A stretch of DNA of 64,000 nt from contig NZ_CP139148.1 in NCBI RefSeq assembly GCF_034058155.1, positions 744,001-808,000 on the forward strand, read 5' to 3'. Position 1 is the stretch's first letter. Each line of letters starts with the position of its first letter. Position numbers and translations under genes: made by a program. Positions 1 to 64,000 of the stretch are shown here, one piece after another. The notes beneath the pieces were generated by a model that saw nothing but the letters and a program-made list of their open reading frames with translations, made no database searches and had not been told where the DNA came from. Source of the DNA: Flavobacterium sp. KACC 22761. GTDB lineage: Bacteria > Bacteroidota > Bacteroidia > Flavobacteriales > Flavobacteriaceae.

Positions 1-933
1 AAAAGCTATTTTAACCCGCTTGCAGTACAAAATATCAAACATGGCGAAGAGTTTTTTGTGATTGATGCCGAGTTAGACAAAAACGAGAGAACTGAGCAAA
101 TTGTCTGTAGTTTAAAAAAAGGACAGAAAAAGGTTTTAAAACGAAATGGAAAAGCTTACGACAAATTTTCAGATCATATAGGATTTATTCCGTTAGTAAT
201 TATCTCACCGGCCGATCGTGATTTGATTGTGGAAGGGAGCGAAACACGCCGTAAATTTATGGATAGTGTGATTTCACAACTTGATTCGGCTTATCTGCAC
301 GAATTAATCAACTACCAAAAAGTAATTACACAGCGAAATGCACTTTTAAAATATTTTGCGCTCAATCATACTTTTGACAATGATACCTTATCTATATATA
401 ATGAGCAACTAAACGAGTACGGAAAATCGATTTTTGAAAAGCGAAAAAATTTCCTCGAGCAGTTTATACCTATATTTAATAGACATCATCAAGCTATAAC
501 AGGATCTGAAGAAAGCGTTCAATTAGTCTATGAAAGTCATTTGTTTGAAAAAGAACTTTTGACTCTTTTACAAGAAAACATCAACAAAGATCGCGCACTG
601 CAATATACAAATGTCGGAATCCACAAAGACGATTTGTCTTTTGAAATTGATTCTCATCCAATAAAAAAATTCGGATCGCAAGGACAGCAAAAGTCTTTTT
701 TGATTGCCTTAAAACTGGCTCAATTTGAATTTCTGAAAAAACAAAGCGGCGTAAAACCAATTCTTTTGTTTGATGATATTTTTGACAAACTAGACGAAAC
801 GCGTGTTGCCAAAATTGTCGAAATGGTAAATAGCGAAACGTTTGGACAGCTTTTTATTTCGGACACGCATCCAGAAAGAACCGAAGCGATTGTAAAATCG
901 ACGCACCAAACGTATAAGATATTTAATTTGTAA
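1..933 (+). CDS. recF: DNA replication/repair protein RecF, 5'-truncated
   Basis: RecF is an SMC-like ATPase that helps load RecA onto gapped DNA during recombinational repair. The reading frame is open from base 1, so the N-terminus with the Walker A loop lies outside the window; about 310 of roughly 360 residues are present. Visible marks are the segment [20 protein letters not shown], typical of RecF, the ABC signature-like [16 protein letters not shown], and the Walker B/D-loop run [15 protein letters not shown] near the C-terminus. A GTG at base 58 could be mistaken for a start, but conserved sequence continues upstream of it. The family call is secure. The gene is followed by a palindromic intergenic repeat, not by a clear U-tract terminator. 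Confidence 0.95.
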
Positions 934-944
934 AGGTGTTTTTT

Positions 945-1038
945 GCCACGAATTGCACAAATTTCCACGAATTAAAACTTTGACAAAGTTGATTGATATG
1001 TAATAAAAAAATTAGTGTAAATTCGTGCAATTAGTGGC
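945..1038. repeat. Palindromic intergenic repeat, family A copy 1
   Basis: The left end reads GCCACGAATTGCACAAATT and the right end AATTCGTGCAATTAGTGGC, an imperfect inverted repeat filling most of the space between recF and the next gene. Related copies start at 1765, 2901, 4081 and 24529. Confidence 0.8.
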
Positions 1039-1074
1039 AACCTTAAAAATAACTGCAATCAAAAAACACAGCAT

Positions 1075-1752
1075 ATGTTAGCGAAAGAATCATTGCAATT
1101 TTTAGACGATTTAAAAAAGAACAATAACCGAGAATGGTTTCAAGAGAACAAAAAGCGTTATGAAGTTTTCAAGAAAGACTATCACCAATTGGTAAGTGAT
1201 TTTCTTGACGCCATGAAGCCGCTTGATCCTTCATTAGAATTGTTGGAAGTAAAAAACTGCACTTTCAGAATTAATCGTGATATTCGTTTTTCTAAAGACA
1301 AATCACCTTATAAAGCGCATTTGGGAATCTGGATGTCTGGCGGAACAAAAGGCTTAAACCGTGCTGGATATTATGTTCATATTGAAAAAGGCGCAAGTTT
1401 TATTGCCGGCGGATTTTATTCTCCCGAGTCGGAAGATTTAAAGAAAGTTCGTAAAGAAATTGGATTTTTCTATGATGATTTACAAGAAATCTTAAACAAC
1501 AAGAACTTCAAAAAAGAGTTTGGAAGTTTAGATTTCAACGAAAATAATTCTTTAAAAAGCATGCCTCGTGGTTACGAAAAAGACCATCCTGCAGCCGAGT
1601 TTTTAAAATTGAAAAGTTTCACAGCGACTCAGGTTTACAATGTTTCTGAAGTGATGGAAAAAGATTTCGTAAAAAAGATAAGTCAAAAGCTTATTGCTCT
1701 AAAGCCACTTAACGAATTTATAAATCGAGCTTTAGATACTGAAGAATTCTAA
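1075..1752 (+). CDS. DUF2461 (TIGR02453-type) family protein
   Basis: Conserved protein of unknown function, 225 residues, the usual family length. Recognisable family marks, in order, are an early NNNREWFQENK segment, the strongly conserved RINRDIRFSKDKSPYKAHLG block near residues 65-85, a YYVHIEKG block and, further on, MPRGYEKDHPAAEFLKLKSF. No signal peptide or membrane segment is seen, so it is probably cytoplasmic. The ATG used lies directly before the conserved N-terminus. It is flanked on both sides by palindromic repeats, so it may not share a tight operon with recF or the glycosyltransferase. No biochemical role is established for the family, and I do not assign one. Confidence 0.85.
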   Translation: MLAKESLQFLDDLKKNNNREWFQENKKRYEVFKKDYHQLVSDFLDAMKPLDPSLELLEVKNCTFRINRDIRFSKDKSPYKAHLGIWMSGGTKGLNRAGYYVHIEKGASFIAGGFYSPESEDLKKVRKEIGFFYDDLQEILNNKNFKKEFGSLDFNENNSLKSMPRGYEKDHPAAEFLKLKSFTATQVYNVSEVMEKDFVKKISQKLIALKPLNEFINRALDTEEF

Positions 1753-1764
1753 AAAAGATTAGAT

Positions 1765-1824
1765 CGCCACGAATTTCACGAATTTACACAAATTTATTAG
1801 TAGAAATTCGTGAAATTCGTGGCG
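1765..1824. repeat. Palindromic intergenic repeat, family A copy 2 (perfect arms)
   Basis: Two perfect 21-bp arms, 1765-1785 and 1804-1824, starting CGCCACGAATTTCACG and ending in its reverse complement, around an 18-bp loop. It would form a very stable hairpin in RNA from either strand. No U-tract follows, so it is not a standard terminator. Confidence 0.9.
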
Positions 1825-1839
1825 GAAAAACTTTTATAA

Positions 1840-2886
1840 ATGAATAGGAAAATACTTTTTCTTGGAGAATCTTATCGTGCCGATGCCATCACTTGGATGA
1901 AAGGCCTGAAGGAATTTGGCGATTTTGAAATCATTACCTGGGAACTTCAAACTTCAAACAATCAGCGATTCAAACGTATTTTAGAATATTTCTTCGCTCC
2001 TATTTCCATTCGAAAAATCATCAAAAAAGAAAAACCAGACATGGTGATTGCTGAACGAACTACCAGTTATGGCTTTCTTGCTGCAATCTCTGGATCTAAA
2101 GCCATCGCAATCGCACAGCAAGGCCGAACTGATTTATGGCCAGAAGAGTCTAAATTATATCCTTTTAAAAAATTCATCCAGAAATATGCTTTCAAAAAAG
2201 CGCATTTAATTCATGCTTGGGGACCTGTAATGGCAATTCACATGAAAGCATCTGGCGTTGATATGAACAAAGTTTTAGTTCTTCCGAAAGGAATTGATTT
2301 ATCGCTTTTTACGCCATCAACCAATAATTCAAACAAAATTGAAGCCATTGTAACGCGTTCGTTGCAACCGGAATATCGTCATGATTATATTTTAAAAGCT
2401 TTCGGAATTTTGAATCAAAAAGGAATTGATTTTTCTTTGACAATTGTTGGCGACGGAAACAGATTGCAATTTTTAAAAGATTTAGCTACAGCACTTCAAA
2501 TCGAAAACAAAGTCATTTTTACAGGTAGAATTCCAAATACCGAACTTCCTAAATTATTGCAGCAATCCAACATTTACATCAGTATGCCAATTACTGAAGG
2601 TGTTTCGGCATCTTTGTTTGAAGCAATGGCTTGTAATTGCTACCCTATAGTTTCTGATATTCCAGGAAACCAAAGCTGGATCAAACATCGCGAAAACGGA
2701 CAATTAATTAAAATTGACAATATCGAAATGCTAGCTGAAGAATTAATATGGTCTTTTCAAAATGCTGAATCTCGAAACGAAGCAATTATTCGAAACAGAA
2801 AATTTGTAGAGGAAAATGCGAATTATGATAGTAATATGAAGGTTATTTCAGAGAAATATCATGAGTTGTTAGATTCTCGAAAGTGA
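1840..2886 (+). CDS. Glycosyltransferase family 4 (GT-B fold)
   Basis: Probable cytoplasmic sugar transferase with two Rossmann-like halves, 348 residues. The C-terminal half carries the nucleotide-sugar-binding signature: VTRSLQPEYRHDYILKAF, then IVGDGNRLQFLKDLA, FTGRIPNTELPKLLQQSNIY and finally EGVSASLFEAMAC, which contains the E-x7-E motif of GT4 enzymes. No membrane segment is obvious. The acceptor and donor sugars cannot be read from sequence, and no polysaccharide cluster surrounds it. The next gene is murB, beyond a repeat. The ATG start directly follows the repeat at 1765-1824. Confidence 0.88.
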   Translation: MNRKILFLGESYRADAITWMKGLKEFGDFEIITWELQTSNNQRFKRILEYFFAPISIRKIIKKEKPDMVIAERTTSYGFLAAISGSKAIAIAQQGRTDLWPEESKLYPFKKFIQKYAFKKAHLIHAWGPVMAIHMKASGVDMNKVLVLPKGIDLSLFTPSTNNSNKIEAIVTRSLQPEYRHDYILKAFGILNQKGIDFSLTIVGDGNRLQFLKDLATALQIENKVIFTGRIPNTELPKLLQQSNIYISMPITEGVSASLFEAMACNCYPIVSDIPGNQSWIKHRENGQLIKIDNIEMLAEELIWSFQNAESRNEAIIRNRKFVEENANYDSNMKVISEKYHELLDSRK

Positions 2887-2900
2887 TCAAAAAAAAGTTA

Positions 2901-2964
2901 GCCACAGATTATTTCAATTAACACAGATTTTCAAAAATCTTTTCAATCTGTGTTAATCTGTGGC
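2901..2964. repeat. Palindromic intergenic repeat, family A copy 3
   Basis: A diverged version: GCCACAGATT at the left and AATCTGTGGC at the right, with an inner ACACAGATT/AATCTGTGT pair. It is followed at 2975-3015 by a second repeat type containing CTTTGTGTCTTTGCGG. Both lie in the long spacer upstream of murB. Confidence 0.8.
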
Positions 2965-3030
2965 AAAAAATCTTAGTGAACTTTACGCAAAACTTTGTGT
3001 CTTTGCGGTTAAACCAAAAATTATAATCCT

Positions 3031-3038
3031 TACTTTTG
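3031..3038 (+). promoter_or_regulatory. Predicted -7 element of the murB promoter
   Basis: TACTTTTG matches the Bacteroidota -7 consensus TAnnTTTG, 26 bp before the murB ATG at 3065. A TTG at 3003-3005 is rather far away (25 bp), so the -33 box is uncertain. The position argues against upstream starts such as the in-frame ATG at 2960. Confidence 0.55.
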
Positions 3039-3064
3039 AACTCAGATTAAAAAGCCTTTTATAT

Positions 3065-4078
3065 ATGGAAATCCAATCCAATTTTTCTTTAAAAAAATAC
3101 AACACTTTTGGCATTGAAGCAAGTGCTAAACAATTCGTTGCCGTTCATTCTATTGCCGAATTGAAAACCATTTTAGAAGAAAACAAAAACGAAAAAAAGT
3201 TTATTCTTGGTGGCGGAAGCAATATGCTTTTAACGCAAGACATTGACGCTTTGGTGATTCATATTGATTTAAAAGGAAAAGAAATAATTAAAGAAGATGA
3301 TGATTTTGTTTGGGTTAAAAGTCAGGCGGGCGAAACTTGGCATGATTTCGTTCTTTGGACGATCGATAACAATTTCGGCGGATTAGAGAATATGTCTTTG
3401 ATTCCTGGAAATGTTGGCACAACTCCAGTTCAAAATATTGGCGCATACGGAACCGAAATTAAAGACACGTTTGTTTCTTGTGAAGCAATGAATATTGCCA
3501 CTCAAGAAATGAAAACTTTCAATAACGCAGAATGCAATTTTGGCTATCGCGAAAGCATCTTCAAACACGAAGTAAAAGACCAATATATTATTACTTCGGT
3601 TATTTTTAAATTGACGAAACGCAATCATAAAATCAATACTTCTTACGGAGATATTTTGGCAGAATTGGCTAAAAACAATATTTCTGAACCAACATTAAAA
3701 GATGTCAGCAATGCGGTAATCGCCATTAGACAAAGCAAATTGCCAGATCCGAAAGAATTAGGAAATAGCGGAAGTTTCTTCAAAAATCCTATTTTACTCA
3801 AATCTGATTTTGAGAAAATCCATCAAAAATTCCCAGAAATGAAATTCTACGAAGTTTCAGAAACGGAAGTAAAAGTTCCTGCAGGTTGGCTGATCGAACA
3901 AGCTGGTTTTAAAGGAAAACGTTTTGGCGATGCCGGAGTTCATAAAAATCAAGCTTTGGTTTTAGTGAATTACGGAAATGCGACAGGACAAGAAATTTTA
4001 GCCGTTTCAAAAGAAGTACAAAAAACTGTTTTCGAAAAATTCGGAATTCAGATTGAAGCAGAAGTCAATGTGATTTAA
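3065..4078 (+). CDS. murB: UDP-N-acetylenolpyruvoylglucosamine reductase MurB
   Basis: FAD enzyme that reduces UDP-GlcNAc-enolpyruvate to UDP-MurNAc with NADPH, a committed cytoplasmic step of peptidoglycan synthesis. From ATG 3065 it has 337 residues. Visible motifs are the FAD-binding FILGGGSNMLLT, the SLIPGNVGTTPVQNIGAYG loop, FGYRESIFK with the conserved Arg, the catalytic Ser region GNSGSFFKNP, and the C-terminal Glu in EAEVNVI. An in-frame ATG at 2960 would add 35 residues, but they are translated from intergenic repeats and lie upstream of the predicted -7 box at 3031, so I reject that start. It is a single-copy housekeeping gene flanked by repeats. Confidence 0.96.
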   Translation: MEIQSNFSLKKYNTFGIEASAKQFVAVHSIAELKTILEENKNEKKFILGGGSNMLLTQDIDALVIHIDLKGKEIIKEDDDFVWVKSQAGETWHDFVLWTIDNNFGGLENMSLIPGNVGTTPVQNIGAYGTEIKDTFVSCEAMNIATQEMKTFNNAECNFGYRESIFKHEVKDQYIITSVIFKLTKRNHKINTSYGDILAELAKNNISEPTLKDVSNAVIAIRQSKLPDPKELGNSGSFFKNPILLKSDFEKIHQKFPEMKFYEVSETEVKVPAGWLIEQAGFKGKRFGDAGVHKNQALVLVNYGNATGQEILAVSKEVQKTVFEKFGIQIEAEVNVI

Positions 4079-4080
4079 AA

Positions 4081-4137
4081 CACAAATTTCACAAATTAAC
4101 ACGAATTTTATTGGTGAAAATTCGTGAAATTAGTGGC
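4081..4137. repeat. Palindromic intergenic repeat, family A copy 4
   Basis: It begins four bases after the murB stop codon, with CACAAATTTCACAAATTAAC at the left and AAATTCGTGAAATTAGTGGC at the right. The arms are less perfect than in copy 2 but belong to the same family. Confidence 0.75.
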
Positions 4138-4151
4138 AAAAAAAAACACAG

Positions 4152-4766
4152 ATGTACACTCCAGACTTATACAAAAACGAGAATCAGGAAGAAATCAGAG
4201 CTTTTCTAAAAGAAAACAGCTTCGGAATCTTGATTAATCAAACTAACGGAAAATTATGCGCAACTCATATTCCGATAGAACTGGAATTGAACTCTGAGGG
4301 AAAAGAAATTTTGCAGGGACATATTTCAAAACTGAATCCGCAAGCAGAAGGTTTTAAAGAAAATGATCAGGTTTTAGCCGTTTTTACAGGTCCGCATAGT
4401 TATATTTCTTCATCATGGTACGATCATGAGAATGTGCCAACTTGGAATTATATAGCCGTACATGTTTATGGCAAAATCAAGATTGTAGATTATGAAACTT
4501 CGGTAGAACAATTAAAGAAATTGGTTGACAAATACGAAGCAAATTCTGAAAAGCCAATCCGAGTTGAAGATTTATCAGAAAAAACAATGCGTGAAGCTCG
4601 AGGAATCTATGGTTTTGAGATTGAAATAAGTGAAATTCAAGCCACTAAAAAACTATCTCAAAATCGAGATGATTTTAATTATAAAAACATAATTTCGGAA
4701 TTAGAAAAAACCGAAAACCCTCAGGCTATTGCTGTTGCGAAAGAAATGTCAAAATGCCGAAAGTAA
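4152..4766 (+). CDS. PaiB-like FMN-binding protein
   Basis: Member of the FMN-binding split-barrel family named after Bacillus PaiB, often annotated as a negative transcriptional regulator, 204 residues. The start MYTPDLYK and the central GPHSYISSSWY...VPTWNYIAVHVYG block are typical, as is KLSQNR near residue 170. The fold resembles flavin reductases and pyridoxamine-phosphate oxidases. The family's regulatory role is known mainly from Bacillus, so its function here is open. It follows murB after a repeat, and a separate promoter lies downstream, so it is probably transcribed with or after murB and not with the next gene. Confidence 0.85.
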   Translation: MYTPDLYKNENQEEIRAFLKENSFGILINQTNGKLCATHIPIELELNSEGKEILQGHISKLNPQAEGFKENDQVLAVFTGPHSYISSSWYDHENVPTWNYIAVHVYGKIKIVDYETSVEQLKKLVDKYEANSEKPIRVEDLSEKTMREARGIYGFEIEISEIQATKKLSQNRDDFNYKNIISELEKTENPQAIAVAKEMSKCRK

Positions 4767-4780
4767 ATTGGTTTTAGACA

Positions 4781-4810
4781 TTGAAAATTAGGAATTCATA
4801 AGTACATTTG
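4781..4810 (+). promoter_or_regulatory. Promoter for the glycosyltransferase/sigma-factor unit
   Basis: TTG at 4781-4783, a 19-bp spacer and TACATTTG at 4803-4810 match the Bacteroidota housekeeping consensus. The ATG is 40 bp downstream. Confidence 0.7.
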
Positions 4811-4849
4811 CACTCGCAAGATTCAGAAATTAAAAGATATTAAAATCAG

Positions 4850-5956
4850 ATGCTTACAATTTTATTTTACGTTTTTATTGCTATCGTTGTCGTACAACTT
4901 TTTTATTACTTAGGTGTTTTTGGAAAGTTTGCTTTCGCTAAACAACAAGAAGTTACACCCAAAAAACTTCCAGTTTCAGTAATTGTCTGTGCTAAAAACG
5001 AAGAAGAAAACGTAAAAAAATTTATACCGCTATTAGCCGAACAAGATTATCCAGATTTTGAAATTGTTTTAATTGATGATGCTTCAAGAGATGAAACCTT
5101 AGAAGTTTTTGAAGAATTTGAACAGCAATATTCAAATATCCGATTAGTGAAAGTTGAAAACAACGAAGCTTTCTGGGGAAACAAAAAATACGCACTGACA
5201 CTAGGAATCAAAGCTTCTAAAAAAGAATACCTATTATTTACAGACGCTGATTGTTATCCAACATCAAAAAACTGGATTACATCAATGACTTCACAATTTA
5301 CCATGAACAAAACTATTGTTTTGGGTTATGGAGGTTACGAAAAAATCGAACGTTCGTTATTAAACAAAATCATTCGTTTTGAAACGGTTTTAACAGCAGT
5401 TCAATATTTGTCTTGGGCAAAAATTGGTTTGCCTTATATGGGAGTTGGACGAAATTTAGCTTATAAAAAAGAAGAATTCTTTAAGGTAAATGGTTTTATT
5501 GATCATATTCAGGTGCGTTCTGGCGACGACGACTTGTTTATCAACCAAGCAGCGAGTAAAGAAAACACAACAATTTCATACAATCCTGAAAGTTTTACTT
5601 ATTCGAAACCAAAGGAATCTTATAAAGAATGGTTCAGCCAAAAAAGAAGACATGTTTCGACAGCGGAATATTATAAGTTTTTTGACAAAATGCAATTAGG
5701 CATTTTTTACACCTCACAATTATTCTTCTTTTTATTAGTTATACTTTTATTGTCTTTCCAATTTCAATGGATTGCAGTATTGGCAATATTGGCAACACGT
5801 TACACCGTTGCGTGGACTGTAATGGGATTTTCGGCTGGAAAACTTAAAGAAAAAGATTTAAAAATTTGGTTTCCTGTTGTAGAGATAGTGCTGATATTCA
5901 CACAAATTAATATCTTTATATCTAATATCTTTTCAAAACCGGTACATTGGAAATAA
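4850..5956 (+). CDS. Membrane glycosyltransferase family 2
   Basis: Processive-type GT-A transferase, 368 residues, inner membrane. One N-terminal helix (about residues 2-22) precedes a cytoplasmic GT2 domain with SVIVCAKNEEENV, VLIDDASRDET and the metal-binding LLFTDADCYP. Further motifs are SGDDDLFINQ and QKRRH, the usual Q/RxxRW-like acceptor-site element. Two or more C-terminal helices follow (about residues 284-310 and 340-360). It resembles enzymes that glycosylate lipids or extend surface polymers, but the substrate is unknown. The gene overlaps the following sigma-factor gene by 10 bp and has its own promoter at 4781-4810. Confidence 0.88.
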   Translation: MLTILFYVFIAIVVVQLFYYLGVFGKFAFAKQQEVTPKKLPVSVIVCAKNEEENVKKFIPLLAEQDYPDFEIVLIDDASRDETLEVFEEFEQQYSNIRLVKVENNEAFWGNKKYALTLGIKASKKEYLLFTDADCYPTSKNWITSMTSQFTMNKTIVLGYGGYEKIERSLLNKIIRFETVLTAVQYLSWAKIGLPYMGVGRNLAYKKEEFFKVNGFIDHIQVRSGDDDLFINQAASKENTTISYNPESFTYSKPKESYKEWFSQKRRHVSTAEYYKFFDKMQLGIFYTSQLFFFLLVILLLSFQFQWIAVLAILATRYTVAWTVMGFSAGKLKEKDLKIWFPVVEIVLIFTQINIFISNIFSKPVHWK

Positions 5957-6498
5957 ATTCTAAAATAGAAAAAGCAAAAAAAGGCGATCAGATCGCCTTT
6001 ACTTTTTTATTAGATTTTTATTGGAATGAAGTTTACGGCTTTATGCTGAAACGCACCGAAAACGAAACCATTGCTGAAGACATTACAATTGAAACTTTCT
6101 CAAAAGCTTTCGACAAAATTGCCACTTACAATTCTGAATTCAAATTCAATACTTGGCTCATCAGTATTGCAAAAAATGTTTACATTGATATTCTTCGAAA
6201 AAAGAAATCAAGCCTTTTTATTGAAATTACCGATAGCGAAGATCAACAGGCATACAATATCGCCGACCCTACTCCATCTGCAGAAGATGCATTAATTAAA
6301 GAGCAAAATCTATCCCGTTTGCTTTTATGCATCAAAGAATTAAAACCCCACTACCAAGAAGTTATTCAGTTACGTTATTTTCAAGAAATGTCTTATCAGG
6401 AAATTGCAACTAAAATCGATGAGCCTTTAAGCAATGTAAAGGTAAAGCTTTTGCGTGCTAAAAAATTATTGGCAGAAATTATCGAACGTAACAGATAA
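5947..6498 (+). CDS. RNA polymerase sigma factor, sigma-70/ECF family
   Basis: ECF-type sigma factor of 183 residues. Region 2 is seen in AEDITIETFSKAFDKI and FNTWLISIAKNVYIDILRKK; region 4 in LKPHYQEVIQLRYFQEMSYQ and the helix-turn-helix that follows. The only plausible start is TTG at 5947, inside the last codons of the upstream glycosyltransferase, because the next in-frame ATG lies within region 2. This gives a 10-bp overlap and suggests translational coupling. No anti-sigma gene is adjacent. A TonB gene follows 156 bp later, but a regulatory link is only a guess. Confidence 0.9.
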   Translation: MEINSKIEKAKKGDQIAFTFLLDFYWNEVYGFMLKRTENETIAEDITIETFSKAFDKIATYNSEFKFNTWLISIAKNVYIDILRKKKSSLFIEITDSEDQQAYNIADPTPSAEDALIKEQNLSRLLLCIKELKPHYQEVIQLRYFQEMSYQEIATKIDEPLSNVKVKLLRAKKLLAEIIERNR

Positions 6499-6654
6499 TT
6501 TATTATCTTTAAGAAAAGATTACAGTATTATCAAACTTTTTCTTAAAAAAATAATTATCTAACACACTAAAACAACAACTTCTACGTTGTTTGCTAAAAC
6601 CCAAACCCTATTCGCGTATGATTTAAAGTTACTTAACCTTAAAATCCAAAAATC

Positions 6655-7479
6655 ATGTCAAAATCAAGCATCTATGAAAGCAAGTGGACCGATCTTGTTT
6701 TCGAAAACAAAAACAAAGAGTACGGAGCGTATCAATTACGCCAAGAAAATCCTAGAACTACAATTAATGCCTTATTTATCGCATTGTTGTTAATAACCGC
6801 CTTAGGAAGCGCATCGATGCTGATTAATAAGTTAAAAACACATGAAATCGTCGAACATGAAATACCACCGGGACCTTTAACACCAGTTAAAATCACGCCA
6901 GATTTGGTAAAACCTGTACCACCTGCACCAGTTGCACCTCCAGCCCAAAGTGCTCCAGCTGCACCATCGATCAATACGCAGTTGGTAAACCCAGTGGTTA
7001 CTGTGGCTTCTCAGGCTACACCAGACATTGCAACAAATACTGAAAACCATACAGTTGTAGACAACGCAACACCTGGTGATGGAACAATTTCAAATACACT
7101 ACCGGGAAGCAACGGTGGAGAAGGAACTATTGCAGATCCTGCTCCGGTAGACAATAGCCCTGTAATTGCAGCAGCATTAGACAAAATGCCAAGTTTTCCT
7201 GGAGGAATGGACAAGTTTTACAGCTATGTTGGAAATAATTTTAAGAGACCAGAACTAGATGCCGAAATGACTCTTAAAGTGTATGTTTCTTTTGTAATTG
7301 AAAAAGATGGCTCAATAACTGACATCATGGTACAAAAAGATCCAGGTTATGGAATGGGTAAAGAAGCTATCAGAGTTTTAAAATCATTAAAAACAAAATG
7401 GACTCCGGGTATTTTAAATGGAAAACCTGTTAGAACAGCATATAATCTTCCGATCACAATTAAAACACAACCGGAATAA
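6655..7479 (+). CDS. Energy transducer TonB
   Basis: Couples the proton-motive force (through ExbB/ExbD) to TonB-dependent receptors in the outer membrane. It has 274 residues: a cytoplasmic N-terminus with the Bacteroidota motif FENKNKEYGAYQLR, one membrane helix at about residues 37-58, a Pro-rich periplasmic linker (residues 70-100) followed by a Thr/Asn/Gly-rich stretch, and a C-terminal TonB domain from about residue 180, with MPSFPGGMDKFYSYVGNNF, YVSFVIEKDGSITDIMV and KTKWTPGILNGKPVR. The neighbourhood has no exbBD. A terminator follows, so it ends its transcription unit. Confidence 0.93.
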   Translation: MSKSSIYESKWTDLVFENKNKEYGAYQLRQENPRTTINALFIALLLITALGSASMLINKLKTHEIVEHEIPPGPLTPVKITPDLVKPVPPAPVAPPAQSAPAAPSINTQLVNPVVTVASQATPDIATNTENHTVVDNATPGDGTISNTLPGSNGGEGTIADPAPVDNSPVIAAALDKMPSFPGGMDKFYSYVGNNFKRPELDAEMTLKVYVSFVIEKDGSITDIMVQKDPGYGMGKEAIRVLKSLKTKWTPGILNGKPVRTAYNLPITIKTQPE

Positions 7480-7498
7480 AATAATAATCAAAATACTG

Positions 7499-7526
7499 AA
7501 AGCAGAACTTAGGTTCTGCTTTTTTT
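7499..7526 (+). terminator. Rho-independent terminator after tonB
   Basis: Perfect 8-bp stem AGCAGAAC/GTTCTGCT with a 4-base loop, followed by a run of Ts. Confidence 0.85.
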
Positions 7527-7563
7527 GTTACTTTTAAAAACAGAACTCTTACATCAACTTAGA

Positions 7564-8292
7564 ATGCCTTTCACTTTTTCGCATCCTGCCATTATTCTTC
7601 CGTTTAAGTATTTTCCAAAAAGATGGTTTTCAATGACTGGTCTTGTCATAGGAAGTTTAACTCCGGATTTTGAATATTTTATTCGAATGAAAGTTAAGAG
7701 CATTTACAGCCATACTTTTCTGGGTATTCTTTGGTTTGATTTACCTCTTGCAATTGTCTTGGCTTTTATTTTTCACAATATTGTCCGCAATAGCTTATTT
7801 ATTAATTTGCCAAAACCCTTTCAAAAAAGACTACATTCATTTACAGAATTTAATTGGAATATTCATTTCAAAAAAAGCTGGTTCGTAATACTAATTTCAA
7901 TACTGATTGGAATTATTTCGCATCTTTTTTGGGATGCTTTTACTCATGAACATGGTTATTTTGTGAGTCACATTCCAGATTTAAGTCATTTTATTCTTCT
8001 TTTCGAAAAGAAAATTCCGATTTGGAAAATATTCCAGCATTTGAGCACTTTTATTGGAGGACTTTTTATCCTTTTAGCTTTATTTAAACTTCCTAAAAAC
8101 TCTATTTATATATCTTCCATCAACAAAAAATATTGGATTATACTTTCCATTTCAACAGTTGCAATTTTAATTGTAAGATTTTCAGTTTCTTTTGATATCA
8201 AAGCATTTGGAAATAGAATTGTTTCCTTAATTTCTGCAATTCTAGCTTCCCTGATTTTGACTCCACTTATAATTAAATCAAAAGTCAATTAG
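7564..8292 (+). CDS. DUF4184 family membrane protein
   Basis: Integral membrane protein of unknown function, 242 residues from ATG 7564. The opening MPFTFSHPAIILPFKYFPKR followed by GLVIGSLTPDFEYF is the family hallmark and fixes the start; the open frame extends 13 codons upstream but lies in the tonB terminator. At least five hydrophobic segments are visible, and a conserved SHLFWDAFTHEHGYFV block carries several His/Asp residues suggestive of metal binding, as in related membrane hydrolase-like families. No operon partner is evident. Confidence 0.82.
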   Translation: MPFTFSHPAIILPFKYFPKRWFSMTGLVIGSLTPDFEYFIRMKVKSIYSHTFLGILWFDLPLAIVLAFIFHNIVRNSLFINLPKPFQKRLHSFTEFNWNIHFKKSWFVILISILIGIISHLFWDAFTHEHGYFVSHIPDLSHFILLFEKKIPIWKIFQHLSTFIGGLFILLALFKLPKNSIYISSINKKYWIILSISTVAILIVRFSVSFDIKAFGNRIVSLISAILASLILTPLIIKSKVN

Positions 8293-8321
8293 AAAAATTA
8301 ACAAAATCAATTACTTTTGTC

Positions 8322-8329
8322 CTTCTTAA
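8322..8329 (+). promoter_or_regulatory. Predicted -7 element before the PH-domain gene
   Basis: TACTTTTG fits TAnnTTTG, 39 bp before the ATG. No convincing TTG lies at the right distance. Confidence 0.45.
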
Positions 8330-8368
8330 AAAAGGCAAAACATTTACACTAAAACTAAAAACTAAAAA

Positions 8369-8749
8369 ATGGGAATATTTTCTGCTCTTATGGGCAACGC
8401 AGGAACTGTCAGTCAAGAAGATTTGTTTAAAAAATACGGACAGCTTTTAACCGATAACGAAGAAATTGAAATGGGTTTCAAATTGATTCGCGACACTTTT
8501 ATCTTCACTAATAAAAGATTAATTCTGGTTGATGTTCAAGGAATCACAGGAAGTAAAACCGAATACAAATCAATTGCTTACAAAAGCATCACTCGTTTTA
8601 GCATTGAAACTGCCGGAACTTTTGATTTGGATGCCGAATTGAAAATCTGGGTTTCTAGCGAATTAAACCCTAGCATTGTAAAACAATTCAACAAATCTGT
8701 AAACGTATATGATGTTCAGAAAGTTTTGGCACATCACGTTTTAAGATAA
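8369..8749 (+). CDS. Bacterial PH-domain protein
   Basis: Small 126-residue soluble protein of the bacterial pleckstrin-homology family (PF08000 type). Typical elements are LTDNEEIEMGFKLIRDTFIF, TNKRLILVDVQGITGSKTEY, the KSITRFSIETAGTFDLDAEL strand pair and the C-terminal helix NVYDVQKVLAHHVL. The molecular role is not known for most members; a membrane or protein-scaffold role is often supposed. The gene stands alone between a promoter and a two-way terminator. Confidence 0.85.
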   Translation: MGIFSALMGNAGTVSQEDLFKKYGQLLTDNEEIEMGFKLIRDTFIFTNKRLILVDVQGITGSKTEYKSIAYKSITRFSIETAGTFDLDAELKIWVSSELNPSIVKQFNKSVNVYDVQKVLAHHVLR

Positions 8750-8763
8750 TCTATTTCATAAAC

Positions 8764-8801
8764 AAAAAAGCGGCAAATTTTAAAATTTGCCGCTTTTTTT
8801 T
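8764..8801. terminator. Bidirectional terminator between convergent genes
   Basis: AAAAAAGCGGCAAATTTT pairs with AAAATTTGCCGCTTTTTT with essentially no loop. A-tract and T-tract on either side serve both strands: the PH-domain gene on the plus strand and the M48 protease on the minus strand. Confidence 0.88.
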
Positions 8802-8816
8802 ATTTTTACAAAACCA

Positions 8817-9701
8817 CTATTTCTTTTTAGTTGTTGTCGTTTTCTTAGTTGTCGTAGTTGCTTTTTTAGTTGTTGTTGTTTTTGCAACTGGAGCCGTATT
8901 TACAATTTTTTGTTGCACATAAGGTTTGTATAGACCATCTTTCTCTGCTCTTGCTTTTGCATCATCAGCTCTTTTTTTCGAATCAGGATGCGAACTCATC
9001 ATTTGATCAATAAACGAAGCTTCACTTCCTTCACTCATTTTAGCCAAAATTCTAAAAGCAGATTCTTCAGCATTTACATTGTAACCGTTTTTCTTTAAGA
9101 AATTATACGAAAACAAATCGGCTTCAGCTTCTTGTTTACGGCTGAATTTGCTATCAATAATAGCACTTCCAATTTTCCCCAATTGGCTATCCGTTACAGC
9201 TGTAATTTTTGCAGATTGCGAAGATGCACCATCAATTAGCGCTTCTTTTTGATACGCCGCGCGCATTGCATCTCTTGAATCGTTGTTTGCTACGTGACCA
9301 ATTTCGTGTCCAATAACCGCCAATAATTCATTATCGTCCATGATATCCATCAAACCAGAATACACACGCACACTTCCGTCAGCGGTTGCAAACGCATTTA
9401 CTTCTTTTAATTTATAAACCTTAAAATTCAGTGTAAATCCTTCTCCTGTACTATGTTTTCCAAAAACTCGGTTTAATCTCAAAGTATAACCATCATTTGG
9501 TCCCGCTACTTCATTTGTCGAATCTAATTTACGAACTGCCTCTTTTGACAAAGCCGCGGCATCTGCATTACTCAATGTAAACCCTGTAACACCTTTTTGA
9601 AGAGCTCCTAATGCTTTATCACCTAAATTTATTTGCGCATTCATTTTAGTAAAACCCAACGTGGCAAATAAAACTCCAAAAACTAGTAATTTCTTTTTCA
9701 T
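8817..9701 (-). CDS. M48 family zinc metalloprotease, exported
   Basis: Periplasmic or secreted peptidase of 294 residues. An N-terminal signal peptide (about 1-22, ending MNAQ) is followed by a Ste24/BepA-like catalytic domain. The zinc motif HEIGH lies at residues 132-136, and the third ligand is expected in SRKQEAEADLF near residue 193. M48 members of this kind act in envelope protein quality control. The C-terminus is an odd low-complexity tail of Thr and Lys (TTTTKK units over the last 24 residues) encoded by near-repetitive DNA; its length could vary between strains. A predicted -7 element lies 26 bp upstream. Confidence 0.9.
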   Translation of the reverse strand: MKKKLLVFGVLFATLGFTKMNAQINLGDKALGALQKGVTGFTLSNADAAALSKEAVRKLDSTNEVAGPNDGYTLRLNRVFGKHSTGEGFTLNFKVYKLKEVNAFATADGSVRVYSGLMDIMDDNELLAVIGHEIGHVANNDSRDAMRAAYQKEALIDGASSQSAKITAVTDSQLGKIGSAIIDSKFSRKQEAEADLFSYNFLKKNGYNVNAEESAFRILAKMSEGSEASFIDQMMSSHPDSKKRADDAKARAEKDGLYKPYVQQKIVNTAPVAKTTTTKKATTTTKKTTTTKKK

Positions 9702-9726
9702 GTTTTTATTTATTACAATTTAACAA

Positions 9727-9734
9727 CAAATGTA
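9727..9734 (-). promoter_or_regulatory. Predicted -7 element of the M48 protease gene
   Basis: On the minus strand the bases read TACATTTG, matching TAnnTTTG, 26 bp before the ATG. It lies in the 327-bp divergent space (9702-10028), which otherwise holds AT-rich DNA with no gene I can support. Confidence 0.5.
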
Positions 9735-10002
9735 CTACATTATTTTTCCAATTTTATTTCAAAAAATGCTATTTTATAACAATTAAAGGTATAAAATTTA
9801 AAGGATTAAGAACCAGTCGCATGTCATATTTATTTTTCTTAATCATAAATGCAAAGAAAAAAGAAGTATTTTGCCATCTAAAACTCAATAAAACCATCTT
9901 TTTAACATTTAAAATTCATTAAAATCAAAAGCTAATTAAGTCAATAAAACACCTTGGCATCAAATTAACCCCTAAACAAATCTTCAAATAAACTACATTC
10001 CG

Positions 10003-10010
10003 TATCTTTG
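10003..10010 (+). promoter_or_regulatory. Predicted -7 element of lipA
   Basis: TATCTTTG matches TAnnTTTG, with the ATG only 19 bp downstream, giving a short 5' leader. No clear TTG box is seen at the usual spacing. Confidence 0.55.
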
Positions 10011-10028
10011 TGTTTTGAATTTTGATAT

Positions 10029-10895
10029 ATGGAAACAGTCATTGAAAATATACCAACTGGAAAACCTAAATGGTTAAAGGTGAAACTTCCAATTGGACAA
10101 AAATATACTGAACTTCGTGGTTTAGTTGATAAATACAGCTTAAATACCATTTGCACCTCTGGAAGTTGCCCAAATATGGGAGAATGTTGGGGTGAAGGAA
10201 CCGCAACTTTTATGATTCTTGGAAATGTTTGCACTCGTTCATGCGGATTTTGTGGCGTAAAAACAGGAAGACCTGAAACTGTTGATTGGGACGAACCTGA
10301 AAAAGTAGCGCGTTCTATAAAAATCATGAACATCAAACACGCTGTAATTACAAGCGTTGACAGAGATGACTTGAAAGATGGCGGATCTATTATCTGGATT
10401 GAAACGGTAAAAGCAATCCGAAGAATGAACCCAAATACTACACTAGAAACTTTAATTCCGGATTTTCAAGGAATTGAAAGAAATATAGACCGAATCGTTG
10501 AAGCAAATCCTGAAGTGGTTTCGCATAATGTTGAAACGGTTCGCCGATTGACACGTGAAGTTCGTATTCAAGCAAAATACGATCGCAGTCTTGAAGTTTT
10601 GCGCTATTTAAAAGAAAAAGGAATCAACAGAACCAAATCTGGTATCATGCTAGGTCTTGGCGAAACTGAAGAAGAAGTTTTTCAGACTATGAGAGATTTG
10701 CGCAATGCAAATGTAGATGTTGTTACTATTGGACAATACCTTCAACCAAGTAAAAAACATTTGCCTGTCAAAGAATTTATCACTCCGGAGCAATTTGCGA
10801 GATACGAAAAATTCGGACTTGAATTAGGTTTCCGCCATGTGGAGAGCGGTCCTTTAGTTCGTTCTTCATACAAAGCACAAAAACACATTTTATAA
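10029..10895 (+). CDS. lipA: Lipoyl synthase LipA
   Basis: Radical-SAM enzyme that inserts two sulfurs into octanoyl-lipoyl domains to make the lipoyl cofactor of 2-oxoacid dehydrogenases and the glycine cleavage system. It has 288 residues. Both iron-sulfur clusters are intact: the auxiliary cluster cysteines C42, C47 and C53 in [12 protein letters not shown], and the radical-SAM CxxxCxxC cysteines C68, C72 and C75 in CTRSCGFC. The C-terminal RSSY motif ([12 protein letters not shown]), which ligates the auxiliary cluster, is also present. It is probably co-transcribed with gap 75 bp downstream, across a palindromic spacer. Confidence 0.97.
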
Positions 10896-10901
10896 TAAAA
10901 G

Positions 10902-10945
10902 TTAATCGTTTAATCGTTTAATTGTCAAACCGACTAAACGATTAA
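10902..10945. repeat. Inverted repeat in the lipA-gap spacer
   Basis: TTAATCGTTTA (10902-10912) pairs with TAAACGATTAA (10935-10945), with extra partial copies of ATCGTTTA between them. It has no U-tract, so it is likelier a repeat or mRNA-stability element than a terminator. Confidence 0.7.
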
Positions 10946-10969
10946 TCGACTAAACAAATCAACTAAAAA

Positions 10970-11968
10970 TTGAAAACAAGAATTGCTATTAATGGTTTTG
11001 GAAGAATTGGAAGAAATTTATTCCGCTTGCTTTTAAACCATCCTGAAATTGAAGTGGTTGCGATCAACGATATTGCCGACAACAAAACGATGGCACATTT
11101 GATAAAATACGACAGCATTCATGGTGTTTTGCCTTATACTGTGAGCCACGATGAAGAATCAATTATTGTAGACAACAAAAAGTATTTGTTTTTTCACGAA
11201 AAAAGCATTTCAAGTTTAGACTGGAAAAGCCACAATATTGATTTTGTAATAGAATCAACCGGAAAATACAAAACGCACGAAGAATTAAATGCGCATCTGG
11301 AAGCTGGAGCAAAAAAAGTGATTCTTTCGGCTCCTTCTGAAGTTGATACAATAAAAACTGTTGTTTTAGGTGTAAACGAAAATATTTTGGACGGAAATGA
11401 AAATATAGTTTCAAATGCAAGTTGTACGACAAACAACGCCGCTCCAATGATAAAAATCATTGATGAACTATGTGGCATCGAGCAAGCTTACATTACCACT
11501 ATACATTCGTACACTACTGACCAAAGTCTCCACGACCAGCCACATAAGGATTTACGTAGAGCGAGAGGCGCAAGTCAATCAATTGTTCCAACAACTACAG
11601 GTGCAGCTAAGGCATTAACAAAAATTTTTCCTAAATTGCATCAAAAAATCGGAGGATGTGGCATTCGCGTCCCTGTTCCCGATGGTTCATTAACAGATAT
11701 TACTTTCAATGTAAAGCGCGCCGTTACTATTGAAGAAATTAATAAAGCTTTTGAAAAAGCCTCAAAAACAAATTTAAAAGGGATATTAGATTACACAGAA
11801 GATCCTATCGTTTCTGTTGATATTATTGGCAATACGCATTCGTGTTTATTTGATGCCCAGCTTACTTCGGTAATTGATAAAATGGTAAAAGTTGTGGGTT
11901 GGTATGATAATGAAATTGGCTATTCATCAAGATTAATAGATTTGATTTTACTGATAAGAAAAACATAG
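10970..11968 (+). CDS. gap: Glyceraldehyde-3-phosphate dehydrogenase
   Basis: Glycolytic/gluconeogenic NAD(P)-dependent oxidoreductase, 332 residues, normal length. The N-terminal Rossmann motif INGFGRIGRN, the active-site SNASCTTN with the nucleophile Cys152, the HKDLRRARGASQSIVPTTTG substrate loop and the C-terminal WYDNEIGYS are all present. The start is TTG: the family N-terminus (KTRIAINGFGRIGR) begins right after it and no ATG is available. The active-site loop continues NNAAP, where the usual GapA has NCLAP, hinting at a second, diverged paralogue. It sits between lipA and a histidine kinase, not in a glycolytic operon. Confidence 0.95.
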   Translation: MKTRIAINGFGRIGRNLFRLLLNHPEIEVVAINDIADNKTMAHLIKYDSIHGVLPYTVSHDEESIIVDNKKYLFFHEKSISSLDWKSHNIDFVIESTGKYKTHEELNAHLEAGAKKVILSAPSEVDTIKTVVLGVNENILDGNENIVSNASCTTNNAAPMIKIIDELCGIEQAYITTIHSYTTDQSLHDQPHKDLRRARGASQSIVPTTTGAAKALTKIFPKLHQKIGGCGIRVPVPDGSLTDITFNVKRAVTIEEINKAFEKASKTNLKGILDYTEDPIVSVDIIGNTHSCLFDAQLTSVIDKMVKVVGWYDNEIGYSSRLIDLILLIRKT

Positions 11969-11993
11969 ATTCATTGTAAAAGCATTGCCATAC

Positions 11994-14168
11994 ATGAAAT
12001 ACCACATTCTTATTCTTATTTGTTTTTTAAATTCATTTTTGTATTCTCAAACCAAAAAGAATACAGATAGCGTTTCCTATTACAATAAATTAGCCAACTC
12101 AAATCTCGATAAACAAAAGTACACACAGGCCGTTTTTTACACCAAAAAATCTATTGATTTTTGCCAAACCAATAATAAAACCGAAAATTTAGCCAATCAG
12201 ACTTTCAAGCTCGGGAAAATTTATTACAACCAGCAAAAATATGATGAAGCACTAAAAAACTTCCACAAAAGCGTTTCATTATTTGACAAAGTAAAACCAA
12301 CTTGTACTAAAATTTTGGCACTTCATTATATTGGAGCCTCAAACACTGCACAGGGAAATTTTGAAATTGGCAATATCTATTACAAAAAAGCCGACAGTTT
12401 ATTAAAAAAACTAAAACTTGTTGATCATGCTGAAATTTTGGATTACCAAAAGGCGATGGCGTTAAAAATTGGTAAAAATCTACCGCTTTCAGCAAAAACT
12501 TTTCAAAAAATAGTAAGCAAACCAGACAATCCAAAAATAATCAAAACCAAGGCTGATTCCTATTATCAGCTTGGACTGATCGAAACAATACTGAAAAGAA
12601 ATGATTCGGCTTTAGTTCATTTTGACAACGCTTTAGATTATAGTGCCAAAAACAACAACTTGGCTCAAAAATCAAAAATTATACTTGCGATTAGCCAGTA
12701 CTACAAAAAGAATCGAAATTTTGATCTTGCCTATTCCTATCTCGATGAGCATTATCAAATCGAAAACTATATTTTAAAACTGAAAAATGCAAAATTGGAT
12801 TTCAATGATTTTGAGAAATTCAAAAAAACACAATCTATAAACAATACGCTGAAACGCGAAAGTGATCAAAAAATCCAGCTAAAAACCTACCGTTACTCTA
12901 AATTAGTGAGTATTTTGGCAATCGCATTAATTTCGATTTTATCGCTTTTGAGTTTGGCTTTATACAAAAACAACATTATTCGAAATCAGAATAATTTGCT
13001 TTTAAGAGAAAAAAACAAAGAATTGATTCTTGCTAAAAACAAAGCAGAAAAAGCATCAAAAGCCAGATCTGAATTTTTGTCGACAGTAAGCCATGAACTC
13101 CGGACACCATTGAATGCGATCAACGGAATTACGCATTTACTTTTGGAAGACAATCCAAAAAAGAATCAGCTAAAATACTTGGAATCTTTGAAATTTTCAG
13201 GCAACTATTTGACTACATTTATCAATGAGATTTTGGAAATCAATAAAATCGACTCCACAAAAGTCGAAGTTGAATACATCAGTTTCAATTTAAAAGAACT
13301 TTTATTCAATATTCAAAGTTCGCTTAAAGAATTGGCTACAGCCAATAAAAACTATTTCAATCTTGAAATCGACGAAGCTATTCCTGATAATTTGATTGGA
13401 GACCCAACAAAATTATCTCAAATAATACTTAATTTAATCAACAACGCTTTAAAATTTACCCAAAACGGACATGTAAATGTAATTGCAAAATTGTATGCAA
13501 TTGAAGAAGAAAATGCAACCGTTTATTTTGAAATTGTTGATACAGGAATTGGAATTCCAGAAGACAAACTACAAACTGTTTTTGAAAGTTTTTCACAAGG
13601 TTCTATTGAAGTAAACCGCAAATATGGTGGAACCGGCTTAGGCTTGACTATTGTAAAAAAACTAATTGAGCTCCTTGGAGGCGAAATAAAACTTAAAAGC
13701 GAGGTGGGCAAAGGGTCAACTTTTACCTTTAAGCTGAATTTCAATATTAACACCGAGCCATTGGAGGTTGTCGAAGAAACCACCAAACTATACAGTGATA
13801 CACAATTAGAGCATAAATCGATCTTATTGATTGAAGACAATAAAATCAATCAGATGATTACGCGTAAAATGCTGGAAAACAAAGCAATTTCTTGCGAAAT
13901 AATCGATAATGGCGAAGAAGCTGTCGAACTTTTAAAAGTAAAGCGTTTTGATATGGTTTTAATGGATGTTCATTTGCCTGGCATTAACGGAACAACTGCC
14001 ACAAAAATGATTCGAGAGTTTGACAAAACGACTCCAATTATTGCTTTGACTGCAATTTCGCTTGACGAAAACAGAGACATGCTTTTATCTTTTGGAATGA
14101 ATGACGTGATTACAAAACCGTTTGTTCCAGATGAATTTTATAGCACAATTGCCAAGTTTTTTGATTAA
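11994..14168 (+). CDS. TPR-containing hybrid sensor histidine kinase/response regulator
   Basis: Two-component hybrid of 724 residues. From ATG 11994: a signal peptide (1-20), periplasmic tetratricopeptide repeats over about residues 30-255, one membrane helix at about 301-323, a short coiled coil, and a HisKA domain with the phospho-acceptor His367 in STVSHELRTPLNAINGI. The HATPase domain follows (NNALKFTQNGH, DTGIGIP, GGTGLGLTIVKKL), then a C-terminal receiver domain with ILLIEDNKINQ, the phospho-acceptor Asp658 in VLMDVHLPG, and ITKPF. An upstream TTG at 11985 is possible but less likely. No output regulator is encoded alongside, so the final target is unknown. It follows gap by 25 bp and may be in its transcript. 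Confidence 0.93.
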   Translation: MKYHILILICFLNSFLYSQTKKNTDSVSYYNKLANSNLDKQKYTQAVFYTKKSIDFCQTNNKTENLANQTFKLGKIYYNQQKYDEALKNFHKSVSLFDKVKPTCTKILALHYIGASNTAQGNFEIGNIYYKKADSLLKKLKLVDHAEILDYQKAMALKIGKNLPLSAKTFQKIVSKPDNPKIIKTKADSYYQLGLIETILKRNDSALVHFDNALDYSAKNNNLAQKSKIILAISQYYKKNRNFDLAYSYLDEHYQIENYILKLKNAKLDFNDFEKFKKTQSINNTLKRESDQKIQLKTYRYSKLVSILAIALISILSLLSLALYKNNIIRNQNNLLLREKNKELILAKNKAEKASKARSEFLSTVSHELRTPLNAINGITHLLLEDNPKKNQLKYLESLKFSGNYLTTFINEILEINKIDSTKVEVEYISFNLKELLFNIQSSLKELATANKNYFNLEIDEAIPDNLIGDPTKLSQIILNLINNALKFTQNGHVNVIAKLYAIEEENATVYFEIVDTGIGIPEDKLQTVFESFSQGSIEVNRKYGGTGLGLTIVKKLIELLGGEIKLKSEVGKGSTFTFKLNFNINTEPLEVVEETTKLYSDTQLEHKSILLIEDNKINQMITRKMLENKAISCEIIDNGEEAVELLKVKRFDMVLMDVHLPGINGTTATKMIREFDKTTPIIALTAISLDENRDMLLSFGMNDVITKPFVPDEFYSTIAKFFD

Positions 14169-14184
14169 CTAAGATGCTAAGTTT

Positions 14185-15207
14185 TTAAGAAACTAAACTA
14201 CTTTTTATGTACTCCAAAATTGTCGCATCAAAATTTTGCTGATGGTTTATAAAAGTGCTTTTTATTGGCAAATAATACAATTGAGAAACCAATTTTGAAT
14301 CCTTCAAACGCACATAATCTTTCTCGGTTGTAATTATTTTTCTTCCTTTTGCTTTTTCTTGAATCGATTCTAAATCAGCATCAGAAAAATGATGATGATC
14401 AGGAAAAGTCAGGCATTCGTCATTTTCATTTTTTAAATAATCAAAAAATGGTTTCGGTTTTGCAATACCCGCTAAAAGCACTTTAGATTTGGGCTTAATT
14501 TTAGCAACCTCAACTTTTTCATTTTGCCCATAAATTACCTCATCATAATCTATAAAAGTAAAAAAGATTTGTTGCGAACAGCTTAATTTTAGTTTTAAAC
14601 GAATTTCGGCTTGTTCTTCTTCAGATAAAATTTTAGGGCATTTTGTCACCACAACAACATTGGCTCTCGTTGCGCCGCTCCTGCTTTCGCGCAAATTCCC
14701 TGTTGGCAGCATAAAATCATCTACATACAAATCATCGTATGCGCTTAATAAAATATAAAAACCGGCTTTTACTTTTCTGTGCTGATAAGCGTCGTCTAGC
14801 AATACGATTTCTGGCTTTTCTTTCTGCGAAAGCAACTGCTGAATTCCATTTGTGCGATTGGCGTCAACTGCCACCATTACATTTGGAAATTTTTGATAAA
14901 ACTGGAAAGGTTCATCGCCAAGAATTTCGGCAGTAACATTCTCATCGGCTAAAACAAAACCTTCTGATTTTCTTTTATAGCCACGACTTAAAGTTGCGAT
15001 TTTATATTTATCAGTTAATAACCGAATCAAATATTCAATTTGAGGCGTTTTTCCGGTTCCGCCCACACTTAAATTGCCAACAGCAATTACAGGAATATCA
15101 AATGAAGTCGATTTTAAGATTCCTTTGTCAAAAAGAAAATTACGGATTGAAGTTATGAATCCATATATAATAGCGAAAGGGAAAAGTAATTTTCGGAGTA
15201 ATTTCAT
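14185..15207 (-). CDS. lpxK: Tetraacyldisaccharide 4'-kinase LpxK
   Basis: Phosphorylates the 4'-position of the lipid A disaccharide-1-phosphate at the inner membrane, forming lipid IVA. It has 340 residues. The amphipathic N-terminus (LLRKLLFPFAIIYGFITSIR) is typical, as is the unusual Walker A AVGNLSVGGTGKTPQIEYL. Other marks are ATLSRGYKRKSEGFVLADE, LGDEPFQFYQKFPNVMVAVD, VLLDDAYQHRKV and the late FPDHHHFSDADL and TTEKDYVRL motifs. It is convergent with the upstream histidine kinase and has no other lipid A gene nearby. Confidence 0.95.
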   Translation of the reverse strand: MKLLRKLLFPFAIIYGFITSIRNFLFDKGILKSTSFDIPVIAVGNLSVGGTGKTPQIEYLIRLLTDKYKIATLSRGYKRKSEGFVLADENVTAEILGDEPFQFYQKFPNVMVAVDANRTNGIQQLLSQKEKPEIVLLDDAYQHRKVKAGFYILLSAYDDLYVDDFMLPTGNLRESRSGATRANVVVVTKCPKILSEEEQAEIRLKLKLSCSQQIFFTFIDYDEVIYGQNEKVEVAKIKPKSKVLLAGIAKPKPFFDYLKNENDECLTFPDHHHFSDADLESIQEKAKGRKIITTEKDYVRLKDSKLVSQLYYLPIKSTFINHQQNFDATILEYIKSSLVS

Positions 15208-15634
15208 TTTACGAAAGTATAATTTTTTTGTGCTATTAATAGAAATTGCTAAAATAAAAAAAATGGCAAAATTGTAAGTAAAAAAGCTTGCTTTAATTTT
15301 TCAAAAAGGCCAACAAACACAAGAGCTCACAAAGGAAAATCTGTACTATTTTTCTCAAATACAAACAAAAAAGAGGCATTTTGGCACTTAAAAATACGAT
15401 AATTCTCATTTTATCATTAATAACATTTTATGATAGCTAAGAAATTAATCCTTAGCTTCTTTCATAAAAACTTAAAAAATTGTCAGAAAAAAATATAAAA
15501 ACAAAAAATTATTATACTATTTTTAGAACGAATTTTCTTTAAACAATTTAAAACCCCAAGTGCACGTGGCAAAGTTTTAATGGCAAGAAATCAAAAAACC
15601 TAAAAACATTTATTAATATCAAAAATCGTAAAAG
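15208..15634. other. AT-rich intergenic region before the lanthipeptide precursor
   Basis: About 430 bp without a supportable gene. It separates divergently transcribed lpxK from the lanthipeptide locus and must contain the precursor promoter, but I find no clean TTG-N19-TAnnTTTG match. The nearest candidates are imperfect (for example TACTATTTTT near 15520). It contains long A and T runs. Confidence 0.6.
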
Positions 15635-15793
15635 ATGAAAAAATTAAAATTAGAGAACTTAAAAGTTAAAACTCTAACTAAAGAAGAACAAAAAACTGTT
15701 AAAGGAGGTCTAGAACAAGAGTTTTTATCTATTGGAGTTACGTGCAGTTTAAGAAATTCTTGCGAAAGAGTTTGCGGACCAATAATTGCTTAA
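15635..15793 (+). CDS. Class I lanthipeptide precursor (LanA-like)
   Basis: Ribosomally made precursor of 52 residues. The leader (residues 1-25) is Lys/Leu-rich (MKKLKLENLKVKTLTKEEQ) and ends in a Gly24-Gly25 cleavage-type motif; this is the leader style of Bacteroidota class I lanthipeptides. The 27-residue core holds three Cys (37, 43, 47), three Ser (32, 38, 42) and one Thr (36). Each Ser lies exactly five residues before a Cys: Ser32-Cys37, Ser38-Cys43, Ser42-Cys47. This would suit LanB dehydration and LanC ring closure, genes that follow immediately. The ring assignment is inference. A hairpin terminator lies 54 bp after the stop. Confidence 0.85.
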   Translation: MKKLKLENLKVKTLTKEEQKTVKGGLEQEFLSIGVTCSLRNSCERVCGPIIA

Positions 15794-15847
15794 TAAAAAA
15801 TATTTTAGCATTTAGAATAGTTATCTAATAACTGTTCCAACTCACAC

Positions 15848-15882
15848 AAGGGCTATCCATTACAGATAGCCTTTGGTTTTTA
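15848..15882 (+). terminator. Terminator/attenuator between precursor and modification genes
   Basis: GGCTATC (15851-15857) and GATAGCC (15865-15871) form a perfect stem. The outer AAG/TTT bases extend it through a G-U pair, and TTTGGTTTTTATT follows. It ends most transcripts after the precursor, and partial read-through would feed the enzymes downstream. A smaller hairpin, AGTTAT/ATAACT, lies at 15819-15833. Confidence 0.75.
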
Positions 15883-15934
15883 TTCTTCCAAACCAGCTTA
15901 TTTAAGTGAATTCTGATTAGAAAACTAATAGATC

Positions 15935-18421
15935 ATGAAATTTTTTTTTACGTTATGTTGCATTTTACTTTTAAATTTTACTTTTTCACAAAATATAATA
16001 CCAGGCAAATATTCTACAATCAATAATAGCAACTACACTTTTTTAGACACAATTCTTAAAAATAAAAAAATCGTTTTATTGGGAGAGCAATCTCATGGCG
16101 ACGGGGCTACTTTTGATGAAAAAGTAAATCTCATAAAGTATTTGCATGAAAAACAGAAATACAATAGTATTGTTTTTGAAAGTGGAATGTATGATCAATA
16201 CAAAGCATTTCAAGAATATTCCAAAAAAAAGACTTCAATAGCAGTTTTCGACCAGAGTATCTTAGATATATGGTCTGATACCAAAGCATTTCAAAATTTG
16301 CTTCTTTATATTGAAGAATGCGCCCAAAAAAAAGATACTATAAAAATCTTAGGATTTGATACTCAAGAAGGAGTGTTTTTTTCGAATCATTTTATGAGTG
16401 ATCTCACTGAATTGATTAAAAACAGAAAAATCAATATTGCAAAAAATAGCTTGACAAGAATAGAAAAAGCTTTTGTTTTTAGAGATTTGGAGCGCATTGC
16501 CAATAACAAAAAAGATTCTACTGATTTGTATCAGGATTTTCATTTTCTAGTAAATGCTCTGAAAGAAATAAAAGACCCGACTTTTCATGAAAAAATGATG
16601 AAACAGGTTATTATTAGCAAAATTTCGGATGTCGATTTTGAAATCATGCAATTACAAAACCAAAAAATTGCGGTTCAAAATCCAAGAGACGAGCAAATGG
16701 CAAAAAATTTGATTTTCTTATCTGAAATGTATCCAAATGAAAAAATGATTTGCTGGGGAGCTTCATATCATTTTTCAAAAAACATCGACCAAACAGAATA
16801 TACTGAAGTCACTGAAAGCTATTTACAAAAGCAATCGAATATTGAACTTAAAACTACTGGTTTTACAGATTATATTCCCGGCGAAGGAGCGAAACTCCTT
16901 GAAGGCGCTTTACCAATGGGTGGCTTTTTAAAGAATTATTTTAAGGATGAAATTTATAGTATTGCGTTTTCTTCTTATGAAGGCTCATATGGACGCGTAG
17001 ATGGCAAATCGTTCCCTATTCTTACTCCTCCTGAAAATAGCATCGAATTACAAAATGCAAACAAGGGCTATAATAAAACTTTTTTCGAATTTGACAAGAA
17101 AGACACGAAGCGATATTATTGCTCCGCATTTGGAAACATTCCTATAAAAGCGAGATGGAATGCTATTTTTGATGGCTTTTTTTTCATTAAAAAATCATAT
17201 CAGCCTGAAGCAAGATTTTTTGAAAAAGAAAACTATGTACCAACCCTAAAAGATGCATTTGTACTAAATGGAAAAATAAATGATTTTAAAAATCATAAAA
17301 TCATAGCAAATGCCGACATCATAATGCTTCAAACAAATAAAAGCATTCTAGCAAATAAAGAAGGTGCATTTTCTATCATTGTAGATAAAGCCAAATTTAA
17401 CAACAAAATTATTGTATCGGCTTTTGGGTATATTTCAGATACGATTTCAATTAAAAATCTTGTTGATGCCAATAAACATTTTATAAAGGTAAAATTAAGA
17501 CCATTTCAATTTCAAGCTATTAATTTAAATGAAGTTGTGATAAATTCAAACTCAAAATTATTATCTGCAGAAGAAATCGTAGCAAAAGCTCAGCTCAATA
17601 TTGAACTTAATTACAATCAAAATCCTTACAATCAAACATTTTTCTTTCGCAATCAAGTGATCAAAAACAATGAGGTTATTTCGCAGGACGAATCAATTAT
17701 AACGACTTATAATTCAATGGGAATGAAAGGCGTCAATAATCCTGATGAAAAAATATTTGGAGAAATATTGCAAACTCGTGAAATTGTAAAAAACACTTCA
17801 CAAAATAAACTCGGCAGTATGAACACTTTTGCATTTTTGTTTGATCGTGACCTTATATTAAGCAAAGCCAATGTACTTTATAAACCGGAATCCTATACTT
17901 TAAAAAAAGAAGGCATTGTCCCTTATAATGACCAGAAAGTTTATAAAATAAGTTTTCAAAACAATGAACCTGGAGCTTATTCTACTGGTTATGGTTATCC
18001 GGCACCAAAAAAATCATCGGGCGTTTTATATATAGACACACAAACATTTGCCATATTAAAATATGAACATTGTGTGGCGAGAGAACCGTTTGAAGTAAAA
18101 AGCCAAGCGGGCAAAACTGCCCAAATGAATCATAAAATCACAATAACGTATAAATTATCAGAAGGAAAATATTTTATCAATTATCTAAATGTAATAGACA
18201 AATCAATCATCACCTCAACAGCTGACAATTCTTTTTTATACGACACTTATAATGTCAACAACTTAATGTCTACGGAAGTAAAAACAACAAATACTCAAAA
18301 ACTTAATCGACCACTTTTAAAAATTGGTTTAAATAATACTGTTCAGGAAAATTTAGACTTTTGGAAAAATAATAGTTTTATCCTACCTGATGAAAAAATC
18401 ATTTTCGATTTATGTTATTAA
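15935..18421 (+). CDS. Secreted erythromycin-esterase-like protein fused to a carboxypeptidase-regulatory-like region
   Basis: 828 residues with a signal peptide (1-19), so it acts in the periplasm or at the outer membrane. Residues about 40-320 look like the erythromycin-esterase superfamily: LLGEQSHGDG gives Glu51 and His54, FESG gives Glu82, and WGASYH at 274-279 adds a histidine. This spacing is what I recall for EreB active-site residues (E43, H46, E74). From about 443 a beta-sandwich of the carboxypeptidase-regulatory type follows, and the last 300 residues resemble the region after such domains in Bacteroidota surface proteins. Its end overlaps or nearly abuts lanC, so it belongs to the lanthipeptide operon. 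It may process, modify or protect against the peptide; none of this can be decided from sequence. Confidence 0.75.
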   Translation: MKFFFTLCCILLLNFTFSQNIIPGKYSTINNSNYTFLDTILKNKKIVLLGEQSHGDGATFDEKVNLIKYLHEKQKYNSIVFESGMYDQYKAFQEYSKKKTSIAVFDQSILDIWSDTKAFQNLLLYIEECAQKKDTIKILGFDTQEGVFFSNHFMSDLTELIKNRKINIAKNSLTRIEKAFVFRDLERIANNKKDSTDLYQDFHFLVNALKEIKDPTFHEKMMKQVIISKISDVDFEIMQLQNQKIAVQNPRDEQMAKNLIFLSEMYPNEKMICWGASYHFSKNIDQTEYTEVTESYLQKQSNIELKTTGFTDYIPGEGAKLLEGALPMGGFLKNYFKDEIYSIAFSSYEGSYGRVDGKSFPILTPPENSIELQNANKGYNKTFFEFDKKDTKRYYCSAFGNIPIKARWNAIFDGFFFIKKSYQPEARFFEKENYVPTLKDAFVLNGKINDFKNHKIIANADIIMLQTNKSILANKEGAFSIIVDKAKFNNKIIVSAFGYISDTISIKNLVDANKHFIKVKLRPFQFQAINLNEVVINSNSKLLSAEEIVAKAQLNIELNYNQNPYNQTFFFRNQVIKNNEVISQDESIITTYNSMGMKGVNNPDEKIFGEILQTREIVKNTSQNKLGSMNTFAFLFDRDLILSKANVLYKPESYTLKKEGIVPYNDQKVYKISFQNNEPGAYSTGYGYPAPKKSSGVLYIDTQTFAILKYEHCVAREPFEVKSQAGKTAQMNHKITITYKLSEGKYFINYLNVIDKSIITSTADNSFLYDTYNVNNLMSTEVKTTNTQKLNRPLLKIGLNNTVQENLDFWKNNSFILPDEKIIFDLCY

Positions 18422-18441
18422 CGAAAAATCAGCAAAAGAGC

Positions 18442-19596
18442 ATGAATCCTATAATTACAAGAATAGAAGAAAAAATATGGCAATCTGTTGAAACAGAAAA
18501 AAGAATAGGTGCTCTGGATGGTCTGTCTGGAATTGCTTTATTTTATAATTATCTGCTGGAGATTGAATATCAGGAGGAATATCAAAATAAATTGTTTACG
18601 ATAATTGACAAAATTGGCGATCTAATTTCTGAAGAAAGCTACAATTCATCTTTATGCTCCGGAATAGCTGGATATGCTTGGGTTTTAGCAAAAATGAAAA
18701 ACAAAAACCTAGAAATTGAAGAAGATTATTTTGAAGCACTAGATGCTCTTTTAGAAGAAAGTCTGACCGAAGAAGCTAACAAGAATTATTATGATTTTTT
18801 GCACGGCGCATTTGGCATCGCTTTATATTTTATAGAACGATATAAAACTACAAAGAACAAAGACATCGAACATATTTTAGTCCAGTTTTCAAATAATCTG
18901 ATAGACAAAATAAAGAACAATCCGAAAGACCTATTTTTAAGCAACTCTGAAAAACCAAATCTTAAATGCTATTATTTTGGCTTAGCACATGGTATATCGG
19001 GCATTCTAAATTTTCTGATTCATCTTCAAACAAATCTTGACAAAAATAGTCCAGATGTTCATACGGCAATTTATACCATAATTGAATTCATGGATACTTT
19101 TAAAATTTTTGATGAGGAATCTAAACAATATTATCCAAGTCAAATTTTTGAAGATAACTTATCTGTTACAAAAGCGCGACTTGGCTGGTGTCAGGGCGAT
19201 TTAGGCATAGCAAATGCAATTCTTAATTCAGGATTATTTTTAAACAATTCAAACATACAAGAAGAAGCTGTTGCCTTAATCGATTCAACTAGAAAAATAA
19301 AAGTAAAAGAATCTTTAGCAAACGATTTTGCGATTTGTCATGGTTCAGCTGGCATAATATTGCAATATTATTTAGCCATGGCAAAAACAAAAGTACCAAC
19401 TACGGATACAATGATGATTTGGCATGAAAATCTAAAAAAACAAACTAATGATTTTTCAGATTTTAAAAGTTTTTTTATTGATAAATACATAAATGAAACC
19501 AATATTTTGAACGGCGCCGCAGGTCTTGGACTTGCATTATTGACAATAGAAAACAAAATCCAATCAGACTGGACCGAATGTTTAAATTTATATTAG
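18442..19596 (+). CDS. lanC: LanC-like lanthionine synthetase (cyclase)
   Basis: Zinc enzyme that adds Cys thiols to dehydrated Ser/Thr to close lanthionine rings. From ATG 18442 it has 384 residues, a usual LanC length. The repeated Gly-rich toroid motifs are seen (GALDGLSGIALFYNY, CSGIAGYAW, HGAFGIALYF, NGAAGLGLA). The zinc ligands are intact: Cys250 in GWCQGDLG and Cys299-His300 in ICHGSAG; the general acid/base His183 is in LAHGISG. An alternative ATG at 18412 adds ten residues and would overlap the upstream esterase-like gene by 10 bp. I prefer 18442 because the conserved sequence starts there (MNPIITRIEEKIW). It is followed 68 bp later by lanB. Confidence 0.92.
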   Translation: MNPIITRIEEKIWQSVETEKRIGALDGLSGIALFYNYLLEIEYQEEYQNKLFTIIDKIGDLISEESYNSSLCSGIAGYAWVLAKMKNKNLEIEEDYFEALDALLEESLTEEANKNYYDFLHGAFGIALYFIERYKTTKNKDIEHILVQFSNNLIDKIKNNPKDLFLSNSEKPNLKCYYFGLAHGISGILNFLIHLQTNLDKNSPDVHTAIYTIIEFMDTFKIFDEESKQYYPSQIFEDNLSVTKARLGWCQGDLGIANAILNSGLFLNNSNIQEEAVALIDSTRKIKVKESLANDFAICHGSAGIILQYYLAMAKTKVPTTDTMMIWHENLKKQTNDFSDFKSFFIDKYINETNILNGAAGLGLALLTIENKIQSDWTECLNLY

Positions 19597-19664
19597 AGAC
19601 TTTTCTATCCAAATTCAAAAACCAAACCGTGCATTCCATTTAATAGCCAAAACAAAATTTTAAA

Positions 19665-22517
19665 ATGAAGTTTTTTAATACCATTATCAAAAGAACTGCG
19701 TCATTCCCTATTGAATCTTATACTGAAAACCGCAATAATATTAAGGCGTTTTTTTTCAACAATGATTTATTTCAATTATCTATTTTATTCGCTTCAAGAA
19801 GTTTATATAACGATGTTAAAAAAAACAAATCAGGCAAAACCAATCTTTCGCTAAACAAATATTTCTCGAGAGCTCATTTTAACCCAATTCCGTTCGGACT
19901 TTTTACCAGTGTTGGTTCTTCTGAATGGCGCGACAAAACGGTTTTATTAAAATCAAAACTTTTAGAACTTAAAGTAGAATTTGACAATTTATATATTTCT
20001 GAAAAAACCAACCTTATAAACGCTGAAGAGTGGAAACAATATAGGTATTTTACAAATCCTTCCGTTCACTTTTTAAGTCCGGAAAAAATTAGTTTTTATA
20101 AATCTCAAAAATTACCCATTGGATCTTATGAAACAAAATATGTAGAGCTCGATTATGACGAAGATATTCAGTGGCTGCTTGACCGATTCAAAAACGGAAC
20201 TAGCATTAAAGATGTGACTAATGATTTACTTGAAAATGAATTCTCATTATCAGAAATTGATGCCTTTTTATTAGAAATTATTAGTGCCGGACTTATCATT
20301 AACGAAGTAACATTTCATCCCTATCGAGAAACAATCTATAAAAACTCGGTTCCTTCGACATTAATAAATCTTAGTACATATAAATTAGAATCAAAAAATG
20401 ATTTCGATTACTTTACGACAAATTATATAGCAGAACAAGATATTTATTTGTCTGAAGAAGGAATACAAAGTAGTTACTCCCATTCTATTTCATTATTTGA
20501 AAAAGAATCCGATTATTTAGATTCTAAAATTCAAGAAAAACTATTCAAATACATCCAATTTAATGTAAATTATAATAGCGATTATACACCAATTACAAAT
20601 TCAGTATTAGAATTTGGCAATAAATTTTATCATAGTTTTAGCGACGGCTACATTCCTTTGAGCAAAGTATTTAATCCTTACTCAGGATTAAAATATAGTA
20701 CAACTGAATTCAAAAATGAGAACAAACTTCATTCGGATATATTATCGCAAATTTTGACCGCGTCCTCAAAAGAAGTTCTTCTTAAAAATGTAAAAACATC
20801 CATAAAAAGCAAAAACCAATTACCGGCAACTTTCAATGTTATTTTCGAAATATTGAATTGCAAAATTACCGGAAAAGAAATTGTGTATTGCAAATCAGTG
20901 ACTGGAACTTCTGCAATAAACCTATTATCAAGATTCAATCACATTTCTGAAGCTGCATGTCAAGATATTGCAAATTTTGAAAAAGAAATCTATAAGGATA
21001 AAATCATTGCCGAAATAAACATGATTGCCAAACCACGAGCTACAAATATTATTTCCTCTCATCAATATTACGATTATAATATTCCTATAAATACGGCACA
21101 TTCAGAAAATTCAAACCCAATTTACTTAGCTGATCTTTATTTGCGTTTTAATGGATCTGGCTTTGTTCTAGTTTCTAAAAAACATCAGAAAGAAATAATT
21201 CCCCGAGTAACATCAGCGATAAACAATGGGTTATCTGATTCTGAAGCGCATCGATTTTTGGCAGATTTACAGTCACAAAATAATGAAATTCATCATATAA
21301 ACTTCAATCTAAATTATTACAAGAATTTTTATTTACCCTATGTTCCTAGAATTTATCTTGATGATGATCTTTTACTATATCCGGCGCAACTTTTAGTGGC
21401 AAACAACAATTATACTTTTGAGCAGTTTAAAAAAGTGTTATTTGAAAATGTAGAAAAAAATGATTTTTCTAAAAGAGTTTCTTTAACAGATAAAAAAGGA
21501 GAGATCATTATCGATATTGAAAATGACGAGCATTTGGAAATTTTGTTTTCCAGATTTAGCACATCTAATACTTTCTATATTTCAGAATCATTGTATGAAT
21601 CTTTTTTTCCTGCAATATCTTCTAACGAGAAACATCATGCTCATGAATTTGTGGCAAGTATCAAAAACACCGAATTTACATCTGTAAAAAACACTTTTAA
21701 AATCCCTGAGGAAGATAATTTTGAAACCGTAAATGTTCCAGTATTATCAAATTGGTTATACTTGGATTTAACCTGTAATCCTTATGCCCAAAATGATTTG
21801 CTGACCATTATTTATGATGCAATTTTATCTGAGGAAACAGTCGATCAATTCTTTTATGTAAGATATAATTATCCCGAAAATCACTTAAGAGTAAGGTTTA
21901 AAACAGAATCCAAAAAATTAAAAGAACATATTATCAGTGAAATCAACAATCTGAAAACTAAAAATTTCATTCTTACTTACAAAATCTTGCCCTATGAACC
22001 AGAAACTTATAGATACGGCGGAAAAGAATTATTAAACGTAACTGAATCAATTTTTAGCAAAGACAGCTTCGACACCATTCAAAATATTCTAAAAACAGAA
22101 CCAAATGACGAAAAAATAATTTGTTTTTCAGTCTTAAAAATACAGTACTATTTTAGTCTTTTTGGCTTCACTTTAGATCAAATGATCATGCTCTGCGATG
22201 CCAATATTGAAAGTTTTTCAAATGAATTTACTTTATCGGCAACTTTAAGGAAAGAACTCAATCAAAAGTTTTCAGTCGTAAAAAATAAATTCGACGATAT
22301 AATTTATGCTAATTTTCTTAACGACGAAAGTTTAAAATCAACCCTGAAAAGTCATTTAGAAAAAAGTGATTTAATTAGATCTAATTATGCTGCCGATTTG
22401 ATTCATATGAGTCTCAATCGCCTTTTTGATAAAGAGCAACGCTACAATGAATTTAAAAGTTATTATTGGGCAAAGCTTTACTTCAACAGACTAAAGTTTA
22501 CAAAAAATGCCAATTAA
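19665..22517 (+). CDS. lanB: LanB-type lantibiotic dehydratase
   Basis: tRNA-Glu-dependent dehydratase that glutamylates Ser/Thr of the precursor and eliminates glutamate to leave Dha/Dhb. It is full length at 950 residues. The N-terminal glutamylation domain opens with KRTASFPIESY and has the conserved SRAHFNPIPFGLFTSVGS around residues 66-85. The C-terminal elimination domain (SpaB_C/thiopeptide-type) starts near residue 690 with SNWLYLDLTCNPYAQNDLL, continues with FFYVRYNYPENHLRVRF and contains EPETYRYGG. The two domains are fused, as in class I systems, not split as in many thiopeptide loci. It is the last gene of the locus, since the next gene has its own promoter. Confidence 0.93.
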   Translation: MKFFNTIIKRTASFPIESYTENRNNIKAFFFNNDLFQLSILFASRSLYNDVKKNKSGKTNLSLNKYFSRAHFNPIPFGLFTSVGSSEWRDKTVLLKSKLLELKVEFDNLYISEKTNLINAEEWKQYRYFTNPSVHFLSPEKISFYKSQKLPIGSYETKYVELDYDEDIQWLLDRFKNGTSIKDVTNDLLENEFSLSEIDAFLLEIISAGLIINEVTFHPYRETIYKNSVPSTLINLSTYKLESKNDFDYFTTNYIAEQDIYLSEEGIQSSYSHSISLFEKESDYLDSKIQEKLFKYIQFNVNYNSDYTPITNSVLEFGNKFYHSFSDGYIPLSKVFNPYSGLKYSTTEFKNENKLHSDILSQILTASSKEVLLKNVKTSIKSKNQLPATFNVIFEILNCKITGKEIVYCKSVTGTSAINLLSRFNHISEAACQDIANFEKEIYKDKIIAEINMIAKPRATNIISSHQYYDYNIPINTAHSENSNPIYLADLYLRFNGSGFVLVSKKHQKEIIPRVTSAINNGLSDSEAHRFLADLQSQNNEIHHINFNLNYYKNFYLPYVPRIYLDDDLLLYPAQLLVANNNYTFEQFKKVLFENVEKNDFSKRVSLTDKKGEIIIDIENDEHLEILFSRFSTSNTFYISESLYESFFPAISSNEKHHAHEFVASIKNTEFTSVKNTFKIPEEDNFETVNVPVLSNWLYLDLTCNPYAQNDLLTIIYDAILSEETVDQFFYVRYNYPENHLRVRFKTESKKLKEHIISEINNLKTKNFILTYKILPYEPETYRYGGKELLNVTESIFSKDSFDTIQNILKTEPNDEKIICFSVLKIQYYFSLFGFTLDQMIMLCDANIESFSNEFTLSATLRKELNQKFSVVKNKFDDIIYANFLNDESLKSTLKSHLEKSDLIRSNYAADLIHMSLNRLFDKEQRYNEFKSYYWAKLYFNRLKFTKNAN

Positions 22518-22541
22518 CAGCAATCGACATCGTTTCCTTGA

Positions 22542-22572
22542 TTGTAATAGTTTAGAATTTGGATTACTTTTG
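22542..22572 (+). promoter_or_regulatory. Promoter for the Nif3-like gene
   Basis: TTG at 22542-22544, a 20-bp spacer and TACTTTTG at 22565-22572, 28 bp before the ATG. It separates the housekeeping genes downstream from the lanthipeptide operon. Confidence 0.7.
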
Positions 22573-22600
22573 TTGTTCACCTTAACTTTTTGAAACACGA

Positions 22601-23695
22601 ATGAAAATTAAAGAAATAATAGCGGTTCTTGAAGAAATGTCACCTTTGGCTTACGCCGAGGATTTTGACAACGTTGGGCTTTTAGTTGGCAATTCGGAAG
22701 CCGAAAGTACTGGCGTTTTAGTTTGCCATGATGCCTTAGAAAATGTAATGGATGAAGCTATCTCTAAAAACTGTAATTTGGTAGTTTGTTTTCATCCGAT
22801 ATTATTTTCTGGAATTAAAAAAATTACAGGCAAGAATTATGTAGAGCGCGCGATTTTAAAAGCAATTAAAAATGATATTGCCATTTATGCCGTTCATACT
22901 GCACTTGATAATCATTCGGCCGGCGTTAATAAAATTTTCTGCGATGCATTAGGTTTGACAAATACCAAAGTTTTGATTCCGAAACAAAATTTCATTCAAA
23001 AATTAGTAACTTATACCGTTCCAGAAAACGCTCAAAAAGTACGTCAAGCATTATTTGATGCTGGCGCTGGAACAATTGGAAATTATGACAATTGCAGTTT
23101 CAACTCGAATGGAATTGGCACATACAAAGGAAATTCTGAAAGCAATCCGGTAATTGGTGAGCGTTTTGAATTAACAGAAACCGAAGAGATCAAAATCGAA
23201 GTTACGTTTGAAAAACATCTTCAATCCCGAATTTTAAAAGCACTTTTTGCAAATCATATTTATGAAGAAGTGGCATACGAGATTTATAATCTTGAAAATT
23301 CGCATCAGAATATAGGTTTGGGAATGATTGGCGAATTTGAAAATGAAATGAATGAAAAAGAATTTCTTCATTTTGTAAAAAATAAAATGATTGCAGATGG
23401 AATTCGCCATTCTGCTTTTTTAGGAAAAAAAATCAAGAAAGTAGCTGTACTTGGAGGTTCAGGAAGTTTTGCTATAAAAAATGCAATTCAAGCTGGAGCC
23501 GATGCTTTTTTGACTGCCGACTTAAAATATCACCAGTTTTATGAAGCCGAAAACAAGTTACTTTTGGCAGATATTGGTCATTTTGAGAGCGAACGCTATA
23601 CAAAAAATTATATTGTTGATTATCTTCGAAAAAAAATTCTTAATTTTGCAATCATTTTATCGGAAGAAAATACAAATCCAGTTAAGTACTTATAA
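22601..23695 (+). CDS. Nif3-like dinuclear metal centre protein
   Basis: Member of the Nif3/YbgI (DUF34) family, a hexameric ring protein with a two-metal site, 364 residues. That length indicates the long form with an inserted PII-like domain (about residues 120-235). Metal-binding motifs are visible: CFHPILFSGIKK, AVHTALDNHSAGVN and, at the C-terminus, LKYHQFYEAENKLLLADIGH followed by FESE. The family's reaction is not settled; GTP cyclohydrolase-like and cofactor-repair roles have been proposed. The stop is four bases from the next start, so the two form an operon, a pairing common in Bacteroidota. Confidence 0.93.
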   Translation: MKIKEIIAVLEEMSPLAYAEDFDNVGLLVGNSEAESTGVLVCHDALENVMDEAISKNCNLVVCFHPILFSGIKKITGKNYVERAILKAIKNDIAIYAVHTALDNHSAGVNKIFCDALGLTNTKVLIPKQNFIQKLVTYTVPENAQKVRQALFDAGAGTIGNYDNCSFNSNGIGTYKGNSESNPVIGERFELTETEEIKIEVTFEKHLQSRILKALFANHIYEEVAYEIYNLENSHQNIGLGMIGEFENEMNEKEFLHFVKNKMIADGIRHSAFLGKKIKKVAVLGGSGSFAIKNAIQAGADAFLTADLKYHQFYEAENKLLLADIGHFESERYTKNYIVDYLRKKILNFAIILSEENTNPVKYL

Positions 23696-23698
23696 AAT

Positions 23699-24478
23699 AT
23701 GACGAATACGAAAGAATTAAGTGTTGAGGACAAGTTAAGAGCAATATACGATTTACAGCTTATTGACTCTAGAATTGACGAAATCAGAAACGTTAGAGGA
23801 GAACTTCCTTTAGAGGTTGAAGATTTAGAAGATGAAGTTGCAGGTTTGAGCACTCGTTCAGAGAAACTGAAAGGTGAACTTGAAGTGATTGAGGAGCAAA
23901 TCAAAGCAAAGAAAATTGCTATTGAGGAGCATAAAGAGGTTATTAAAAAGTACACTAAACAACAAGAATCAGTACGTAACAACAGAGAATTTAATTCTTT
24001 GACAAAAGAAGTTGAATTTCAAGAATTAGAAATTCAATTGGCTGAAAAGCAAATCAAAGAAATGAAAGCTTCAATCGAGCACAAAAAAGAAGTTATTTCT
24101 AACTTAAAAGAAAAACTTGATGCTAAAAGCTCTCATTTAAAACATAAAAAATCTGAATTAGACGCTATTATGGCTGAAACTCAGAAAGAAGAGGCTTTCT
24201 TGACTGAAAAATCTGCTGAATATGCTGCACAAATCGAAGATAGATTATTAGCAGCTTACAACAGAATCAGAAGCAGTGTTCGTAACGGATTGGCTGTAGT
24301 ATCTATCGAAAGAGGAGCTTCTGCTGGATCTTTCTTTACAATTCCACCTCAAACTCAGGTTGAAATTGCTTCAAGAAAGAAAATCATTACTGATGAGCAC
24401 TCTGGAAGAATTTTAGTTGACACACAGTTAGCTGAAGAAGAAAAAGAAAAAATGGAACAATTGTTCGCAAAATTCTAA
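23699..24478 (+). CDS. Coiled-coil protein of the C4 zinc-ribbon family lacking the cysteines
   Basis: 259 residues. A long Glu/Lys-rich antiparallel coiled coil (about residues 30-180) is followed by the C-terminal domain that in most relatives is a C4 zinc ribbon. The framework is recognisable: RNGLAVVSIERGASAGSFFT, IPPQTQVEI and HSGRILVDTQLA. The positions where CxxC pairs are expected hold Ala-Gly-Ser and Ser-Gly, and the whole protein has no cysteine. It cannot bind zinc in the classical way. The adjacent Nif3-like gene, four bases upstream, is the usual partner. Function is unknown. Confidence 0.88.
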   Translation: MTNTKELSVEDKLRAIYDLQLIDSRIDEIRNVRGELPLEVEDLEDEVAGLSTRSEKLKGELEVIEEQIKAKKIAIEEHKEVIKKYTKQQESVRNNREFNSLTKEVEFQELEIQLAEKQIKEMKASIEHKKEVISNLKEKLDAKSSHLKHKKSELDAIMAETQKEEAFLTEKSAEYAAQIEDRLLAAYNRIRSSVRNGLAVVSIERGASAGSFFTIPPQTQVEIASRKKIITDEHSGRILVDTQLAEEEKEKMEQLFAKF

Positions 24479-24483
24479 ATATC

Positions 24484-24513
24484 AAGTCCCGATTAAATCG
24501 GGACTTTTTTTTG
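24484..24513 (+). terminator. Rho-independent terminator after the Nif3/coiled-coil operon
   Basis: AAGTCCCGAT and ATCGGGACTT form a 10-bp stem with a TAA loop, followed by eight Ts. Confidence 0.92.
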
Positions 24514-24528
24514 TTAAATATTTTTTTT

Positions 24529-24613
24529 GCCACTAATTTCACTAATTTCCACTAATTTTTAATTTGTTTCTAAATGGAATAAAAATTCGTGCTAAATTTG
24601 TGTAATTCGTGGC
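24529..24613. repeat. Palindromic intergenic repeat, family A copy 5
   Basis: GCCACTAATTTCACTAATTT at the left and TGTGTAATTCGTGGC at the right. The arms are less perfect than in copy 2, but the GCCAC...GTGGC ends and AATT-rich interior match the copies in the first 4 kb. Confidence 0.75.
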
Positions 24614-24667
24614 GAAACTTTTTTTTAATCGATTCCCGCATATTATTCTACATTTAAATTACTTGTT

Positions 24668-25525
24668 TTGGGAATTAAAAAAGGCATTCGTTTTATTACA
24701 TTAAAATCTGTTGGATCTTATATTAACTTTTTGAGTTACGTGCGTCCACAAAAAGCAATGGAGCTTTCTTATGCGCTTTTCAGTCAGCCTCGAATTGGGC
24801 GATTAAAAAAAGAAGAGCTTCCGAAAGTTTTGAGAAATACTGAAACAGAAATATTTCATCATAACGAACATCATTTTCAAACTTATATTTGGAAAGGAAA
24901 CGAAACCAAAATTCTATTGGTCCACGGCTGGGAAAGCAATGCTTCACGCTGGAAAAAAACCTTACCACATCTTCAAAAATCGGGAAGCACTATAATTGCC
25001 ATTGATGCGCCTGCACACGGACAAAGCAGCGGAAAAGAATTCAACGTGCCGCTTTATGCTGAATTCATCAATAAAGCGGTTGAAAAATATCAACCAGAAA
25101 TTATTATCGGTCATTCTATCGGCGGTGCGGCATCAGTATATCATCAATATTTATTTCCGAATACGAGTATCAACAAAATGGTGATTCTTGGAGCGCCTTC
25201 TGAACTAAAAACTTTGATCGACAATTATGTTTCGATGTTGAGCTTAAATACCAAAATGTTTTCACTTTTAGAAAGCAAATTCATGGATCGCTTCAACTTT
25301 AAACTTGAAGATTTTTCTGGACAGAAATTTGCATCAGAATTTAATATTCCGGGATTAATTGCACATGATGTTTCAGATAAAATTGTTGCTTTTGAAGAAG
25401 GAAAAAAAATAGCCAGCAACTGGAAAAACAGCCAATTTATTGAAACCAGCGGTTTAGGTCACGGAATGCATGATGATGAATTGTACGATAAAGTGATTGA
25501 GTTTTTATTTGAAGGTACAAAGTAA
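24668..25525 (+). CDS. Alpha/beta hydrolase
   Basis: Soluble alpha/beta-fold hydrolase, 285 residues. The oxyanion region LLVHGWESNASRW, the strand IIAIDAPAHGQSSG, the nucleophile elbow IIGHSIGGAAS, an acid candidate in LIAHDVSDKIV and the catalytic His in GLGHGMHDD are all present. The start is uncertain: TTG at 24668 gives the reported N-terminus, and the first ATG is 35 residues later. The N-terminal 60 residues (FITLKSVGSYINFLSYVRPQ) look like a real conserved helix, favouring TTG. The substrate is unknown. It stands alone between two repeat elements. Confidence 0.82.
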   Translation: MGIKKGIRFITLKSVGSYINFLSYVRPQKAMELSYALFSQPRIGRLKKEELPKVLRNTETEIFHHNEHHFQTYIWKGNETKILLVHGWESNASRWKKTLPHLQKSGSTIIAIDAPAHGQSSGKEFNVPLYAEFINKAVEKYQPEIIIGHSIGGAASVYHQYLFPNTSINKMVILGAPSELKTLIDNYVSMLSLNTKMFSLLESKFMDRFNFKLEDFSGQKFASEFNIPGLIAHDVSDKIVAFEEGKKIASNWKNSQFIETSGLGHGMHDDELYDKVIEFLFEGTK

Positions 25526-25561
25526 CAGAGTCACAAAGGGCCAAAGGTTTTGTCGCATTTT

Positions 25562-25663
25562 TGTCACCCTGAGCGAAGTCGAAGGGCCACAAGTAGCTCG
25601 ACAAAGATTGACATTTTCAGGAACAGAGTTTCTTGTATTCCTTCGACTTCACTCAGGATGACA
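25562..25663. repeat. Palindromic intergenic repeat, family B copy 1
   Basis: The left arm at 25562-25586 reads TGTCACCCTGAGCGAAGTCG followed by AAGGG. The right arm, 25640-25663, is its near reverse complement ending CAGGATGACA. It fills the gap between two convergent genes. Similar units occur at 60744, 61255 and 61308. Confidence 0.85.
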
Positions 25664-25671
25664 AGCGTTAT

Positions 25672-26364
25672 CTACACAACAATCTTAAAATACCTCAACA
25701 ACTCCTTTTTTCCTTTTGCAGTGACAATTATCGCTCTGGAGTTTTCAGTTTTCCTGAGCCAATCTTCTCTTATCATTTTATTAAAAAGCAATGTCCCAAC
25801 TGAGCCGGCAATATGATTTCTGCGTTCACTCCAATCTAAACATGGTTTCAAGAAAATTCGTTTTTGTTTTTGTGCTTCTTCTAAATTAATTCCAAAATCT
25901 GAAAACCACTTTTTCCCCTCTGGACTTATTTCAAAAGTATTATTCTGATCTACAATTATTTTTTGTTCCAACAAACTATCCGTTAACGCAACGCCAATTT
26001 TTCCTGCCAAATGATCATAGCAAGTTCTGCAAAATTTGATTGGCGGATAAATATCTGTTTTATTTTTTGAAGAAACTTCCGGTTTCGGAACTAGACTTGC
26101 CATTGCTTCAAGTGCATACGCAACTTCTTTATTTGAAAATCGGTAATATTTATGACGTCCTTGTTTTTCGACACAAAGCAAATTTGCATCGAGAAGTTTC
26201 CCTAAATGCATACTAATGTTTTGTGGCGAAGTGTTGACGCTTACTGCCAATTCTGTAGCCGTGAAAGCTCTTCCGTCCATTAAAGTCCACAAAATTGAGG
26301 CACGAGTTGGATCGCCAATTAAAGATGCCGTTTTTATAAATTGATCTTCCATTTCGATAATCAT
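25672..26364 (-). CDS. ArsR-family winged-helix transcriptional regulator
   Basis: 230 residues from ATG at 26364 (an ATG at 26352 is equally possible). The N-terminal ArsR winged helix is clear: TASLIGDPTRASILWTLMDG, then TATELAVSVNTSPQNISMHL as the recognition helix region, and LLCVEKQGRHKYYRF as the wing. The remaining 140 residues are longer than in metal-sensing ArsR proteins and contain FCRTCYDHLAGKIGVALTDS, seen in a subgroup of larger ArsR-like regulators. The open frame runs 119 codons further upstream, but that part lies under the divergent P450 gene and is not coding. It likely controls the P450 through the operator at 26395-26411. Confidence 0.87.
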   Translation of the reverse strand: MIIEMEDQFIKTASLIGDPTRASILWTLMDGRAFTATELAVSVNTSPQNISMHLGKLLDANLLCVEKQGRHKYYRFSNKEVAYALEAMASLVPKPEVSSKNKTDIYPPIKFCRTCYDHLAGKIGVALTDSLLEQKIIVDQNNTFEISPEGKKWFSDFGINLEEAQKQKRIFLKPCLDWSERRNHIAGSVGTLLFNKMIREDWLRKTENSRAIIVTAKGKKELLRYFKIVV

Positions 26365-26394
26365 AGTTAAGCACAGAATGAACTGTTGCCTTGT

Positions 26395-26411
26395 AAAGTT
26401 AAATAACTTTG
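26395..26411 (+). promoter_or_regulatory. P450 promoter -7 box inside a candidate operator
   Basis: AAAGTT-N4-AACTTT (26395-26410) is a symmetrical inverted repeat. Its right half is part of TAACTTTG (26404-26411), a match to TAnnTTTG. The -33 box is weak. The site lies between the ArsR gene and the P450 and would suit repression of the P450 by that regulator. Confidence 0.55.
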
Positions 26412-26426
26412 TCAAAAACATTCCAA

Positions 26427-27578
26427 ATGACTTCGACTTTATTCCTTCAATCTGATATCGAAAATCCGTATTTGAACTACAAAACCATGCAACAAAACAA
26501 TCCCGTTTATTGGGATGAGACAAATAAAATATGGGCGATATATTCTTATGAAGATTGTGTTGCTGTTTTGAAAAATCCAAAAGCCGAGATTCCAACTGTA
26601 AATCCAAACAACGAACAAAAATTAAATGAAAGAGCTTTAGAAATTTTAAATAACTTAACACGATTATCAAACGGAATGCAGCATAAAGTTTCGAAAGAAA
26701 TTGCAATGTTGCTATTCTCAAAAATGAAATCTGTCGATATTAATTCTATTATTTCTCAATTAATAAAAGATGATTTGACTGAAAATAAAATGGATTGGGT
26801 AAATTCGGTTTGCAAAAAATTGCCGGTTTTGGTTGTTTTGGAAAGTTTTGATTTTGAGGAAAAAGATTGCGCATTTATTTCAGATCATATTCAATCTTTG
26901 ATTAAAATAATGCTTCCGCAAAAAACTGAAGCGCAAGTAAAATCTATTAATGAAATTTCAGAAACCATCTTTTCAATTGTAGAAAAACAGCTTTTTCAAC
27001 TAAATTTTTATGAATCTTTACCAAATGAAATTTCGGAGCCAAATTCTCTTTCGCTTGACGAAATTAAAACAATAAGCATAAGCAATTTAATTGGATTATT
27101 TATTCAGAGTTTTGACGCTGGAAGAGGAATTTTAAGCAATTCGCTTTTGCAAATTCTTAATCATAAAACTTTTTCAAATAAAATTGAAATACAAAAATCG
27201 GTTATCGAAACTTTACGGTTTGATCCGCCCATTCATAATACCAGACGAATTGCGGCTGAAGATTTATATATTGGCGAAAGCCTAATTAAAAAAAACGATG
27301 TGATTTTAATTGTATTTGCATCGGCAAATCGAGACCCTAAGAAGTTTGAAAACGAATCAAAATTTGATATTGAAAGAAATAACAATGCTGAAAATCTGAC
27401 TTTCGGAATTGGCGGTCATAGGTGTCTTGCAAAACATTTCTCGATTCATTTGGCAACTGAAGCTTTATGTTTTTTATTTGAAAACTATAAAAAGATACAA
27501 CTTTTAGAAAATAATATTCAATACGACCCCATGATCAATGCCAGATTACCAAAGAATATCTGGATTTCATTACAATAA
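26427..27578 (+). CDS. Cytochrome P450
   Basis: Soluble bacterial P450, 383 residues from ATG 26427. A TTG at 26409 is in frame but lies in the -7 promoter box. The ExxR motif is ETLRFDPP, followed by HNTRRIAAEDLYIG. The haem loop FGIGGHRCLAKHF carries the Cys ligand. The I-helix reads FIQSFDAGRGILSN and lacks the usual acid-Thr pair used for oxygen activation, so catalysis may be atypical, perhaps peroxide-driven or with another proton path. No ferredoxin or reductase gene is adjacent. The small monooxygenase downstream, 11 bp away, is probably co-transcribed. Confidence 0.92.
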   Translation: MTSTLFLQSDIENPYLNYKTMQQNNPVYWDETNKIWAIYSYEDCVAVLKNPKAEIPTVNPNNEQKLNERALEILNNLTRLSNGMQHKVSKEIAMLLFSKMKSVDINSIISQLIKDDLTENKMDWVNSVCKKLPVLVVLESFDFEEKDCAFISDHIQSLIKIMLPQKTEAQVKSINEISETIFSIVEKQLFQLNFYESLPNEISEPNSLSLDEIKTISISNLIGLFIQSFDAGRGILSNSLLQILNHKTFSNKIEIQKSVIETLRFDPPIHNTRRIAAEDLYIGESLIKKNDVILIVFASANRDPKKFENESKFDIERNNNAENLTFGIGGHRCLAKHFSIHLATEALCFLFENYKKIQLLENNIQYDPMINARLPKNIWISLQ

Positions 27579-27589
27579 AAAATAAAAAT

Positions 27590-27934
27590 ATGATAGCTGT
27601 AATTTTTGAAGTTATTCCTAATGAAGGAAAAAAAGAAGAATATCTGGATATCGCGGCGCGTTTGCGTCCGGAATTAGATAATATTGACGGATTTATTTCA
27701 ATAGAACGATTTCAAAGTTTTACTGATCCTTCAAAAGTTTTGTCTTTATCTTTTTGGAGAGATGAAGAAAGTATTCAGCAATGGCGAAATCTTGAAATGC
27801 ATCGTGCCGCTCAAGCCAAAGGCCGAAATGAAGTTTTTAAAGATTATCATTTAAGAATTGCAACTGTTATTCGCGATTACGGAATGTTCGACAGAAAAGA
27901 AACTCCAGAAGATAGTTCTCGGTTTCATTCTTAA
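27590..27934 (+). CDS. Antibiotic-biosynthesis-monooxygenase (ABM) domain protein
   Basis: Small 114-residue dimeric alpha/beta barrel protein. The family pattern is visible in IAVIFEVIPNEGKKEEYLDI, GFISIERFQSFTDPSKVLSL and SFWRDEESIQQWRNLEMHRA. Members include cofactor-free quinone-forming monooxygenases and haem-degrading IsdG-like proteins, but many are of unknown function. Asn, Trp and His residues typical of IsdG are not clearly arranged, so haem degradation is not supported. The context (11 bp after a P450, ArsR regulator divergent) suggests an inducible oxidative step on a small organic molecule. Confidence 0.88.
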   Translation: MIAVIFEVIPNEGKKEEYLDIAARLRPELDNIDGFISIERFQSFTDPSKVLSLSFWRDEESIQQWRNLEMHRAAQAKGRNEVFKDYHLRIATVIRDYGMFDRKETPEDSSRFHS

Positions 27935-28046
27935 AAAGGTACAAAGTTGCAGAGGTTCAAAGGGACAAAGATTTTTTTCGAGGTTCTCAGTTTTGCCTAT
28001 CGAAATCTAAAGTCTAAAATCTGAAATCTAAAATCATTTTTTTGCC

Positions 28047-28054
28047 TACTTTTG
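28047..28054 (+). promoter_or_regulatory. Predicted -7 element of rluF
   Basis: TACTTTTG ends only four bases before the ATG at 28059. If it is used, transcription would start at or within a few bases of the start codon, giving a leaderless mRNA. Confidence 0.5.
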
Positions 28055-28058
28055 CACT

Positions 28059-28877
28059 ATGGAAGAGAATTTAAAACGTCTGAATAAATTTATTGCCGAA
28101 ACGGGTTTCTGTTCTCGTCGTGAAGCCGATAAACTTATCGAAGAAGGACGTGTAACAATAAATGGCGTTGTACCGGAAATGGGAACCAAAGTTTCGCCAG
28201 ATGATGAAATACGCGTAGACGGTAAATTGATCGTTGAGAAAAACGAAAAAATGATTTATTTGGCATTCAACAAACCTGTCGGGATTGAGTGTACGACTAA
28301 CTTAGAAGTTCGAAATAATATTGTCGATTATATCAATTATCCGAAACGTATTTTCCCGATTGGAAGATTGGATAAAGCCAGTGAAGGTTTGATTTTTATG
28401 ACTAATGATGGCGATATCGTAAACAAGATTCTTCGCGCCAGAAATAATCACGAAAAAGAATATACGGTTACCGTAAACAAACCGATTACAGAACGCTTTA
28501 TTCAAAGAATGGGAAATGGAGTTCCGATTTTGGATACCGTTACCAAAAAATGTAAAGTTGAGCAAATCAGCAAATACACTTTTAAAATCATTTTGACGCA
28601 AGGTTTAAACCGTCAAATCAGAAGAATGTCTGAATACTTGGGTTATGAAGTTACGGCATTAAAACGTATTAGAATTATTAATATTTCTTTGGATGTTCCG
28701 GTTGGGCGTTATCGTGAATTAACCGATGCCGAAATAAAAGAATTAAATCAGCTGATTGAACCTTCAAGCAAAACCGAAGAAGCAAGTTTGCCAAAAGTTG
28801 AAGCTCCAGCTCCAACGCGACGAAAGACTTTTATTTCAAAACATGATCCTAGGTTTCGAAAAAGAGGTGACAATTAA
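28059..28877 (+). CDS. rluF: 23S rRNA pseudouridine synthase RluF
   Basis: Isomerises uridine in 23S rRNA (U2604 in E. coli; related RluB/RsuA act elsewhere). It has 272 residues. An N-terminal S4 RNA-binding domain ([40 protein letters not shown]) is followed by the catalytic RsuA-type domain with the essential Asp in [18 protein letters not shown], then [27 protein letters not shown] and [18 protein letters not shown]. The [13 protein letters not shown] segment points to RluF and not RluB or RsuA. The last 40 residues are a basic, disordered tail. A strong terminator follows. Confidence 0.92.
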
Positions 28878-28890
28878 CCTGAATTCATAA

Positions 28891-28922
28891 AAAAATCCGA
28901 ACTTATTGAAGTTCGGATTTTT
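28891..28922. terminator. Terminator shared by rluF and the convergent DUF4173 gene
   Basis: AATCCGAACTT (28894-28904) pairs with AAGTTCGGATT (28909-28919) across a 4-base loop. A-tract and T-tract flank it, so it can act on both strands. Confidence 0.9.
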
Positions 28923-28927
28923 CGTTT

Positions 28928-30322
28928 TTACTTTTTCTCAGTTAAAAAGTCATAATATAATGCTTTAGATAAAAATGTAGAATTTTGATAAAAATCGATT
29001 AATTCTTCTCTTTGCATTTCAGTTTTACCCCCGTCCAGATGATTTTCTTGAAAATATTCTCTACGAGCATCATCATTAAAATTCAAACTGCTTAAAAATT
29101 GTGTCGTTACTCCTTTATTTACAGAGATATTATAGTTAGTAATTAGATTTCCCCAATTAACATAACTGCATAAAAGCACAGTTCCGTAGAAATACCAAAC
29201 CATTTGATTGACTAAATAAGCGTTTGTTTTTTGTTTTGTGATTTTCATAAAAGTATAAACCAAACCAATAATTGCCAAAACAAGAAAAGCATAAACCCCC
29301 AAACGTTTGTATGTCAGTCCAAAAAATGAAACATATTCAGAATTTTTAATGATCGTACTGACAATCAAAATTCCGTTTAGAAAAATCCAGATTTTAGCCA
29401 GTGTTTTAAGAAGCGTCGCTTTTTTGTCAAAATTGAATCCGCCTTTGAAATAAAACATAATTACGCCAACCGCCATTAGAATTGAAAGGATAACAGAATT
29501 TACTCTTTCATGCGTAGCAGCACTCAATTTAGAAGCCTGCGCCGTAACTACTTCAAAAAACTGCTCGTAGTTGTAGGTTACTATAAAAATTAAAAGCATC
29601 AAATTCAGCAATAATAGCGTAATTACACCACTTTTTCTTTCGAAATCCAAATCCAAAAATGAAAATGTATTTTGATTTTTGACTTCGGCAATATTTTTAA
29701 ATTCATTATCAAGAAGTTCATTTTTTTCATAACAAACTTCAGGAACCCAATAATTCCAAAAACTAAATGAAATATAAAAGCCCGCTATACTCAACAGTAA
29801 AAACTGCGGCACATCAATATCTAATTGATAATCTGTAAAAAGAGAAGAAAAATGTTCACTTCCAAAAGAATAAACGACAAAAAACAATCCTAGAAAAATG
29901 GCCGGAATTAGAACAAAAGCGACCAATTTTTTAGCAAAATTATTATGGATTTGCTTTTCTGGAAGCCATTGTTTGAAAATCCAAATACGTCCTAAAGAAG
30001 CTATTCCGTTTAGGATTACCAACGGAAAAATCTGAATGATTTTTAATTTATTTTCCTGTGTTTTGAATTGTAAAAACAAAATTGAAAGCGCCATTGCAAA
30101 GAAAGAAGCGGCATCTCCGTACCATCCAAAAGCGAGAGAAGACAAAACTGATGTCACCACCAAGACTAAATGTGTTCTTTCAGTAAATTTATCTTGAAAG
30201 AAATAACAAATAAATCCCGTCAATACAAGTCCAAAAATAGACCAGTTAAGCCCTGGATCTTCTCTATAAAAAAGCAGTAAAAAAATAAAACTGCAAACAA
30301 AAATGATGTGATGTTTTTTCAT
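28928..30322 (-). CDS. DUF4173/DUF4153-like polytopic membrane protein
   Basis: 464 residues with about eleven hydrophobic segments spread along the chain, so an integral inner-membrane protein. The later part (ITLLLLNLMLLIFIVTYNYE; SAATHERVNSVILSILMAVG; GVYAFLVLAIIGLVYTF) resembles DUF4173-type proteins. The soluble C-terminus (ARREYFQENHLDGGKTEMQR) is hydrophilic. No enzymatic motif is seen. It is the third gene of a minus-strand set with a winged-helix regulator and a small membrane protein. Its own operator-like palindrome at 30341-30357 matches the one before the first gene, so it is probably in the same regulon. Confidence 0.75.
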   Translation of the reverse strand: MKKHHIIFVCSFIFLLLFYREDPGLNWSIFGLVLTGFICYFFQDKFTERTHLVLVVTSVLSSLAFGWYGDAASFFAMALSILFLQFKTQENKLKIIQIFPLVILNGIASLGRIWIFKQWLPEKQIHNNFAKKLVAFVLIPAIFLGLFFVVYSFGSEHFSSLFTDYQLDIDVPQFLLLSIAGFYISFSFWNYWVPEVCYEKNELLDNEFKNIAEVKNQNTFSFLDLDFERKSGVITLLLLNLMLLIFIVTYNYEQFFEVVTAQASKLSAATHERVNSVILSILMAVGVIMFYFKGGFNFDKKATLLKTLAKIWIFLNGILIVSTIIKNSEYVSFFGLTYKRLGVYAFLVLAIIGLVYTFMKITKQKTNAYLVNQMVWYFYGTVLLCSYVNWGNLITNYNISVNKGVTTQFLSSLNFNDDARREYFQENHLDGGKTEMQREELIDFYQNSTFLSKALYYDFLTEKK

Positions 30323-30340
30323 GGGTATTTAATTAAAAGT

Positions 30341-30357
30341 ACTTTGCGTTTCAAAGT
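30341..30357 (-). promoter_or_regulatory. Candidate operator, copy 1 (ACTTTG-N5-CAAAGT)
   Basis: A perfect 6-bp inverted repeat 19 bp before the DUF4173 start. The flanks (TTAAAAGT before, TTGTTA after) also resemble the copy at 31300-31316. Confidence 0.6.
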
Positions 30358-30380
30358 TGTTAGACAAAAAAATATAGTTA

Positions 30381-30671
30381 TTAAGATTTCATTAATTTTT
30401 CAAGGTAGGAAAGATGCTCTTTAAAAGCCGCACGCCCTAAAGCAGTTACCTGATAAGATGTTTTTGGTTTTTTGCCCACAAATTCCTTTTTAACCTCAAT
30501 ATATTCTGATTTTTCAAGCGCTGAGGCATGACTCGCTAAATTACCGTCGGTGATATTCAAAAGCGTTTTCATCTCGGTAAAATCTACCCAGTCGTTAACC
30601 ATCAGAACGGACATAATACCCAATCTGACACGGCTTTCAAAATCTTTATTTAGTTTATCAATAATTCCCAT
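30381..30671 (-). CDS. Winged-helix transcriptional regulator
   Basis: 96-residue DNA-binding protein made of a single winged helix. ESRVRLGIMSVLMVNDWVDF is helix 1, TEMKTLLNITDGNLASHASA covers the helix-turn-helix, and EKSEYIEVKKEFVGKKPKTS with YQVTALGR is the wing. This matches the small MarR/ArsR-like HTH_34 type found in Bacteroidota next to membrane-protein genes. There is no ligand domain. It starts four bases after the stop of the membrane-protein gene, so the two are translated from one message. It probably binds the palindromes at 31300-31316 and 30341-30357. Confidence 0.88.
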   Translation of the reverse strand: MGIIDKLNKDFESRVRLGIMSVLMVNDWVDFTEMKTLLNITDGNLASHASALEKSEYIEVKKEFVGKKPKTSYQVTALGRAAFKEHLSYLEKLMKS

Positions 30672-30675
30672 TGGG

Positions 30676-31290
30676 TTATTTGTATTTTTTGAACATCACT
30701 AATCCGTATATAATATGCAGAATTCCAAATCCGACGATCCAAAAAATCAAACCATATCCTATATAAAAAAGCGAAATACCTCCTAAAATAAGCTCTAAAA
30801 AGCCTAAATATTTAATATCTGAAAATGTATATTTTTCTGCGTTTATAACGGCCAATCCGTAAAATATCAAGGTCGATGGTGCTACTAAACCAAAATATCC
30901 GTGATAAATCAATGCCAAACAAAATATCCCTCCTGCAACAAGCGGTACAGCCAAGTTAAACAACATATTTTTTGTTGCCGATGTCCAAATTGGCAAATTG
31001 TATTTTTTGCTTTTTCTGATGGTAAAAAAGGCTCCAAATACAAAAGCGCATACTAAAATTACAATTCCGGTAAAAAATAAATGAGAAACCAAATTACCAG
31101 ACAACAAAATATGATCATCTGTAAAATATTCAATTCCATTTATTTTAAATAATTGATACACATACAAACCACCAATTAGGGCCGAAAGTCCAGCAAAAAC
31201 TCCTGAAAGTCCGCTTAATGATATAAATCGTGAAGAGCGCTCCATCATGGAACGAATATGTGCTAAATCTTCTTGGTGTTTCTGATTCAT
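30676..31290 (-). CDS. Small polytopic membrane protein linked to a winged-helix regulator
   Basis: 204 residues from ATG 31290; the open frame goes 21 codons further, through the promoter, and that part is rejected. A hydrophilic N-terminus (MNQKHQEDLAHIRSMMERSS) is followed by about six hydrophobic segments. I do not recognise a named family with confidence. Such proteins commonly precede small winged-helix regulators in Bacteroidota, and the pairing suggests a membrane sensor or a repressor target. It is the first gene of the unit and has a well-formed promoter. Confidence 0.8.
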   Translation of the reverse strand: MNQKHQEDLAHIRSMMERSSRFISLSGLSGVFAGLSALIGGLYVYQLFKINGIEYFTDDHILLSGNLVSHLFFTGIVILVCAFVFGAFFTIRKSKKYNLPIWTSATKNMLFNLAVPLVAGGIFCLALIYHGYFGLVAPSTLIFYGLAVINAEKYTFSDIKYLGFLELILGGISLFYIGYGLIFWIVGFGILHIIYGLVMFKKYK

Positions 31291-31299
31291 AATAAAAGT

Positions 31300-31339
31300 A
31301 CTTTGCAGTACAAAGTTATTATTTATTTTGAATTGACAA
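31300..31339 (-). promoter_or_regulatory. Promoter with overlapping candidate operator, copy 2
   Basis: On the minus strand: TTG at 31339-31337, an 18-bp spacer and TAACTTTG at 31318-31311. The palindrome ACTTTG-N5-CAAAGT (31300-31316) overlaps the -7 box, a position that would block transcription when bound. The start codon is 9 bp further on. Confidence 0.7.
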
Positions 31340-31369
31340 ATAAAAAAAAACATTTTTTTTATTTCAGTT

Positions 31370-31403
31370 AGACCTAAGAGGTTAAAAAAACCTGTTAGGC
31401 CTC
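31370..31403. repeat. Short imperfect inverted repeat
   Basis: AGACCTAAGAGGTT and AACCTGTTAGGCCT face each other around an A-run. It lies at the edge of the 298-bp gap between the membrane-protein gene and folD, next to the larger structured element. Confidence 0.6.
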
Positions 31404-31410
31404 TTCATAG

Positions 31411-31532
31411 AGATGCGTGAGGGATAGGAGCATGCTACCGAAGTAGCGCGGATAGCCCGACCTTGTTTGCGGAAAGGCGCGCATAAAGGCAAAGTTTGGT
31501 GCGCCTTTTTGCAAACAAGGTCACGCCCAAAG
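31411..31532 (+). repeat. Structured intergenic element with two hairpins, possible RNA
   Basis: The plus strand reads GAGGGATAGGAGC, then a hairpin GCTAC-CGAA-GTAGC (31434-31447), then CGGATAGCCC and a long hairpin (31459-31522). Its arms begin GACCTTGTTTGC and end GCAAACAAGGTC, with an inner AAAGGCGC/GCGCCTTT pair. It ends in CACGCCC. GC-rich islands of this layout (GAGGGATAG...GGATAGCCCGACC...CGCCC) recur in Flavobacterium genomes in my memory. It could be a small RNA, possibly related to the Flavo-1 motif, or a mobile palindrome; neither is proven. Confidence 0.65.
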
Positions 31533-31544
31533 CATATAAAACAA

Positions 31545-31573
31545 AAAAACCTGCTCGATTGAACAGGCTTTCA
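31545..31573 (-). terminator. Terminator after folD
   Basis: On the minus strand GCCTGTTC pairs with GAGCAGG (one G-U pair), followed by seven Ts. Confidence 0.8.
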
Positions 31574-31588
31574 TAATATTTAAAAAAA

Positions 31589-32476
31589 TTATTTATTTCT
31601 AGCGCTTCTCATTTTGCGAGCTAAAAGTGTATTTTTTAGCAACATTGCAATTGTCATTGGCCCTACTCCACCAGGAACTGGTGTAATAAATGATGCTTTT
31701 TTACTTACTCCGTCAAAATCAACATCTCCTTTGATAACATATCCTTTTGCGTTTGAAGCGTCTTCAACACGTGTAATTCCAACATCGATAACGGTTACTC
31801 CTTCTTTTACCATATCGGCTTTTAGGAATTCTGGAACTCCTAAAGCTGTGATAATGATATCGGCATTTTTAGTGAATTCAGCCAAATCTTTAGTTCGGCT
31901 GTGCGTTAATGTAACTGTTGAATCTCCAGGGTTTCCTTTACGACTCATTAAAATACTCATTGGGCGCCCAACGATGTGGCTTCTTCCAATTACAACGGTA
32001 TGTTTTCCTGCAGTTTCTACTTTGTAACGCTCAAGCAATTCCATAATTCCAAATGGTGTTGCCGGAATAAAACTTTCCATTTCAAGCGCCATTCTACCAA
32101 AGTTTGTTGGGTGGAATCCGTCAACGTCTTTGTCTGGATCGATAGCTAATAAGATTTTTTGCTCATCGATATGCTTTGGCAAAGGCAACTGAACGATATA
32201 ACCGTCAAGATTGTCATCTTCATTCAATTCTTTGATTTTTGCTAAAAGCTCGTCTTCTGTAATCGTTTCTGGTAAAGCAACCAAAGTTGAATCAAAACCA
32301 ATTTCCTGGCATGATTTTACTTTACTTCCTACGTAAGTTAAACTTGCTCCGTTGTTTCCCACTAAAACTGCTGCTAAATGAGGCACTTTTCCTCCAGCTG
32401 CTTTTATAGATTGAACTTCGGCTGCAATTTCGTTTTTAATGTCGTTAGATGTTTTTTTACCGTCTAGTAGTTGCAT
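31589..32476 (-). CDS. folD: Methylenetetrahydrofolate dehydrogenase/cyclohydrolase FolD
   Basis: Bifunctional cytoplasmic enzyme that oxidises 5,10-methylene-THF to methenyl-THF and hydrolyses it to 10-formyl-THF. It has 295 residues from ATG 32476; an upstream in-frame ATG at 32500 adds eight residues (MKQNKHNT) that are not family-like. Motifs: the [20 protein letters not shown] segment with the conserved Tyr and catalytic Lys, [14 protein letters not shown], the [15 protein letters not shown] signature, the NADP loop [17 protein letters not shown] and C-terminal [18 protein letters not shown]. It lies downstream of ffh in the same direction, beyond a palindrome. Confidence 0.96.
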
Positions 32477-32493
32477 TGTGTTGTGTTTATTTT

Positions 32494-32595
32494 GTTTCAA
32501 GTTTAAAGTTTCACGTTACTTGCGAAACTGAATAGTTATGTAATTAAAAAAGTTTCAAGTTTTGGTTTCTTAACTTGAAACCTTAAACTTGAAAC
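32494..32595. repeat. Inverted repeat pair between ffh and folD
   Basis: The 20-bp arms 32494-32513 and 32576-32595 are reverse complements with one mismatch (GTTTCAAGTTTAAAGTTTCA type). Extra partial copies such as AGTTTCAAGTTT lie between them. It may end the ffh transcript or simply be a repeat. Confidence 0.75.
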
Positions 32596-32606
32596 TTTTA
32601 ATTTTA

Positions 32607-33959
32607 TTATCTCGGCATTCCTCCTGGCATTCCTTTCATGCCTCCCATCATTTTCATCAGATTTTTTCCGCCTGGACCTTGCATCATCTTCATCATTTTG
32701 CTCATTTGGTCGAATTGCTTCATTAGCTGATTTACTTGCTCGACTTTAGTTCCCGAACCTTTTGCGATTCTGGCTTTTCTTTTTACGTCGATAATGGCTG
32801 GTTTACTTCTTTCTCCCGGCGTCATCGAATAAATGATCGCTTCGATATGTTTGAAAGCATCATCTTCAATTTCTACATCTTTCATGGCTTTTGAAGCTCC
32901 TGGTATCATTCCTACCAAGTCTTTCATGTTACCCATTTTCTTCACTTGCTGAATCTGCGTTAAAAAGTCATCAAAACCAAATTCGTTTTTAGCGATTTTC
33001 TTTTGAAGTTTTCTTGCTTCTTCTTCGTCAAATTGTTCTTGAGCTCTTTCAACAAGAGACACAACGTCTCCCATTCCTAAAATACGCTCTGCCATACGTT
33101 CTGGATAGAAAACATCAATTGCTTCCATTTTTTCTCCAGTACCAACAAATTTGATTGGTTTGTTTACAATCGATTTGATTGAAAGCGCAGCTCCACCTCG
33201 AGTATCACCATCTAATTTCGTTAAAATAACTCCATCAAAATTCAAGATATCGTTGAAAGCTTTTGCTGTATTAACAGCATCTTGTCCTGTCATAGAGTCT
33301 ACAACAAACAAAGTTTCTTGTGGCTGAATTGCTTTGTGTACACGAGCAATTTCGTCCATCATTTCCTGATCTACTGCTAAACGTCCTGCTGTATCGACGA
33401 TAACAACATTGAATCCGTTTGCTTTTGCATGTTTGATTGCGTTTTGAGCAATTTCTACAGGATTTTTATTTTCTGGTTCTGAGTAAACCTCAACACCTAT
33501 TTGGTCTCCCACAACATGCAACTGATTGATCGCCGCCGGACGGTAGATATCACACGCTACAAGTAATGGTTTCTTATTTTTCTTTGTTTTTAAGAAGTTT
33601 GCTAATTTTCCTGAAAAAGTCGTTTTACCAGAACCTTGCAAACCTGACATCAAAATAACAGTTGGATTTCCTGATAAGTTAACACCAGCAACATCTCCAC
33701 CCATTAATTCTGTCAACTCATCTTTTACCAGTTTTACTAATAATTGTCCTGGTTGTAAGGTTGTCAATACGTCCTGACCAATTGCTTTGTCTTTTACTCT
33801 AGCTGTAAAATCTTTAGCTATTTTAAAGTTAACATCGGCATCAAGCAATGCACGACGCACTTCTTTTAAAGTATCGGCAACGTTTACTTCCGTAATTTTA
33901 CCGTGTCCTTTTAATATATGGAACGCTTTATCTAACTTATCGCTTAAATTATCAAACAT
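32607..33959 (-). CDS. ffh: Signal recognition particle protein Ffh
   Basis: GTPase of the signal recognition particle, which brings ribosomes making membrane and exported proteins to FtsY. It has 450 residues. The N domain is followed by the G domain with the P-loop GLQGSGKTTFSGKLANF, the DTAGRLAVDQEMMDEI motif and TKLDGDTRGGAALS. The C-terminal M domain (from about residue 300) is Met-rich and ends with MKGMPGGMPR. All expected elements are present. A well-formed promoter lies 23 bp upstream, and the 4.5S RNA partner is not in the window. Confidence 0.97.
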   Translation of the reverse strand: MFDNLSDKLDKAFHILKGHGKITEVNVADTLKEVRRALLDADVNFKIAKDFTARVKDKAIGQDVLTTLQPGQLLVKLVKDELTELMGGDVAGVNLSGNPTVILMSGLQGSGKTTFSGKLANFLKTKKNKKPLLVACDIYRPAAINQLHVVGDQIGVEVYSEPENKNPVEIAQNAIKHAKANGFNVVIVDTAGRLAVDQEMMDEIARVHKAIQPQETLFVVDSMTGQDAVNTAKAFNDILNFDGVILTKLDGDTRGGAALSIKSIVNKPIKFVGTGEKMEAIDVFYPERMAERILGMGDVVSLVERAQEQFDEEEARKLQKKIAKNEFGFDDFLTQIQQVKKMGNMKDLVGMIPGASKAMKDVEIEDDAFKHIEAIIYSMTPGERSKPAIIDVKRKARIAKGSGTKVEQVNQLMKQFDQMSKMMKMMQGPGGKNLMKMMGGMKGMPGGMPR

Positions 33960-33981
33960 ATTATTTTCTTTATTTGAAGTG

Positions 33982-34012
33982 CAAAGATAATCTAATTAGA
34001 TATTTCAGGCAA
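33982..34012 (-). promoter_or_regulatory. Promoter of ffh
   Basis: On the minus strand: TTG at 34012-34010, a 20-bp spacer and TATCTTTG at 33989-33982. It is one of the best consensus matches in the window. Confidence 0.75.
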
Positions 34013-34122
34013 TTTTTATTTAAGTACAATTTGGGGTTTGCCACGAAGGCACAAAGGCGCGAAGTTTTCTTTTTTAATTACAAAAAACGTGAAATTTTAT
34101 GTAAAGCAAGCAATATTTTTTG

Positions 34123-34183
34123 CTCGCAAAGTCGCGAGGTCGCAAAAAATAAAAAAAACTTTGCGACTTCGCGACTTTGCGAG
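34123..34183. repeat. Long inverted repeat upstream of ffh
   Basis: The 24-bp arms 34123-34146 and 34160-34183 are reverse complements with one mismatch (CTCGCAAAGTCGCGA and TCGCGACTTTGCGAG ends). It directly follows the MBOAT stop on the minus strand and may help end that transcript. A separate fragment with CCACGAAGGCACAAAGGCGC lies at 34039-34060. Confidence 0.8.
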
Positions 34184-34198
34184 ATTAATTACTTCAAC

Positions 34199-35881
34199 TT
34201 AGAATTGAAAGTATATGAAAGGTTGTGAGCCTGCAACTGCTGTTGCGTAAACAATCCAGTAAACGAAACCTAGAATTACCGCTTTTATTAACAACGGTGT
34301 TTTATCAAAAACAGATTTCATTCCGTTTGTGAATGATTCTGGTAAGAAATGCCAAACGTAACCAAATAACATTAATCCGAATACATTTTTATAACCAATT
34401 ACAATTGTTTTCCAAAGTTCTGGTTCGAATGTTAATTGCCCAATATTATTAATTACCTGCAAAGCTGTTTCGAAATCTCTTGCTCGGAAGAAAATCCAAC
34501 AGAAAACCACAAAATGGAATGTAATTAGAATAGAGAAAAATCGCCATAAGAAATTCGGTTTTTTATCTTTTTTGGATGGAAAAAGCTCCACGAAAATTTT
34601 ATGAATTGCCAAAGCCAATCCGTGTAAAGCTCCCCAAACAATGAACTGTGCTCCTGCTCCATGCCATAATCCTCCTAAAAGCATGGTGGTGAACAAATTC
34701 AAATTGGTTACCAAAGTTTGTTTCTTTTTGCTGGAAAGCAAAAAAGACAAACAAAAAAGCAAAATCGAAACACCGGCGATAATCAACGGAATTACACTGG
34801 TATTGTAACTTGTGATTCCCCAAAGCAATAATCCGAAGAAGAATAAACTCGGGAATAAATATCCAGCGAAAGAACCTTCACGGTTTCCTCCCATCGAAAT
34901 ATATAAGAAATCTTTCAGCCAAGTCGAAAGCGAAATATGCCATCTTCTCCAAAAATCAGTAATCGAAGTTGATTTATAAGGCGTTCTAAAGTTGACCGGC
35001 AATTTGAATCCAAGCAATAAAGCGATTCCGATTGCCATATCTGAATATCCTGAGAAATCACAATAAATCTGGATTGCATATCCATAAGATGCCATTAGAT
35101 TCTCAAACGAAGTATAACTCAATGGCGTATCGAAAACACGATCTACAAAGTTTACAGAAATATAGTTTGAAATTACCGTTTTCTTGATCAATCCACCAAT
35201 AATCAAAAACAAGGCATTGTTTACATCTTGTCTTGAAAGATTTAATTTTTGATAAATCTGCGGAAGAAAATCTTTGGCGCGTACGATTGGTCCAGCAACC
35301 AATTGCGGGAAAAACGAAACAAAAAACAAATATTCTATATAGTTTTTTGTTGGCTTGATTTCTTCACGATAAATCTCAATAATATAACTCATCGACTGGA
35401 AAGTGTAGAACGAAATTCCAACAGGAAGAAAAATATCATGAAGCTGATAATTGCCATGAAACATATCATTGAACGTTGCAATCATGAAATTCATGTATTT
35501 GAAATAACCTAACAATCCCAAATTCAGAATTACACTTATAACAAGATATATTTTCTTAGTACTATCTTTTGTAGCTCTAAAGATTATTTGGCTCAAACCA
35601 TAATCAACTACAGAGGAAAGCAATAAAAGCAAAAAATAAATACCGCTTGACTTGTAATAAAAGAAAAGCGAAAAGAGAATAACGTAGGTCAATCTCAAAT
35701 AAAATGTTTTGCGCAAAAAGGCATACACAAAATAAAAAACCAGAAATAATCCGAGGAATAAACCCGTATTAAATAATAATTTTTCGTCTGGATTATAAAT
35801 AAACCAACTTTTAGCTTGCTCTAAGGTTACTGAACCTACATTTTTAACAAACCAATTATTTATACTATCAATTGTGATCAA
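34199..35881 (-). CDS. MBOAT family O-acyltransferase (AlgI/DltB-like)
   Basis: Polytopic inner-membrane acyltransferase that moves acyl groups, usually acetyl, across the membrane to a surface polymer. It has 560 residues and about eleven hydrophobic segments. Typical blocks: LPVGISFYTFQSMSYIIEIY, FVSFFPQLVAGPIVRAKDFL, FCDFSGYSDMAIGIALLLGF, the FWRRWHISLSTWLKDFLYIS segment and the active-site His in LLGGLWHGAGAQFIVWGALH. It is the third gene of a packed set behind two SGNH hydrolases, with a single base between stop and start, so the three proteins probably work together. The polymer (peptidoglycan or exopolysaccharide) is not determined. Confidence 0.93.
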   Translation of the reverse strand: MITIDSINNWFVKNVGSVTLEQAKSWFIYNPDEKLLFNTGLFLGLFLVFYFVYAFLRKTFYLRLTYVILFSLFFYYKSSGIYFLLLLLSSVVDYGLSQIIFRATKDSTKKIYLVISVILNLGLLGYFKYMNFMIATFNDMFHGNYQLHDIFLPVGISFYTFQSMSYIIEIYREEIKPTKNYIEYLFFVSFFPQLVAGPIVRAKDFLPQIYQKLNLSRQDVNNALFLIIGGLIKKTVISNYISVNFVDRVFDTPLSYTSFENLMASYGYAIQIYCDFSGYSDMAIGIALLLGFKLPVNFRTPYKSTSITDFWRRWHISLSTWLKDFLYISMGGNREGSFAGYLFPSLFFFGLLLWGITSYNTSVIPLIIAGVSILLFCLSFLLSSKKKQTLVTNLNLFTTMLLGGLWHGAGAQFIVWGALHGLALAIHKIFVELFPSKKDKKPNFLWRFFSILITFHFVVFCWIFFRARDFETALQVINNIGQLTFEPELWKTIVIGYKNVFGLMLFGYVWHFLPESFTNGMKSVFDKTPLLIKAVILGFVYWIVYATAVAGSQPFIYFQF

Positions 35882-35882
35882 C

Positions 35883-37301
35883 TTAATTCTTCAATTTAAA
35901 ATTATCGTATGCTTTTAAAAGTGCCTGCGCAAACAAGTTTCCTTGTTTTTCATATCCTTTTTTAGAATAATGAACCCAATCCGGACCAATTAATCCTTGA
36001 GTTTTTAATTTTCGGATTCCATCCATTCCTCCAAATTCATCGTATAAATCCCAAACCGCAAAACCCTCTTTTTGTGCGATTTCTAGAATTTCTTTTGAAT
36101 AATCTCTAATATATGTATTAGGTTTTCTTCGCAACAAAGATGGCGGCGGCGTCATCACGATTATCGGAACATTGATATTTTGAGCTTTAATATTGCTTAT
36201 AAATTCTCTCAAGTGTTTGATGTATCCTTCAACTTCTAAATGATCATAACTTTCATTTGTTCCGAGCGAAAAAACCAACAAATCTGGATGCAATGCATTT
36301 AGCTGTTCAAAAAACAAAGGATATTTATTATAATCTGAATATTTTGCTCCGTTTACACCAATACTGCTGTAGATTAAACCAGGCGCATCTTTCTCTAAAA
36401 CAATTCCGTTTAGTTCAAATTTTGAAGCTTCTTTGTTTGGAAGCAAATAAATTCGGTCTAAAGCTTTTTCAGAATAATAATGATGCGAAAATGCATCAGC
36501 TTGAATATCCAACGGAACAAATTCTGAACTTTTAATGGTTTTTGGCTTCATTTCGTTAGTCGGAATTTTTAAAGTTCTTCCTGCACGAATATTATTCGAT
36601 TTCAAACCATTTGCTTTCTTAATGTCCGTCACCGAAACATTATATTTATCGGCAATCGTCGAAATGGCTTCTCCTTTTTTAATTTTATGCGAGATGACTT
36701 TTCGCTCGCTAGATTGAATAATATTGGTTTGAGATGAAGTTGCCAAATCAAACATATTTTGATTCTGTGGCGTAATAATACGAATGGTATTAAATTTATA
36801 AGCCAAATCTTTCACTTGCAACTGCACTGCAAAACCGCCAGTATCTCTCCAAAGCCCAATACCACAAATGCCAATAGGATCATTTTTTACCGGATAAATA
36901 TTGCGATAGCTTTCCCACCCGCGATTCGAGTAAAAACGTTCGTTGTATGAACCATTTGTTTTTGCCAATTGATACGGAAAAACCAAACCCCGTCCTCCAT
37001 TTCCAAACTGCTGTTGCAATTTTTTTCGCACTTCATTAGTCATCAAATCGCCCTGAATATGAGAATCTCCAATATGAACGATATTGATTTTTTGATTTCC
37101 ATTGTTTTCATTTTCTTTGAATTTCTTGAAAACACTTTCTAATACTTGCGCATTATAAATTTGGCCATCAGAAATAGGTTCCATCACTACTGAATCGACT
37201 TTATGAATCATGTTTTTGGGTATTGTTTGTGAATCTGTTTTTGGTGTCTTTTCGTTGGTGGAGAAAAAAAGGCAACAGAAAAAAATAATCAGTTTATTCA
37301 T
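35883..37301 (-). CDS. SGNH/GDSL hydrolase with an internal LysM domain
   Basis: Extracytoplasmic esterase or acetyltransferase-like protein, 472 residues. A hydrophobic N-terminus (MNKLIIFFCCLFFS) acts as a signal or lipoprotein leader. The SGNH nucleophile block is HIGDSHIQGDLMTNEVRKKL. A LysM domain is inserted near residues 195-245 (KKGEAISTIADKYNVSVTDI), followed by VFSLGTNESYDH (Asn block) and DWVHYSKKGYEKQ (Asp/His block). LysM binds peptidoglycan, suggesting action on the cell wall. The gene overlaps the upstream SGNH gene by 8 bp and is one base from the MBOAT gene. Confidence 0.9.
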   Translation of the reverse strand: MNKLIIFFCCLFFSTNEKTPKTDSQTIPKNMIHKVDSVVMEPISDGQIYNAQVLESVFKKFKENENNGNQKINIVHIGDSHIQGDLMTNEVRKKLQQQFGNGGRGLVFPYQLAKTNGSYNERFYSNRGWESYRNIYPVKNDPIGICGIGLWRDTGGFAVQLQVKDLAYKFNTIRIITPQNQNMFDLATSSQTNIIQSSERKVISHKIKKGEAISTIADKYNVSVTDIKKANGLKSNNIRAGRTLKIPTNEMKPKTIKSSEFVPLDIQADAFSHHYYSEKALDRIYLLPNKEASKFELNGIVLEKDAPGLIYSSIGVNGAKYSDYNKYPLFFEQLNALHPDLLVFSLGTNESYDHLEVEGYIKHLREFISNIKAQNINVPIIVMTPPPSLLRRKPNTYIRDYSKEILEIAQKEGFAVWDLYDEFGGMDGIRKLKTQGLIGPDWVHYSKKGYEKQGNLFAQALLKAYDNFKLKN

Positions 37302-38775
37302 TTACGCTATCCTTTATAACAGAAGTTGAATCTGTTTTGGTTTTTCGAGCTGCTTTTTGCTGATTCGCAACAGCTTCACGTTTTTCACGCAATATTTTAT
37401 ATTCTTCGTAGCCTTTATTTAATTGACTGTACAATAAATTCCCGATTGCTTTTGCACCACGTTGGTTAAAGTGCGTGTAATCTTTATTGGCTCTGGCTGG
37501 CGTTTCATCTACCCATTTTACCATCGATCCGTCACCGCCCATTAACGTATATAAATTCACAAAACCAGATTCGGTTTCAAGAGCATATCTTTTTTGTGAT
37601 TTCATCAAAGGCACAACCGCAGAGTCGGTCTTCATTTCCAAATCATATTTCGTCGATTTATCTGCAGTCGAAACAATTAAGATTGAAACTCCAGGAAACG
37701 ATTCTTTTATTTTGTTTACGGTTTTTGTCATTCCTCTTTCGTACCAATTGTAATTTTTGGTTCCATAATTCAATACGTTTGTTCCATAATGCAAAATAAT
37801 CAAATCGTATTTCAGATTATTATTAAAACGCTGCATTACATTGGCATTAAACATCGAAATTGGCAATCCCGAATTTCCTCTTTGAGAGAAATTGTCCACG
37901 TGAACACCTGTTCCGTTATCAAAATTGAATCCATAAATTGGAATCGAATCTGCGTTTACGAAATTTGCTTTGAAAGCTTTTAAATGTCCTGAACTTACTT
38001 TTAAAGTATTGACTAAATTATTCGGAACTAGATTTTTCTTCAAAGTATCTTTGCCGATAATAAAATTGACTTTTCCTTTTTTAGATGCTCTTCCATAGAA
38101 CAAAGTTGGATTATCTAGTGTAGTCGAAAATTTATTGGTTCCAGCTTCATACTGAACCCAAGTTGGATTTGCTATATCATTGGCAAAAAATACGTGACCG
38201 TTTACGCCAAAAGGGCTTGAAGGTTTTTTAACATTCAAATACGATTGTGTTTTCCAGTTTTTAGAATAAGTAGATTTTACTGATCCGCGCGACGCCGCCG
38301 ATTCTGAAGTAATTGGAACAAAACCAACACCGTTTCCGCCAAAACGTTCTTGATAATTTGTTCTTACATCCTGAACAATCAAATCGCCATCGGTCATTGA
38401 ATCACCGTAATACGCAATTCTGACATTCGATTCTGGATGTTTTTCTAATTGATATAATTTTTCATAAAACGAAATCAAATATTGATATCCTTTGTAATTG
38501 TCAAAAGTTTCAGAAGGAAATTCAATTCCTTCGACATTTTCATAAACAATTTCTTCTTTTGCTTCCGCATCTTCGATTGCATCAAGACTATCATTTGTAC
38601 CTAATGAATCTTTTGCAACAGCCTCTAAAAGCAAGCTGTCGATCAATACGTTTTTTGAATTCATTTTGCTTTCAGAAAAAATCTTATCGGGCAAAATTTG
38701 CTTGAATCCAATAAAAGCAACTAATGCTAAGGCAACAATGGCAAAAGACTGAAAAAAATATGATTTTGTATTCAC
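37294..38775 (-). CDS. SGNH/GDSL hydrolase family protein
   Basis: Membrane-anchored extracytoplasmic hydrolase of 493 residues. A single N-terminal helix (about residues 9-29, FFQSFAIVALALVAFIGFKQ) anchors it. An acidic linker precedes the catalytic region: AYYGDSMTDGDLIVQDVRTN holds the Ser block, LHYGTNVLNYGTKNYNWYER the Gly/Asn block, and KDYTHFNQRGAKAIGNLLY the Asp-x-x-His block. The C-terminus is a Lys-rich helix. It is the first gene of the set with the LysM-SGNH and MBOAT genes. A likely role is transfer or removal of acetyl groups on a surface polymer. It is a paralogue of its neighbour, but without LysM. Confidence 0.9.
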   Translation of the reverse strand: MNTKSYFFQSFAIVALALVAFIGFKQILPDKIFSESKMNSKNVLIDSLLLEAVAKDSLGTNDSLDAIEDAEAKEEIVYENVEGIEFPSETFDNYKGYQYLISFYEKLYQLEKHPESNVRIAYYGDSMTDGDLIVQDVRTNYQERFGGNGVGFVPITSESAASRGSVKSTYSKNWKTQSYLNVKKPSSPFGVNGHVFFANDIANPTWVQYEAGTNKFSTTLDNPTLFYGRASKKGKVNFIIGKDTLKKNLVPNNLVNTLKVSSGHLKAFKANFVNADSIPIYGFNFDNGTGVHVDNFSQRGNSGLPISMFNANVMQRFNNNLKYDLIILHYGTNVLNYGTKNYNWYERGMTKTVNKIKESFPGVSILIVSTADKSTKYDLEMKTDSAVVPLMKSQKRYALETESGFVNLYTLMGGDGSMVKWVDETPARANKDYTHFNQRGAKAIGNLLYSQLNKGYEEYKILREKREAVANQQKAARKTKTDSTSVIKDSVNE

Positions 38776-38857
38776 TTGTAATTTTAAGTTTTGAAGTATG
38801 AATTACAAAAATTAAATTATACGAAATTTCTGCTAATTCTTTTTGGAAAAATATGTG

Positions 38858-38865
38858 CAAAGATA
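38858..38865 (-). promoter_or_regulatory. Predicted -7 element of the SGNH/MBOAT operon
   Basis: TATCTTTG on the minus strand, 82 bp before the first SGNH start codon. A TTG partner at normal spacing is not seen. Confidence 0.4.
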
Positions 38866-38916
38866 AGATTAAACCTTAATTATTAATTGTTTTTGTCAAC
38901 AAAGTAAAAAAACAAA

Positions 38917-38945
38917 AAAGAGACCAGATGAATCTGGCCTCTTTA
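38917..38945 (-). terminator. Terminator after the HmuY-like gene
   Basis: AAAGAG-A-CCAGAT and ATCTGG-C-CTCTTT form a stem with one mismatch and a 2-base loop, with T/A-rich flanks. It lies 115 bp past the gene's stop. Confidence 0.7.
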
Positions 38946-39060
38946 TCAAAAAAAAATAAAAAAAACAAAGCTAATGATTAACTAACAATTAATGTTGTCA
39001 CATTATATCTGAGAATGAAAAACAATCTTGATGTTCTTTAGATTTTTTCATGTTTTGAAA

Positions 39061-40473
39061 TTATTTTAAAAGAGCATATTGAAATGTTGGGTGGCCTCTT
39101 TCTAAATCAGCTTTTGCGCCACCTGTAAATTTTAATTTGTAAACATTTCCAGCAGGATCTTTAATTACAAAGAAACGATCTGTTCTTAAAACAAATTGAG
39201 TAACTGGGTCTCCATTAGGACCAACAACACTAGTACTTCTCCAGTTTGAACCAATGTTTCTTTGATCTGCTGTAAATTTAGTATTATCAACATTTGCTAA
39301 TGTAAATGCCTCATAAGTAAATGCAGAAGTTAGAACCTGATATGCTTTTGCATTACCATTCAAGTTATTAGTAACATAATCTGGGTAGAAATATGGCACC
39401 GTGGTTGCTCCATAAGGAATAACGTTTACGAAAGTTGTAAAGTTAAGATCCCATTGATTTTTTTGTGGCTCAACATTTACGACTTTTTTATCGATTAAGC
39501 TTAAGAATGTAAAATTATAAGCACTGTTTTTAGAAATTACAATTTCATCGTGAGTAGTTGATGCAATATCAGCATATTGAACTTTGTAATCGCTTCCACT
39601 TCTTAAAACTCTAATTTTTTTCCATCCTCTTGTATCTCCTCCAACGGCTCCTTCTTTCCCTAAAACTGGCGCAGTAGTTGCTGGCTTATTACCTAAGTAA
39701 AGCAAATAAACTTTGTTTTCAGAATCTGTAGCAGAAATAGCCACAATAGCAGTTTTTGCAATATCTCCTGCTGAATCATCAACTTGATTAGAAAATCCTG
39801 CTCCTGTAGAAATAATCATGGTTTTATCAGCAACCTGAACTTCATCAATATTAGTAGTTGTTAATTGTTTTACAGACATTTTTACAGAGCTGTTTAAAAC
39901 TACTCTAAAATCAGCACCAGAATAAAATCCTAAATCCCAAGAATTTCTAGCAACACTAGTTAATTTTCCACTGCTTAAATCAACGTAAACTTGGTTTGGC
40001 TCTAACGGACCACCAACTTCTGGCGCTAAAGCAGTTCCCAAAGATGCTGTTTCATTAAAATTTAACTGAATCGTTTTGTTTCCTGAAATTTGAGCTCCCA
40101 AAGAAGTTCCTGAAATAGTAAAAACCACATTTTTAACCTCAGTTCCAGTTGCATTTTTAATTTTATTAAACGTAAACTCAACTGAAGTTGCTCCTTGCGC
40201 AAACGGCACAACTATTTTTTTTGAAGCTGCAGCAGGAGTTGTAGTATAATCTGTAGTATAAGTTACTGCAGTTTCTGTAACGTCAAGCGTAACTGTTCCA
40301 GCAACAGGAGCAGCCTTAGAGAATTTTATTTGAACTGGTGTAGCGTCACTTGTCAAATTGTACGATGCTTCAGCAAATGCAACAGCAACATCTGAGTGCT
40401 GGTCGTCATCACTATTACAAGCTGTAAAAGCCAGCAAAACGAAAGAAAGAATTAAAGCGAAGTTCTTTTTCAT
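39061..40473 (-). CDS. HmuY-family haem-binding lipoprotein
   Basis: Surface lipoprotein thought to capture haem and pass it to the neighbouring receptor. It has 470 residues; the lipobox is LLAFTACNSDDD with Cys19. Residues about 28-135 look like a Calx-beta-type domain (VTLDVTETAVTYTTDYTTTP), and the HmuY region starts near 155 with VYVDLSSGKLTSVARNSWDL and GFYSGADFRVVLNSS. A second half with NQWDLNFTTFVNVIPYGA follows. It is about twice the length of the classical Porphyromonas HmuY, a layout common in Flavobacteria. Haem ligands cannot be assigned by eye. It lies 22 bp downstream of the receptor gene. Confidence 0.88.
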   Translation of the reverse strand: MKKNFALILSFVLLAFTACNSDDDQHSDVAVAFAEASYNLTSDATPVQIKFSKAAPVAGTVTLDVTETAVTYTTDYTTTPAAASKKIVVPFAQGATSVEFTFNKIKNATGTEVKNVVFTISGTSLGAQISGNKTIQLNFNETASLGTALAPEVGGPLEPNQVYVDLSSGKLTSVARNSWDLGFYSGADFRVVLNSSVKMSVKQLTTTNIDEVQVADKTMIISTGAGFSNQVDDSAGDIAKTAIVAISATDSENKVYLLYLGNKPATTAPVLGKEGAVGGDTRGWKKIRVLRSGSDYKVQYADIASTTHDEIVISKNSAYNFTFLSLIDKKVVNVEPQKNQWDLNFTTFVNVIPYGATTVPYFYPDYVTNNLNGNAKAYQVLTSAFTYEAFTLANVDNTKFTADQRNIGSNWRSTSVVGPNGDPVTQFVLRTDRFFVIKDPAGNVYKLKFTGGAKADLERGHPTFQYALLK

Positions 40474-40495
40474 GGTATTTAAGGTATTTATATAA

Positions 40496-42649
40496 TTAAT
40501 TAAAATTTAGGTTATACGTAAGTTTAAGAAAATAAGAGCGTCCGTATCCAAGCATCATCGCTGAGACTCCTCCTCCATGTGCGCCGCCAGTTGATCCGCC
40601 TCCGCCTTGTGTAATTTGTACATTTGTGACATTAAACAGGTTACGAGCTCCAACGGTTACTTCGAATTGATTATTGAAGAAGTTTTTTTGAACCGAAGCA
40701 TCCATCCAGCTGTATGGCTTTATTTCGTTTAAATAAAATTCAGCGTTACCGCTGGTATTAGTTCCCGCTGCAAATTGCTGTTGCTTTCCGTTATATTTGT
40801 AATAAAGCGCGAAAAGTGTATTCCATTTCGGAATATTGTATGAAACACTAGAATTTAACTGTAACGAATACAAGTATTTATCATCCGAAGTAATATTCAA
40901 TTCAGCTAAATCCAATTTTTGAGAAATTCCAACTAAAGCCGCTCCAACTTTTAAATTCCAGTTTTTGTAAGCGAATTGTTCTGTAGTTGAAATATTCCAC
41001 ATTTTATATTTGTTGATATTGATGTATTTGTATTTCGACGGAGTAATTTGAGTCAGCACCATATCGATTCTGTCATCAACATCTAAAAAAGTTATCGCTA
41101 CATTATTAGCAACCTGTGCACCTGATTTAAAATTGCAAAGTCTTTTAAAACTCACTTCATACGAAGTACTGTTTTCCGGAACCAAGTTTGGATTTCCTTG
41201 AACATTATGATTTGAGTCAACAAAATAGGTATATAACTCATCAAAATTTGGTGTACGGTATGATTTACCTAATGAAGCTCTAGCTTCTAAACCTTTTTTG
41301 AAAAGATATCTTAACCCAAAAGAACTGGCATATTGATCCTTAAATGCAGTTTGGATTGAATAGCGAAGCCCTGAACGAATTGAAAATTTATCAGTCAAAC
41401 TAATTTCGGCAACTGTGAAAATATCATAATTTTCTAATCTCTTTCTAACATCAACAGATTGCAATACGTTATCTAAAAACGTTCCTGCAGCACCGCTATA
41501 AAAACCATTTTCATTTGTGATCTCATAACCCAATTGAAAATCAACTTTCTTGTTGTTGAAAAAGTTGCTTAAAGTTCCTGTTGAATAAAGAACCTCTTTA
41601 GACTGATACGTAAATCTGTTATTGTTTGATTCTTCCCCAGTTTCTAATTGGTAATCAAACAATTCAGCATCACGCTCTTGCTTTTGATGCGATAAAGAAA
41701 CATTAAAATTTAACTGAGAAAAAAGTTTTCCGTTTGCATTCAAATGATGGTAAAAACGATTTGTCAAATAGCGTTTATCTCTTGCAAAATAAGTTTCTGG
41801 AAAAGGATAATTATCTTGAGGGACTAAAATTGGACTATAGTAATCCACATTTTCTCCATAATAATCAAACTTGTAAAAAATCTTGAAATTAGTTTTTTGA
41901 TATCCTAACATGGCATTTCCAACCCATTGTTCTTTTGGCAACCAGCTGTAGCCTCTTAAACCATCATTAACGCTATAGTCCTTTCCTTGTTTATCATCAT
42001 AAAAGCCTTTGAAATTATTATGATTTCCGCCAACATTTATAAACCAGTTATCATTAAAATTATGCCCAATTTTTGCAGATTGAATATGTCGGCCTTTATC
42101 AGTAAGCGAATATTCATTTCCTACTGTTTCTTCCTGAACTGTTGCGCTGATATCCCATTTATGAGGTCCGCCTTTTTTTGTTATAATATTCAAGATTCCG
42201 CTGACAGCATTTGCTCCGTGAGTTACTCCCATTGAACCTTCAATAATCTCGATGCGTTCTACATCATCAAGATTCACCTGCGTCAAATCGACATTAGTTC
42301 CCATTCCTGTATCACTTACGAGTGGTATGTTATCTACTAAAATTTTGAAATATTGCGAATCTAACCCAAACATAGAAACTGTCGAACGCCCGTCGCTTCC
42401 ACTATTCTGAATCGTAATATTCAAGTACTGATTTAAAACATCTGAAAGATTATTTGCTGCTAATTGCTTGATGTCTTCTTTAGAAATTACACGCACATTA
42501 AAAACAGATTTCTTAATCGATTGAGGCTCTAATTGTCCCGTTACAACAACTTCAGAAAGTTTTTCCTGAGAGACAATGCTATCTTTTTGCTGCGCAAAAG
42601 AATATGTATAAAATAGAAGTCCAGCAAAAAGAGTAATTTTAATTTTCAT
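40496..42649 (-). CDS. TonB-dependent outer membrane receptor, probably for haem
   Basis: 717 residues. A signal peptide (1-19) is followed by the TonB box and plug region: LSEVVVTGQLEPQSIKKSVF, VRVISKEDIKQLAANNLSDV and DVERIEIIEGSMGVTHGANA. A 22-strand-type barrel follows, ending in an aromatic residue pattern (YFLKLTYNLNFN). Compared with SusC proteins it is shorter and lacks the N-terminal carboxypeptidase-like domain, fitting siderophore/haem receptors (HmuR/BtuB type). The HmuY gene directly follows, supporting haem as the ligand. A divergent promoter with DUF6607 lies upstream. The periplasmic energy source would be a TonB such as the one at 6655. Confidence 0.92.
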   Translation of the reverse strand: MKIKITLFAGLLFYTYSFAQQKDSIVSQEKLSEVVVTGQLEPQSIKKSVFNVRVISKEDIKQLAANNLSDVLNQYLNITIQNSGSDGRSTVSMFGLDSQYFKILVDNIPLVSDTGMGTNVDLTQVNLDDVERIEIIEGSMGVTHGANAVSGILNIITKKGGPHKWDISATVQEETVGNEYSLTDKGRHIQSAKIGHNFNDNWFINVGGNHNNFKGFYDDKQGKDYSVNDGLRGYSWLPKEQWVGNAMLGYQKTNFKIFYKFDYYGENVDYYSPILVPQDNYPFPETYFARDKRYLTNRFYHHLNANGKLFSQLNFNVSLSHQKQERDAELFDYQLETGEESNNNRFTYQSKEVLYSTGTLSNFFNNKKVDFQLGYEITNENGFYSGAAGTFLDNVLQSVDVRKRLENYDIFTVAEISLTDKFSIRSGLRYSIQTAFKDQYASSFGLRYLFKKGLEARASLGKSYRTPNFDELYTYFVDSNHNVQGNPNLVPENSTSYEVSFKRLCNFKSGAQVANNVAITFLDVDDRIDMVLTQITPSKYKYININKYKMWNISTTEQFAYKNWNLKVGAALVGISQKLDLAELNITSDDKYLYSLQLNSSVSYNIPKWNTLFALYYKYNGKQQQFAAGTNTSGNAEFYLNEIKPYSWMDASVQKNFFNNQFEVTVGARNLFNVTNVQITQGGGGSTGGAHGGGVSAMMLGYGRSYFLKLTYNLNFN

Positions 42650-42675
42650 TATTTTTATTCAGTCTTAATAATAAC

Positions 42676-42726
42676 GCAAATATAGAAACTATTTTTATTT
42701 GTTCTAAATAAATTCTATATATTTGC
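42676..42726. promoter_or_regulatory. Mirrored divergent promoter of the haem operon and DUF6607
   Basis: TATATTTG on the plus strand (42718-42725) and on the minus strand (42684-42677) are both exact TAnnTTTG matches. They form the ends of a larger palindrome, GCAAATATAGAA facing TTCTATATATTTGC. Repeated TTCTA motifs and AT-rich DNA lie between. One regulator, perhaps an iron or haem sensor, could control both directions. Confidence 0.6.
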
Positions 42727-42753
42727 AAAAATTTAAAAACAAAATAATAAGTT

Positions 42754-43656
42754 ATGATTACAAAAAGCCTCTATTTAACGGCCGTAATGGCTTTGACTTG
42801 TGGTCTTGGTTTCGCTCAGGACAAAAAACAACAAGACATTAAATCAATAAAATCAATGTGTGGTTGTTATGAAGTAAAATTCAATTTCACAGAAACATTT
42901 TCATATCCTAAAGATTCTCTTACTTATAAACCATCTGAAACTAAACACGAATCGGCTTTAGAATGGGTTGAATTGTTAGAAGACACTCCAAACAAAATTG
43001 TAATGCAGCATTTATTGATTGTGAGCGATGATATGATTATCAAACACTGGAGACAAGACTGGCTTTATGAAAACACAGACTTATATTCTTTTGACAAAGG
43101 CACTTCTTGGAAGTATAAAAAATTAGATAAAAAAGCCGTTAAAGGACAATGGACTCAAAAAGTATATCAAGTAGATGATAGTCCACGTTACGAAGGATCA
43201 TCAACTTGGGTACACGTTGACGGACAAGATTATTGGGCAAACGTTGCCGATGCACCGCTTCCTAGAAGAGAGCAAACAAAACGCAATGATTATAATGTTT
43301 TAAAAAGAAGAAATATTCATGAAATCACCTCAACTGGATGGAATCATGAACAAGATAACGACAAATTAGTTCGTGATGATGCTGGAAAAGATGTTCTTTT
43401 AGCGCAAGAAAAAGGATTTGATGTTTACACTAAAGTTCCAGATTCGAAATGTACCGCAGCTCAAAAATGGTGGGCGACAAACAAAATTCTGTGGAAAAAC
43501 GTTCGCGATAAATGGCAAACTCTTTTTGACAGACACATCGATTTAAACTTAGAGGCTAAAGTTGACCGCAAAGCTTTGTATTCGCTTTTATTTGATTTAA
43601 AACCAGATGCAACAAAATCTGAATCTGATGCAATTATTGACAAGTTTGTTAAGTAA
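42754..43656 (+). CDS. DUF6607 family secreted protein
   Basis: 300 residues with a signal peptide (1-21). I recognise the family by SMCGCYEVKFNFTETFSYPK, EWVELLEDTPNKIVMQHLLI, IKHWRQDWLYENTDLYSFDK and WVHVDGQDYWANVADAPLPR. No enzyme motif is visible. The protein is Trp- and Lys-rich, suggesting ligand binding. Genes of this family often sit beside HmuY/haem receptor genes in Flavobacteria, and here it is divergent from them with a shared promoter region, so a role in haem or iron uptake is likely but unproven. A C-terminal fragment of a paralogue is found at 44849-45012. Confidence 0.85.
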   Translation: MITKSLYLTAVMALTCGLGFAQDKKQQDIKSIKSMCGCYEVKFNFTETFSYPKDSLTYKPSETKHESALEWVELLEDTPNKIVMQHLLIVSDDMIIKHWRQDWLYENTDLYSFDKGTSWKYKKLDKKAVKGQWTQKVYQVDDSPRYEGSSTWVHVDGQDYWANVADAPLPRREQTKRNDYNVLKRRNIHEITSTGWNHEQDNDKLVRDDAGKDVLLAQEKGFDVYTKVPDSKCTAAQKWWATNKILWKNVRDKWQTLFDRHIDLNLEAKVDRKALYSLLFDLKPDATKSESDAIIDKFVK

Positions 43657-43673
43657 TTAGAATTAGTTGTTAT

Positions 43674-43711
43674 AAAAAAGCCGGAAGTTTTGAGACTTCC
43701 GGCTTTTTTTA
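43674..43711. terminator. Bidirectional terminator after DUF6607
   Basis: AAAAAAGCCGGAAGT pairs with ACTTCCGGCTTTTTT around a 6-base loop; A and T tracts flank both sides. It serves DUF6607 and the convergent gene that ends at 43725. Confidence 0.9.
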
Positions 43712-43724
43712 TTTTCCCCTTCAA

Positions 43725-44432
43725 TTACTGAGCACACTCAGAATAAGTAACAGCATGTTTTGATAAATCCGTCCATTTTGGATCTGCTGAAAATGCAGTG
43801 ATTAATTTGTCACATCCGCTCCACAATGTTGCAAACTCTTTTTTGTATTCTTTTTTCTTTAATAAAAATGCAGGCGCATCTTTTTTAGCAACATAGTAAG
43901 ATTTAGCATCTCCTCCTACAAATTTAACACCACCAACTCCTAAAGAAGTAGTTTCTTTTGCATGTGGATCACAGTATATTTTAAATTCTTTACTGAATGC
44001 AGGGTTTAAAAGTTGCATTAAAAGTTTTGAAGTTTTTTTCTTAACTTGCACCTCCGCTGTTTCAAAATAAGCATAACCTTCCTTGATGTACTCTTGGTTT
44101 AGTTTATCATCGTTCCATTTTTGAAAATCTGTACCAAAATCAATTTTTTTAGTTAAATTGTCAAGTCCACTAGGTGGCAAATACATAAATTTAATATCTT
44201 CTGGCTTTAATTTGTGCTTTTTTCCAGCTGCGTCTTGCAATTTAATAAACTCAATTAATCCTTTGTCTCTGTCAATATCACGAATAGTACCACTAATTTC
44301 TGTTCCGTCTGCTAGCGTAATGTAAGCTGTTTTACTGTGTGAAAATCCATAAGATGGGTTAATTAAATCTTGAGCTTTAATTGCTGTACATGCTAAAAAA
44401 AGCATCATTAAAAGTAAAGTTTTTTTGATCAT
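43725..44432 (-). CDS. Exported hypothetical protein
   Basis: 235 residues with a signal peptide (1-20, ending AIKAQ). I do not recognise a named family. The middle part has an SH3-like beta segment, AYITLADGTEISGTIRDIDR with FIKLQDAAGKKHKLKPEDIK, like domains that read out small surface proteins. A Lys-rich stretch (AEVQVKKKTSKLLMQLL) and a C-terminal SGCDKLITAF region follow. Two C-terminal cysteines (in SGCDK and SECAQ) might form a disulfide. It stands convergent to DUF6607 and could belong to the haem locus by position only. Confidence 0.65.
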   Translation of the reverse strand: MIKKTLLLMMLFLACTAIKAQDLINPSYGFSHSKTAYITLADGTEISGTIRDIDRDKGLIEFIKLQDAAGKKHKLKPEDIKFMYLPPSGLDNLTKKIDFGTDFQKWNDDKLNQEYIKEGYAYFETAEVQVKKKTSKLLMQLLNPAFSKEFKIYCDPHAKETTSLGVGGVKFVGGDAKSYYVAKKDAPAFLLKKKEYKKEFATLWSGCDKLITAFSADPKWTDLSKHAVTYSECAQ

Positions 44433-44705
44433 TTGTTTCTGGGTTTAAAATTTTGCCTACTCTCGCGATTTTCGGCTTCCTCGTATTTATTTTTACACTA
44501 GCATCGATTGTTTTTTCCTTTGATTTATTGATACTTTCCACTAAAAAATAACCAACTATTTCTTACTGTAAACATAGGTATAAAAATTACACTTACAAAT
44601 CTTGTTAATACTTTTTTACACGAAAATTCACCTATAGATTCTTAAAGTTCTCAATGAATTAAGCTTAACAATTATGAGACATTCTATCAAATACATTAAT
44701 AAACA

Positions 44706-44733
44706 AAGCGAGCTCCCAAAAAAGAGAGCTCGC
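44706..44733 (-). terminator. Hairpin following the susD remnant
   Basis: AGCGAGCTC and GAGCTCGCT form a perfect 9-bp stem with a 10-base loop. On the minus strand it is followed by TTGTTTATT. It sits just after the stop of the susD remnant and is probably that gene's old terminator. Confidence 0.65.
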
Positions 44734-44764
44734 TATTTAAATCTTTACTGTATGCTATAAAAAT

Positions 44765-44847
44765 TTACAATTCATTTTGTATAATAAGGGGATTTGCATC
44801 AATTTCTGCTTGAAGAATTTGAAAAGTAAATTTATTATCTCCCGTCG
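44765..44847 (-). pseudogene. C-terminal remnant of a SusD/RagB gene
   Basis: Read on the minus strand, about 26 codons give a peptide ending KFTFQILQAEIDANPLIIQN, then two residues and stop. This matches the SusD C-terminus pattern (IPQsEID-NP--xQN; compare IPQMEINTNPGIDQN in the intact neighbour). The rest of the gene is missing and the next base belongs to another remnant. No start codon exists. Confidence 0.8.
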
Positions 44848-44848
44848 G

Positions 44849-45012
44849 AAAATGTTCGCCATAAACGGCAAACTCTTTTTGACAGACATATCGACTTAAA
44901 CTTAGAACCTAAAGTTGACCGAAAAGCTTTGTATTCACTTTTATTTGATTTAAACCCAGATGCATCAAAAGTATAGTCTGATGCAATAAGTGACATGTTT
45001 ATTAAGAAATAA
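44849..45012 (+). pseudogene. C-terminal remnant of a DUF6607 gene
   Basis: About 50 codons closely match the end of the intact DUF6607 gene at 42754-43656. RQTLFDRHIDLNLEPKVDRK and ALYSLLFDLNPDA correspond to WQTLFDRHIDLNLEAKVDRK and ALYSLLFDLKPDA. An in-frame TAG then interrupts the last part (SDAISDMF). The 5' portion is missing. Terminator-like sequence follows, as in the intact gene. Confidence 0.88.
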
Positions 45013-45034
45013 AATTACTTCAAGTAATGTAAAG

Positions 45035-45072
45035 AAGGGCCGAAAGTCACAATAGACTTCTGGCCCTTTTTT
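45035..45072 (+). terminator. Terminator of the DUF6607 remnant
   Basis: AAGGGCCGAAAGTC and GACTTCTGGCCCTT pair with two mismatches, followed by Ts. The stem type resembles the terminator of the intact paralogue. Confidence 0.7.
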
Positions 45073-45086
45073 AAAGTCACAATAAC

Positions 45087-45123
45087 AAAAAGGCCGTCTC
45101 TATAATGAGACGGCTTCTTTTTC
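45087..45123 (-). terminator. Terminator of the first SusC/SusD operon
   Basis: GCCGTCTC (45093-45100) and GAGACGGC (45107-45114) form an 8-bp stem; on the minus strand a T-run follows. It lies 24 bp after the susD stop. Confidence 0.88.
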
Positions 45124-45146
45124 ATAAACAATCAAGCTTTCAGATT

Positions 45147-46706
45147 TTACTTTGCCCAACCAGCGTTTTGATCTATTCCTGGATTAGTATTTATTTCCAT
45201 TTGTGGTATTGGCCACAAAAATCGATAATCAGAACCTGGAATAGCAGCGACTTCTTTTTTAACAACAAAATCATTCCCTAATATGAAAGCTTCTTTTGCT
45301 GGGGGAGCGCCACTAGCGTATTTTGCAGGAATTCCGTCTGTAGCAACAGCTGCTATAGGATCACCTTGCAATCTGTGAATATCAGTCCATCTACGTCCTT
45401 CTTGTAAAAACTCAATTCTTCTTTCTTTTAGAATTGCTGCAACCATGTCAGCGTCAGTAGTAAAAGAAGTTGCTGTATAAGATTGCGCAGCTTTATTTGC
45501 CAAAGCTCTATCTCTTACAGAATTCAATAAAGTTAAAGCACCAGGCAAGTTAGACAAACGAGCCTCGGCTTCAGCCATATTCAATACCACTTCAGCATAT
45601 CTAATAACCGGAGCAGGATCATCCTGTTTAGTAACTTCTGGATATTTATTAGTGTATTTAATTCCTAAAGCTGTATAAATGAATTTACCCTCTTCTCTTC
45701 TCTTGTCATCAGCTAACCATTGTGGATCTCTCCAAAGAATTGGACTAATACAAACCAAAGCCCTGTTTTTTAAGACACTTGGCAATGATGCATTTACACC
45801 AGGATTGATTGTTGAAGAATGTGTGATAGAAAAAATGGACTCCGTATTACTAAGCGAAGTTGTTCCAAAAGGACCATAAGGATCAGCGGTTAAGGTATAA
45901 ATTCCTTTTAATTTATTTCCTTCGGCAATTACATTTTCCCAATCTCTTTTTTGAAGATAAAGTCTAGTTTTAAAAGCAATTGCGGCCCACTTAGAAGCTT
46001 TATTTAAAGTTTTCGTTGCAGGAAGTGTTGCTTCTGCAGCATTTAAATCTGTTAAGATTTTTTCATAACAATCAGCGACCGTATTTCTTGGTTTTGCAAT
46101 TTCGGATGCAATTTCTTCATTTGTGTTAACGCCAACTTCTCTGTAAGGAATTCCAGGATGCGTAGCGCCAGCTGTAAAATTATAGGGTCTTGCAAAATAT
46201 GTAAGCAACTCTAAATGAGTAATTGCTCTTAAAAATTTAGCCTGCCCAATATAATTGTCTCCAGTAGCTTTTGTAATTACACCTTTAGCAACTGCTCCAG
46301 TCACACCTTCTATCATAAGATTACATCTGTTGATTAGTCTATAACCGTCAACCCAGTAGTAAACATTATTAGCTGTCGTAGGATCATAAGTTGCCTTATA
46401 GGTCAACTCATAAAAAGTAGCCATATTTACTATGTCTTCTCCTCTAGCTTCACCTTGTTCTACAAAAGCAGCTCCCCAAACGTAGCCTCTACCACTATTT
46501 GGACTAGTTGGTGCAGCATTGTATTGTCCAATTGCTGCCGCGTTATATACACCGTTCATGTACGATTCAATTAAGGTAGGTGTTGTAAAAGCGTCAGGGT
46601 CAAGTATATTATTTATCGGCTTTAAATCCAATATTTTTTCTTCTGTACAGGAGTTCATTCCCATTGCTGCTACAAAAAGTAGCATTATTTTTATTATATT
46701 TTTCAT
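45147..46706 (-). CDS. RagB/SusD family nutrient-uptake lipoprotein
   Basis: Surface lipoprotein that, with the SusC partner, forms a lid-and-barrel importer for glycans or peptides. It has 519 residues. The lipobox is AAMGMNSCTEEK, with Cys20. Typical SusD blocks: TPTLIESYMNGVYNAAAIGQ at the N-terminus, NNVYYWVDGYRLINRCNLMI, GQAKFLRAITHLELLTYFAR, VIRYAEVVLNMAEAEARLSN, LKERRIEFLQEGRRWTDIHR and the C-terminal FLWPIPQMEINTNPGIDQN. It lies ten bases after the SusC gene. No carbohydrate enzyme is adjacent, so the substrate is unknown. Confidence 0.95.
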   Translation of the reverse strand: MKNIIKIMLLFVAAMGMNSCTEEKILDLKPINNILDPDAFTTPTLIESYMNGVYNAAAIGQYNAAPTSPNSGRGYVWGAAFVEQGEARGEDIVNMATFYELTYKATYDPTTANNVYYWVDGYRLINRCNLMIEGVTGAVAKGVITKATGDNYIGQAKFLRAITHLELLTYFARPYNFTAGATHPGIPYREVGVNTNEEIASEIAKPRNTVADCYEKILTDLNAAEATLPATKTLNKASKWAAIAFKTRLYLQKRDWENVIAEGNKLKGIYTLTADPYGPFGTTSLSNTESIFSITHSSTINPGVNASLPSVLKNRALVCISPILWRDPQWLADDKRREEGKFIYTALGIKYTNKYPEVTKQDDPAPVIRYAEVVLNMAEAEARLSNLPGALTLLNSVRDRALANKAAQSYTATSFTTDADMVAAILKERRIEFLQEGRRWTDIHRLQGDPIAAVATDGIPAKYASGAPPAKEAFILGNDFVVKKEVAAIPGSDYRFLWPIPQMEINTNPGIDQNAGWAK

Positions 46707-46716
46707 GTGTCTTTGA

Positions 46717-49700
46717 TTATAAACTTACATTTAATCCAACTGATATCACTTTAGAACGAGGTGTACCATTAATATCTACTCCAGATGTTTCCATTTCAGG
46801 ATTTAGACCTTTGTACTTAGTAATCAACCAAACATTTTGTCCCTGAACAAAAAATCTAAAGTTATCTACTCCTATTTTGTCCAATAACATTTTAGGCAGT
46901 GTGTAACCTAAACTGATATTGTCAAGCGAGATAAAATCGCCTTTTTCAACAAAACGTGTACTAGCACTTCCTGAAAGGTTAGTAAATGTATTTGAACTAG
47001 CCCACAGTCTTGGCGTCCATCCATCACCAGGATTATCGACGCTTTGCCATCTTCCTAAAATTTCTGTTGTATTGTTATTTAAATTCTGGTTCATTAACTC
47101 TCTTCTGGTAGAGTTGAAAATTTTATTTCCTCCGCTAAATCTAAACATGAAACCTAAATCAAGATTTTTATATTTCATGTTAGAAGACAATGATCCATAG
47201 TATTTTGGCAAAGTATTTCCTAAAATTGTTTTATTGGCACTACCTAAAGAAGATATTGTTTCTTTGGTTAAAGCTGCTCCAGGATTAGCTGGATCAAATA
47301 CATAATAGATTGAATTACTAATATTACCCTGCACTAAACTTCCATCAGCTTTATAATAAACTGGGTTACCATTTGCTTTGTTAACACCCCAATATCTAAA
47401 ACCGTATAAAGAGTTAATTGATTCGCCCTCAGCGATAATAATATTAGGATTAATATTTGTATCTGTTGAAGAACCTCCTATAATAGGCTGTCCACCATAC
47501 AAACCTGTAACTACATTTTTAGTAAGTGTTAAATTTGAAGAAAGATCCCATGAAAAATTAGCATTATTAATTGCCTTAAAATTAACCGCAAATTCATATC
47601 CTTCATTGTACATTTTTCCAACATTCTGATTTATAGTATTATTAGGAATACCTAAAGATGGCGCAACTGGAGCTGCTAAAACTATTCCATCAATATTATT
47701 TTTATAATAATCAAATGCTAGAGTCAAACGATTATTTAAGAAACCGAAATCAACACCTAAATCAATTTTATCACTAGTTTCCCATTGCAACAAGCTATTA
47801 CCAAATTGATAGTATCCAATACCTGTTGACGCCCCGTAAGGAGAACCAATAGTAAGTCCTTTTGAAGGATAAGAGGTACCATTTAAAATCTCAACATTAC
47901 CAACTTCAGAATAAGAAGCTCTTAATTTAAAATCAGAAATTACATTATTGATTCCTTGCATGAAATTTTCTTTGGAAACTGTCCAACCAGCTGAAACTCC
48001 TGGAAAGTTATGGTATCTAACATCTGATTCAAATTGAGAAATTCCGTCGCGTCTAAGAGATCCTTGAATGAAATACTTCTCTTTGTAATTATATGTAAAA
48101 CGGCCTAAGTAAGATATAATTCCTTTTTCCGTAACACTTCCTCCGGTATCTTTTGTATTAAATGTATTGCTCACTAAGTTTTTATCAAAAAAGTCACTTA
48201 AAATATCTTGTGCTGAACCCCATAATACTTTAGTTCTCGATTTTTGATATTCTGCAACAGCTGTAATACCAATGTTATGATCTTCGGCAAAAGTATGTTT
48301 GTAGTTCAAAATATTTTGCCAGTTCCACATTAACTTATTTGTATTGTCCTGATATACATACCCATTATATCCACGTCCGTCACCATGAACCGGATTCCAG
48401 TATTGAAAACCATCTGTTGAAGCATTATCACCACTCACTTGTAATTTATAACTCAAATCAGAAGTGATTTTTGCATTTGCAAACGCACTAGCAATAATTC
48501 TCGTTGTCGTTGATTGATACTTATTATGATCGAGAATATAAATGATATTGGTAATGTTATCCCCAACAGGAGCCAAGTTATCCCATTGTCCCACAACTGC
48601 TCCATTAATATTATAACCCGTAGGACTAGCTGAATTATAAATTGGTGTATTTGGCAATTGTCTGATTGTATTAAAGAAGTTACCTGAAAGGCCATTTGCA
48701 TTACTATTTACTCCATTATACTCCGTTCTGTTTACATTTAAATTTGTACCCACACTTAGCCATTTGTTGATTTCCTGATCAATATTAGCACGAACTGAAT
48801 ATTTTTTCATGCTATTTGATAGATTAATACCATCTAAATCAGTAACCCCTAATGATAAATAATATTTAGTTTTGTCAGAACCTCCACTAAAATTAAGATT
48901 GTGTGTTATTTGAGGAGCATTTCTTAACACTGCACTTTGCCAATCTGTATCAAATGTATTACCAGCAGCCCATGGCGTTTGTCCAGCATTTGTTCTTTTC
49001 TCATTAGAAATCGTTAAAAAATCAGCTGTATGTAATACATCATACTTTTTAGCAGCGCTAGCGATACCCAAAACACTTGAATAATTAACTTTCAAAGCTC
49101 CTTTCTTACCAGTTTTAGTAGTAATCAAGATAACTCCATTAGCCGCTCTCGACCCGTAGATAGCTGTTGCAGCTCCATCTTTCAACACATCGAATGATTC
49201 AATATCTTCCGGATTAATATCAGCTAAACCGTTTGTATTGGAAACACCTCCGATATCTCCTGAAAAAATTGGAATACCATCAACAACAATAAGCGGGTCA
49301 GTAACTCCAGATATAGAAGCTACACCTCTAATCCTAATTTTTGGAGCTGCTCCGATAAGTCCTGTATTAGTAACAACCTGAACTCCTGTAGCTCTACCAG
49401 CTAAAACGCCCTCAAAAGAAGGAGTAATCAAATTAGAGATATCTTTTCCAGAAATTTTTGAAATTGAACCTGTAACTTCTTTTCTTTTCTGAACACCATA
49501 ACCAACTACCACAACCTCATTCATTTGTTGTGCTTCAGCATCCAACATTTTCACATTAACAACTGAAGAACTTGCTGTTATTTCTTGAGTCTTCATTCCA
49601 AGGTAACTAAATACTAATACCTGATTGGAAGCTGCACTAATAGTATATTTTCCATCAAAATCAGTTTGAGTTCCTGATTTTGTTCCTTTGACCAAAACAC

Positions 49701-49827
49701 TAACACCCGGCAAAGGCATTCCTGTATTGTCTAAGACCGTTCCTGTAATTTTTTTTTGTTGCGCAAAAAGCAATTGCACTCCTGCTAGAAAAAACAACAA
49801 TACAATTCTTGTAATTTTTTGTTTCAT
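46717..49827 (-). CDS. SusC/RagA family TonB-linked outer membrane protein
   Basis: 1036-residue outer membrane importer barrel. Signal peptide (1-22), then an N-terminal carboxypeptidase-regulatory-like domain (KKITGTVLDNTGMPLPGVSV, KSGTQTDFDGKYTI), TonB box EVVVVGYGVQKRKEVTG, and plug with ITPSFEGVLAGRATGVQVVT, IRGVASISGVTDPLIVVDG and DGAATAIYGSRAANGVILIT. The beta-barrel follows to the C-terminus (SKVISVGLNVSL). The first pair in a tandem of two; its partner SusD begins 10 bp downstream. Its leader is strongly similar to that of the second SusC (positions 49854-49890). The imported substrate is not predictable from sequence. Confidence 0.96.
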   Translation of the reverse strand: MKQKITRIVLLFFLAGVQLLFAQQKKITGTVLDNTGMPLPGVSVLVKGTKSGTQTDFDGKYTISAASNQVLVFSYLGMKTQEITASSSVVNVKMLDAEAQQMNEVVVVGYGVQKRKEVTGSISKISGKDISNLITPSFEGVLAGRATGVQVVTNTGLIGAAPKIRIRGVASISGVTDPLIVVDGIPIFSGDIGGVSNTNGLADINPEDIESFDVLKDGAATAIYGSRAANGVILITTKTGKKGALKVNYSSVLGIASAAKKYDVLHTADFLTISNEKRTNAGQTPWAAGNTFDTDWQSAVLRNAPQITHNLNFSGGSDKTKYYLSLGVTDLDGINLSNSMKKYSVRANIDQEINKWLSVGTNLNVNRTEYNGVNSNANGLSGNFFNTIRQLPNTPIYNSASPTGYNINGAVVGQWDNLAPVGDNITNIIYILDHNKYQSTTTRIIASAFANAKITSDLSYKLQVSGDNASTDGFQYWNPVHGDGRGYNGYVYQDNTNKLMWNWQNILNYKHTFAEDHNIGITAVAEYQKSRTKVLWGSAQDILSDFFDKNLVSNTFNTKDTGGSVTEKGIISYLGRFTYNYKEKYFIQGSLRRDGISQFESDVRYHNFPGVSAGWTVSKENFMQGINNVISDFKLRASYSEVGNVEILNGTSYPSKGLTIGSPYGASTGIGYYQFGNSLLQWETSDKIDLGVDFGFLNNRLTLAFDYYKNNIDGIVLAAPVAPSLGIPNNTINQNVGKMYNEGYEFAVNFKAINNANFSWDLSSNLTLTKNVVTGLYGGQPIIGGSSTDTNINPNIIIAEGESINSLYGFRYWGVNKANGNPVYYKADGSLVQGNISNSIYYVFDPANPGAALTKETISSLGSANKTILGNTLPKYYGSLSSNMKYKNLDLGFMFRFSGGNKIFNSTRRELMNQNLNNNTTEILGRWQSVDNPGDGWTPRLWASSNTFTNLSGSASTRFVEKGDFISLDNISLGYTLPKMLLDKIGVDNFRFFVQGQNVWLITKYKGLNPEMETSGVDINGTPRSKVISVGLNVSL

Positions 49828-49853
49828 TATTTTGTTTTTTTGAGTTATTTGGG

Positions 49854-49890
49854 TGCAACTTAAAAATTTAAAACAATTTTAACAAGAATT
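49854..49890 (-). promoter_or_regulatory. Conserved leader/promoter box of the first SusC gene
   Basis: A 37-bp segment that differs by about two bases from 54918-54954, and both begin exactly 27 bp before the ATG. The minus strand holds CTTGTTAAAATTG and ends in TTTTTAAGTTGCA, a TTG plus a TAAGTTG element resembling a weak promoter. Confidence 0.65.
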
Positions 49891-50175
49891 AACAGCTTTT
49901 TTAACATTAAAAAGTAATCTTTTGACTACAATTTTAAAATACAAAATGAGTTTTTTTATGTTAATTAGTAAGAATTTTAGCCTGTATTTTAAAAAGACCA
50001 AGCTTAACAAACAAGAATTTACATAAATACATGAATTTTTATGAAAAATGCAAGAAGAAGTTCACTCGATCAGAAATGACAGATATTAAAACAGGAACCG
50101 CCCGAAAATTAATTCAGGCGGTCTTAGATTCTCTAATAGAGATTTTCAAAAAACAATTAAAAATATTTTTTTAAA
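49891..50175. other. Intergenic region between the two SusC/SusD operons
   Basis: AT-rich, about 285 bp. It holds no gene I can support. The only clear structure is an inverted repeat, ACCGCC/GGCGGT (50097-50122), with some pairing of the inner bases; it lies 54 bp past the second susD stop and may be its terminator, though the following T-run on the minus strand is weak. Confidence 0.6.
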
Positions 50176-51678
50176 TTAATCTTTATCCCAAAACAACTTT
50201 GTGTATAATTTATCACCACCAATGGCATTTGCTGCAGCATTATAATTAGTTGCATTCAAAGTCTGTTCTCTAATTGGATACGTCATTCTTGATGGAATTT
50301 GCCCGTTTGCTGCTGCATCAGCATTCGGTGGAGGTAAAAGTGCAGGAAAATTTAATCTTCTTGCAAAAGTCCAGCCTTCAAATCCTCTATTATACATGGC
50401 ATACCATGCCTGCTCACCAATTTTTTGTTGCCAAGTTCCTGTTGCGGTAGCATAAGCTACTGATGGTTGCGATAAATAGTTGTTGGCTTCTATCTCAGAG
50501 ACACCCCAATCTTCCATAGATGCTTTAATCGCATTGCTATAATGTGACGCTGCACTTCCGGCAATCGCAATCCCTCTTTCAGCTGCTTCAGCAAGTAAAA
50601 ATTCAACCTCAGCATAATCCAAGTAAGTTCCAGGGAAATTTGGTTCTTGAATTTTATCGCTTATATGTGTAAACTTTCCAAAACTATTTTTGACTCCTAT
50701 TACCCCTCCTTTATATGGTAACGGATTTCCATTTTCATCCTGCAAATTTTGAGCAAAATATGCTTTAGTTCTAGGATCATTTTTAGCAACTATTGCATCT
50801 ACAAATGGTTTCGCAGGCACAAAATCGTGTCTTCCCCCAAAAACTAAATCAACATAAAGCGGATTTGTATTCGGCACATTCGATTCATAAGATATTTTTG
50901 CATTGTCGGCATTAGATGTAAAGACATTTTTTGAAGCAGAAAGTATTGCTGCATCAGCAATAGCACTTTCTAAACCAGAGGCTTTAAGATTTACTCCTAG
51001 CTTCAATTTAACACTATTTGCAAATTTGATCCAAGAAACCATATTATCTCTGTAAACAACGTCAGCACTTCCAAAAGCAGGATATCCAACCTGAATATTT
51101 TTAATATTATTATCAAGTCGAACAATCAAATCTTTATAGATATCTACCGCTTTGTCATATTTTGGAAGATAATTCCCAGAACCTTTCAAAGCTTCTGAAT
51201 AAGGAATATCACCAAATGTATCAACTAAAATCTGATATGTATAAACGGTTAGAATATCAATCAACGCAAGCTGATTTTTCTTGGTAGCAGTCTTTGTTTC
51301 AAATTCAGGATCAGAAGCCAAGATCTCTTCTTTTTCTAGGAATGATTTTGCCATTACTAAATCGTATATAGCCCCATCATTAGTTGTTGTACCTGCAAAA
51401 TAAGCATTCCAGTGATTCCCTGAAATATTTCTCGTGGTCCATTGATAAACTGATTCATCAATATATGTGGTTTCTGTCCATTGCTGATTTACAAGTCTAA
51501 ATATATTTTTATTAACACTAGTATTTACAACTTGCTCCGCAATACCTTTTTGTGCACTGGTAAAAAGCGAAGATGCTGGAACTTCAGAAGGATTTTTTTC
51601 ATCCACATTTAAGTCCGTTAAGTCACTACATGAACTTGTAAGTGCCAAAACACTTAAAAAATAAACTATTTTTTTCAT
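50176..51678 (-). CDS. SusD/RagB family lipoprotein (SusD-like type 2)
   Basis: 500 residues; lipobox LSVLALTSSCSDL, Cys17. The family subgroup is shown by LTDLNVDEKNPSEVPASSLF, QWTETTYIDESVYQWTTRNI, TYQILVDTFGDIPYSEALKG, NYLPKYDKAVDIYKDLIVRL and the C-terminal PSRMTYPIREQTLNATNYNA. It is the substrate-capturing partner of the SusC protein 9 bp upstream. It differs from the susD at 45147 in subgroup, so the two systems probably handle different ligands. SusD-like type 2 proteins often serve non-starch or peptide ligands, but no assignment is possible here. Confidence 0.94.
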   Translation of the reverse strand: MKKIVYFLSVLALTSSCSDLTDLNVDEKNPSEVPASSLFTSAQKGIAEQVVNTSVNKNIFRLVNQQWTETTYIDESVYQWTTRNISGNHWNAYFAGTTTNDGAIYDLVMAKSFLEKEEILASDPEFETKTATKKNQLALIDILTVYTYQILVDTFGDIPYSEALKGSGNYLPKYDKAVDIYKDLIVRLDNNIKNIQVGYPAFGSADVVYRDNMVSWIKFANSVKLKLGVNLKASGLESAIADAAILSASKNVFTSNADNAKISYESNVPNTNPLYVDLVFGGRHDFVPAKPFVDAIVAKNDPRTKAYFAQNLQDENGNPLPYKGGVIGVKNSFGKFTHISDKIQEPNFPGTYLDYAEVEFLLAEAAERGIAIAGSAASHYSNAIKASMEDWGVSEIEANNYLSQPSVAYATATGTWQQKIGEQAWYAMYNRGFEGWTFARRLNFPALLPPPNADAAANGQIPSRMTYPIREQTLNATNYNAAANAIGGDKLYTKLFWDKD

Positions 51679-51687
51679 GATATTGTA

Positions 51688-54600
51688 TTAAAATTTAAAT
51701 GTTAAATTGAAGCCTATATCTCCAGTTGTAGGCAATGAACCAATAGAATAACCTCTAGAACTATTTCCAGAAGACAATCCACTCTCAGGATCAGCATAAG
51801 GTAAATGTTTGCTTATTATCCATAAATTAGACCCCAACAAACTAAAAGTTGCTGAATTAACGAATGTTCCTTCAAACATTCTTTTAGGGAAATGATACGA
51901 AATTGAAACTTCTCTTAATTTTACATAAGAAGCATCGTACACAAATGCCTTCGCAGGCTCTGCTAAATATCCATAATTATTAGAATAAGTTCCTGGATCT
52001 TTCGAAATCACTTTATTTGGAGTGCCATCTGGCGCAACTCCCGCTTTTACAACTCCCTTTTCACGAATATCGCCCACAGCAGTTTCTTTGTACAATCCTG
52101 TAGCCAAACCATAATACATATCTAAAGAAAAAATATCTCCTCCTTGTTGTGTATCAATTAAAAAACTAAACGAAAGATTTTTATAGGTAAGACGATTTCT
52201 TAATCCGCCGATCCAATCTGGAGTAACATTTCCAATTGTATTGTCAGATGTTGTGGTAATCATATATTTACCCGTTGCTTGATCTACCGTTGGTTGCCCA
52301 TTGGTGTAAACATAATCAGTTCCTTTTATACTTCCATACGCTTCATTAAGAGTTGCATTAGTTGTAACACCTCCTTGAAAACTAGCTAACTGCAAATTTT
52401 CAATACCGCCTGGCAATGAAACTACTTTGCTTCTATTATTTGACCAGTTTAATGTTACGTCCCAGCTAAAATCTTTTGTTTTAACAGGAGTTCCTGTGAT
52501 TTGAACCTCAAGCCCTTTATTTTCGATATTACCTCCGTTTACTATTGCATTTGTATAACCGGAAACAGAAGAAACTGCAGCAGAAACAATTTGATCTACA
52601 GAATTTGTTTTATAATAAGTGACATCAAATCCTAAACGCCTGTCAAACATACTTGTTTCCAATCCTACCTCAAAAGATTTGGTTCTTTCTGGTTTTAAAT
52701 TTGGATTCTTGTTGGTGTTTGGCAAAGTGTACATGGATTGATTATCAAAATTTGAACTTCTAACATAAGTATTGATAAGTCGCAAAGCATCTGCATCATT
52801 TCCTACCTCTGCATAATTCATTCTAAATTTCCCTAAATTCAACCACTCTTTTTTCATTAAATTAGAAAACAAAATAGATCCCGAAACAGCAGGATATATG
52901 TATGAGTTATCGCCTTTTGGAAGTGTCGAAGATTCATCTCGTCTAATAGAAGCATCTAAAAAATAAGTATCTTTAAATCCTAAAGACGCTTGAGCATAAA
53001 TTCCGTTTACTTGTTTTGTGAATTTCTCTTCTAATGGAAAAGGCAAAGCGTATCTAGAATTTGACAATGCATATATTCCTGGAGTTACTAATCCTCCGAT
53101 TGTTGATGAAAGCACACTTTCCTTGTCATCTCTTCTTATATTCGCGCCCAAGATTCCCGTCAAACTAATATCTTCTCCAAATTTTTTATTGAAGTTCAAC
53201 ATGAAATCATAGTTAACTTCTTGAAAATTATTATCATTTCTTTGATAACCAGAATTTTCATCAACGGGAGACAATCCAAATCCAGAAGCGATAGAACCTA
53301 CCGCTCTTCTTTCTTCTTGAAGTTCTTTATAAGTATCTAATGACACTCGTCCTAAAGCACTTAACCAATCTGTTATTTTGTAATTAAGAGATGCATAACT
53401 AAACAAGCGTGTTCTGCTGTCTGAAGAATAATTTTGGTAACGGGTAAAATATGGATTATCCCAATACGCTGGTACTAATCCTTCGGGTGAAGTAGGATCA
53501 GCCCAATTCCAAGTAATATTTTTACCGCCTGACGCATTGTAAACATTTTGCAATTCTTTTAAATCAACATTAGTTTGCCACCACTGTCTAAAATTACCAA
53601 CGATATTATCATTGTATCCGGTTGAGTTTCTACCAATAGTATTTTGCAAAGTCACAGCGGCATACGCATTTGCCGTAAGTTTATCTGTAATATTTTGACT
53701 GAATCTAGCACTTAACTGATTTTTTTTCAGTTCACTATTTGGTAAAATACCCGATTGAAGTGTATTCACATAAGACAATGAAAGGCTTGATTTTTCTGTG
53801 GCTTTTTCAATAGACAAACTATTTGTAGTTGTTTTCGCAGTTTTGAAAAAAGTAATTGGGCCATTTTTAGTAGCTTGCCAAGGTGTGGCCGTATTATAAT
53901 TTTTTGAATAAGGAGTAAAAGCATCCCATTGATATACTGGTTGCCCGGTAAATGCATCACCATAAGAAGCATCATTAGAGGTGTCTACAGTAGGAATTTT
54001 GCTGTCAGGATCCAAAAACGAACTTCCAATTCCATATCCCGAACCGTATTTATCCTGATACGTAGGAAACGTAGATTTATCAACTGTACCAACTGTAAAA
54101 TTGCTCGAAAAAGTGAAACCTACATTTTTATCTTCTTTTCTTCCTTTTTTTGTTGTAACCATTACAACTCCATTTGCCGCTCTCGAACCATATAAGGCTG
54201 TTGCAGCCGCGCCTTTAAGAATATTAATACTCTCAATGTCTTCTTGATTTATATCAGAGACACTGTTTCCATAATCATAACCACCACGGCCACTTGTTTG
54301 AGTAGGAGTATTATTATTTGTGTTGTCTATTGGCACACCATCAATTACCCAAAGCGCTTGATTGTTTCCAGTAAGAGATTTATTTCCACGTATCACAACA
54401 TTGGTAGATCCTCCAAAATTTGTATTTCTGGAAACTTCAACTCCAGCCGCTTTTCCTGATAAAAGATTAGAGACATTTGCATTTCCTGCACCTCCATCTA
54501 AATCTGTCCCCGAGATTTGTTGTGTTGCATACCCTAAGGATTTTTTCTCTCTCTTAATTCCCATTGCTGTAGTTACGACTACACCTTCAAGTTCGACAGA

Positions 54601-54891
54601 AGCATCAATCATTTTTACATTAATGACCGGAGAACTCGCTGCGATTTCTTGTGTTTTCATTCCGATGTAAGTAAAGACCAAAATTTGATTTGGCGCAGCT
54701 TTAATTACATACTTTCCGTCAAAATCAGTCTGCGTTCCTAATTTTGTCCCTTTGACTAAAATGCTTACTCCCGGCAAAGGGATTCCTGCATTATCTGTAA
54801 TTGTTCCTCTAATATTCTTTTCCTGAGCAAATGACAATTGCATCATAAGAATAAAAAACAGTACAATCACTCTTGTAAATTTTTGTCTCAT
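51688..54891 (-). CDS. SusC/RagA family TonB-linked outer membrane protein
   Basis: 1067-residue importer barrel. Signal peptide (1-22), N-terminal regulatory-like domain (RGTITDNAGIPLPGVSILVK, KLGTQTDFDGKYVI), TonB box ELEGVVVTTAMGIKREKKSL, plug with NVSNLLSGKAAGVEVSRNTN, FGGSTNVVIRGNKSLTGNNQ and KGAAATALYGSRAANGVVMV. The barrel ends in LPTTGDIGFNLTFKF. The first 70 residues are closely related to the other SusC, at DNA level as well. Its leader box at 54918-54954 is shared too, pointing to duplication of the promoter and N-terminus or to conversion between them. Confidence 0.96.
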   Translation of the reverse strand: MRQKFTRVIVLFFILMMQLSFAQEKNIRGTITDNAGIPLPGVSILVKGTKLGTQTDFDGKYVIKAAPNQILVFTYIGMKTQEIAASSPVINVKMIDASVELEGVVVTTAMGIKREKKSLGYATQQISGTDLDGGAGNANVSNLLSGKAAGVEVSRNTNFGGSTNVVIRGNKSLTGNNQALWVIDGVPIDNTNNNTPTQTSGRGGYDYGNSVSDINQEDIESINILKGAAATALYGSRAANGVVMVTTKKGRKEDKNVGFTFSSNFTVGTVDKSTFPTYQDKYGSGYGIGSSFLDPDSKIPTVDTSNDASYGDAFTGQPVYQWDAFTPYSKNYNTATPWQATKNGPITFFKTAKTTTNSLSIEKATEKSSLSLSYVNTLQSGILPNSELKKNQLSARFSQNITDKLTANAYAAVTLQNTIGRNSTGYNDNIVGNFRQWWQTNVDLKELQNVYNASGGKNITWNWADPTSPEGLVPAYWDNPYFTRYQNYSSDSRTRLFSYASLNYKITDWLSALGRVSLDTYKELQEERRAVGSIASGFGLSPVDENSGYQRNDNNFQEVNYDFMLNFNKKFGEDISLTGILGANIRRDDKESVLSSTIGGLVTPGIYALSNSRYALPFPLEEKFTKQVNGIYAQASLGFKDTYFLDASIRRDESSTLPKGDNSYIYPAVSGSILFSNLMKKEWLNLGKFRMNYAEVGNDADALRLINTYVRSSNFDNQSMYTLPNTNKNPNLKPERTKSFEVGLETSMFDRRLGFDVTYYKTNSVDQIVSAAVSSVSGYTNAIVNGGNIENKGLEVQITGTPVKTKDFSWDVTLNWSNNRSKVVSLPGGIENLQLASFQGGVTTNATLNEAYGSIKGTDYVYTNGQPTVDQATGKYMITTTSDNTIGNVTPDWIGGLRNRLTYKNLSFSFLIDTQQGGDIFSLDMYYGLATGLYKETAVGDIREKGVVKAGVAPDGTPNKVISKDPGTYSNNYGYLAEPAKAFVYDASYVKLREVSISYHFPKRMFEGTFVNSATFSLLGSNLWIISKHLPYADPESGLSSGNSSRGYSIGSLPTTGDIGFNLTFKF

Positions 54892-54917
54892 CTGTTAAAT
54901 TTTTATTTGAATTGGCA

Positions 54918-54954
54918 TGCAACTTAAAAATTTTAAACAATTTTAACAAGAATT
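54918..54954 (-). promoter_or_regulatory. Conserved leader/promoter box of the second SusC gene
   Basis: It matches 49854-49890 almost base for base and lies at the same 27-bp distance from the ATG. The minus strand reads CTTGTTAAAATTG and ends AAGTTGCA. Confidence 0.65.
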
Positions 54955-55401
54955 TTAAGTTAATTAACACAGTAAATTGTAGGTATAATATTATAATTAT
55001 ATAAAATAGTGTGTCTTAAGATTTGTTTTTAATGGCTACATTTTTTTTAGAAAAACAAAAAAATGTAAGAATAAAAAAGCCTTTTAAAACAAGAAAAAAA
55101 GTTAGAAAATATTTTTTTATCAAAGAAAAAAGCAAATATTACGAACGATTTTCCAAAAAAAAAACCGCCTAAATCATGCCTAGACGGTTTAATTCTCTTA
55201 ATACTTTATACTAAAAGCGTACTAATTCAAAATAGATAAAAATGACTAAGAGAGTTTTTTGTTGCCGATTTTAATATTTTAACTGAGACAAATTTATATC
55301 GGAATTAAACTACAAAAAACCTTTATAAGTCAAAAAAACAATAAAAAAAGCCAATAGTTTTGAACTATTGGCTTTTCTGATTTTATGTAATATGTATAAA
55401 A
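54955..55401. other. AT-rich intergenic region with hairpins
   Basis: About 450 bp between the second SusC gene and argS, both on the minus strand. It holds a hairpin AAACCGCCTA/TAGACGGTTT (55162-55190, one mismatch) and the argS terminator. The middle is A/T runs; I see no gene, but the SusC promoter may extend into it. Confidence 0.6.
55347..55376 (-). terminator. Terminator of argS
   Basis: GCCAATAGTT and AACTATTGGC make a perfect 10-bp stem with a TTG loop, extended by AAAA/TTTT; the T-run on the minus strand follows. Confidence 0.93.
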
Positions 55402-57180
55402 CTACATTCGCTCCGGAACTTCAATTCCTAATAATTGGAAAGCAGATTTAATAACTTCGGCAACTTTTTGTGAAAGCTGTACTCTAAAAATCTTTTTAGT
55501 GAAATCAACTTCTCCTAAAATATGTACTGACTGGTAAAATGAATTGTATTCTTTCACCAAATCATAAGTATAATTCGCAATTAATGCTGGGCTATGATTT
55601 TGAGCCGCATTCTGAATCACTTCTGGAAAAAGCTCGATTTGTTTTACCAATTCTTTTTCTTTTTCGTGAAGTTCTTCAATTTCAATCTTATTAGAAAAAT
55701 CAAAATCGGCTTTACGGATTATAGATTGGATTCTCGCATACGTATATTGAATAAATGGCCCTGTATTTCCAGCAAAATCAACAGATTCTTCTGGATTGAA
55801 TAAAATACGTTTTTTAGGATCAACTTTTAAAATGTAATATTTCAAAGCACCAAGACCAATCGTTTTGTATAATTTGGCTTTTTCATCGGCAGAATAACTA
55901 TCTAATTTTCCTAAATCTTCCGAGATTTGTTTTGCAGTATCAGTCATATCCTGCATCAAATCATCGGCATCTACAACAGTTCCTTCACGGCTTTTCATTT
56001 TTCCAGATGGCAAATCAACCATTCCGTACGATAAATGATATAGGCTAGAAGCCCAGTCAAAACCTAATTTTTTTAGGATCAAGAATAAAACTTTGAAGTG
56101 ATAATCTTGCTCGTTTCCTACAGTGTAAACCATTCCTCCAACATCTGGCATATCTTTTACACGCTGAATGGCAGTTCCAATATCCTGCGTCATGTAAACT
56201 GCAGTTCCGTCAGAACGCAAAACAATTTTACGATCAAGTCCTTCATCTGTCAAATCAATCCAAACTGAACCGTCGGGATCTTTTTCAAAAACACCTTTAT
56301 CTAAACCTACCTGAACAACATCTTTTCCTAATAAATAGGTATTGCTTTCGTAGTAATATTTATCAAAATTAACTCCAAGATTTGTATAAGTTGTTGCGAA
56401 ACCTTCATAAACCCATTCGTTCATTTTTTTCCAAAGTGCAATCACTTTTTCATCTCCAGCTTCCCACTTTTTAAGCATATCTTGCGCCTCAATAATAATA
56501 GGAGCTTGTTTTTTTGCTTCTTCTTCGGTTTTTCCTGTTTCTATTAATTGATTGATTTCAGTTTTGTAGGCTTTATCAAACTCCACATAATATTTACCAA
56601 CTAATTTATCACCTTTTAAACCTGAAGTTTCAGGAGTTTCTCCGTTTCCGAATTTTTCCCATGCCAACATCGATTTGCAAATATGGATTCCACGATCGTT
56701 GATGATTTGAGTTTTGTACACTTTTTTACCTGAAGCTTTTAAAATTTCAGCAACTGAATATCCCAACAAATTGTTACGAACGTGTCCTAAGTGCAAAGGT
56801 TTGTTTGTGTTTGGAGAAGAATATTCTACCATAACCGCTTTTTCGGCTGGATTTGGCGCTACATATCCAAACTGTTTTTGGTCTTTAATTCCGTTAAAGA
56901 AATTCACATAATAACTATCTGAAATTACAATATTCAAAAAACCCGACACTACATTAAAGCGCGCTACTTCAGAAACATTTTCAACAAGGTAGTTTCCTAT
57001 TTTATTTCCTAATTCGGCCGGATTGCTTTTGATGACTTTCAGCAATGGAAAAATCACCATTGTAATATCGCCTTCAAACTCTTTTCTAGTAGTTTGAAAT
57101 TCGATTTTATCAACTGAAACATCAAATAATGCCTGTATTGCTTTTTGTATAGAAGGTGTAAGAATTTGTGATAATGACAT
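55402..57180 (-). CDS. argS: Arginyl-tRNA synthetase
   Basis: Class I aminoacyl-tRNA synthetase that charges tRNA-Arg, 592 residues, full length. The HIGH-type motif is EYSSPNTNKPLHLGHVRNNL. Other marks are the N-terminal Add1 domain (residues about 1-110), YKTQIINDRGIHICKSMLAW, FDKYYYESNTYL, RSDGTAVYMTQDIGTAIQRV, HLSYGMVDLPSGKMKSREGT (the KMSKS-equivalent) and the all-helical anticodon-binding C-terminus ending LLGIEVPERM. It is monocistronic, with a promoter just upstream. Confidence 0.97.
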   Translation of the reverse strand: MSLSQILTPSIQKAIQALFDVSVDKIEFQTTRKEFEGDITMVIFPLLKVIKSNPAELGNKIGNYLVENVSEVARFNVVSGFLNIVISDSYYVNFFNGIKDQKQFGYVAPNPAEKAVMVEYSSPNTNKPLHLGHVRNNLLGYSVAEILKASGKKVYKTQIINDRGIHICKSMLAWEKFGNGETPETSGLKGDKLVGKYYVEFDKAYKTEINQLIETGKTEEEAKKQAPIIIEAQDMLKKWEAGDEKVIALWKKMNEWVYEGFATTYTNLGVNFDKYYYESNTYLLGKDVVQVGLDKGVFEKDPDGSVWIDLTDEGLDRKIVLRSDGTAVYMTQDIGTAIQRVKDMPDVGGMVYTVGNEQDYHFKVLFLILKKLGFDWASSLYHLSYGMVDLPSGKMKSREGTVVDADDLMQDMTDTAKQISEDLGKLDSYSADEKAKLYKTIGLGALKYYILKVDPKKRILFNPEESVDFAGNTGPFIQYTYARIQSIIRKADFDFSNKIEIEELHEKEKELVKQIELFPEVIQNAAQNHSPALIANYTYDLVKEYNSFYQSVHILGEVDFTKKIFRVQLSQKVAEVIKSAFQLLGIEVPERM

Positions 57181-57200
57181 GAAACTTATTTTAAAGTGAG

Positions 57201-57208
57201 CAAAGATA
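57201..57208 (-). promoter_or_regulatory. Predicted -7 element of argS
   Basis: The minus strand reads TATCTTTG, 21 bp before the ATG. The remaining part of the divergent space, up to 57500, is AT-rich with no gene; a promoter for the receptor at 57501 must lie there but is not clear. Confidence 0.5.
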
Positions 57209-57500
57209 CAGCTTATTCATCAATTACAGAAAATGAAAAACATATAAAATCGAACAAAACGTTTAGAATTTCTTAAAAATCAAATGTTCTAGAATGTTAA
57301 AATTATCAAAAAATCAAAACGCTAATCTCCTACAAAACAATAGATCACTATTTAAATCAAAAAATATTTCACTTTTTTTTGTAACATATCTAACATAAAA
57401 GAGTCTTAATAGTGACTTTGAAATCATTTAAAGCAAAAAAAAATTAACAAAAACAAAAAAACAATCATCATCAATCAAATCAAATAATCAATTATTTATT

Positions 57501-59918
57501 ATGAAATTAAAAATTTTTCTGTTCGCATTATTCAGTTTAGTCGCAACAGCTCAGGCCCAGAATTCCGGGACGGTCACCGGAAAAATTATCGAGAAATCGA
57601 ATAGCGCTCCTATTTCGTATGCAACGGTTTCTATCAAAGACAACGGAAAAGTAGTTTCTGGCGTTAATACAGATGATAATGGAGATTTTACGATCAAAAA
57701 TTTAGCTTTAAAAAGCTATACTATCGAAATTCAATATATTGGTTTCAAAAAATATGTTGGTTCCTTAATTTTAAGCGAAAACAGAAAAACAGCAACTGTA
57801 AATGTTTCTCTTGAAGAAGAAGCAACGCAATTGAAAGGTGTAAATATTGTTGCTGAACGCTCGACTATTGAACAAAAAATTGACCGTAAAGTAATCACTG
57901 TTGGTAAAGATTTGACAACAGCTGGAGCATCTGCTTCTGATATTATGAGCAATATTCCTTCTGTTAATGTTGACCAAGACGGAAAACTTTCGCTTCGCGG
58001 CAATGATAATGTACGTGTGTTAATCGACGGACGTCCATCGAACATTGATCCAGCTCAATTATTGAAACAAATTCCATCAACTTCTATCAAAAAAATTGAG
58101 TTGATTACAAATCCAAGTGCTAAATACAATCCAGAAGGAATGTCTGGAATCATCAACATTGTATTGCATAAAAGTGCCAACACTGGTTTCAACGGAAGCT
58201 ACAGTGGAGGTATAACTTTTGGAGAAACTGCAAAATACAATCAGTCGCTAGATTTGAACTACAAAACTGGAAAAGTAAACTTTTTTGGAAACGGAGGTCA
58301 AAACTTTGGTACGTATTACAATAAAGGAAGAATCCAAAGATTAGATCAAGATGTAGAGCAAAATTTGAAAATTTCTAACGAAAACGACAATTACCTGTAC
58401 AAATTAGGAATGGATTATTTGATCGATGACAAAAACACTTTGTCATTCTACACGAATCAAAACAAATCTACTGGAAACGGAAATGTAATTACAGATATTG
58501 ATTACAATAACGCTGATCCAAACATTTTTAATATTTACCAAGATTCACATTACAAAGGACCAACAAAAACGGGAACTTATAATTTAGCATACAAACATAT
58601 TTTCAAAAAAGAAGGACATACTTTAGATTTTGAAGGGAACTATAGCGATACTAAAGCAGATCAAAATGCAAGTTTTAATACAACAACAACAAGACCTAAT
58701 AACACTTCAAATAGTGTAATTTATAGCGACCAAATTGGCGATCAAAGAAAATTGAGCACAATAAACGTTGATTATGTAAATCCGTTGAACGACAAAACTA
58801 CGCTTGAAGCTGGTGCCGAAGCTAGACTTACAAGAACAAACAACGATTACAACACTGGTAATCCACTAGTTCCTGTTGATGAAAGAGTTTCAAACTATAC
58901 TTATGACACTGATATTTATTCAGCTTATGTGACTTTTGGCCAAAAATTCAAAAAGTTCAGTTACCAATTAGGGACTCGTTTTGAAAGCTATAAAGTTCAA
59001 GCTAATTTAAATCACGGTCAGGACAAATTCAATGATGATTATATTACCTTGTATCCATCAGCTTATTTGACGTATAATTTGAATGAGAAAAATGTTCTTC
59101 AATTTAGCTACAGCCGTCGTGTTGACCGTCCGAGTATTGAGCAGACAAAACCTATTCGTGAGTTCTCGACTCCGTTAGTAACTTCATACGGAAATCCTGA
59201 ATTAAGACCTCAGTTTACAAATTCTGTTGAAGTAAATTATACTAAAACTCTTGATAAAGGAAGCGTGACAGCTGGTGTTTTTGTAAGAAGCATCAACGAT
59301 CAAATTAGCCGAACTTTAAGTCCAGATCCAAATGATCCATCTGGATACAAACAAATTTTGAGTTATACAAACTACGACCACAACAGCGCTTATGGTTTTG
59401 ATGTTTCGTTGAATTACAAGCTTACAAAATGGTGGGATATCCAACCATCTATTGATTTCTCAAGCATCAAACAGCAAGGTGTTGTATTTGAATTTGATCC
59501 TACAACAAACACAAGTGCACCTCTTGAGCGTAGTGTAACAACTACAGCATTCAACGCGCGTATGAACTCTAACTTTAAACCGACAAAACGTTTAAGCTTT
59601 TTGTTATTTGGTTTTTACAGAGGACCAGTTGAAGATGTGCAGCAAAACAGACACGAAATGTATAAAATGGACATTGGTTCACGTTATACATTATTAGACA
59701 ACAAAATGAATATCAGCGTACGTTTTAATGATGTTTTCAAAACAATGAAATATGCTTTTGATGGAATTTATCCTTATCCACAAACAGGTCAGTTTTCTTG
59801 GGAAAGCAGAACAGTTTATTTAGGTTTGACTTACAACTTTGGAGGTGGAAAAATCAAAAACTTACAACGTAAACAAAGAGAAGATAACACTAATAAAGGT
59901 GGTGGCGGAATGTTTTAA
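57501..59918 (+). CDS. Outer membrane beta-barrel TonB-receptor-like protein
   Basis: 805 residues. Signal peptide (1-19), then a carboxypeptidase-regulatory-like domain (TVTGKIIEKSNSAPISYATV, GVNTDDNGDFTIKNLAL), a plug-like region (ITVGKDLTTAGASASDIMSN, LSLRGNDNVRVLIDGRPSNI, SIKKIELITNPSAKYNPEGM) and a barrel of the OMP beta-barrel family-3 type. The C-terminus is Gly/Lys-rich. This class is widespread in Bacteroidota, with few known ligands. It is not paired with a SusD gene, so it likely imports a small ligand or serves another envelope role. A terminator follows. Confidence 0.9.
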   Translation: MKLKIFLFALFSLVATAQAQNSGTVTGKIIEKSNSAPISYATVSIKDNGKVVSGVNTDDNGDFTIKNLALKSYTIEIQYIGFKKYVGSLILSENRKTATVNVSLEEEATQLKGVNIVAERSTIEQKIDRKVITVGKDLTTAGASASDIMSNIPSVNVDQDGKLSLRGNDNVRVLIDGRPSNIDPAQLLKQIPSTSIKKIELITNPSAKYNPEGMSGIINIVLHKSANTGFNGSYSGGITFGETAKYNQSLDLNYKTGKVNFFGNGGQNFGTYYNKGRIQRLDQDVEQNLKISNENDNYLYKLGMDYLIDDKNTLSFYTNQNKSTGNGNVITDIDYNNADPNIFNIYQDSHYKGPTKTGTYNLAYKHIFKKEGHTLDFEGNYSDTKADQNASFNTTTTRPNNTSNSVIYSDQIGDQRKLSTINVDYVNPLNDKTTLEAGAEARLTRTNNDYNTGNPLVPVDERVSNYTYDTDIYSAYVTFGQKFKKFSYQLGTRFESYKVQANLNHGQDKFNDDYITLYPSAYLTYNLNEKNVLQFSYSRRVDRPSIEQTKPIREFSTPLVTSYGNPELRPQFTNSVEVNYTKTLDKGSVTAGVFVRSINDQISRTLSPDPNDPSGYKQILSYTNYDHNSAYGFDVSLNYKLTKWWDIQPSIDFSSIKQQGVVFEFDPTTNTSAPLERSVTTTAFNARMNSNFKPTKRLSFLLFGFYRGPVEDVQQNRHEMYKMDIGSRYTLLDNKMNISVRFNDVFKTMKYAFDGIYPYPQTGQFSWESRTVYLGLTYNFGGGKIKNLQRKQREDNTNKGGGGMF

Positions 59919-59959
59919 TCCCACTTTGATTAGTAGATTTTAATAGTTCTTGTAGAAAA

Positions 59960-59996
59960 GAAAAGCCTGGAGCATGCCAACTCCAGGCTTTTTTAT
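59960..59996. terminator. Terminator between the receptor and cutC
   Basis: AAAAGCCTGGAG and CTCCAGGCTTTT pair over a 9-base loop (CATGCCAA type). The T-run follows on the plus strand, and the A-run lets it work for the convergent cutC too. Confidence 0.92.
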
Positions 59997-60003
59997 TTTT
60001 AGG

Positions 60004-60675
60004 TTATAAAAAATTCTTCAATTCTTTAATTTCTTCCGGATTTGCAATTTCAGAATTATCTGTGATTGCAGATGAATGATAAAACGTTGGACTTAATTTA
60101 TCCTGCAATAACTTAATATTTGAAGATCGTAAACCTCCTCCCGGCATGATTTCGATTCGGTCTTTGGCTAATTTTTGAATATGTTCTAAATCAAAAATTC
60201 CTTCTTCAACATTTTTTCCTGTTCCTGAAGTCAAAATAGTTTGAAAACCACATCCAATTACATCTTCAAGTCCTTTTTCAATAGAATCTACAACATCAAA
60301 AGCACGATGGAAAGTGCATGATAACGGATGCGCTAAATGAACCAATTCTTTATTTTGCTTTTTATTGACTTTTCCGTTTGGTTTCAAAATTCCGAAAACA
60401 AAACCATCAACTCCTAGTTTTTTATACTGCTTGATATCTTGTTTCATTTCTGTAAGTTCTTCATCAGAATAAACAAAATCACCGCCACGAGGCCTTATAA
60501 TGACATGCATTTTTATTTTTACGCTTTCGCGGACTTTCACTACTAAAATCGAATTGGGCGTTGTACCTCCAAGTTTCATGTTTTCACAGAGTTCAATTCT
60601 GTCCGCACCGCTTTCCTGAGCAATCAATGCTGATTCATAATTGAAACACGCTATTTCTAGTTGATTTTTTTTCAT
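60004..60675 (-). CDS. cutC: CutC family protein
   Basis: TIM-barrel protein named for copper homeostasis in E. coli, though a direct copper role is disputed. 223 residues from ATG 60675. The frame runs 21 codons further upstream, but that part is translated from a repeat fragment and is rejected. Conserved blocks: LEIACFNYESALIAQESGAD, RIELCENMKLGGTTPNSILV, KMHVIIRPRGGDFVYSDEEL, KLGVDGFVFGILKPNGKVNK, CTFHRAFDVVDSIEKGLEDV, GFQTILTSGTGKNVEEGIFD and IEIMPGGGLRSSNIKLLQ. The conserved acid and Arg cluster of the barrel mouth is retained. Single gene with a terminator after it. Confidence 0.93.
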   Translation of the reverse strand: MKKNQLEIACFNYESALIAQESGADRIELCENMKLGGTTPNSILVVKVRESVKIKMHVIIRPRGGDFVYSDEELTEMKQDIKQYKKLGVDGFVFGILKPNGKVNKKQNKELVHLAHPLSCTFHRAFDVVDSIEKGLEDVIGCGFQTILTSGTGKNVEEGIFDLEHIQKLAKDRIEIMPGGGLRSSNIKLLQDKLSPTFYHSSAITDNSEIANPEEIKELKNFL

Positions 60676-60743
60676 TTTGATTTTATTAAAGGGCTCCATT
60701 TCGCTCAGCCTTACAAACTTCAAAACAATTATGTTCAATCTTT

Positions 60744-60809
60744 GTCACCCTGAGCGGAGTCGAAGGGCGCTCCTATTGGAACGTGGGCTTCGACTCCGCT
60801 CAGCCTGAC
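60744..60809. repeat. Palindromic intergenic repeat, family B copy 2
   Basis: GTCACCCTGAGCGGAGTCGA (then AGGG) pairs with CTTCGACTCCGCTCAGCCTG (then AC) around a 20-base loop, CGCTCCTATTGGAACGTGGG. The loop is identical with that of copy 4 except for one base. A half-unit (CTCCATTTCGCTCAGCC) lies at 60694-60710. Confidence 0.9.
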
Positions 60810-60854
60810 AAGTCGCTTATATTCTACTGAGCAAAATCGACTGCTAATTTACTA

Positions 60855-61178
60855 CTAAACATCCTTTTTATTAAAATTTTCATGAGTTGTTTTATTCAAA
60901 CATTGAGAAAGTTTTTTCAAATCTTCCCATTTATCAATTATTATTGCCTCTTTCTTTTTTCTGCTCCAGCCTTTTACTTGCTTTTCAAATGCGATGGCTT
61001 GCGTTACATCATTGAACTCTGTGCAAAATACCAACTCTAAAGGCCTTTTATTAAATGTATAGCTTTCTTTGTTTAAACCATAATTATGTTCATTTAATCT
61101 TCTATTTATATCATTCGTCATTCCTGTATAATAACTTCCATCAGAACATTTCAAAATGTATACATAATATATTTTCAT
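60855..61178 (-). CDS. GIY-YIG nuclease-family protein
   Basis: Small protein of 107 residues from ATG 61178 (an ATG at 61193 adds five residues). The GIY-YIG fold is clear: YYVYILKCSDGSYYTGMTND, then the Arg helix INRRLNEHNYG, KRPLELVFCTEFNDVTQAIA and FEKQVKGWSRKKKEAII with the catalytic Glu. It belongs to the UPF0213/YhbQ-like single-domain type, without a DNA-binding domain. Nuclease activity is not shown for most of these. It sits between family B repeat copies, so it may have moved with them. Confidence 0.9.
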   Translation of the reverse strand: MKIYYVYILKCSDGSYYTGMTNDINRRLNEHNYGLNKESYTFNKRPLELVFCTEFNDVTQAIAFEKQVKGWSRKKKEAIIIDKWEDLKKLSQCLNKTTHENFNKKDV

Positions 61179-61254
61179 AATTTCTATTTTCAAAAAAATA
61201 AAAGTAAGAAAATTAATTCAAATAAATAATAAAAGTGGGTAATTGGGACGAGGG

Positions 61255-61276
61255 CTTCGACTCCGCTCAGCCTGAC
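61255..61276. repeat. Family B half-unit (copy 3)
   Basis: A single 22-bp arm starting CTTCGACTCCGCTCAGCCTG, with no partner arm in the correct position to its left. It lies 31 bp before copy 4. Confidence 0.85.
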
Positions 61277-61307
61277 AAACCACAAAACAATATGCCCTAC
61301 CTTTATC

Positions 61308-61370
61308 TCCCTGAGCGGAGTCGAAGGGCGCTCCTATTGGCACGTGGGCTTCGACTCCGCTCAGCCTGAC
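61308..61370. repeat. Palindromic intergenic repeat, family B copy 4
   Basis: TCCCTGAGCGGAGTCGAAGG faces CTTCGACTCCGCTCAGCCTG around a 20-base loop that differs from copy 2 by one base. A 71-codon open frame runs through this DNA (61218-61433, minus) but is judged non-coding. Confidence 0.9.
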
Positions 61371-61396
61371 AATACAACCTAACTTATCAACGAGAT

Positions 61397-61430
61397 ATAA
61401 AAAAACCTGCTCCAAAAATGAAGCAGGTTT
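61397..61430 (-). terminator. Terminator of fabH
   Basis: On the minus strand AAACCTGCT and AGCAGGTTT form a 9-bp stem, followed by Ts. It lies 28 bp past the stop. Confidence 0.9.
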
Positions 61431-61457
61431 CAAAAAATATAATGTAAGATGATTATT

Positions 61458-62465
61458 TTACCATTTAATAATAGCACTCGCCCAAGTGAATCCACTTCCA
61501 AAAGCAGCTAAAACGACAGTGTCGCCCGATTTTATTTTTCCTTGTTCCCAAGCTTCTGTCAAAGCGATTGGAATAGAAGCGGCAGTTGTATTACCGTATT
61601 TCTGAATATTATTGTGAGCTTGATCGTCAGACAATTTGAATTTATTTTGAATGAATTGCGAAATTCTCAAATTCGCCTGATGCGGAATCAGCATATCAAT
61701 ATCTGAAACTTGCAAACCGTTTGCCTCCAAGCCTTCGTTGATTACTTCGGCAAAACGAACAACTGCGTTTTTAAACACAAATTGTCCATTCATATAAGGA
61801 TAATAACTTTCGTCATTTGGGTCATTATCTGCAATAATATCGGTTACCCAACGCGCGCCCATTCCTGGTGCTTGCAATGCCAATTCTTCAGCATGTTGTC
61901 CTTCTGAATGCAAGTGTGTTGACAAAATTCCTTTAGTCAAATCTTCTTCACGGCTTAAAACCGCTGCTCCTGCACCATCTCCAAAAATCACCGAAACACC
62001 ACGCCCGCGTGTTGTCATGTCTAATCCTGTAGAGTGAACTTCAGAACCAATAACCAAAATATTTTTATACATTCCGGTTTTAATATATTGATCAGCAACA
62101 GAAATTGCATAAACAAAACCTGAACATTGGTTTCTAACATCTAAAGCTCCAACCGTTCTCAATCCCAAATCTCTCTGAACCAAAACTCCAGGTCCTGGAA
62201 AATAGTAATCTGGACTTAATGTAGCAAAAACTACAAAATCAATATCTTCTTTGGCTACGCCAGAACGTTCTATTGCAATTTTAGCTGCTTTTACTCCCAT
62301 TGAAGTTGTAGTGTCTTCTCCACGAATGATATGTCTGCGCTCCTGAATTCCAGTTCTTTCCTGAATCCATTCGTCGTTAGTATCCATAATCTTAGACAAA
62401 TCATCGTTGGTTACAACATTTGAAGGAACATAATATCCTAAGCCTGCTATTTTTGAATGATACAT
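61458..62465 (-). CDS. fabH: 3-oxoacyl-ACP synthase III (FabH)
   Basis: Starts fatty-acid synthesis by condensing acetyl-CoA (or a branched-chain primer) with malonyl-ACP. It has 335 residues. The catalytic triad is complete: Cys114 in VRNQCSGFVYA, His262 in LIPHQANLRIS and Asn292 in KYGNTTAASIP. Other marks: GLGYYVPSNVVTNDDLSKIM, DEWIQERTGIQERR, FGDGAGAAVL and the C-terminal GSGFTWASAIIKW. Iso-branched primers are usual in Flavobacteria, but specificity cannot be read here. It has its own -7 element and a terminator; no other fab gene is adjacent. Confidence 0.96.
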   Translation of the reverse strand: MYHSKIAGLGYYVPSNVVTNDDLSKIMDTNDEWIQERTGIQERRHIIRGEDTTTSMGVKAAKIAIERSGVAKEDIDFVVFATLSPDYYFPGPGVLVQRDLGLRTVGALDVRNQCSGFVYAISVADQYIKTGMYKNILVIGSEVHSTGLDMTTRGRGVSVIFGDGAGAAVLSREEDLTKGILSTHLHSEGQHAEELALQAPGMGARWVTDIIADNDPNDESYYPYMNGQFVFKNAVVRFAEVINEGLEANGLQVSDIDMLIPHQANLRISQFIQNKFKLSDDQAHNNIQKYGNTTAASIPIALTEAWEQGKIKSGDTVVLAAFGSGFTWASAIIKW

Positions 62466-62494
62466 ATTCTTATTGTTTGTTAAAAATTGGAATG

Positions 62495-62502
62495 CAAATT
62501 TA
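62495..62502 (-). promoter_or_regulatory. Predicted -7 element of fabH
   Basis: The minus strand reads TAAATTTG, matching TAnnTTTG, 30 bp before the ATG. The remaining 220 bp up to 62725 hold only AT-rich divergent DNA. Confidence 0.5.
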
Positions 62503-62725
62503 CGTATAGTTTAAAACATAAGCATCCAAATTACTATTTTTTTCGTTATTGGCAATTTAATATACTTTAATTCTAAAGTTCTATAAAACTTTTTCTTTTA
62601 AGAAAAATCAGTGTTTCATCAAAAATGATGAAAACTATTGAAAATATGCTTTAAAATGTAACAAGATTAAAGTACTTTAGTCAAACATTACGAATACCAT
62701 TTTTTAAACCCCTAAAATTCAAATT

Positions 62726-64000
62726 ATGAAATTAAAGGTTACACTACTCTTATTTCTGAACATAGGTTTTGTTGCTTTTGCCCAAGAAAACTTAACGTAC
62801 CAAAAACCATCAAAATCTATTTTAGATTTAGCCGATTATGAGCGTGCTCCTACTGTATCAATGGATACTAAAAAAGAGTATATGCTATTAATGTACAGAA
62901 GCACTTATAAAACATTAGACGACTTAAATCAAGAAGAACTTCGTTTGGGAGGCTTGAGAATAAACCCAATTACTAACATTTCAAGTACAGCAACCTATTT
63001 AAACAACTTAAAAGTTCGCAAAATAAATAGCACTGCCGAAGTACAAGTAACAGGCTTGCCGGCAAATCCTAAAATCAGCAACATTCTTTGGTCACCAAAT
63101 GACAAAAAAATATTGTTTTCCCACACTACAGCAACAGGAGTTGAACTTTGGGTTCTAGATGTTGCAACTGCCAGCGCTACAAAACTTACTGATGCTACTG
63201 TAAATGCCAATCTTGGAAATCCGTTTAACTGGTTTTTAGACAATGAAACCATTTTGGTTAAAATGCTTCCTAAAAACAGACCGGCATTATTAGACGCTAA
63301 AAAAGATTTGCCAACTGGACCAATTATTTCAAATACTTCTGGAGAAAAATCTCAAAACAGAACGTATCCTGATATGTTGAAAAACAAAAACGACGAAGTT
63401 AATTTCGAAAATATAGTAACTTCTGAATTGTATAAAGTAAACCTAAAAGGAGATGCTGTTTTGTTTAAAGATGCTGCAATGTATTCTGGAGAGCGAATTT
63501 CACCAGATGGAAACTACATCATGCTGACAACAATTCAAAAACCATTTTCATATGTAGTTCCGCTTTACAGATTTCCATCTAAAACCATTGTTTATGATGC
63601 AAGAGGAAAAGAAATCAAAACAGTAAATGAAGTTCCGTTAAGCGAAATAATGCCTAAAGGTTTTATGGCTGTTCGAAAAGGAAAACGCGAAATGGCTTGG
63701 CGAAACGACAAACCTGCTACGTTATCCTATGTTACAGCATTAGACGAAGGAGATCCTGCAAACAAAGTTGAATTTAGAGATGAAATTTTCCTATGGGAAG
63801 CGCCATTCACAAACAATCCAACTTCATTAGCAAAAACACCACAACGTTTTAGTGATGTTATTTGGGGAAATGACAATGTCGCTGTGATCTCTGACGAATG
63901 GTATGACACCAGAAATACAAAAACGTATTTGATCAATCCTTCAAATCCAAGCGAACAACCAAAATTAATTACTGATAGAAATGCGCAAGATGTCTATTCT
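62726..64000 (+). CDS. S9 family peptidase (prolyl-oligopeptidase type), 3'-truncated
   Basis: The frame is open from ATG 62726 to the window end (425 codons), so the C-terminal catalytic domain lies outside. A signal peptide (about 1-20, LFLNIGFVAFAQ) shows export. The visible part is the N-terminal beta-propeller: SILDLADYERAPTVSMDTKK, GLRINPITNIS, ILWSPNDKKILFSHTTATGV, FNWFLDNETILVKMLPKNRP, ERISPDGNYIMLTTIQKPFS and NDNVAVISDEWYDTRNTKTY. These match Bacteroidota S9 peptidases related to plant glutamyl endopeptidase. The Ser/Asp/His triad cannot be checked here. Confidence 0.82.
   Translation, partial: MKLKVTLLLFLNIGFVAFAQENLTYQKPSKSILDLADYERAPTVSMDTKKEYMLLMYRSTYKTLDDLNQEELRLGGLRINPITNISSTATYLNNLKVRKINSTAEVQVTGLPANPKISNILWSPNDKKILFSHTTATGVELWVLDVATASATKLTDATVNANLGNPFNWFLDNETILVKMLPKNRPALLDAKKDLPTGPIISNTSGEKSQNRTYPDMLKNKNDEVNFENIVTSELYKVNLKGDAVLFKDAAMYSGERISPDGNYIMLTTIQKPFSYVVPLYRFPSKTIVYDARGKEIKTVNEVPLSEIMPKGFMAVRKGKREMAWRNDKPATLSYVTALDEGDPANKVEFRDEIFLWEAPFTNNPTSLAKTPQRFSDVIWGNDNVAVISDEWYDTRNTKTYLINPSNPSEQPKLITDRNAQDVYS

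Follow-up and report, generated by a model that had tools for sequence, protein, structure and literature searches.

We describe a class I lanthipeptide operon of Flavobacterium sp. KACC 22761 in which a gene for a secreted hydrolase resembling the erythromycin esterases (Ere) is located between the precursor gene (lanA) and the cyclase gene (lanC). Because close relatives have lost the peptide-making genes yet kept Ere, the protein may protect cells, and immunity against the producer's own lanthipeptide, which would be a new way of such immunity, is a reading to which we give slightly less than an even chance. The operon is part of a 64,000-nt stretch, here called the window, of NZ_CP139148.1 (assembly GCF_034058155.1), positions 744,001 to 808,000, and coordinates given without a locus refer to it.

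The operon and its encoded proteins

A first-pass annotation of the window had described a locus of four genes, and each of them was found in its place on the plus strand. The operon is flanked 5' by a gene on the opposite strand (14185-15207), which we take to be lpxK-like, and 3' by a presumably Nif3-like gene (22601-23695). The features are as follows.

15520-15543, plus strand: conserved block TTTTTAGAACGAATTTTCTTT..., 5' of lanA, likely part of the promoter region
15635-15793, plus strand: lanthipeptide precursor gene (lanA), 52 aa, GG leader; homologues precede Ere in L011, L113, L114 and L119
15847-15875, plus strand: terminator-like hairpin in the lanA/Ere gap, 11-pair stem followed by a T run
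15935-18421, plus strand: Ere-like hydrolase fused to transthyretin-like and LolA-like domains, 828 aa (Pfam, predicted structure)
15974-17218, plus strand: Ere/succinoglycan-biosynthesis hydrolase fold, residues 14-428
17252-17518, plus strand: transthyretin-like (CarboxypepD_reg) domain, residues 440-528
17555-18340, plus strand: LolA/LolB/LprG-like domain, residues 541-802
18412-19596, plus strand: LanC cyclase, 394 aa (PF05147, 159.5 bits; NisC alignment)
19665-22517, plus strand: full-length LanB dehydratase, 950 aa (PF04738, 145.2; PF14028, 136.8; alignments with 9g04 and 5ehk)
22488-22517, plus strand: 3' end of lanB, whose counterpart is the deletion scar in four orphan species (local alignment)

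The assignment to class I was borne out by LanB and LanC with their motifs and by a precursor with a GG leader. Both the glutamylation and the elimination domains of LanB were found (PF04738 and PF14028, above cut-off), and the D, H, C and CH motifs of LanC were retained in the alignment with NisC, which thus has the zinc ligands and catalytic His of the class. LanB retained the N-terminal PxPFGLF and the C-terminal RY..HLRVRF and RYGG motifs when aligned with PDB 9g04 and 5ehk, and the IHM..NR motif when aligned with 9g04; the roles of these LanC and LanB residues (zinc ligands, catalytic His and others) are those that we presume them to have. None of the motifs compared was missing, and the zinc-binding LanC and full-length LanB of the annotation therefore keep what is expected of active enzymes. 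No second copy of LanC, LanB or PF05139 was found in the 5.04-Mb genome (search at E 0.001). The Ere-like gene had been said to overlap or abut lanC; its stop overlaps the annotated LanC start by 10 nt, and an alternative LanC start lies 30 nt downstream.

The precursor has the leader and the Ser/Thr- and Cys-containing core required of class I: the core, LEQEFLSIGVTCSLRNSCERVCGPIIA, follows the GG-ended leader and contains 3 Cys, 3 Ser and 1 Thr. Since only 3 Ser and 1 Thr are present, at most four waters can be lost from it, the same maximum as had been predicted. By eye, the leader resembles the Bacteroidetes LxLxKx5L motif of PMC7268733, with Asn at the position of Lys. The block at 15520-15543 is nearly invariant and stands before lanA in the window, L011 and L113 and before Ere in the four orphan species described below; it is likely to belong to the promoter region. 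Around it, positions 15467-15553 aligned to L008, L009 and L012 with 87-89% identity. The hairpin between lanA and Ere (-16.1 kcal/mol, z -5.9) has a comparable counterpart between precursor and Ere in L011, L113, L114 and L119, and hence in 5/5 full-cluster loci with the window included; it probably acts as an attenuator. Rfam gave zero matches in 14000-24000 of the window.

The Ere-like protein was matched by PF05139 (46.6 bits, cut-off 26.4) and PF13715 (33.4, cut-off 32.2), and its structure was modelled with a pLDDT of 88.3. The carboxypeptidase-regulatory-like C-terminus that had been reported is present as PF13715; as a description of the C-terminus it was incomplete, since the stretch spanning residues 541-802 resembles folds of the LolA/LprG type, with modest Z scores. 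The N-terminus is signal-peptide-like by hydropathy, and inspection by eye showed no lipobox; the earlier view of the gene as Ere-like, secreted and unusual was right. The predicted active site consists of E51, H54, E82, R251 and H279, corresponding to E47, H50, E78, R261 and H289 of EreC; the first three were assigned by alignment, and R251 and H279 by motif and spacing, without residue-level superposition. A loss of the catalytic His was considered and rejected: Ala at 276 is misleading, and the residue that corresponds to H289 of the EreC study is H279, which is present. Among homologues, these residues were kept in 69/69, 68/69, 69/69, 69/69 and 68/69 sequences, respectively. The protein thus has the profile score above gathering, the Ere fold and the active-site residues of the PF05139 superfamily. 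It had no match to PF03572 (S41 peptidase), and the EreA model NF000208 scored 12 against a cut-off of 750.

The window operon contains no exporter gene; the genome has five genes for C39 peptidases, all of them at other sites. An island at about 1.89 Mb of the same genome (L220, G000:C1:1887000-1899000) carries several GG-leader peptides, a C39 ABC exporter, HlyD and an S41 peptidase, adjoins what we take to be rpsP and rimM, and may export the window precursor in trans. In Bacteroidota lanthipeptide clusters, C39 proteases are often linked, as stated in PMC7268733. The window has LanB, LanC and a GG leader with an LxLx-type motif in common with the class I clusters of this phylum, of which pinensin is the characterised case, and differs from them in its single full-length LanB, its exporter-free operon and the secreted Ere-like gene between precursor and LanC. 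The pinensin leader model NF038180 scored 15.1 bits with the window precursor, below its cut-off of 24, and the single 950-aa LanB contrasts with the split LanB of the pinensin family.

Retention of the Ere-like gene without lan genes

In four sister species (L008, L009, L010 and L012), the orphan species, with F. sharifuzzamanii and F. tagetis among them, the match to the window runs to just past the Ere stop and then resumes at the lanB tail (22488-22517). The score of this lanB-tail alignment was reached by 0/1000 shuffles, which preserve base composition only, in each of the four. On the 5' side, the block at about 15520-15543 is kept, lanA is absent and the match is back just before the Ere start. 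The lanA-Ere hairpin was not found 5' of Ere in the orphans by the scan used for the full clusters, and no LanC was found in searches of the four genomes.

In the Ere tree, the four orphans formed a clade (92/91), and the window plus the four formed another (100/100). The cluster occupies the same site in L011 and L113; since these lan-bearing loci fell just outside the latter clade, loss of the lan genes is the simpler reading. The dN/dS of Ere was 0.10-0.14 among the four orphans, at a dS of 0.25-0.54. Comparison of three producers with one another gave 0.08-0.09, and pairs of an orphan and a producer gave 0.08-0.12, dS being saturated at larger distances. Ere is thus kept under selection beside the old lanA upstream block with the peptide genes gone. 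One would expect this of a gene that confers immunity or resistance, but not of one that serves maturation alone; it is from this retention that the role in immunity is drawn.

A role in maturation, in which Ere, like S41 in sister loci, would trim the exported peptide after leader removal by C39, for example in the stretch before FLSI or the tail past the last Cys, appears somewhat unlikely. Ere does adjoin the precursor, and the variable segments of the peptide, from GG to the FLS motif and past the last Cys, could be trimmed; it is nevertheless under purifying selection in four species where the site lacks a precursor and a search of the genome found no LanC.

The genomic contexts of Ere relatives were read at all places of the Ere matches in the genus (E 1e-20) and in 8 regions of the family search, with L111, L112 and L120 dropped as repeats of L008, L009 and L011. 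The linkage counts leave out homologues with protein-search evidence alone, such as F. psychrophilum P0023, and some stretches are short owing to contig ends (L124, 3.4 kb). The order lanA-Ere-lanC was common to five loci (the window, L011, L113, L114 and L119), with Ere overlapping lanC or a tight gap between them; the linkage on which the first-pass annotation depended is therefore kept in relatives. The full-length form of Ere stood beside lanBC in 5/16 loci and apart in 11/16, including the four deletion cases. Shorter forms (700-810 aa) stood beside lanBC in 2/23 loci and apart in 21/23, and single-domain forms stood beside it in 0/7. As most of the relatives read stand away from lanBC, Ere may have an older function in the envelope or in resistance. 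When 248 relatives were searched further for Ere, only previously known genomes were returned.

The annotation's proposal of an undescribed lanthipeptide subfamily fits less well, given that Ere persists without biosynthesis genes in four sister species and that most of its relatives are unlinked. Not being bound to biosynthesis, Ere is better described as one among several secreted hydrolases (S41, alpha/beta hydrolase, Ere) borne by these clusters than as the mark of a separate subfamily.

Standalone relatives that keep the active site adjoin unrelated genes, to judge from the names that we presume for the neighbours, in L104, L105, L115 and L116. They would suit an independent envelope enzyme, that is, a periplasmic hydrolase of Flavobacteriaceae with its own role that lies by chance in some lan operons. 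We regard this as unlikely, since Ere sits between lanA and lanC with coding that is tight or overlapping, and since it occurs in each of two LanC clades and is replaced by other hydrolases in sister clusters. A further point against it comes from L103 of genome G050, which belongs to another genus: a precursor-like ORF (10731-10898), with one Cys left in its core, lies directly 5' of Ere, and a LanC search of the genome gave no match. This ORF is a candidate for a decaying precursor or for one with another use. By tblastn, no lanC or lanB remnants were found at E below 0.1 by the other orphan Ere genes (L103-L105, L115-L118).

Hydrolases of related lanthipeptide clusters

A total of 75 loci with LanC or LanB were collected, 74 of them distinct. 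To count as class I, a locus had to have both LanB (over 150 aa) and LanC as a standalone protein (300-500 aa); 19 loci, namely those with LanM-like or lone LanC together with L169 and L181 (no LanB found), were left out. This gave 55 class I loci, of which 46 are from the genus and 9 from outside it. The excluded L169 has S41, precursor and LanC. Labels for S41, alpha/beta hydrolase and exporter were assigned using small local HMMs (E 1e-5), with 8/16 S41 or alpha/beta loci checked by Pfam, and secretion of the S41 and alpha/beta proteins was judged by hydropathy only. L210 and L212, with S41 on the opposite strand, were counted as having none.

Among the 55 class I loci, 12 carried S41, 7 Ere, 4 an alpha/beta hydrolase and 32 none of the three. 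All 23 hydrolase-positive loci belong to the genus, with none among the 9 outside, and two kinds of hydrolase within 5 kb on the same strand were seen in 0/55. In the LanC tree, the clade of the window (100/100; 12 loci) contained 6 loci with S41, 5 with Ere, 1 with neither and 0 with both, whereas the second Ere clade (100/100; 5 loci) contained 3 with alpha/beta hydrolase and 2 with shorter Ere. With 5 Ere and 6 S41 loci among 12, zero overlap has a chance of 6/792, a rough figure as the members are related. Over the 55 loci, 0 S41-Ere pairs were seen against 1.5 expected, with a chance of about 0.16 (hand arithmetic, rough because the loci are related). The S41/Ere contrast is therefore clear only inside the window's clade, whose members are related, and over the 55 loci it could be due to chance.

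The sister clusters with the same LanC and 950-aa LanB and without Ere encode, near the precursor, a protein about 550 aa long whose N-terminus is signal-peptide-like and which was identified by Pfam as Peptidase_S41 in 6/6 tested. Its gene lies between precursor and LanC in L147, L171, L175 and L177, and 5' of the precursor in L166 and L179. The S41 gene of L165, L178 and L185 lies between LanC and LanB. The short Ere of the second clade lies between LanB and precursor. Near L121 and L122, split-LanB clusters carry the alpha/beta hydrolase, between precursor and LanC in L191 and before LanB in L176 and L189. It is from gene position that we take Ere to do what the S41 and alpha/beta hydrolases do. 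The alternation with a peptidase family in the window's clade, and the S41 genes found in C39-HlyD export islands with GG peptides, would also suit the maturation reading.

Precursors adjacent to Ere have LS[IL]..C or a close variant in common. The core of L191, FLSVYSCRASRSGNDCC, which belongs to a hydrolase locus, and that of L122, FLSIVSCRASNSGWDCC, which belongs to an Ere locus, agree at 13/17 residues from FLS to CC. The FLS motif was considered as a recognition element for Ere and rejected; because FLSVYSC occurs in L191, which carries an alpha/beta hydrolase but lacks Ere, the motif was assigned to the core family. The same FLS-type core without Ere counts against trimming by Ere in maturation.

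One place with both S41 and Ere was seen, L117:6732-11094, where an S41 gene is followed by an adjacent fused Ere-LolA-like gene, with no lan genes, next to what we take to be rpsP and rimM. Strict mutual exclusion of S41 and Ere as a law is ruled out by this locus, and it holds for the 55 class I loci. A suspected S41 partner of Ere in L119 was dismissed, the 570-aa gene there encoding TPR plus HTH_18.

In 8 genomes of the genus, a separate gene also encodes a protein that resembles the Ere C-terminus, comprising CarboxypepD and the LolA-like half. In 5/8 (L130, L149, L150, L215 and L217) it follows directly after S41 in a C39-HlyD-S41 island, again adjoining genes that are presumably rpsP and rimM; L129 and L216 lack S41, and the L121 copy lies inside an Ere cluster. 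As the module gene follows S41 elsewhere, the C-terminal module pairs with S41 as a neighbour or with Ere as a fusion.

Other observations were made at these loci. The S41-LanC-LanB-C39 cluster of L147 is preceded by an array (12186-16241) of 14 ORFs that resemble class I precursors and end alike (SGPYVSWCHGC and variants). In the second Ere-lanthipeptide locus of F. cupreum, the gene that separates LanB from the C39 exporter (L119:3381-4544) encodes a JmjC_2/cupin protein, possibly a hydroxylating tailoring enzyme. A CarboxypepD_reg_2 protein of 287 aa (L167:10262-11125) is encoded between LanB and LanC of another class I locus and adds a further small protein of envelope type to the operon.

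Proposed role and relation to known systems

In the mechanism that we propose, LanB would dehydrate up to four Ser/Thr of the core and LanC would close up to three thioether rings, giving a class I lanthipeptide, whose GG leader would be cut during export by a C39-type exporter encoded elsewhere. The Ere-like protein would act in the periplasm after its secretion: there the LolA-like domain would capture the hydrophobic peptide or hold the enzyme near the envelope, and the Ere-fold active site would hydrolyse a bond in the peptide and make the producer immune. The mode of action would parallel that of the S41 nisin-resistance protein, with an unrelated catalytic fold. On genomic grounds, we tentatively put forward, at somewhat less than an even chance, a new immunity class in which an Ere-fold hydrolase with a LolA-like carrier would bind and cut the lanthipeptide in the periplasm, alternate with S41 and alpha/beta hydrolases, and persist as an immunity-only gene after loss of the toxin genes.

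Several points count against immunity. The characterised Ere enzymes hydrolyse macrolide esters, we know of no immunity proteins among the S41 proteins of the sister clusters, 32/55 class I loci have none of the three hydrolases, and the position of the hydrolase varies between loci. LanB chemistry forms glutamyl esters. Esters are hydrolysed by Ere enzymes (PMC7979712), so that Ere could be thought to act in tailoring, by opening a lactone or ester of the product, for instance glutamyl esters that LanB has left behind. This is very improbable: the protein appears to be secreted whereas LanB works in the cytoplasm, the S41 peptidases of sister clusters are not esterases, and Ere is retained in the orphan species.

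For the immunity reading, the closest parallel is the nisin-resistance protein NSR (S41), which, like the proposed role of Ere, involves extracytoplasmic hydrolysis of a lanthipeptide, and whose family replaces Ere in sister clusters. It is described in PMC4828448 as disarming nisin by removing its last six residues, and the Ere/S41 alternation fits peptide hydrolysis because NSR cleaves nisin. The two differ in fold and active site, and the S41 domain of NSR-type proteins (PF03572) is lacking in the Ere-like protein. EreA/EreC and B. cereus BcR135/BcR136 share their fold with the Ere-like protein, as well as the active-site set E, H, E, R, H. The Ere-like protein is 14-19% identical to them over the fold and is set apart by a signal-peptide-like start, two extra domains and its setting in a lanthipeptide operon. 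NisI resembles it in being extracytoplasmic, encoded in the producer operon and in its proposed binding of peptide; according to PMC4828448, NisI is a two-domain lipoprotein without enzyme activity, while the Ere-like protein joins a LolA-like domain to a hydrolase and shows no lipobox by eye. At two gammaproteobacterial graspetide loci presented in PMC8939145, an Ere homologue lies by a RiPP precursor with a double-glycine peptidase, and modification or resistance was proposed; these are ATP-grasp systems of another phylum, likened here by description and not by sequence. No description of an Ere-like protein in a lanthipeptide cluster was found in the open-access literature, the word 'esterase' being absent from the main text of the lanthipeptide survey PMC7268733, and none of self-protection in Bacteroidota lanthipeptide producers was found in the literature searched.

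The window and its relatives amount to a natural deletion experiment, with three hydrolase families for comparison. If ribosomal peptides are disarmed by enzymes of the Ere fold, it would be misleading to take Flavobacteriia genes labelled 'erythromycin esterase' for macrolide resistance, and the standalone Ere relatives could be resistance genes against the lanthipeptides of neighbours.
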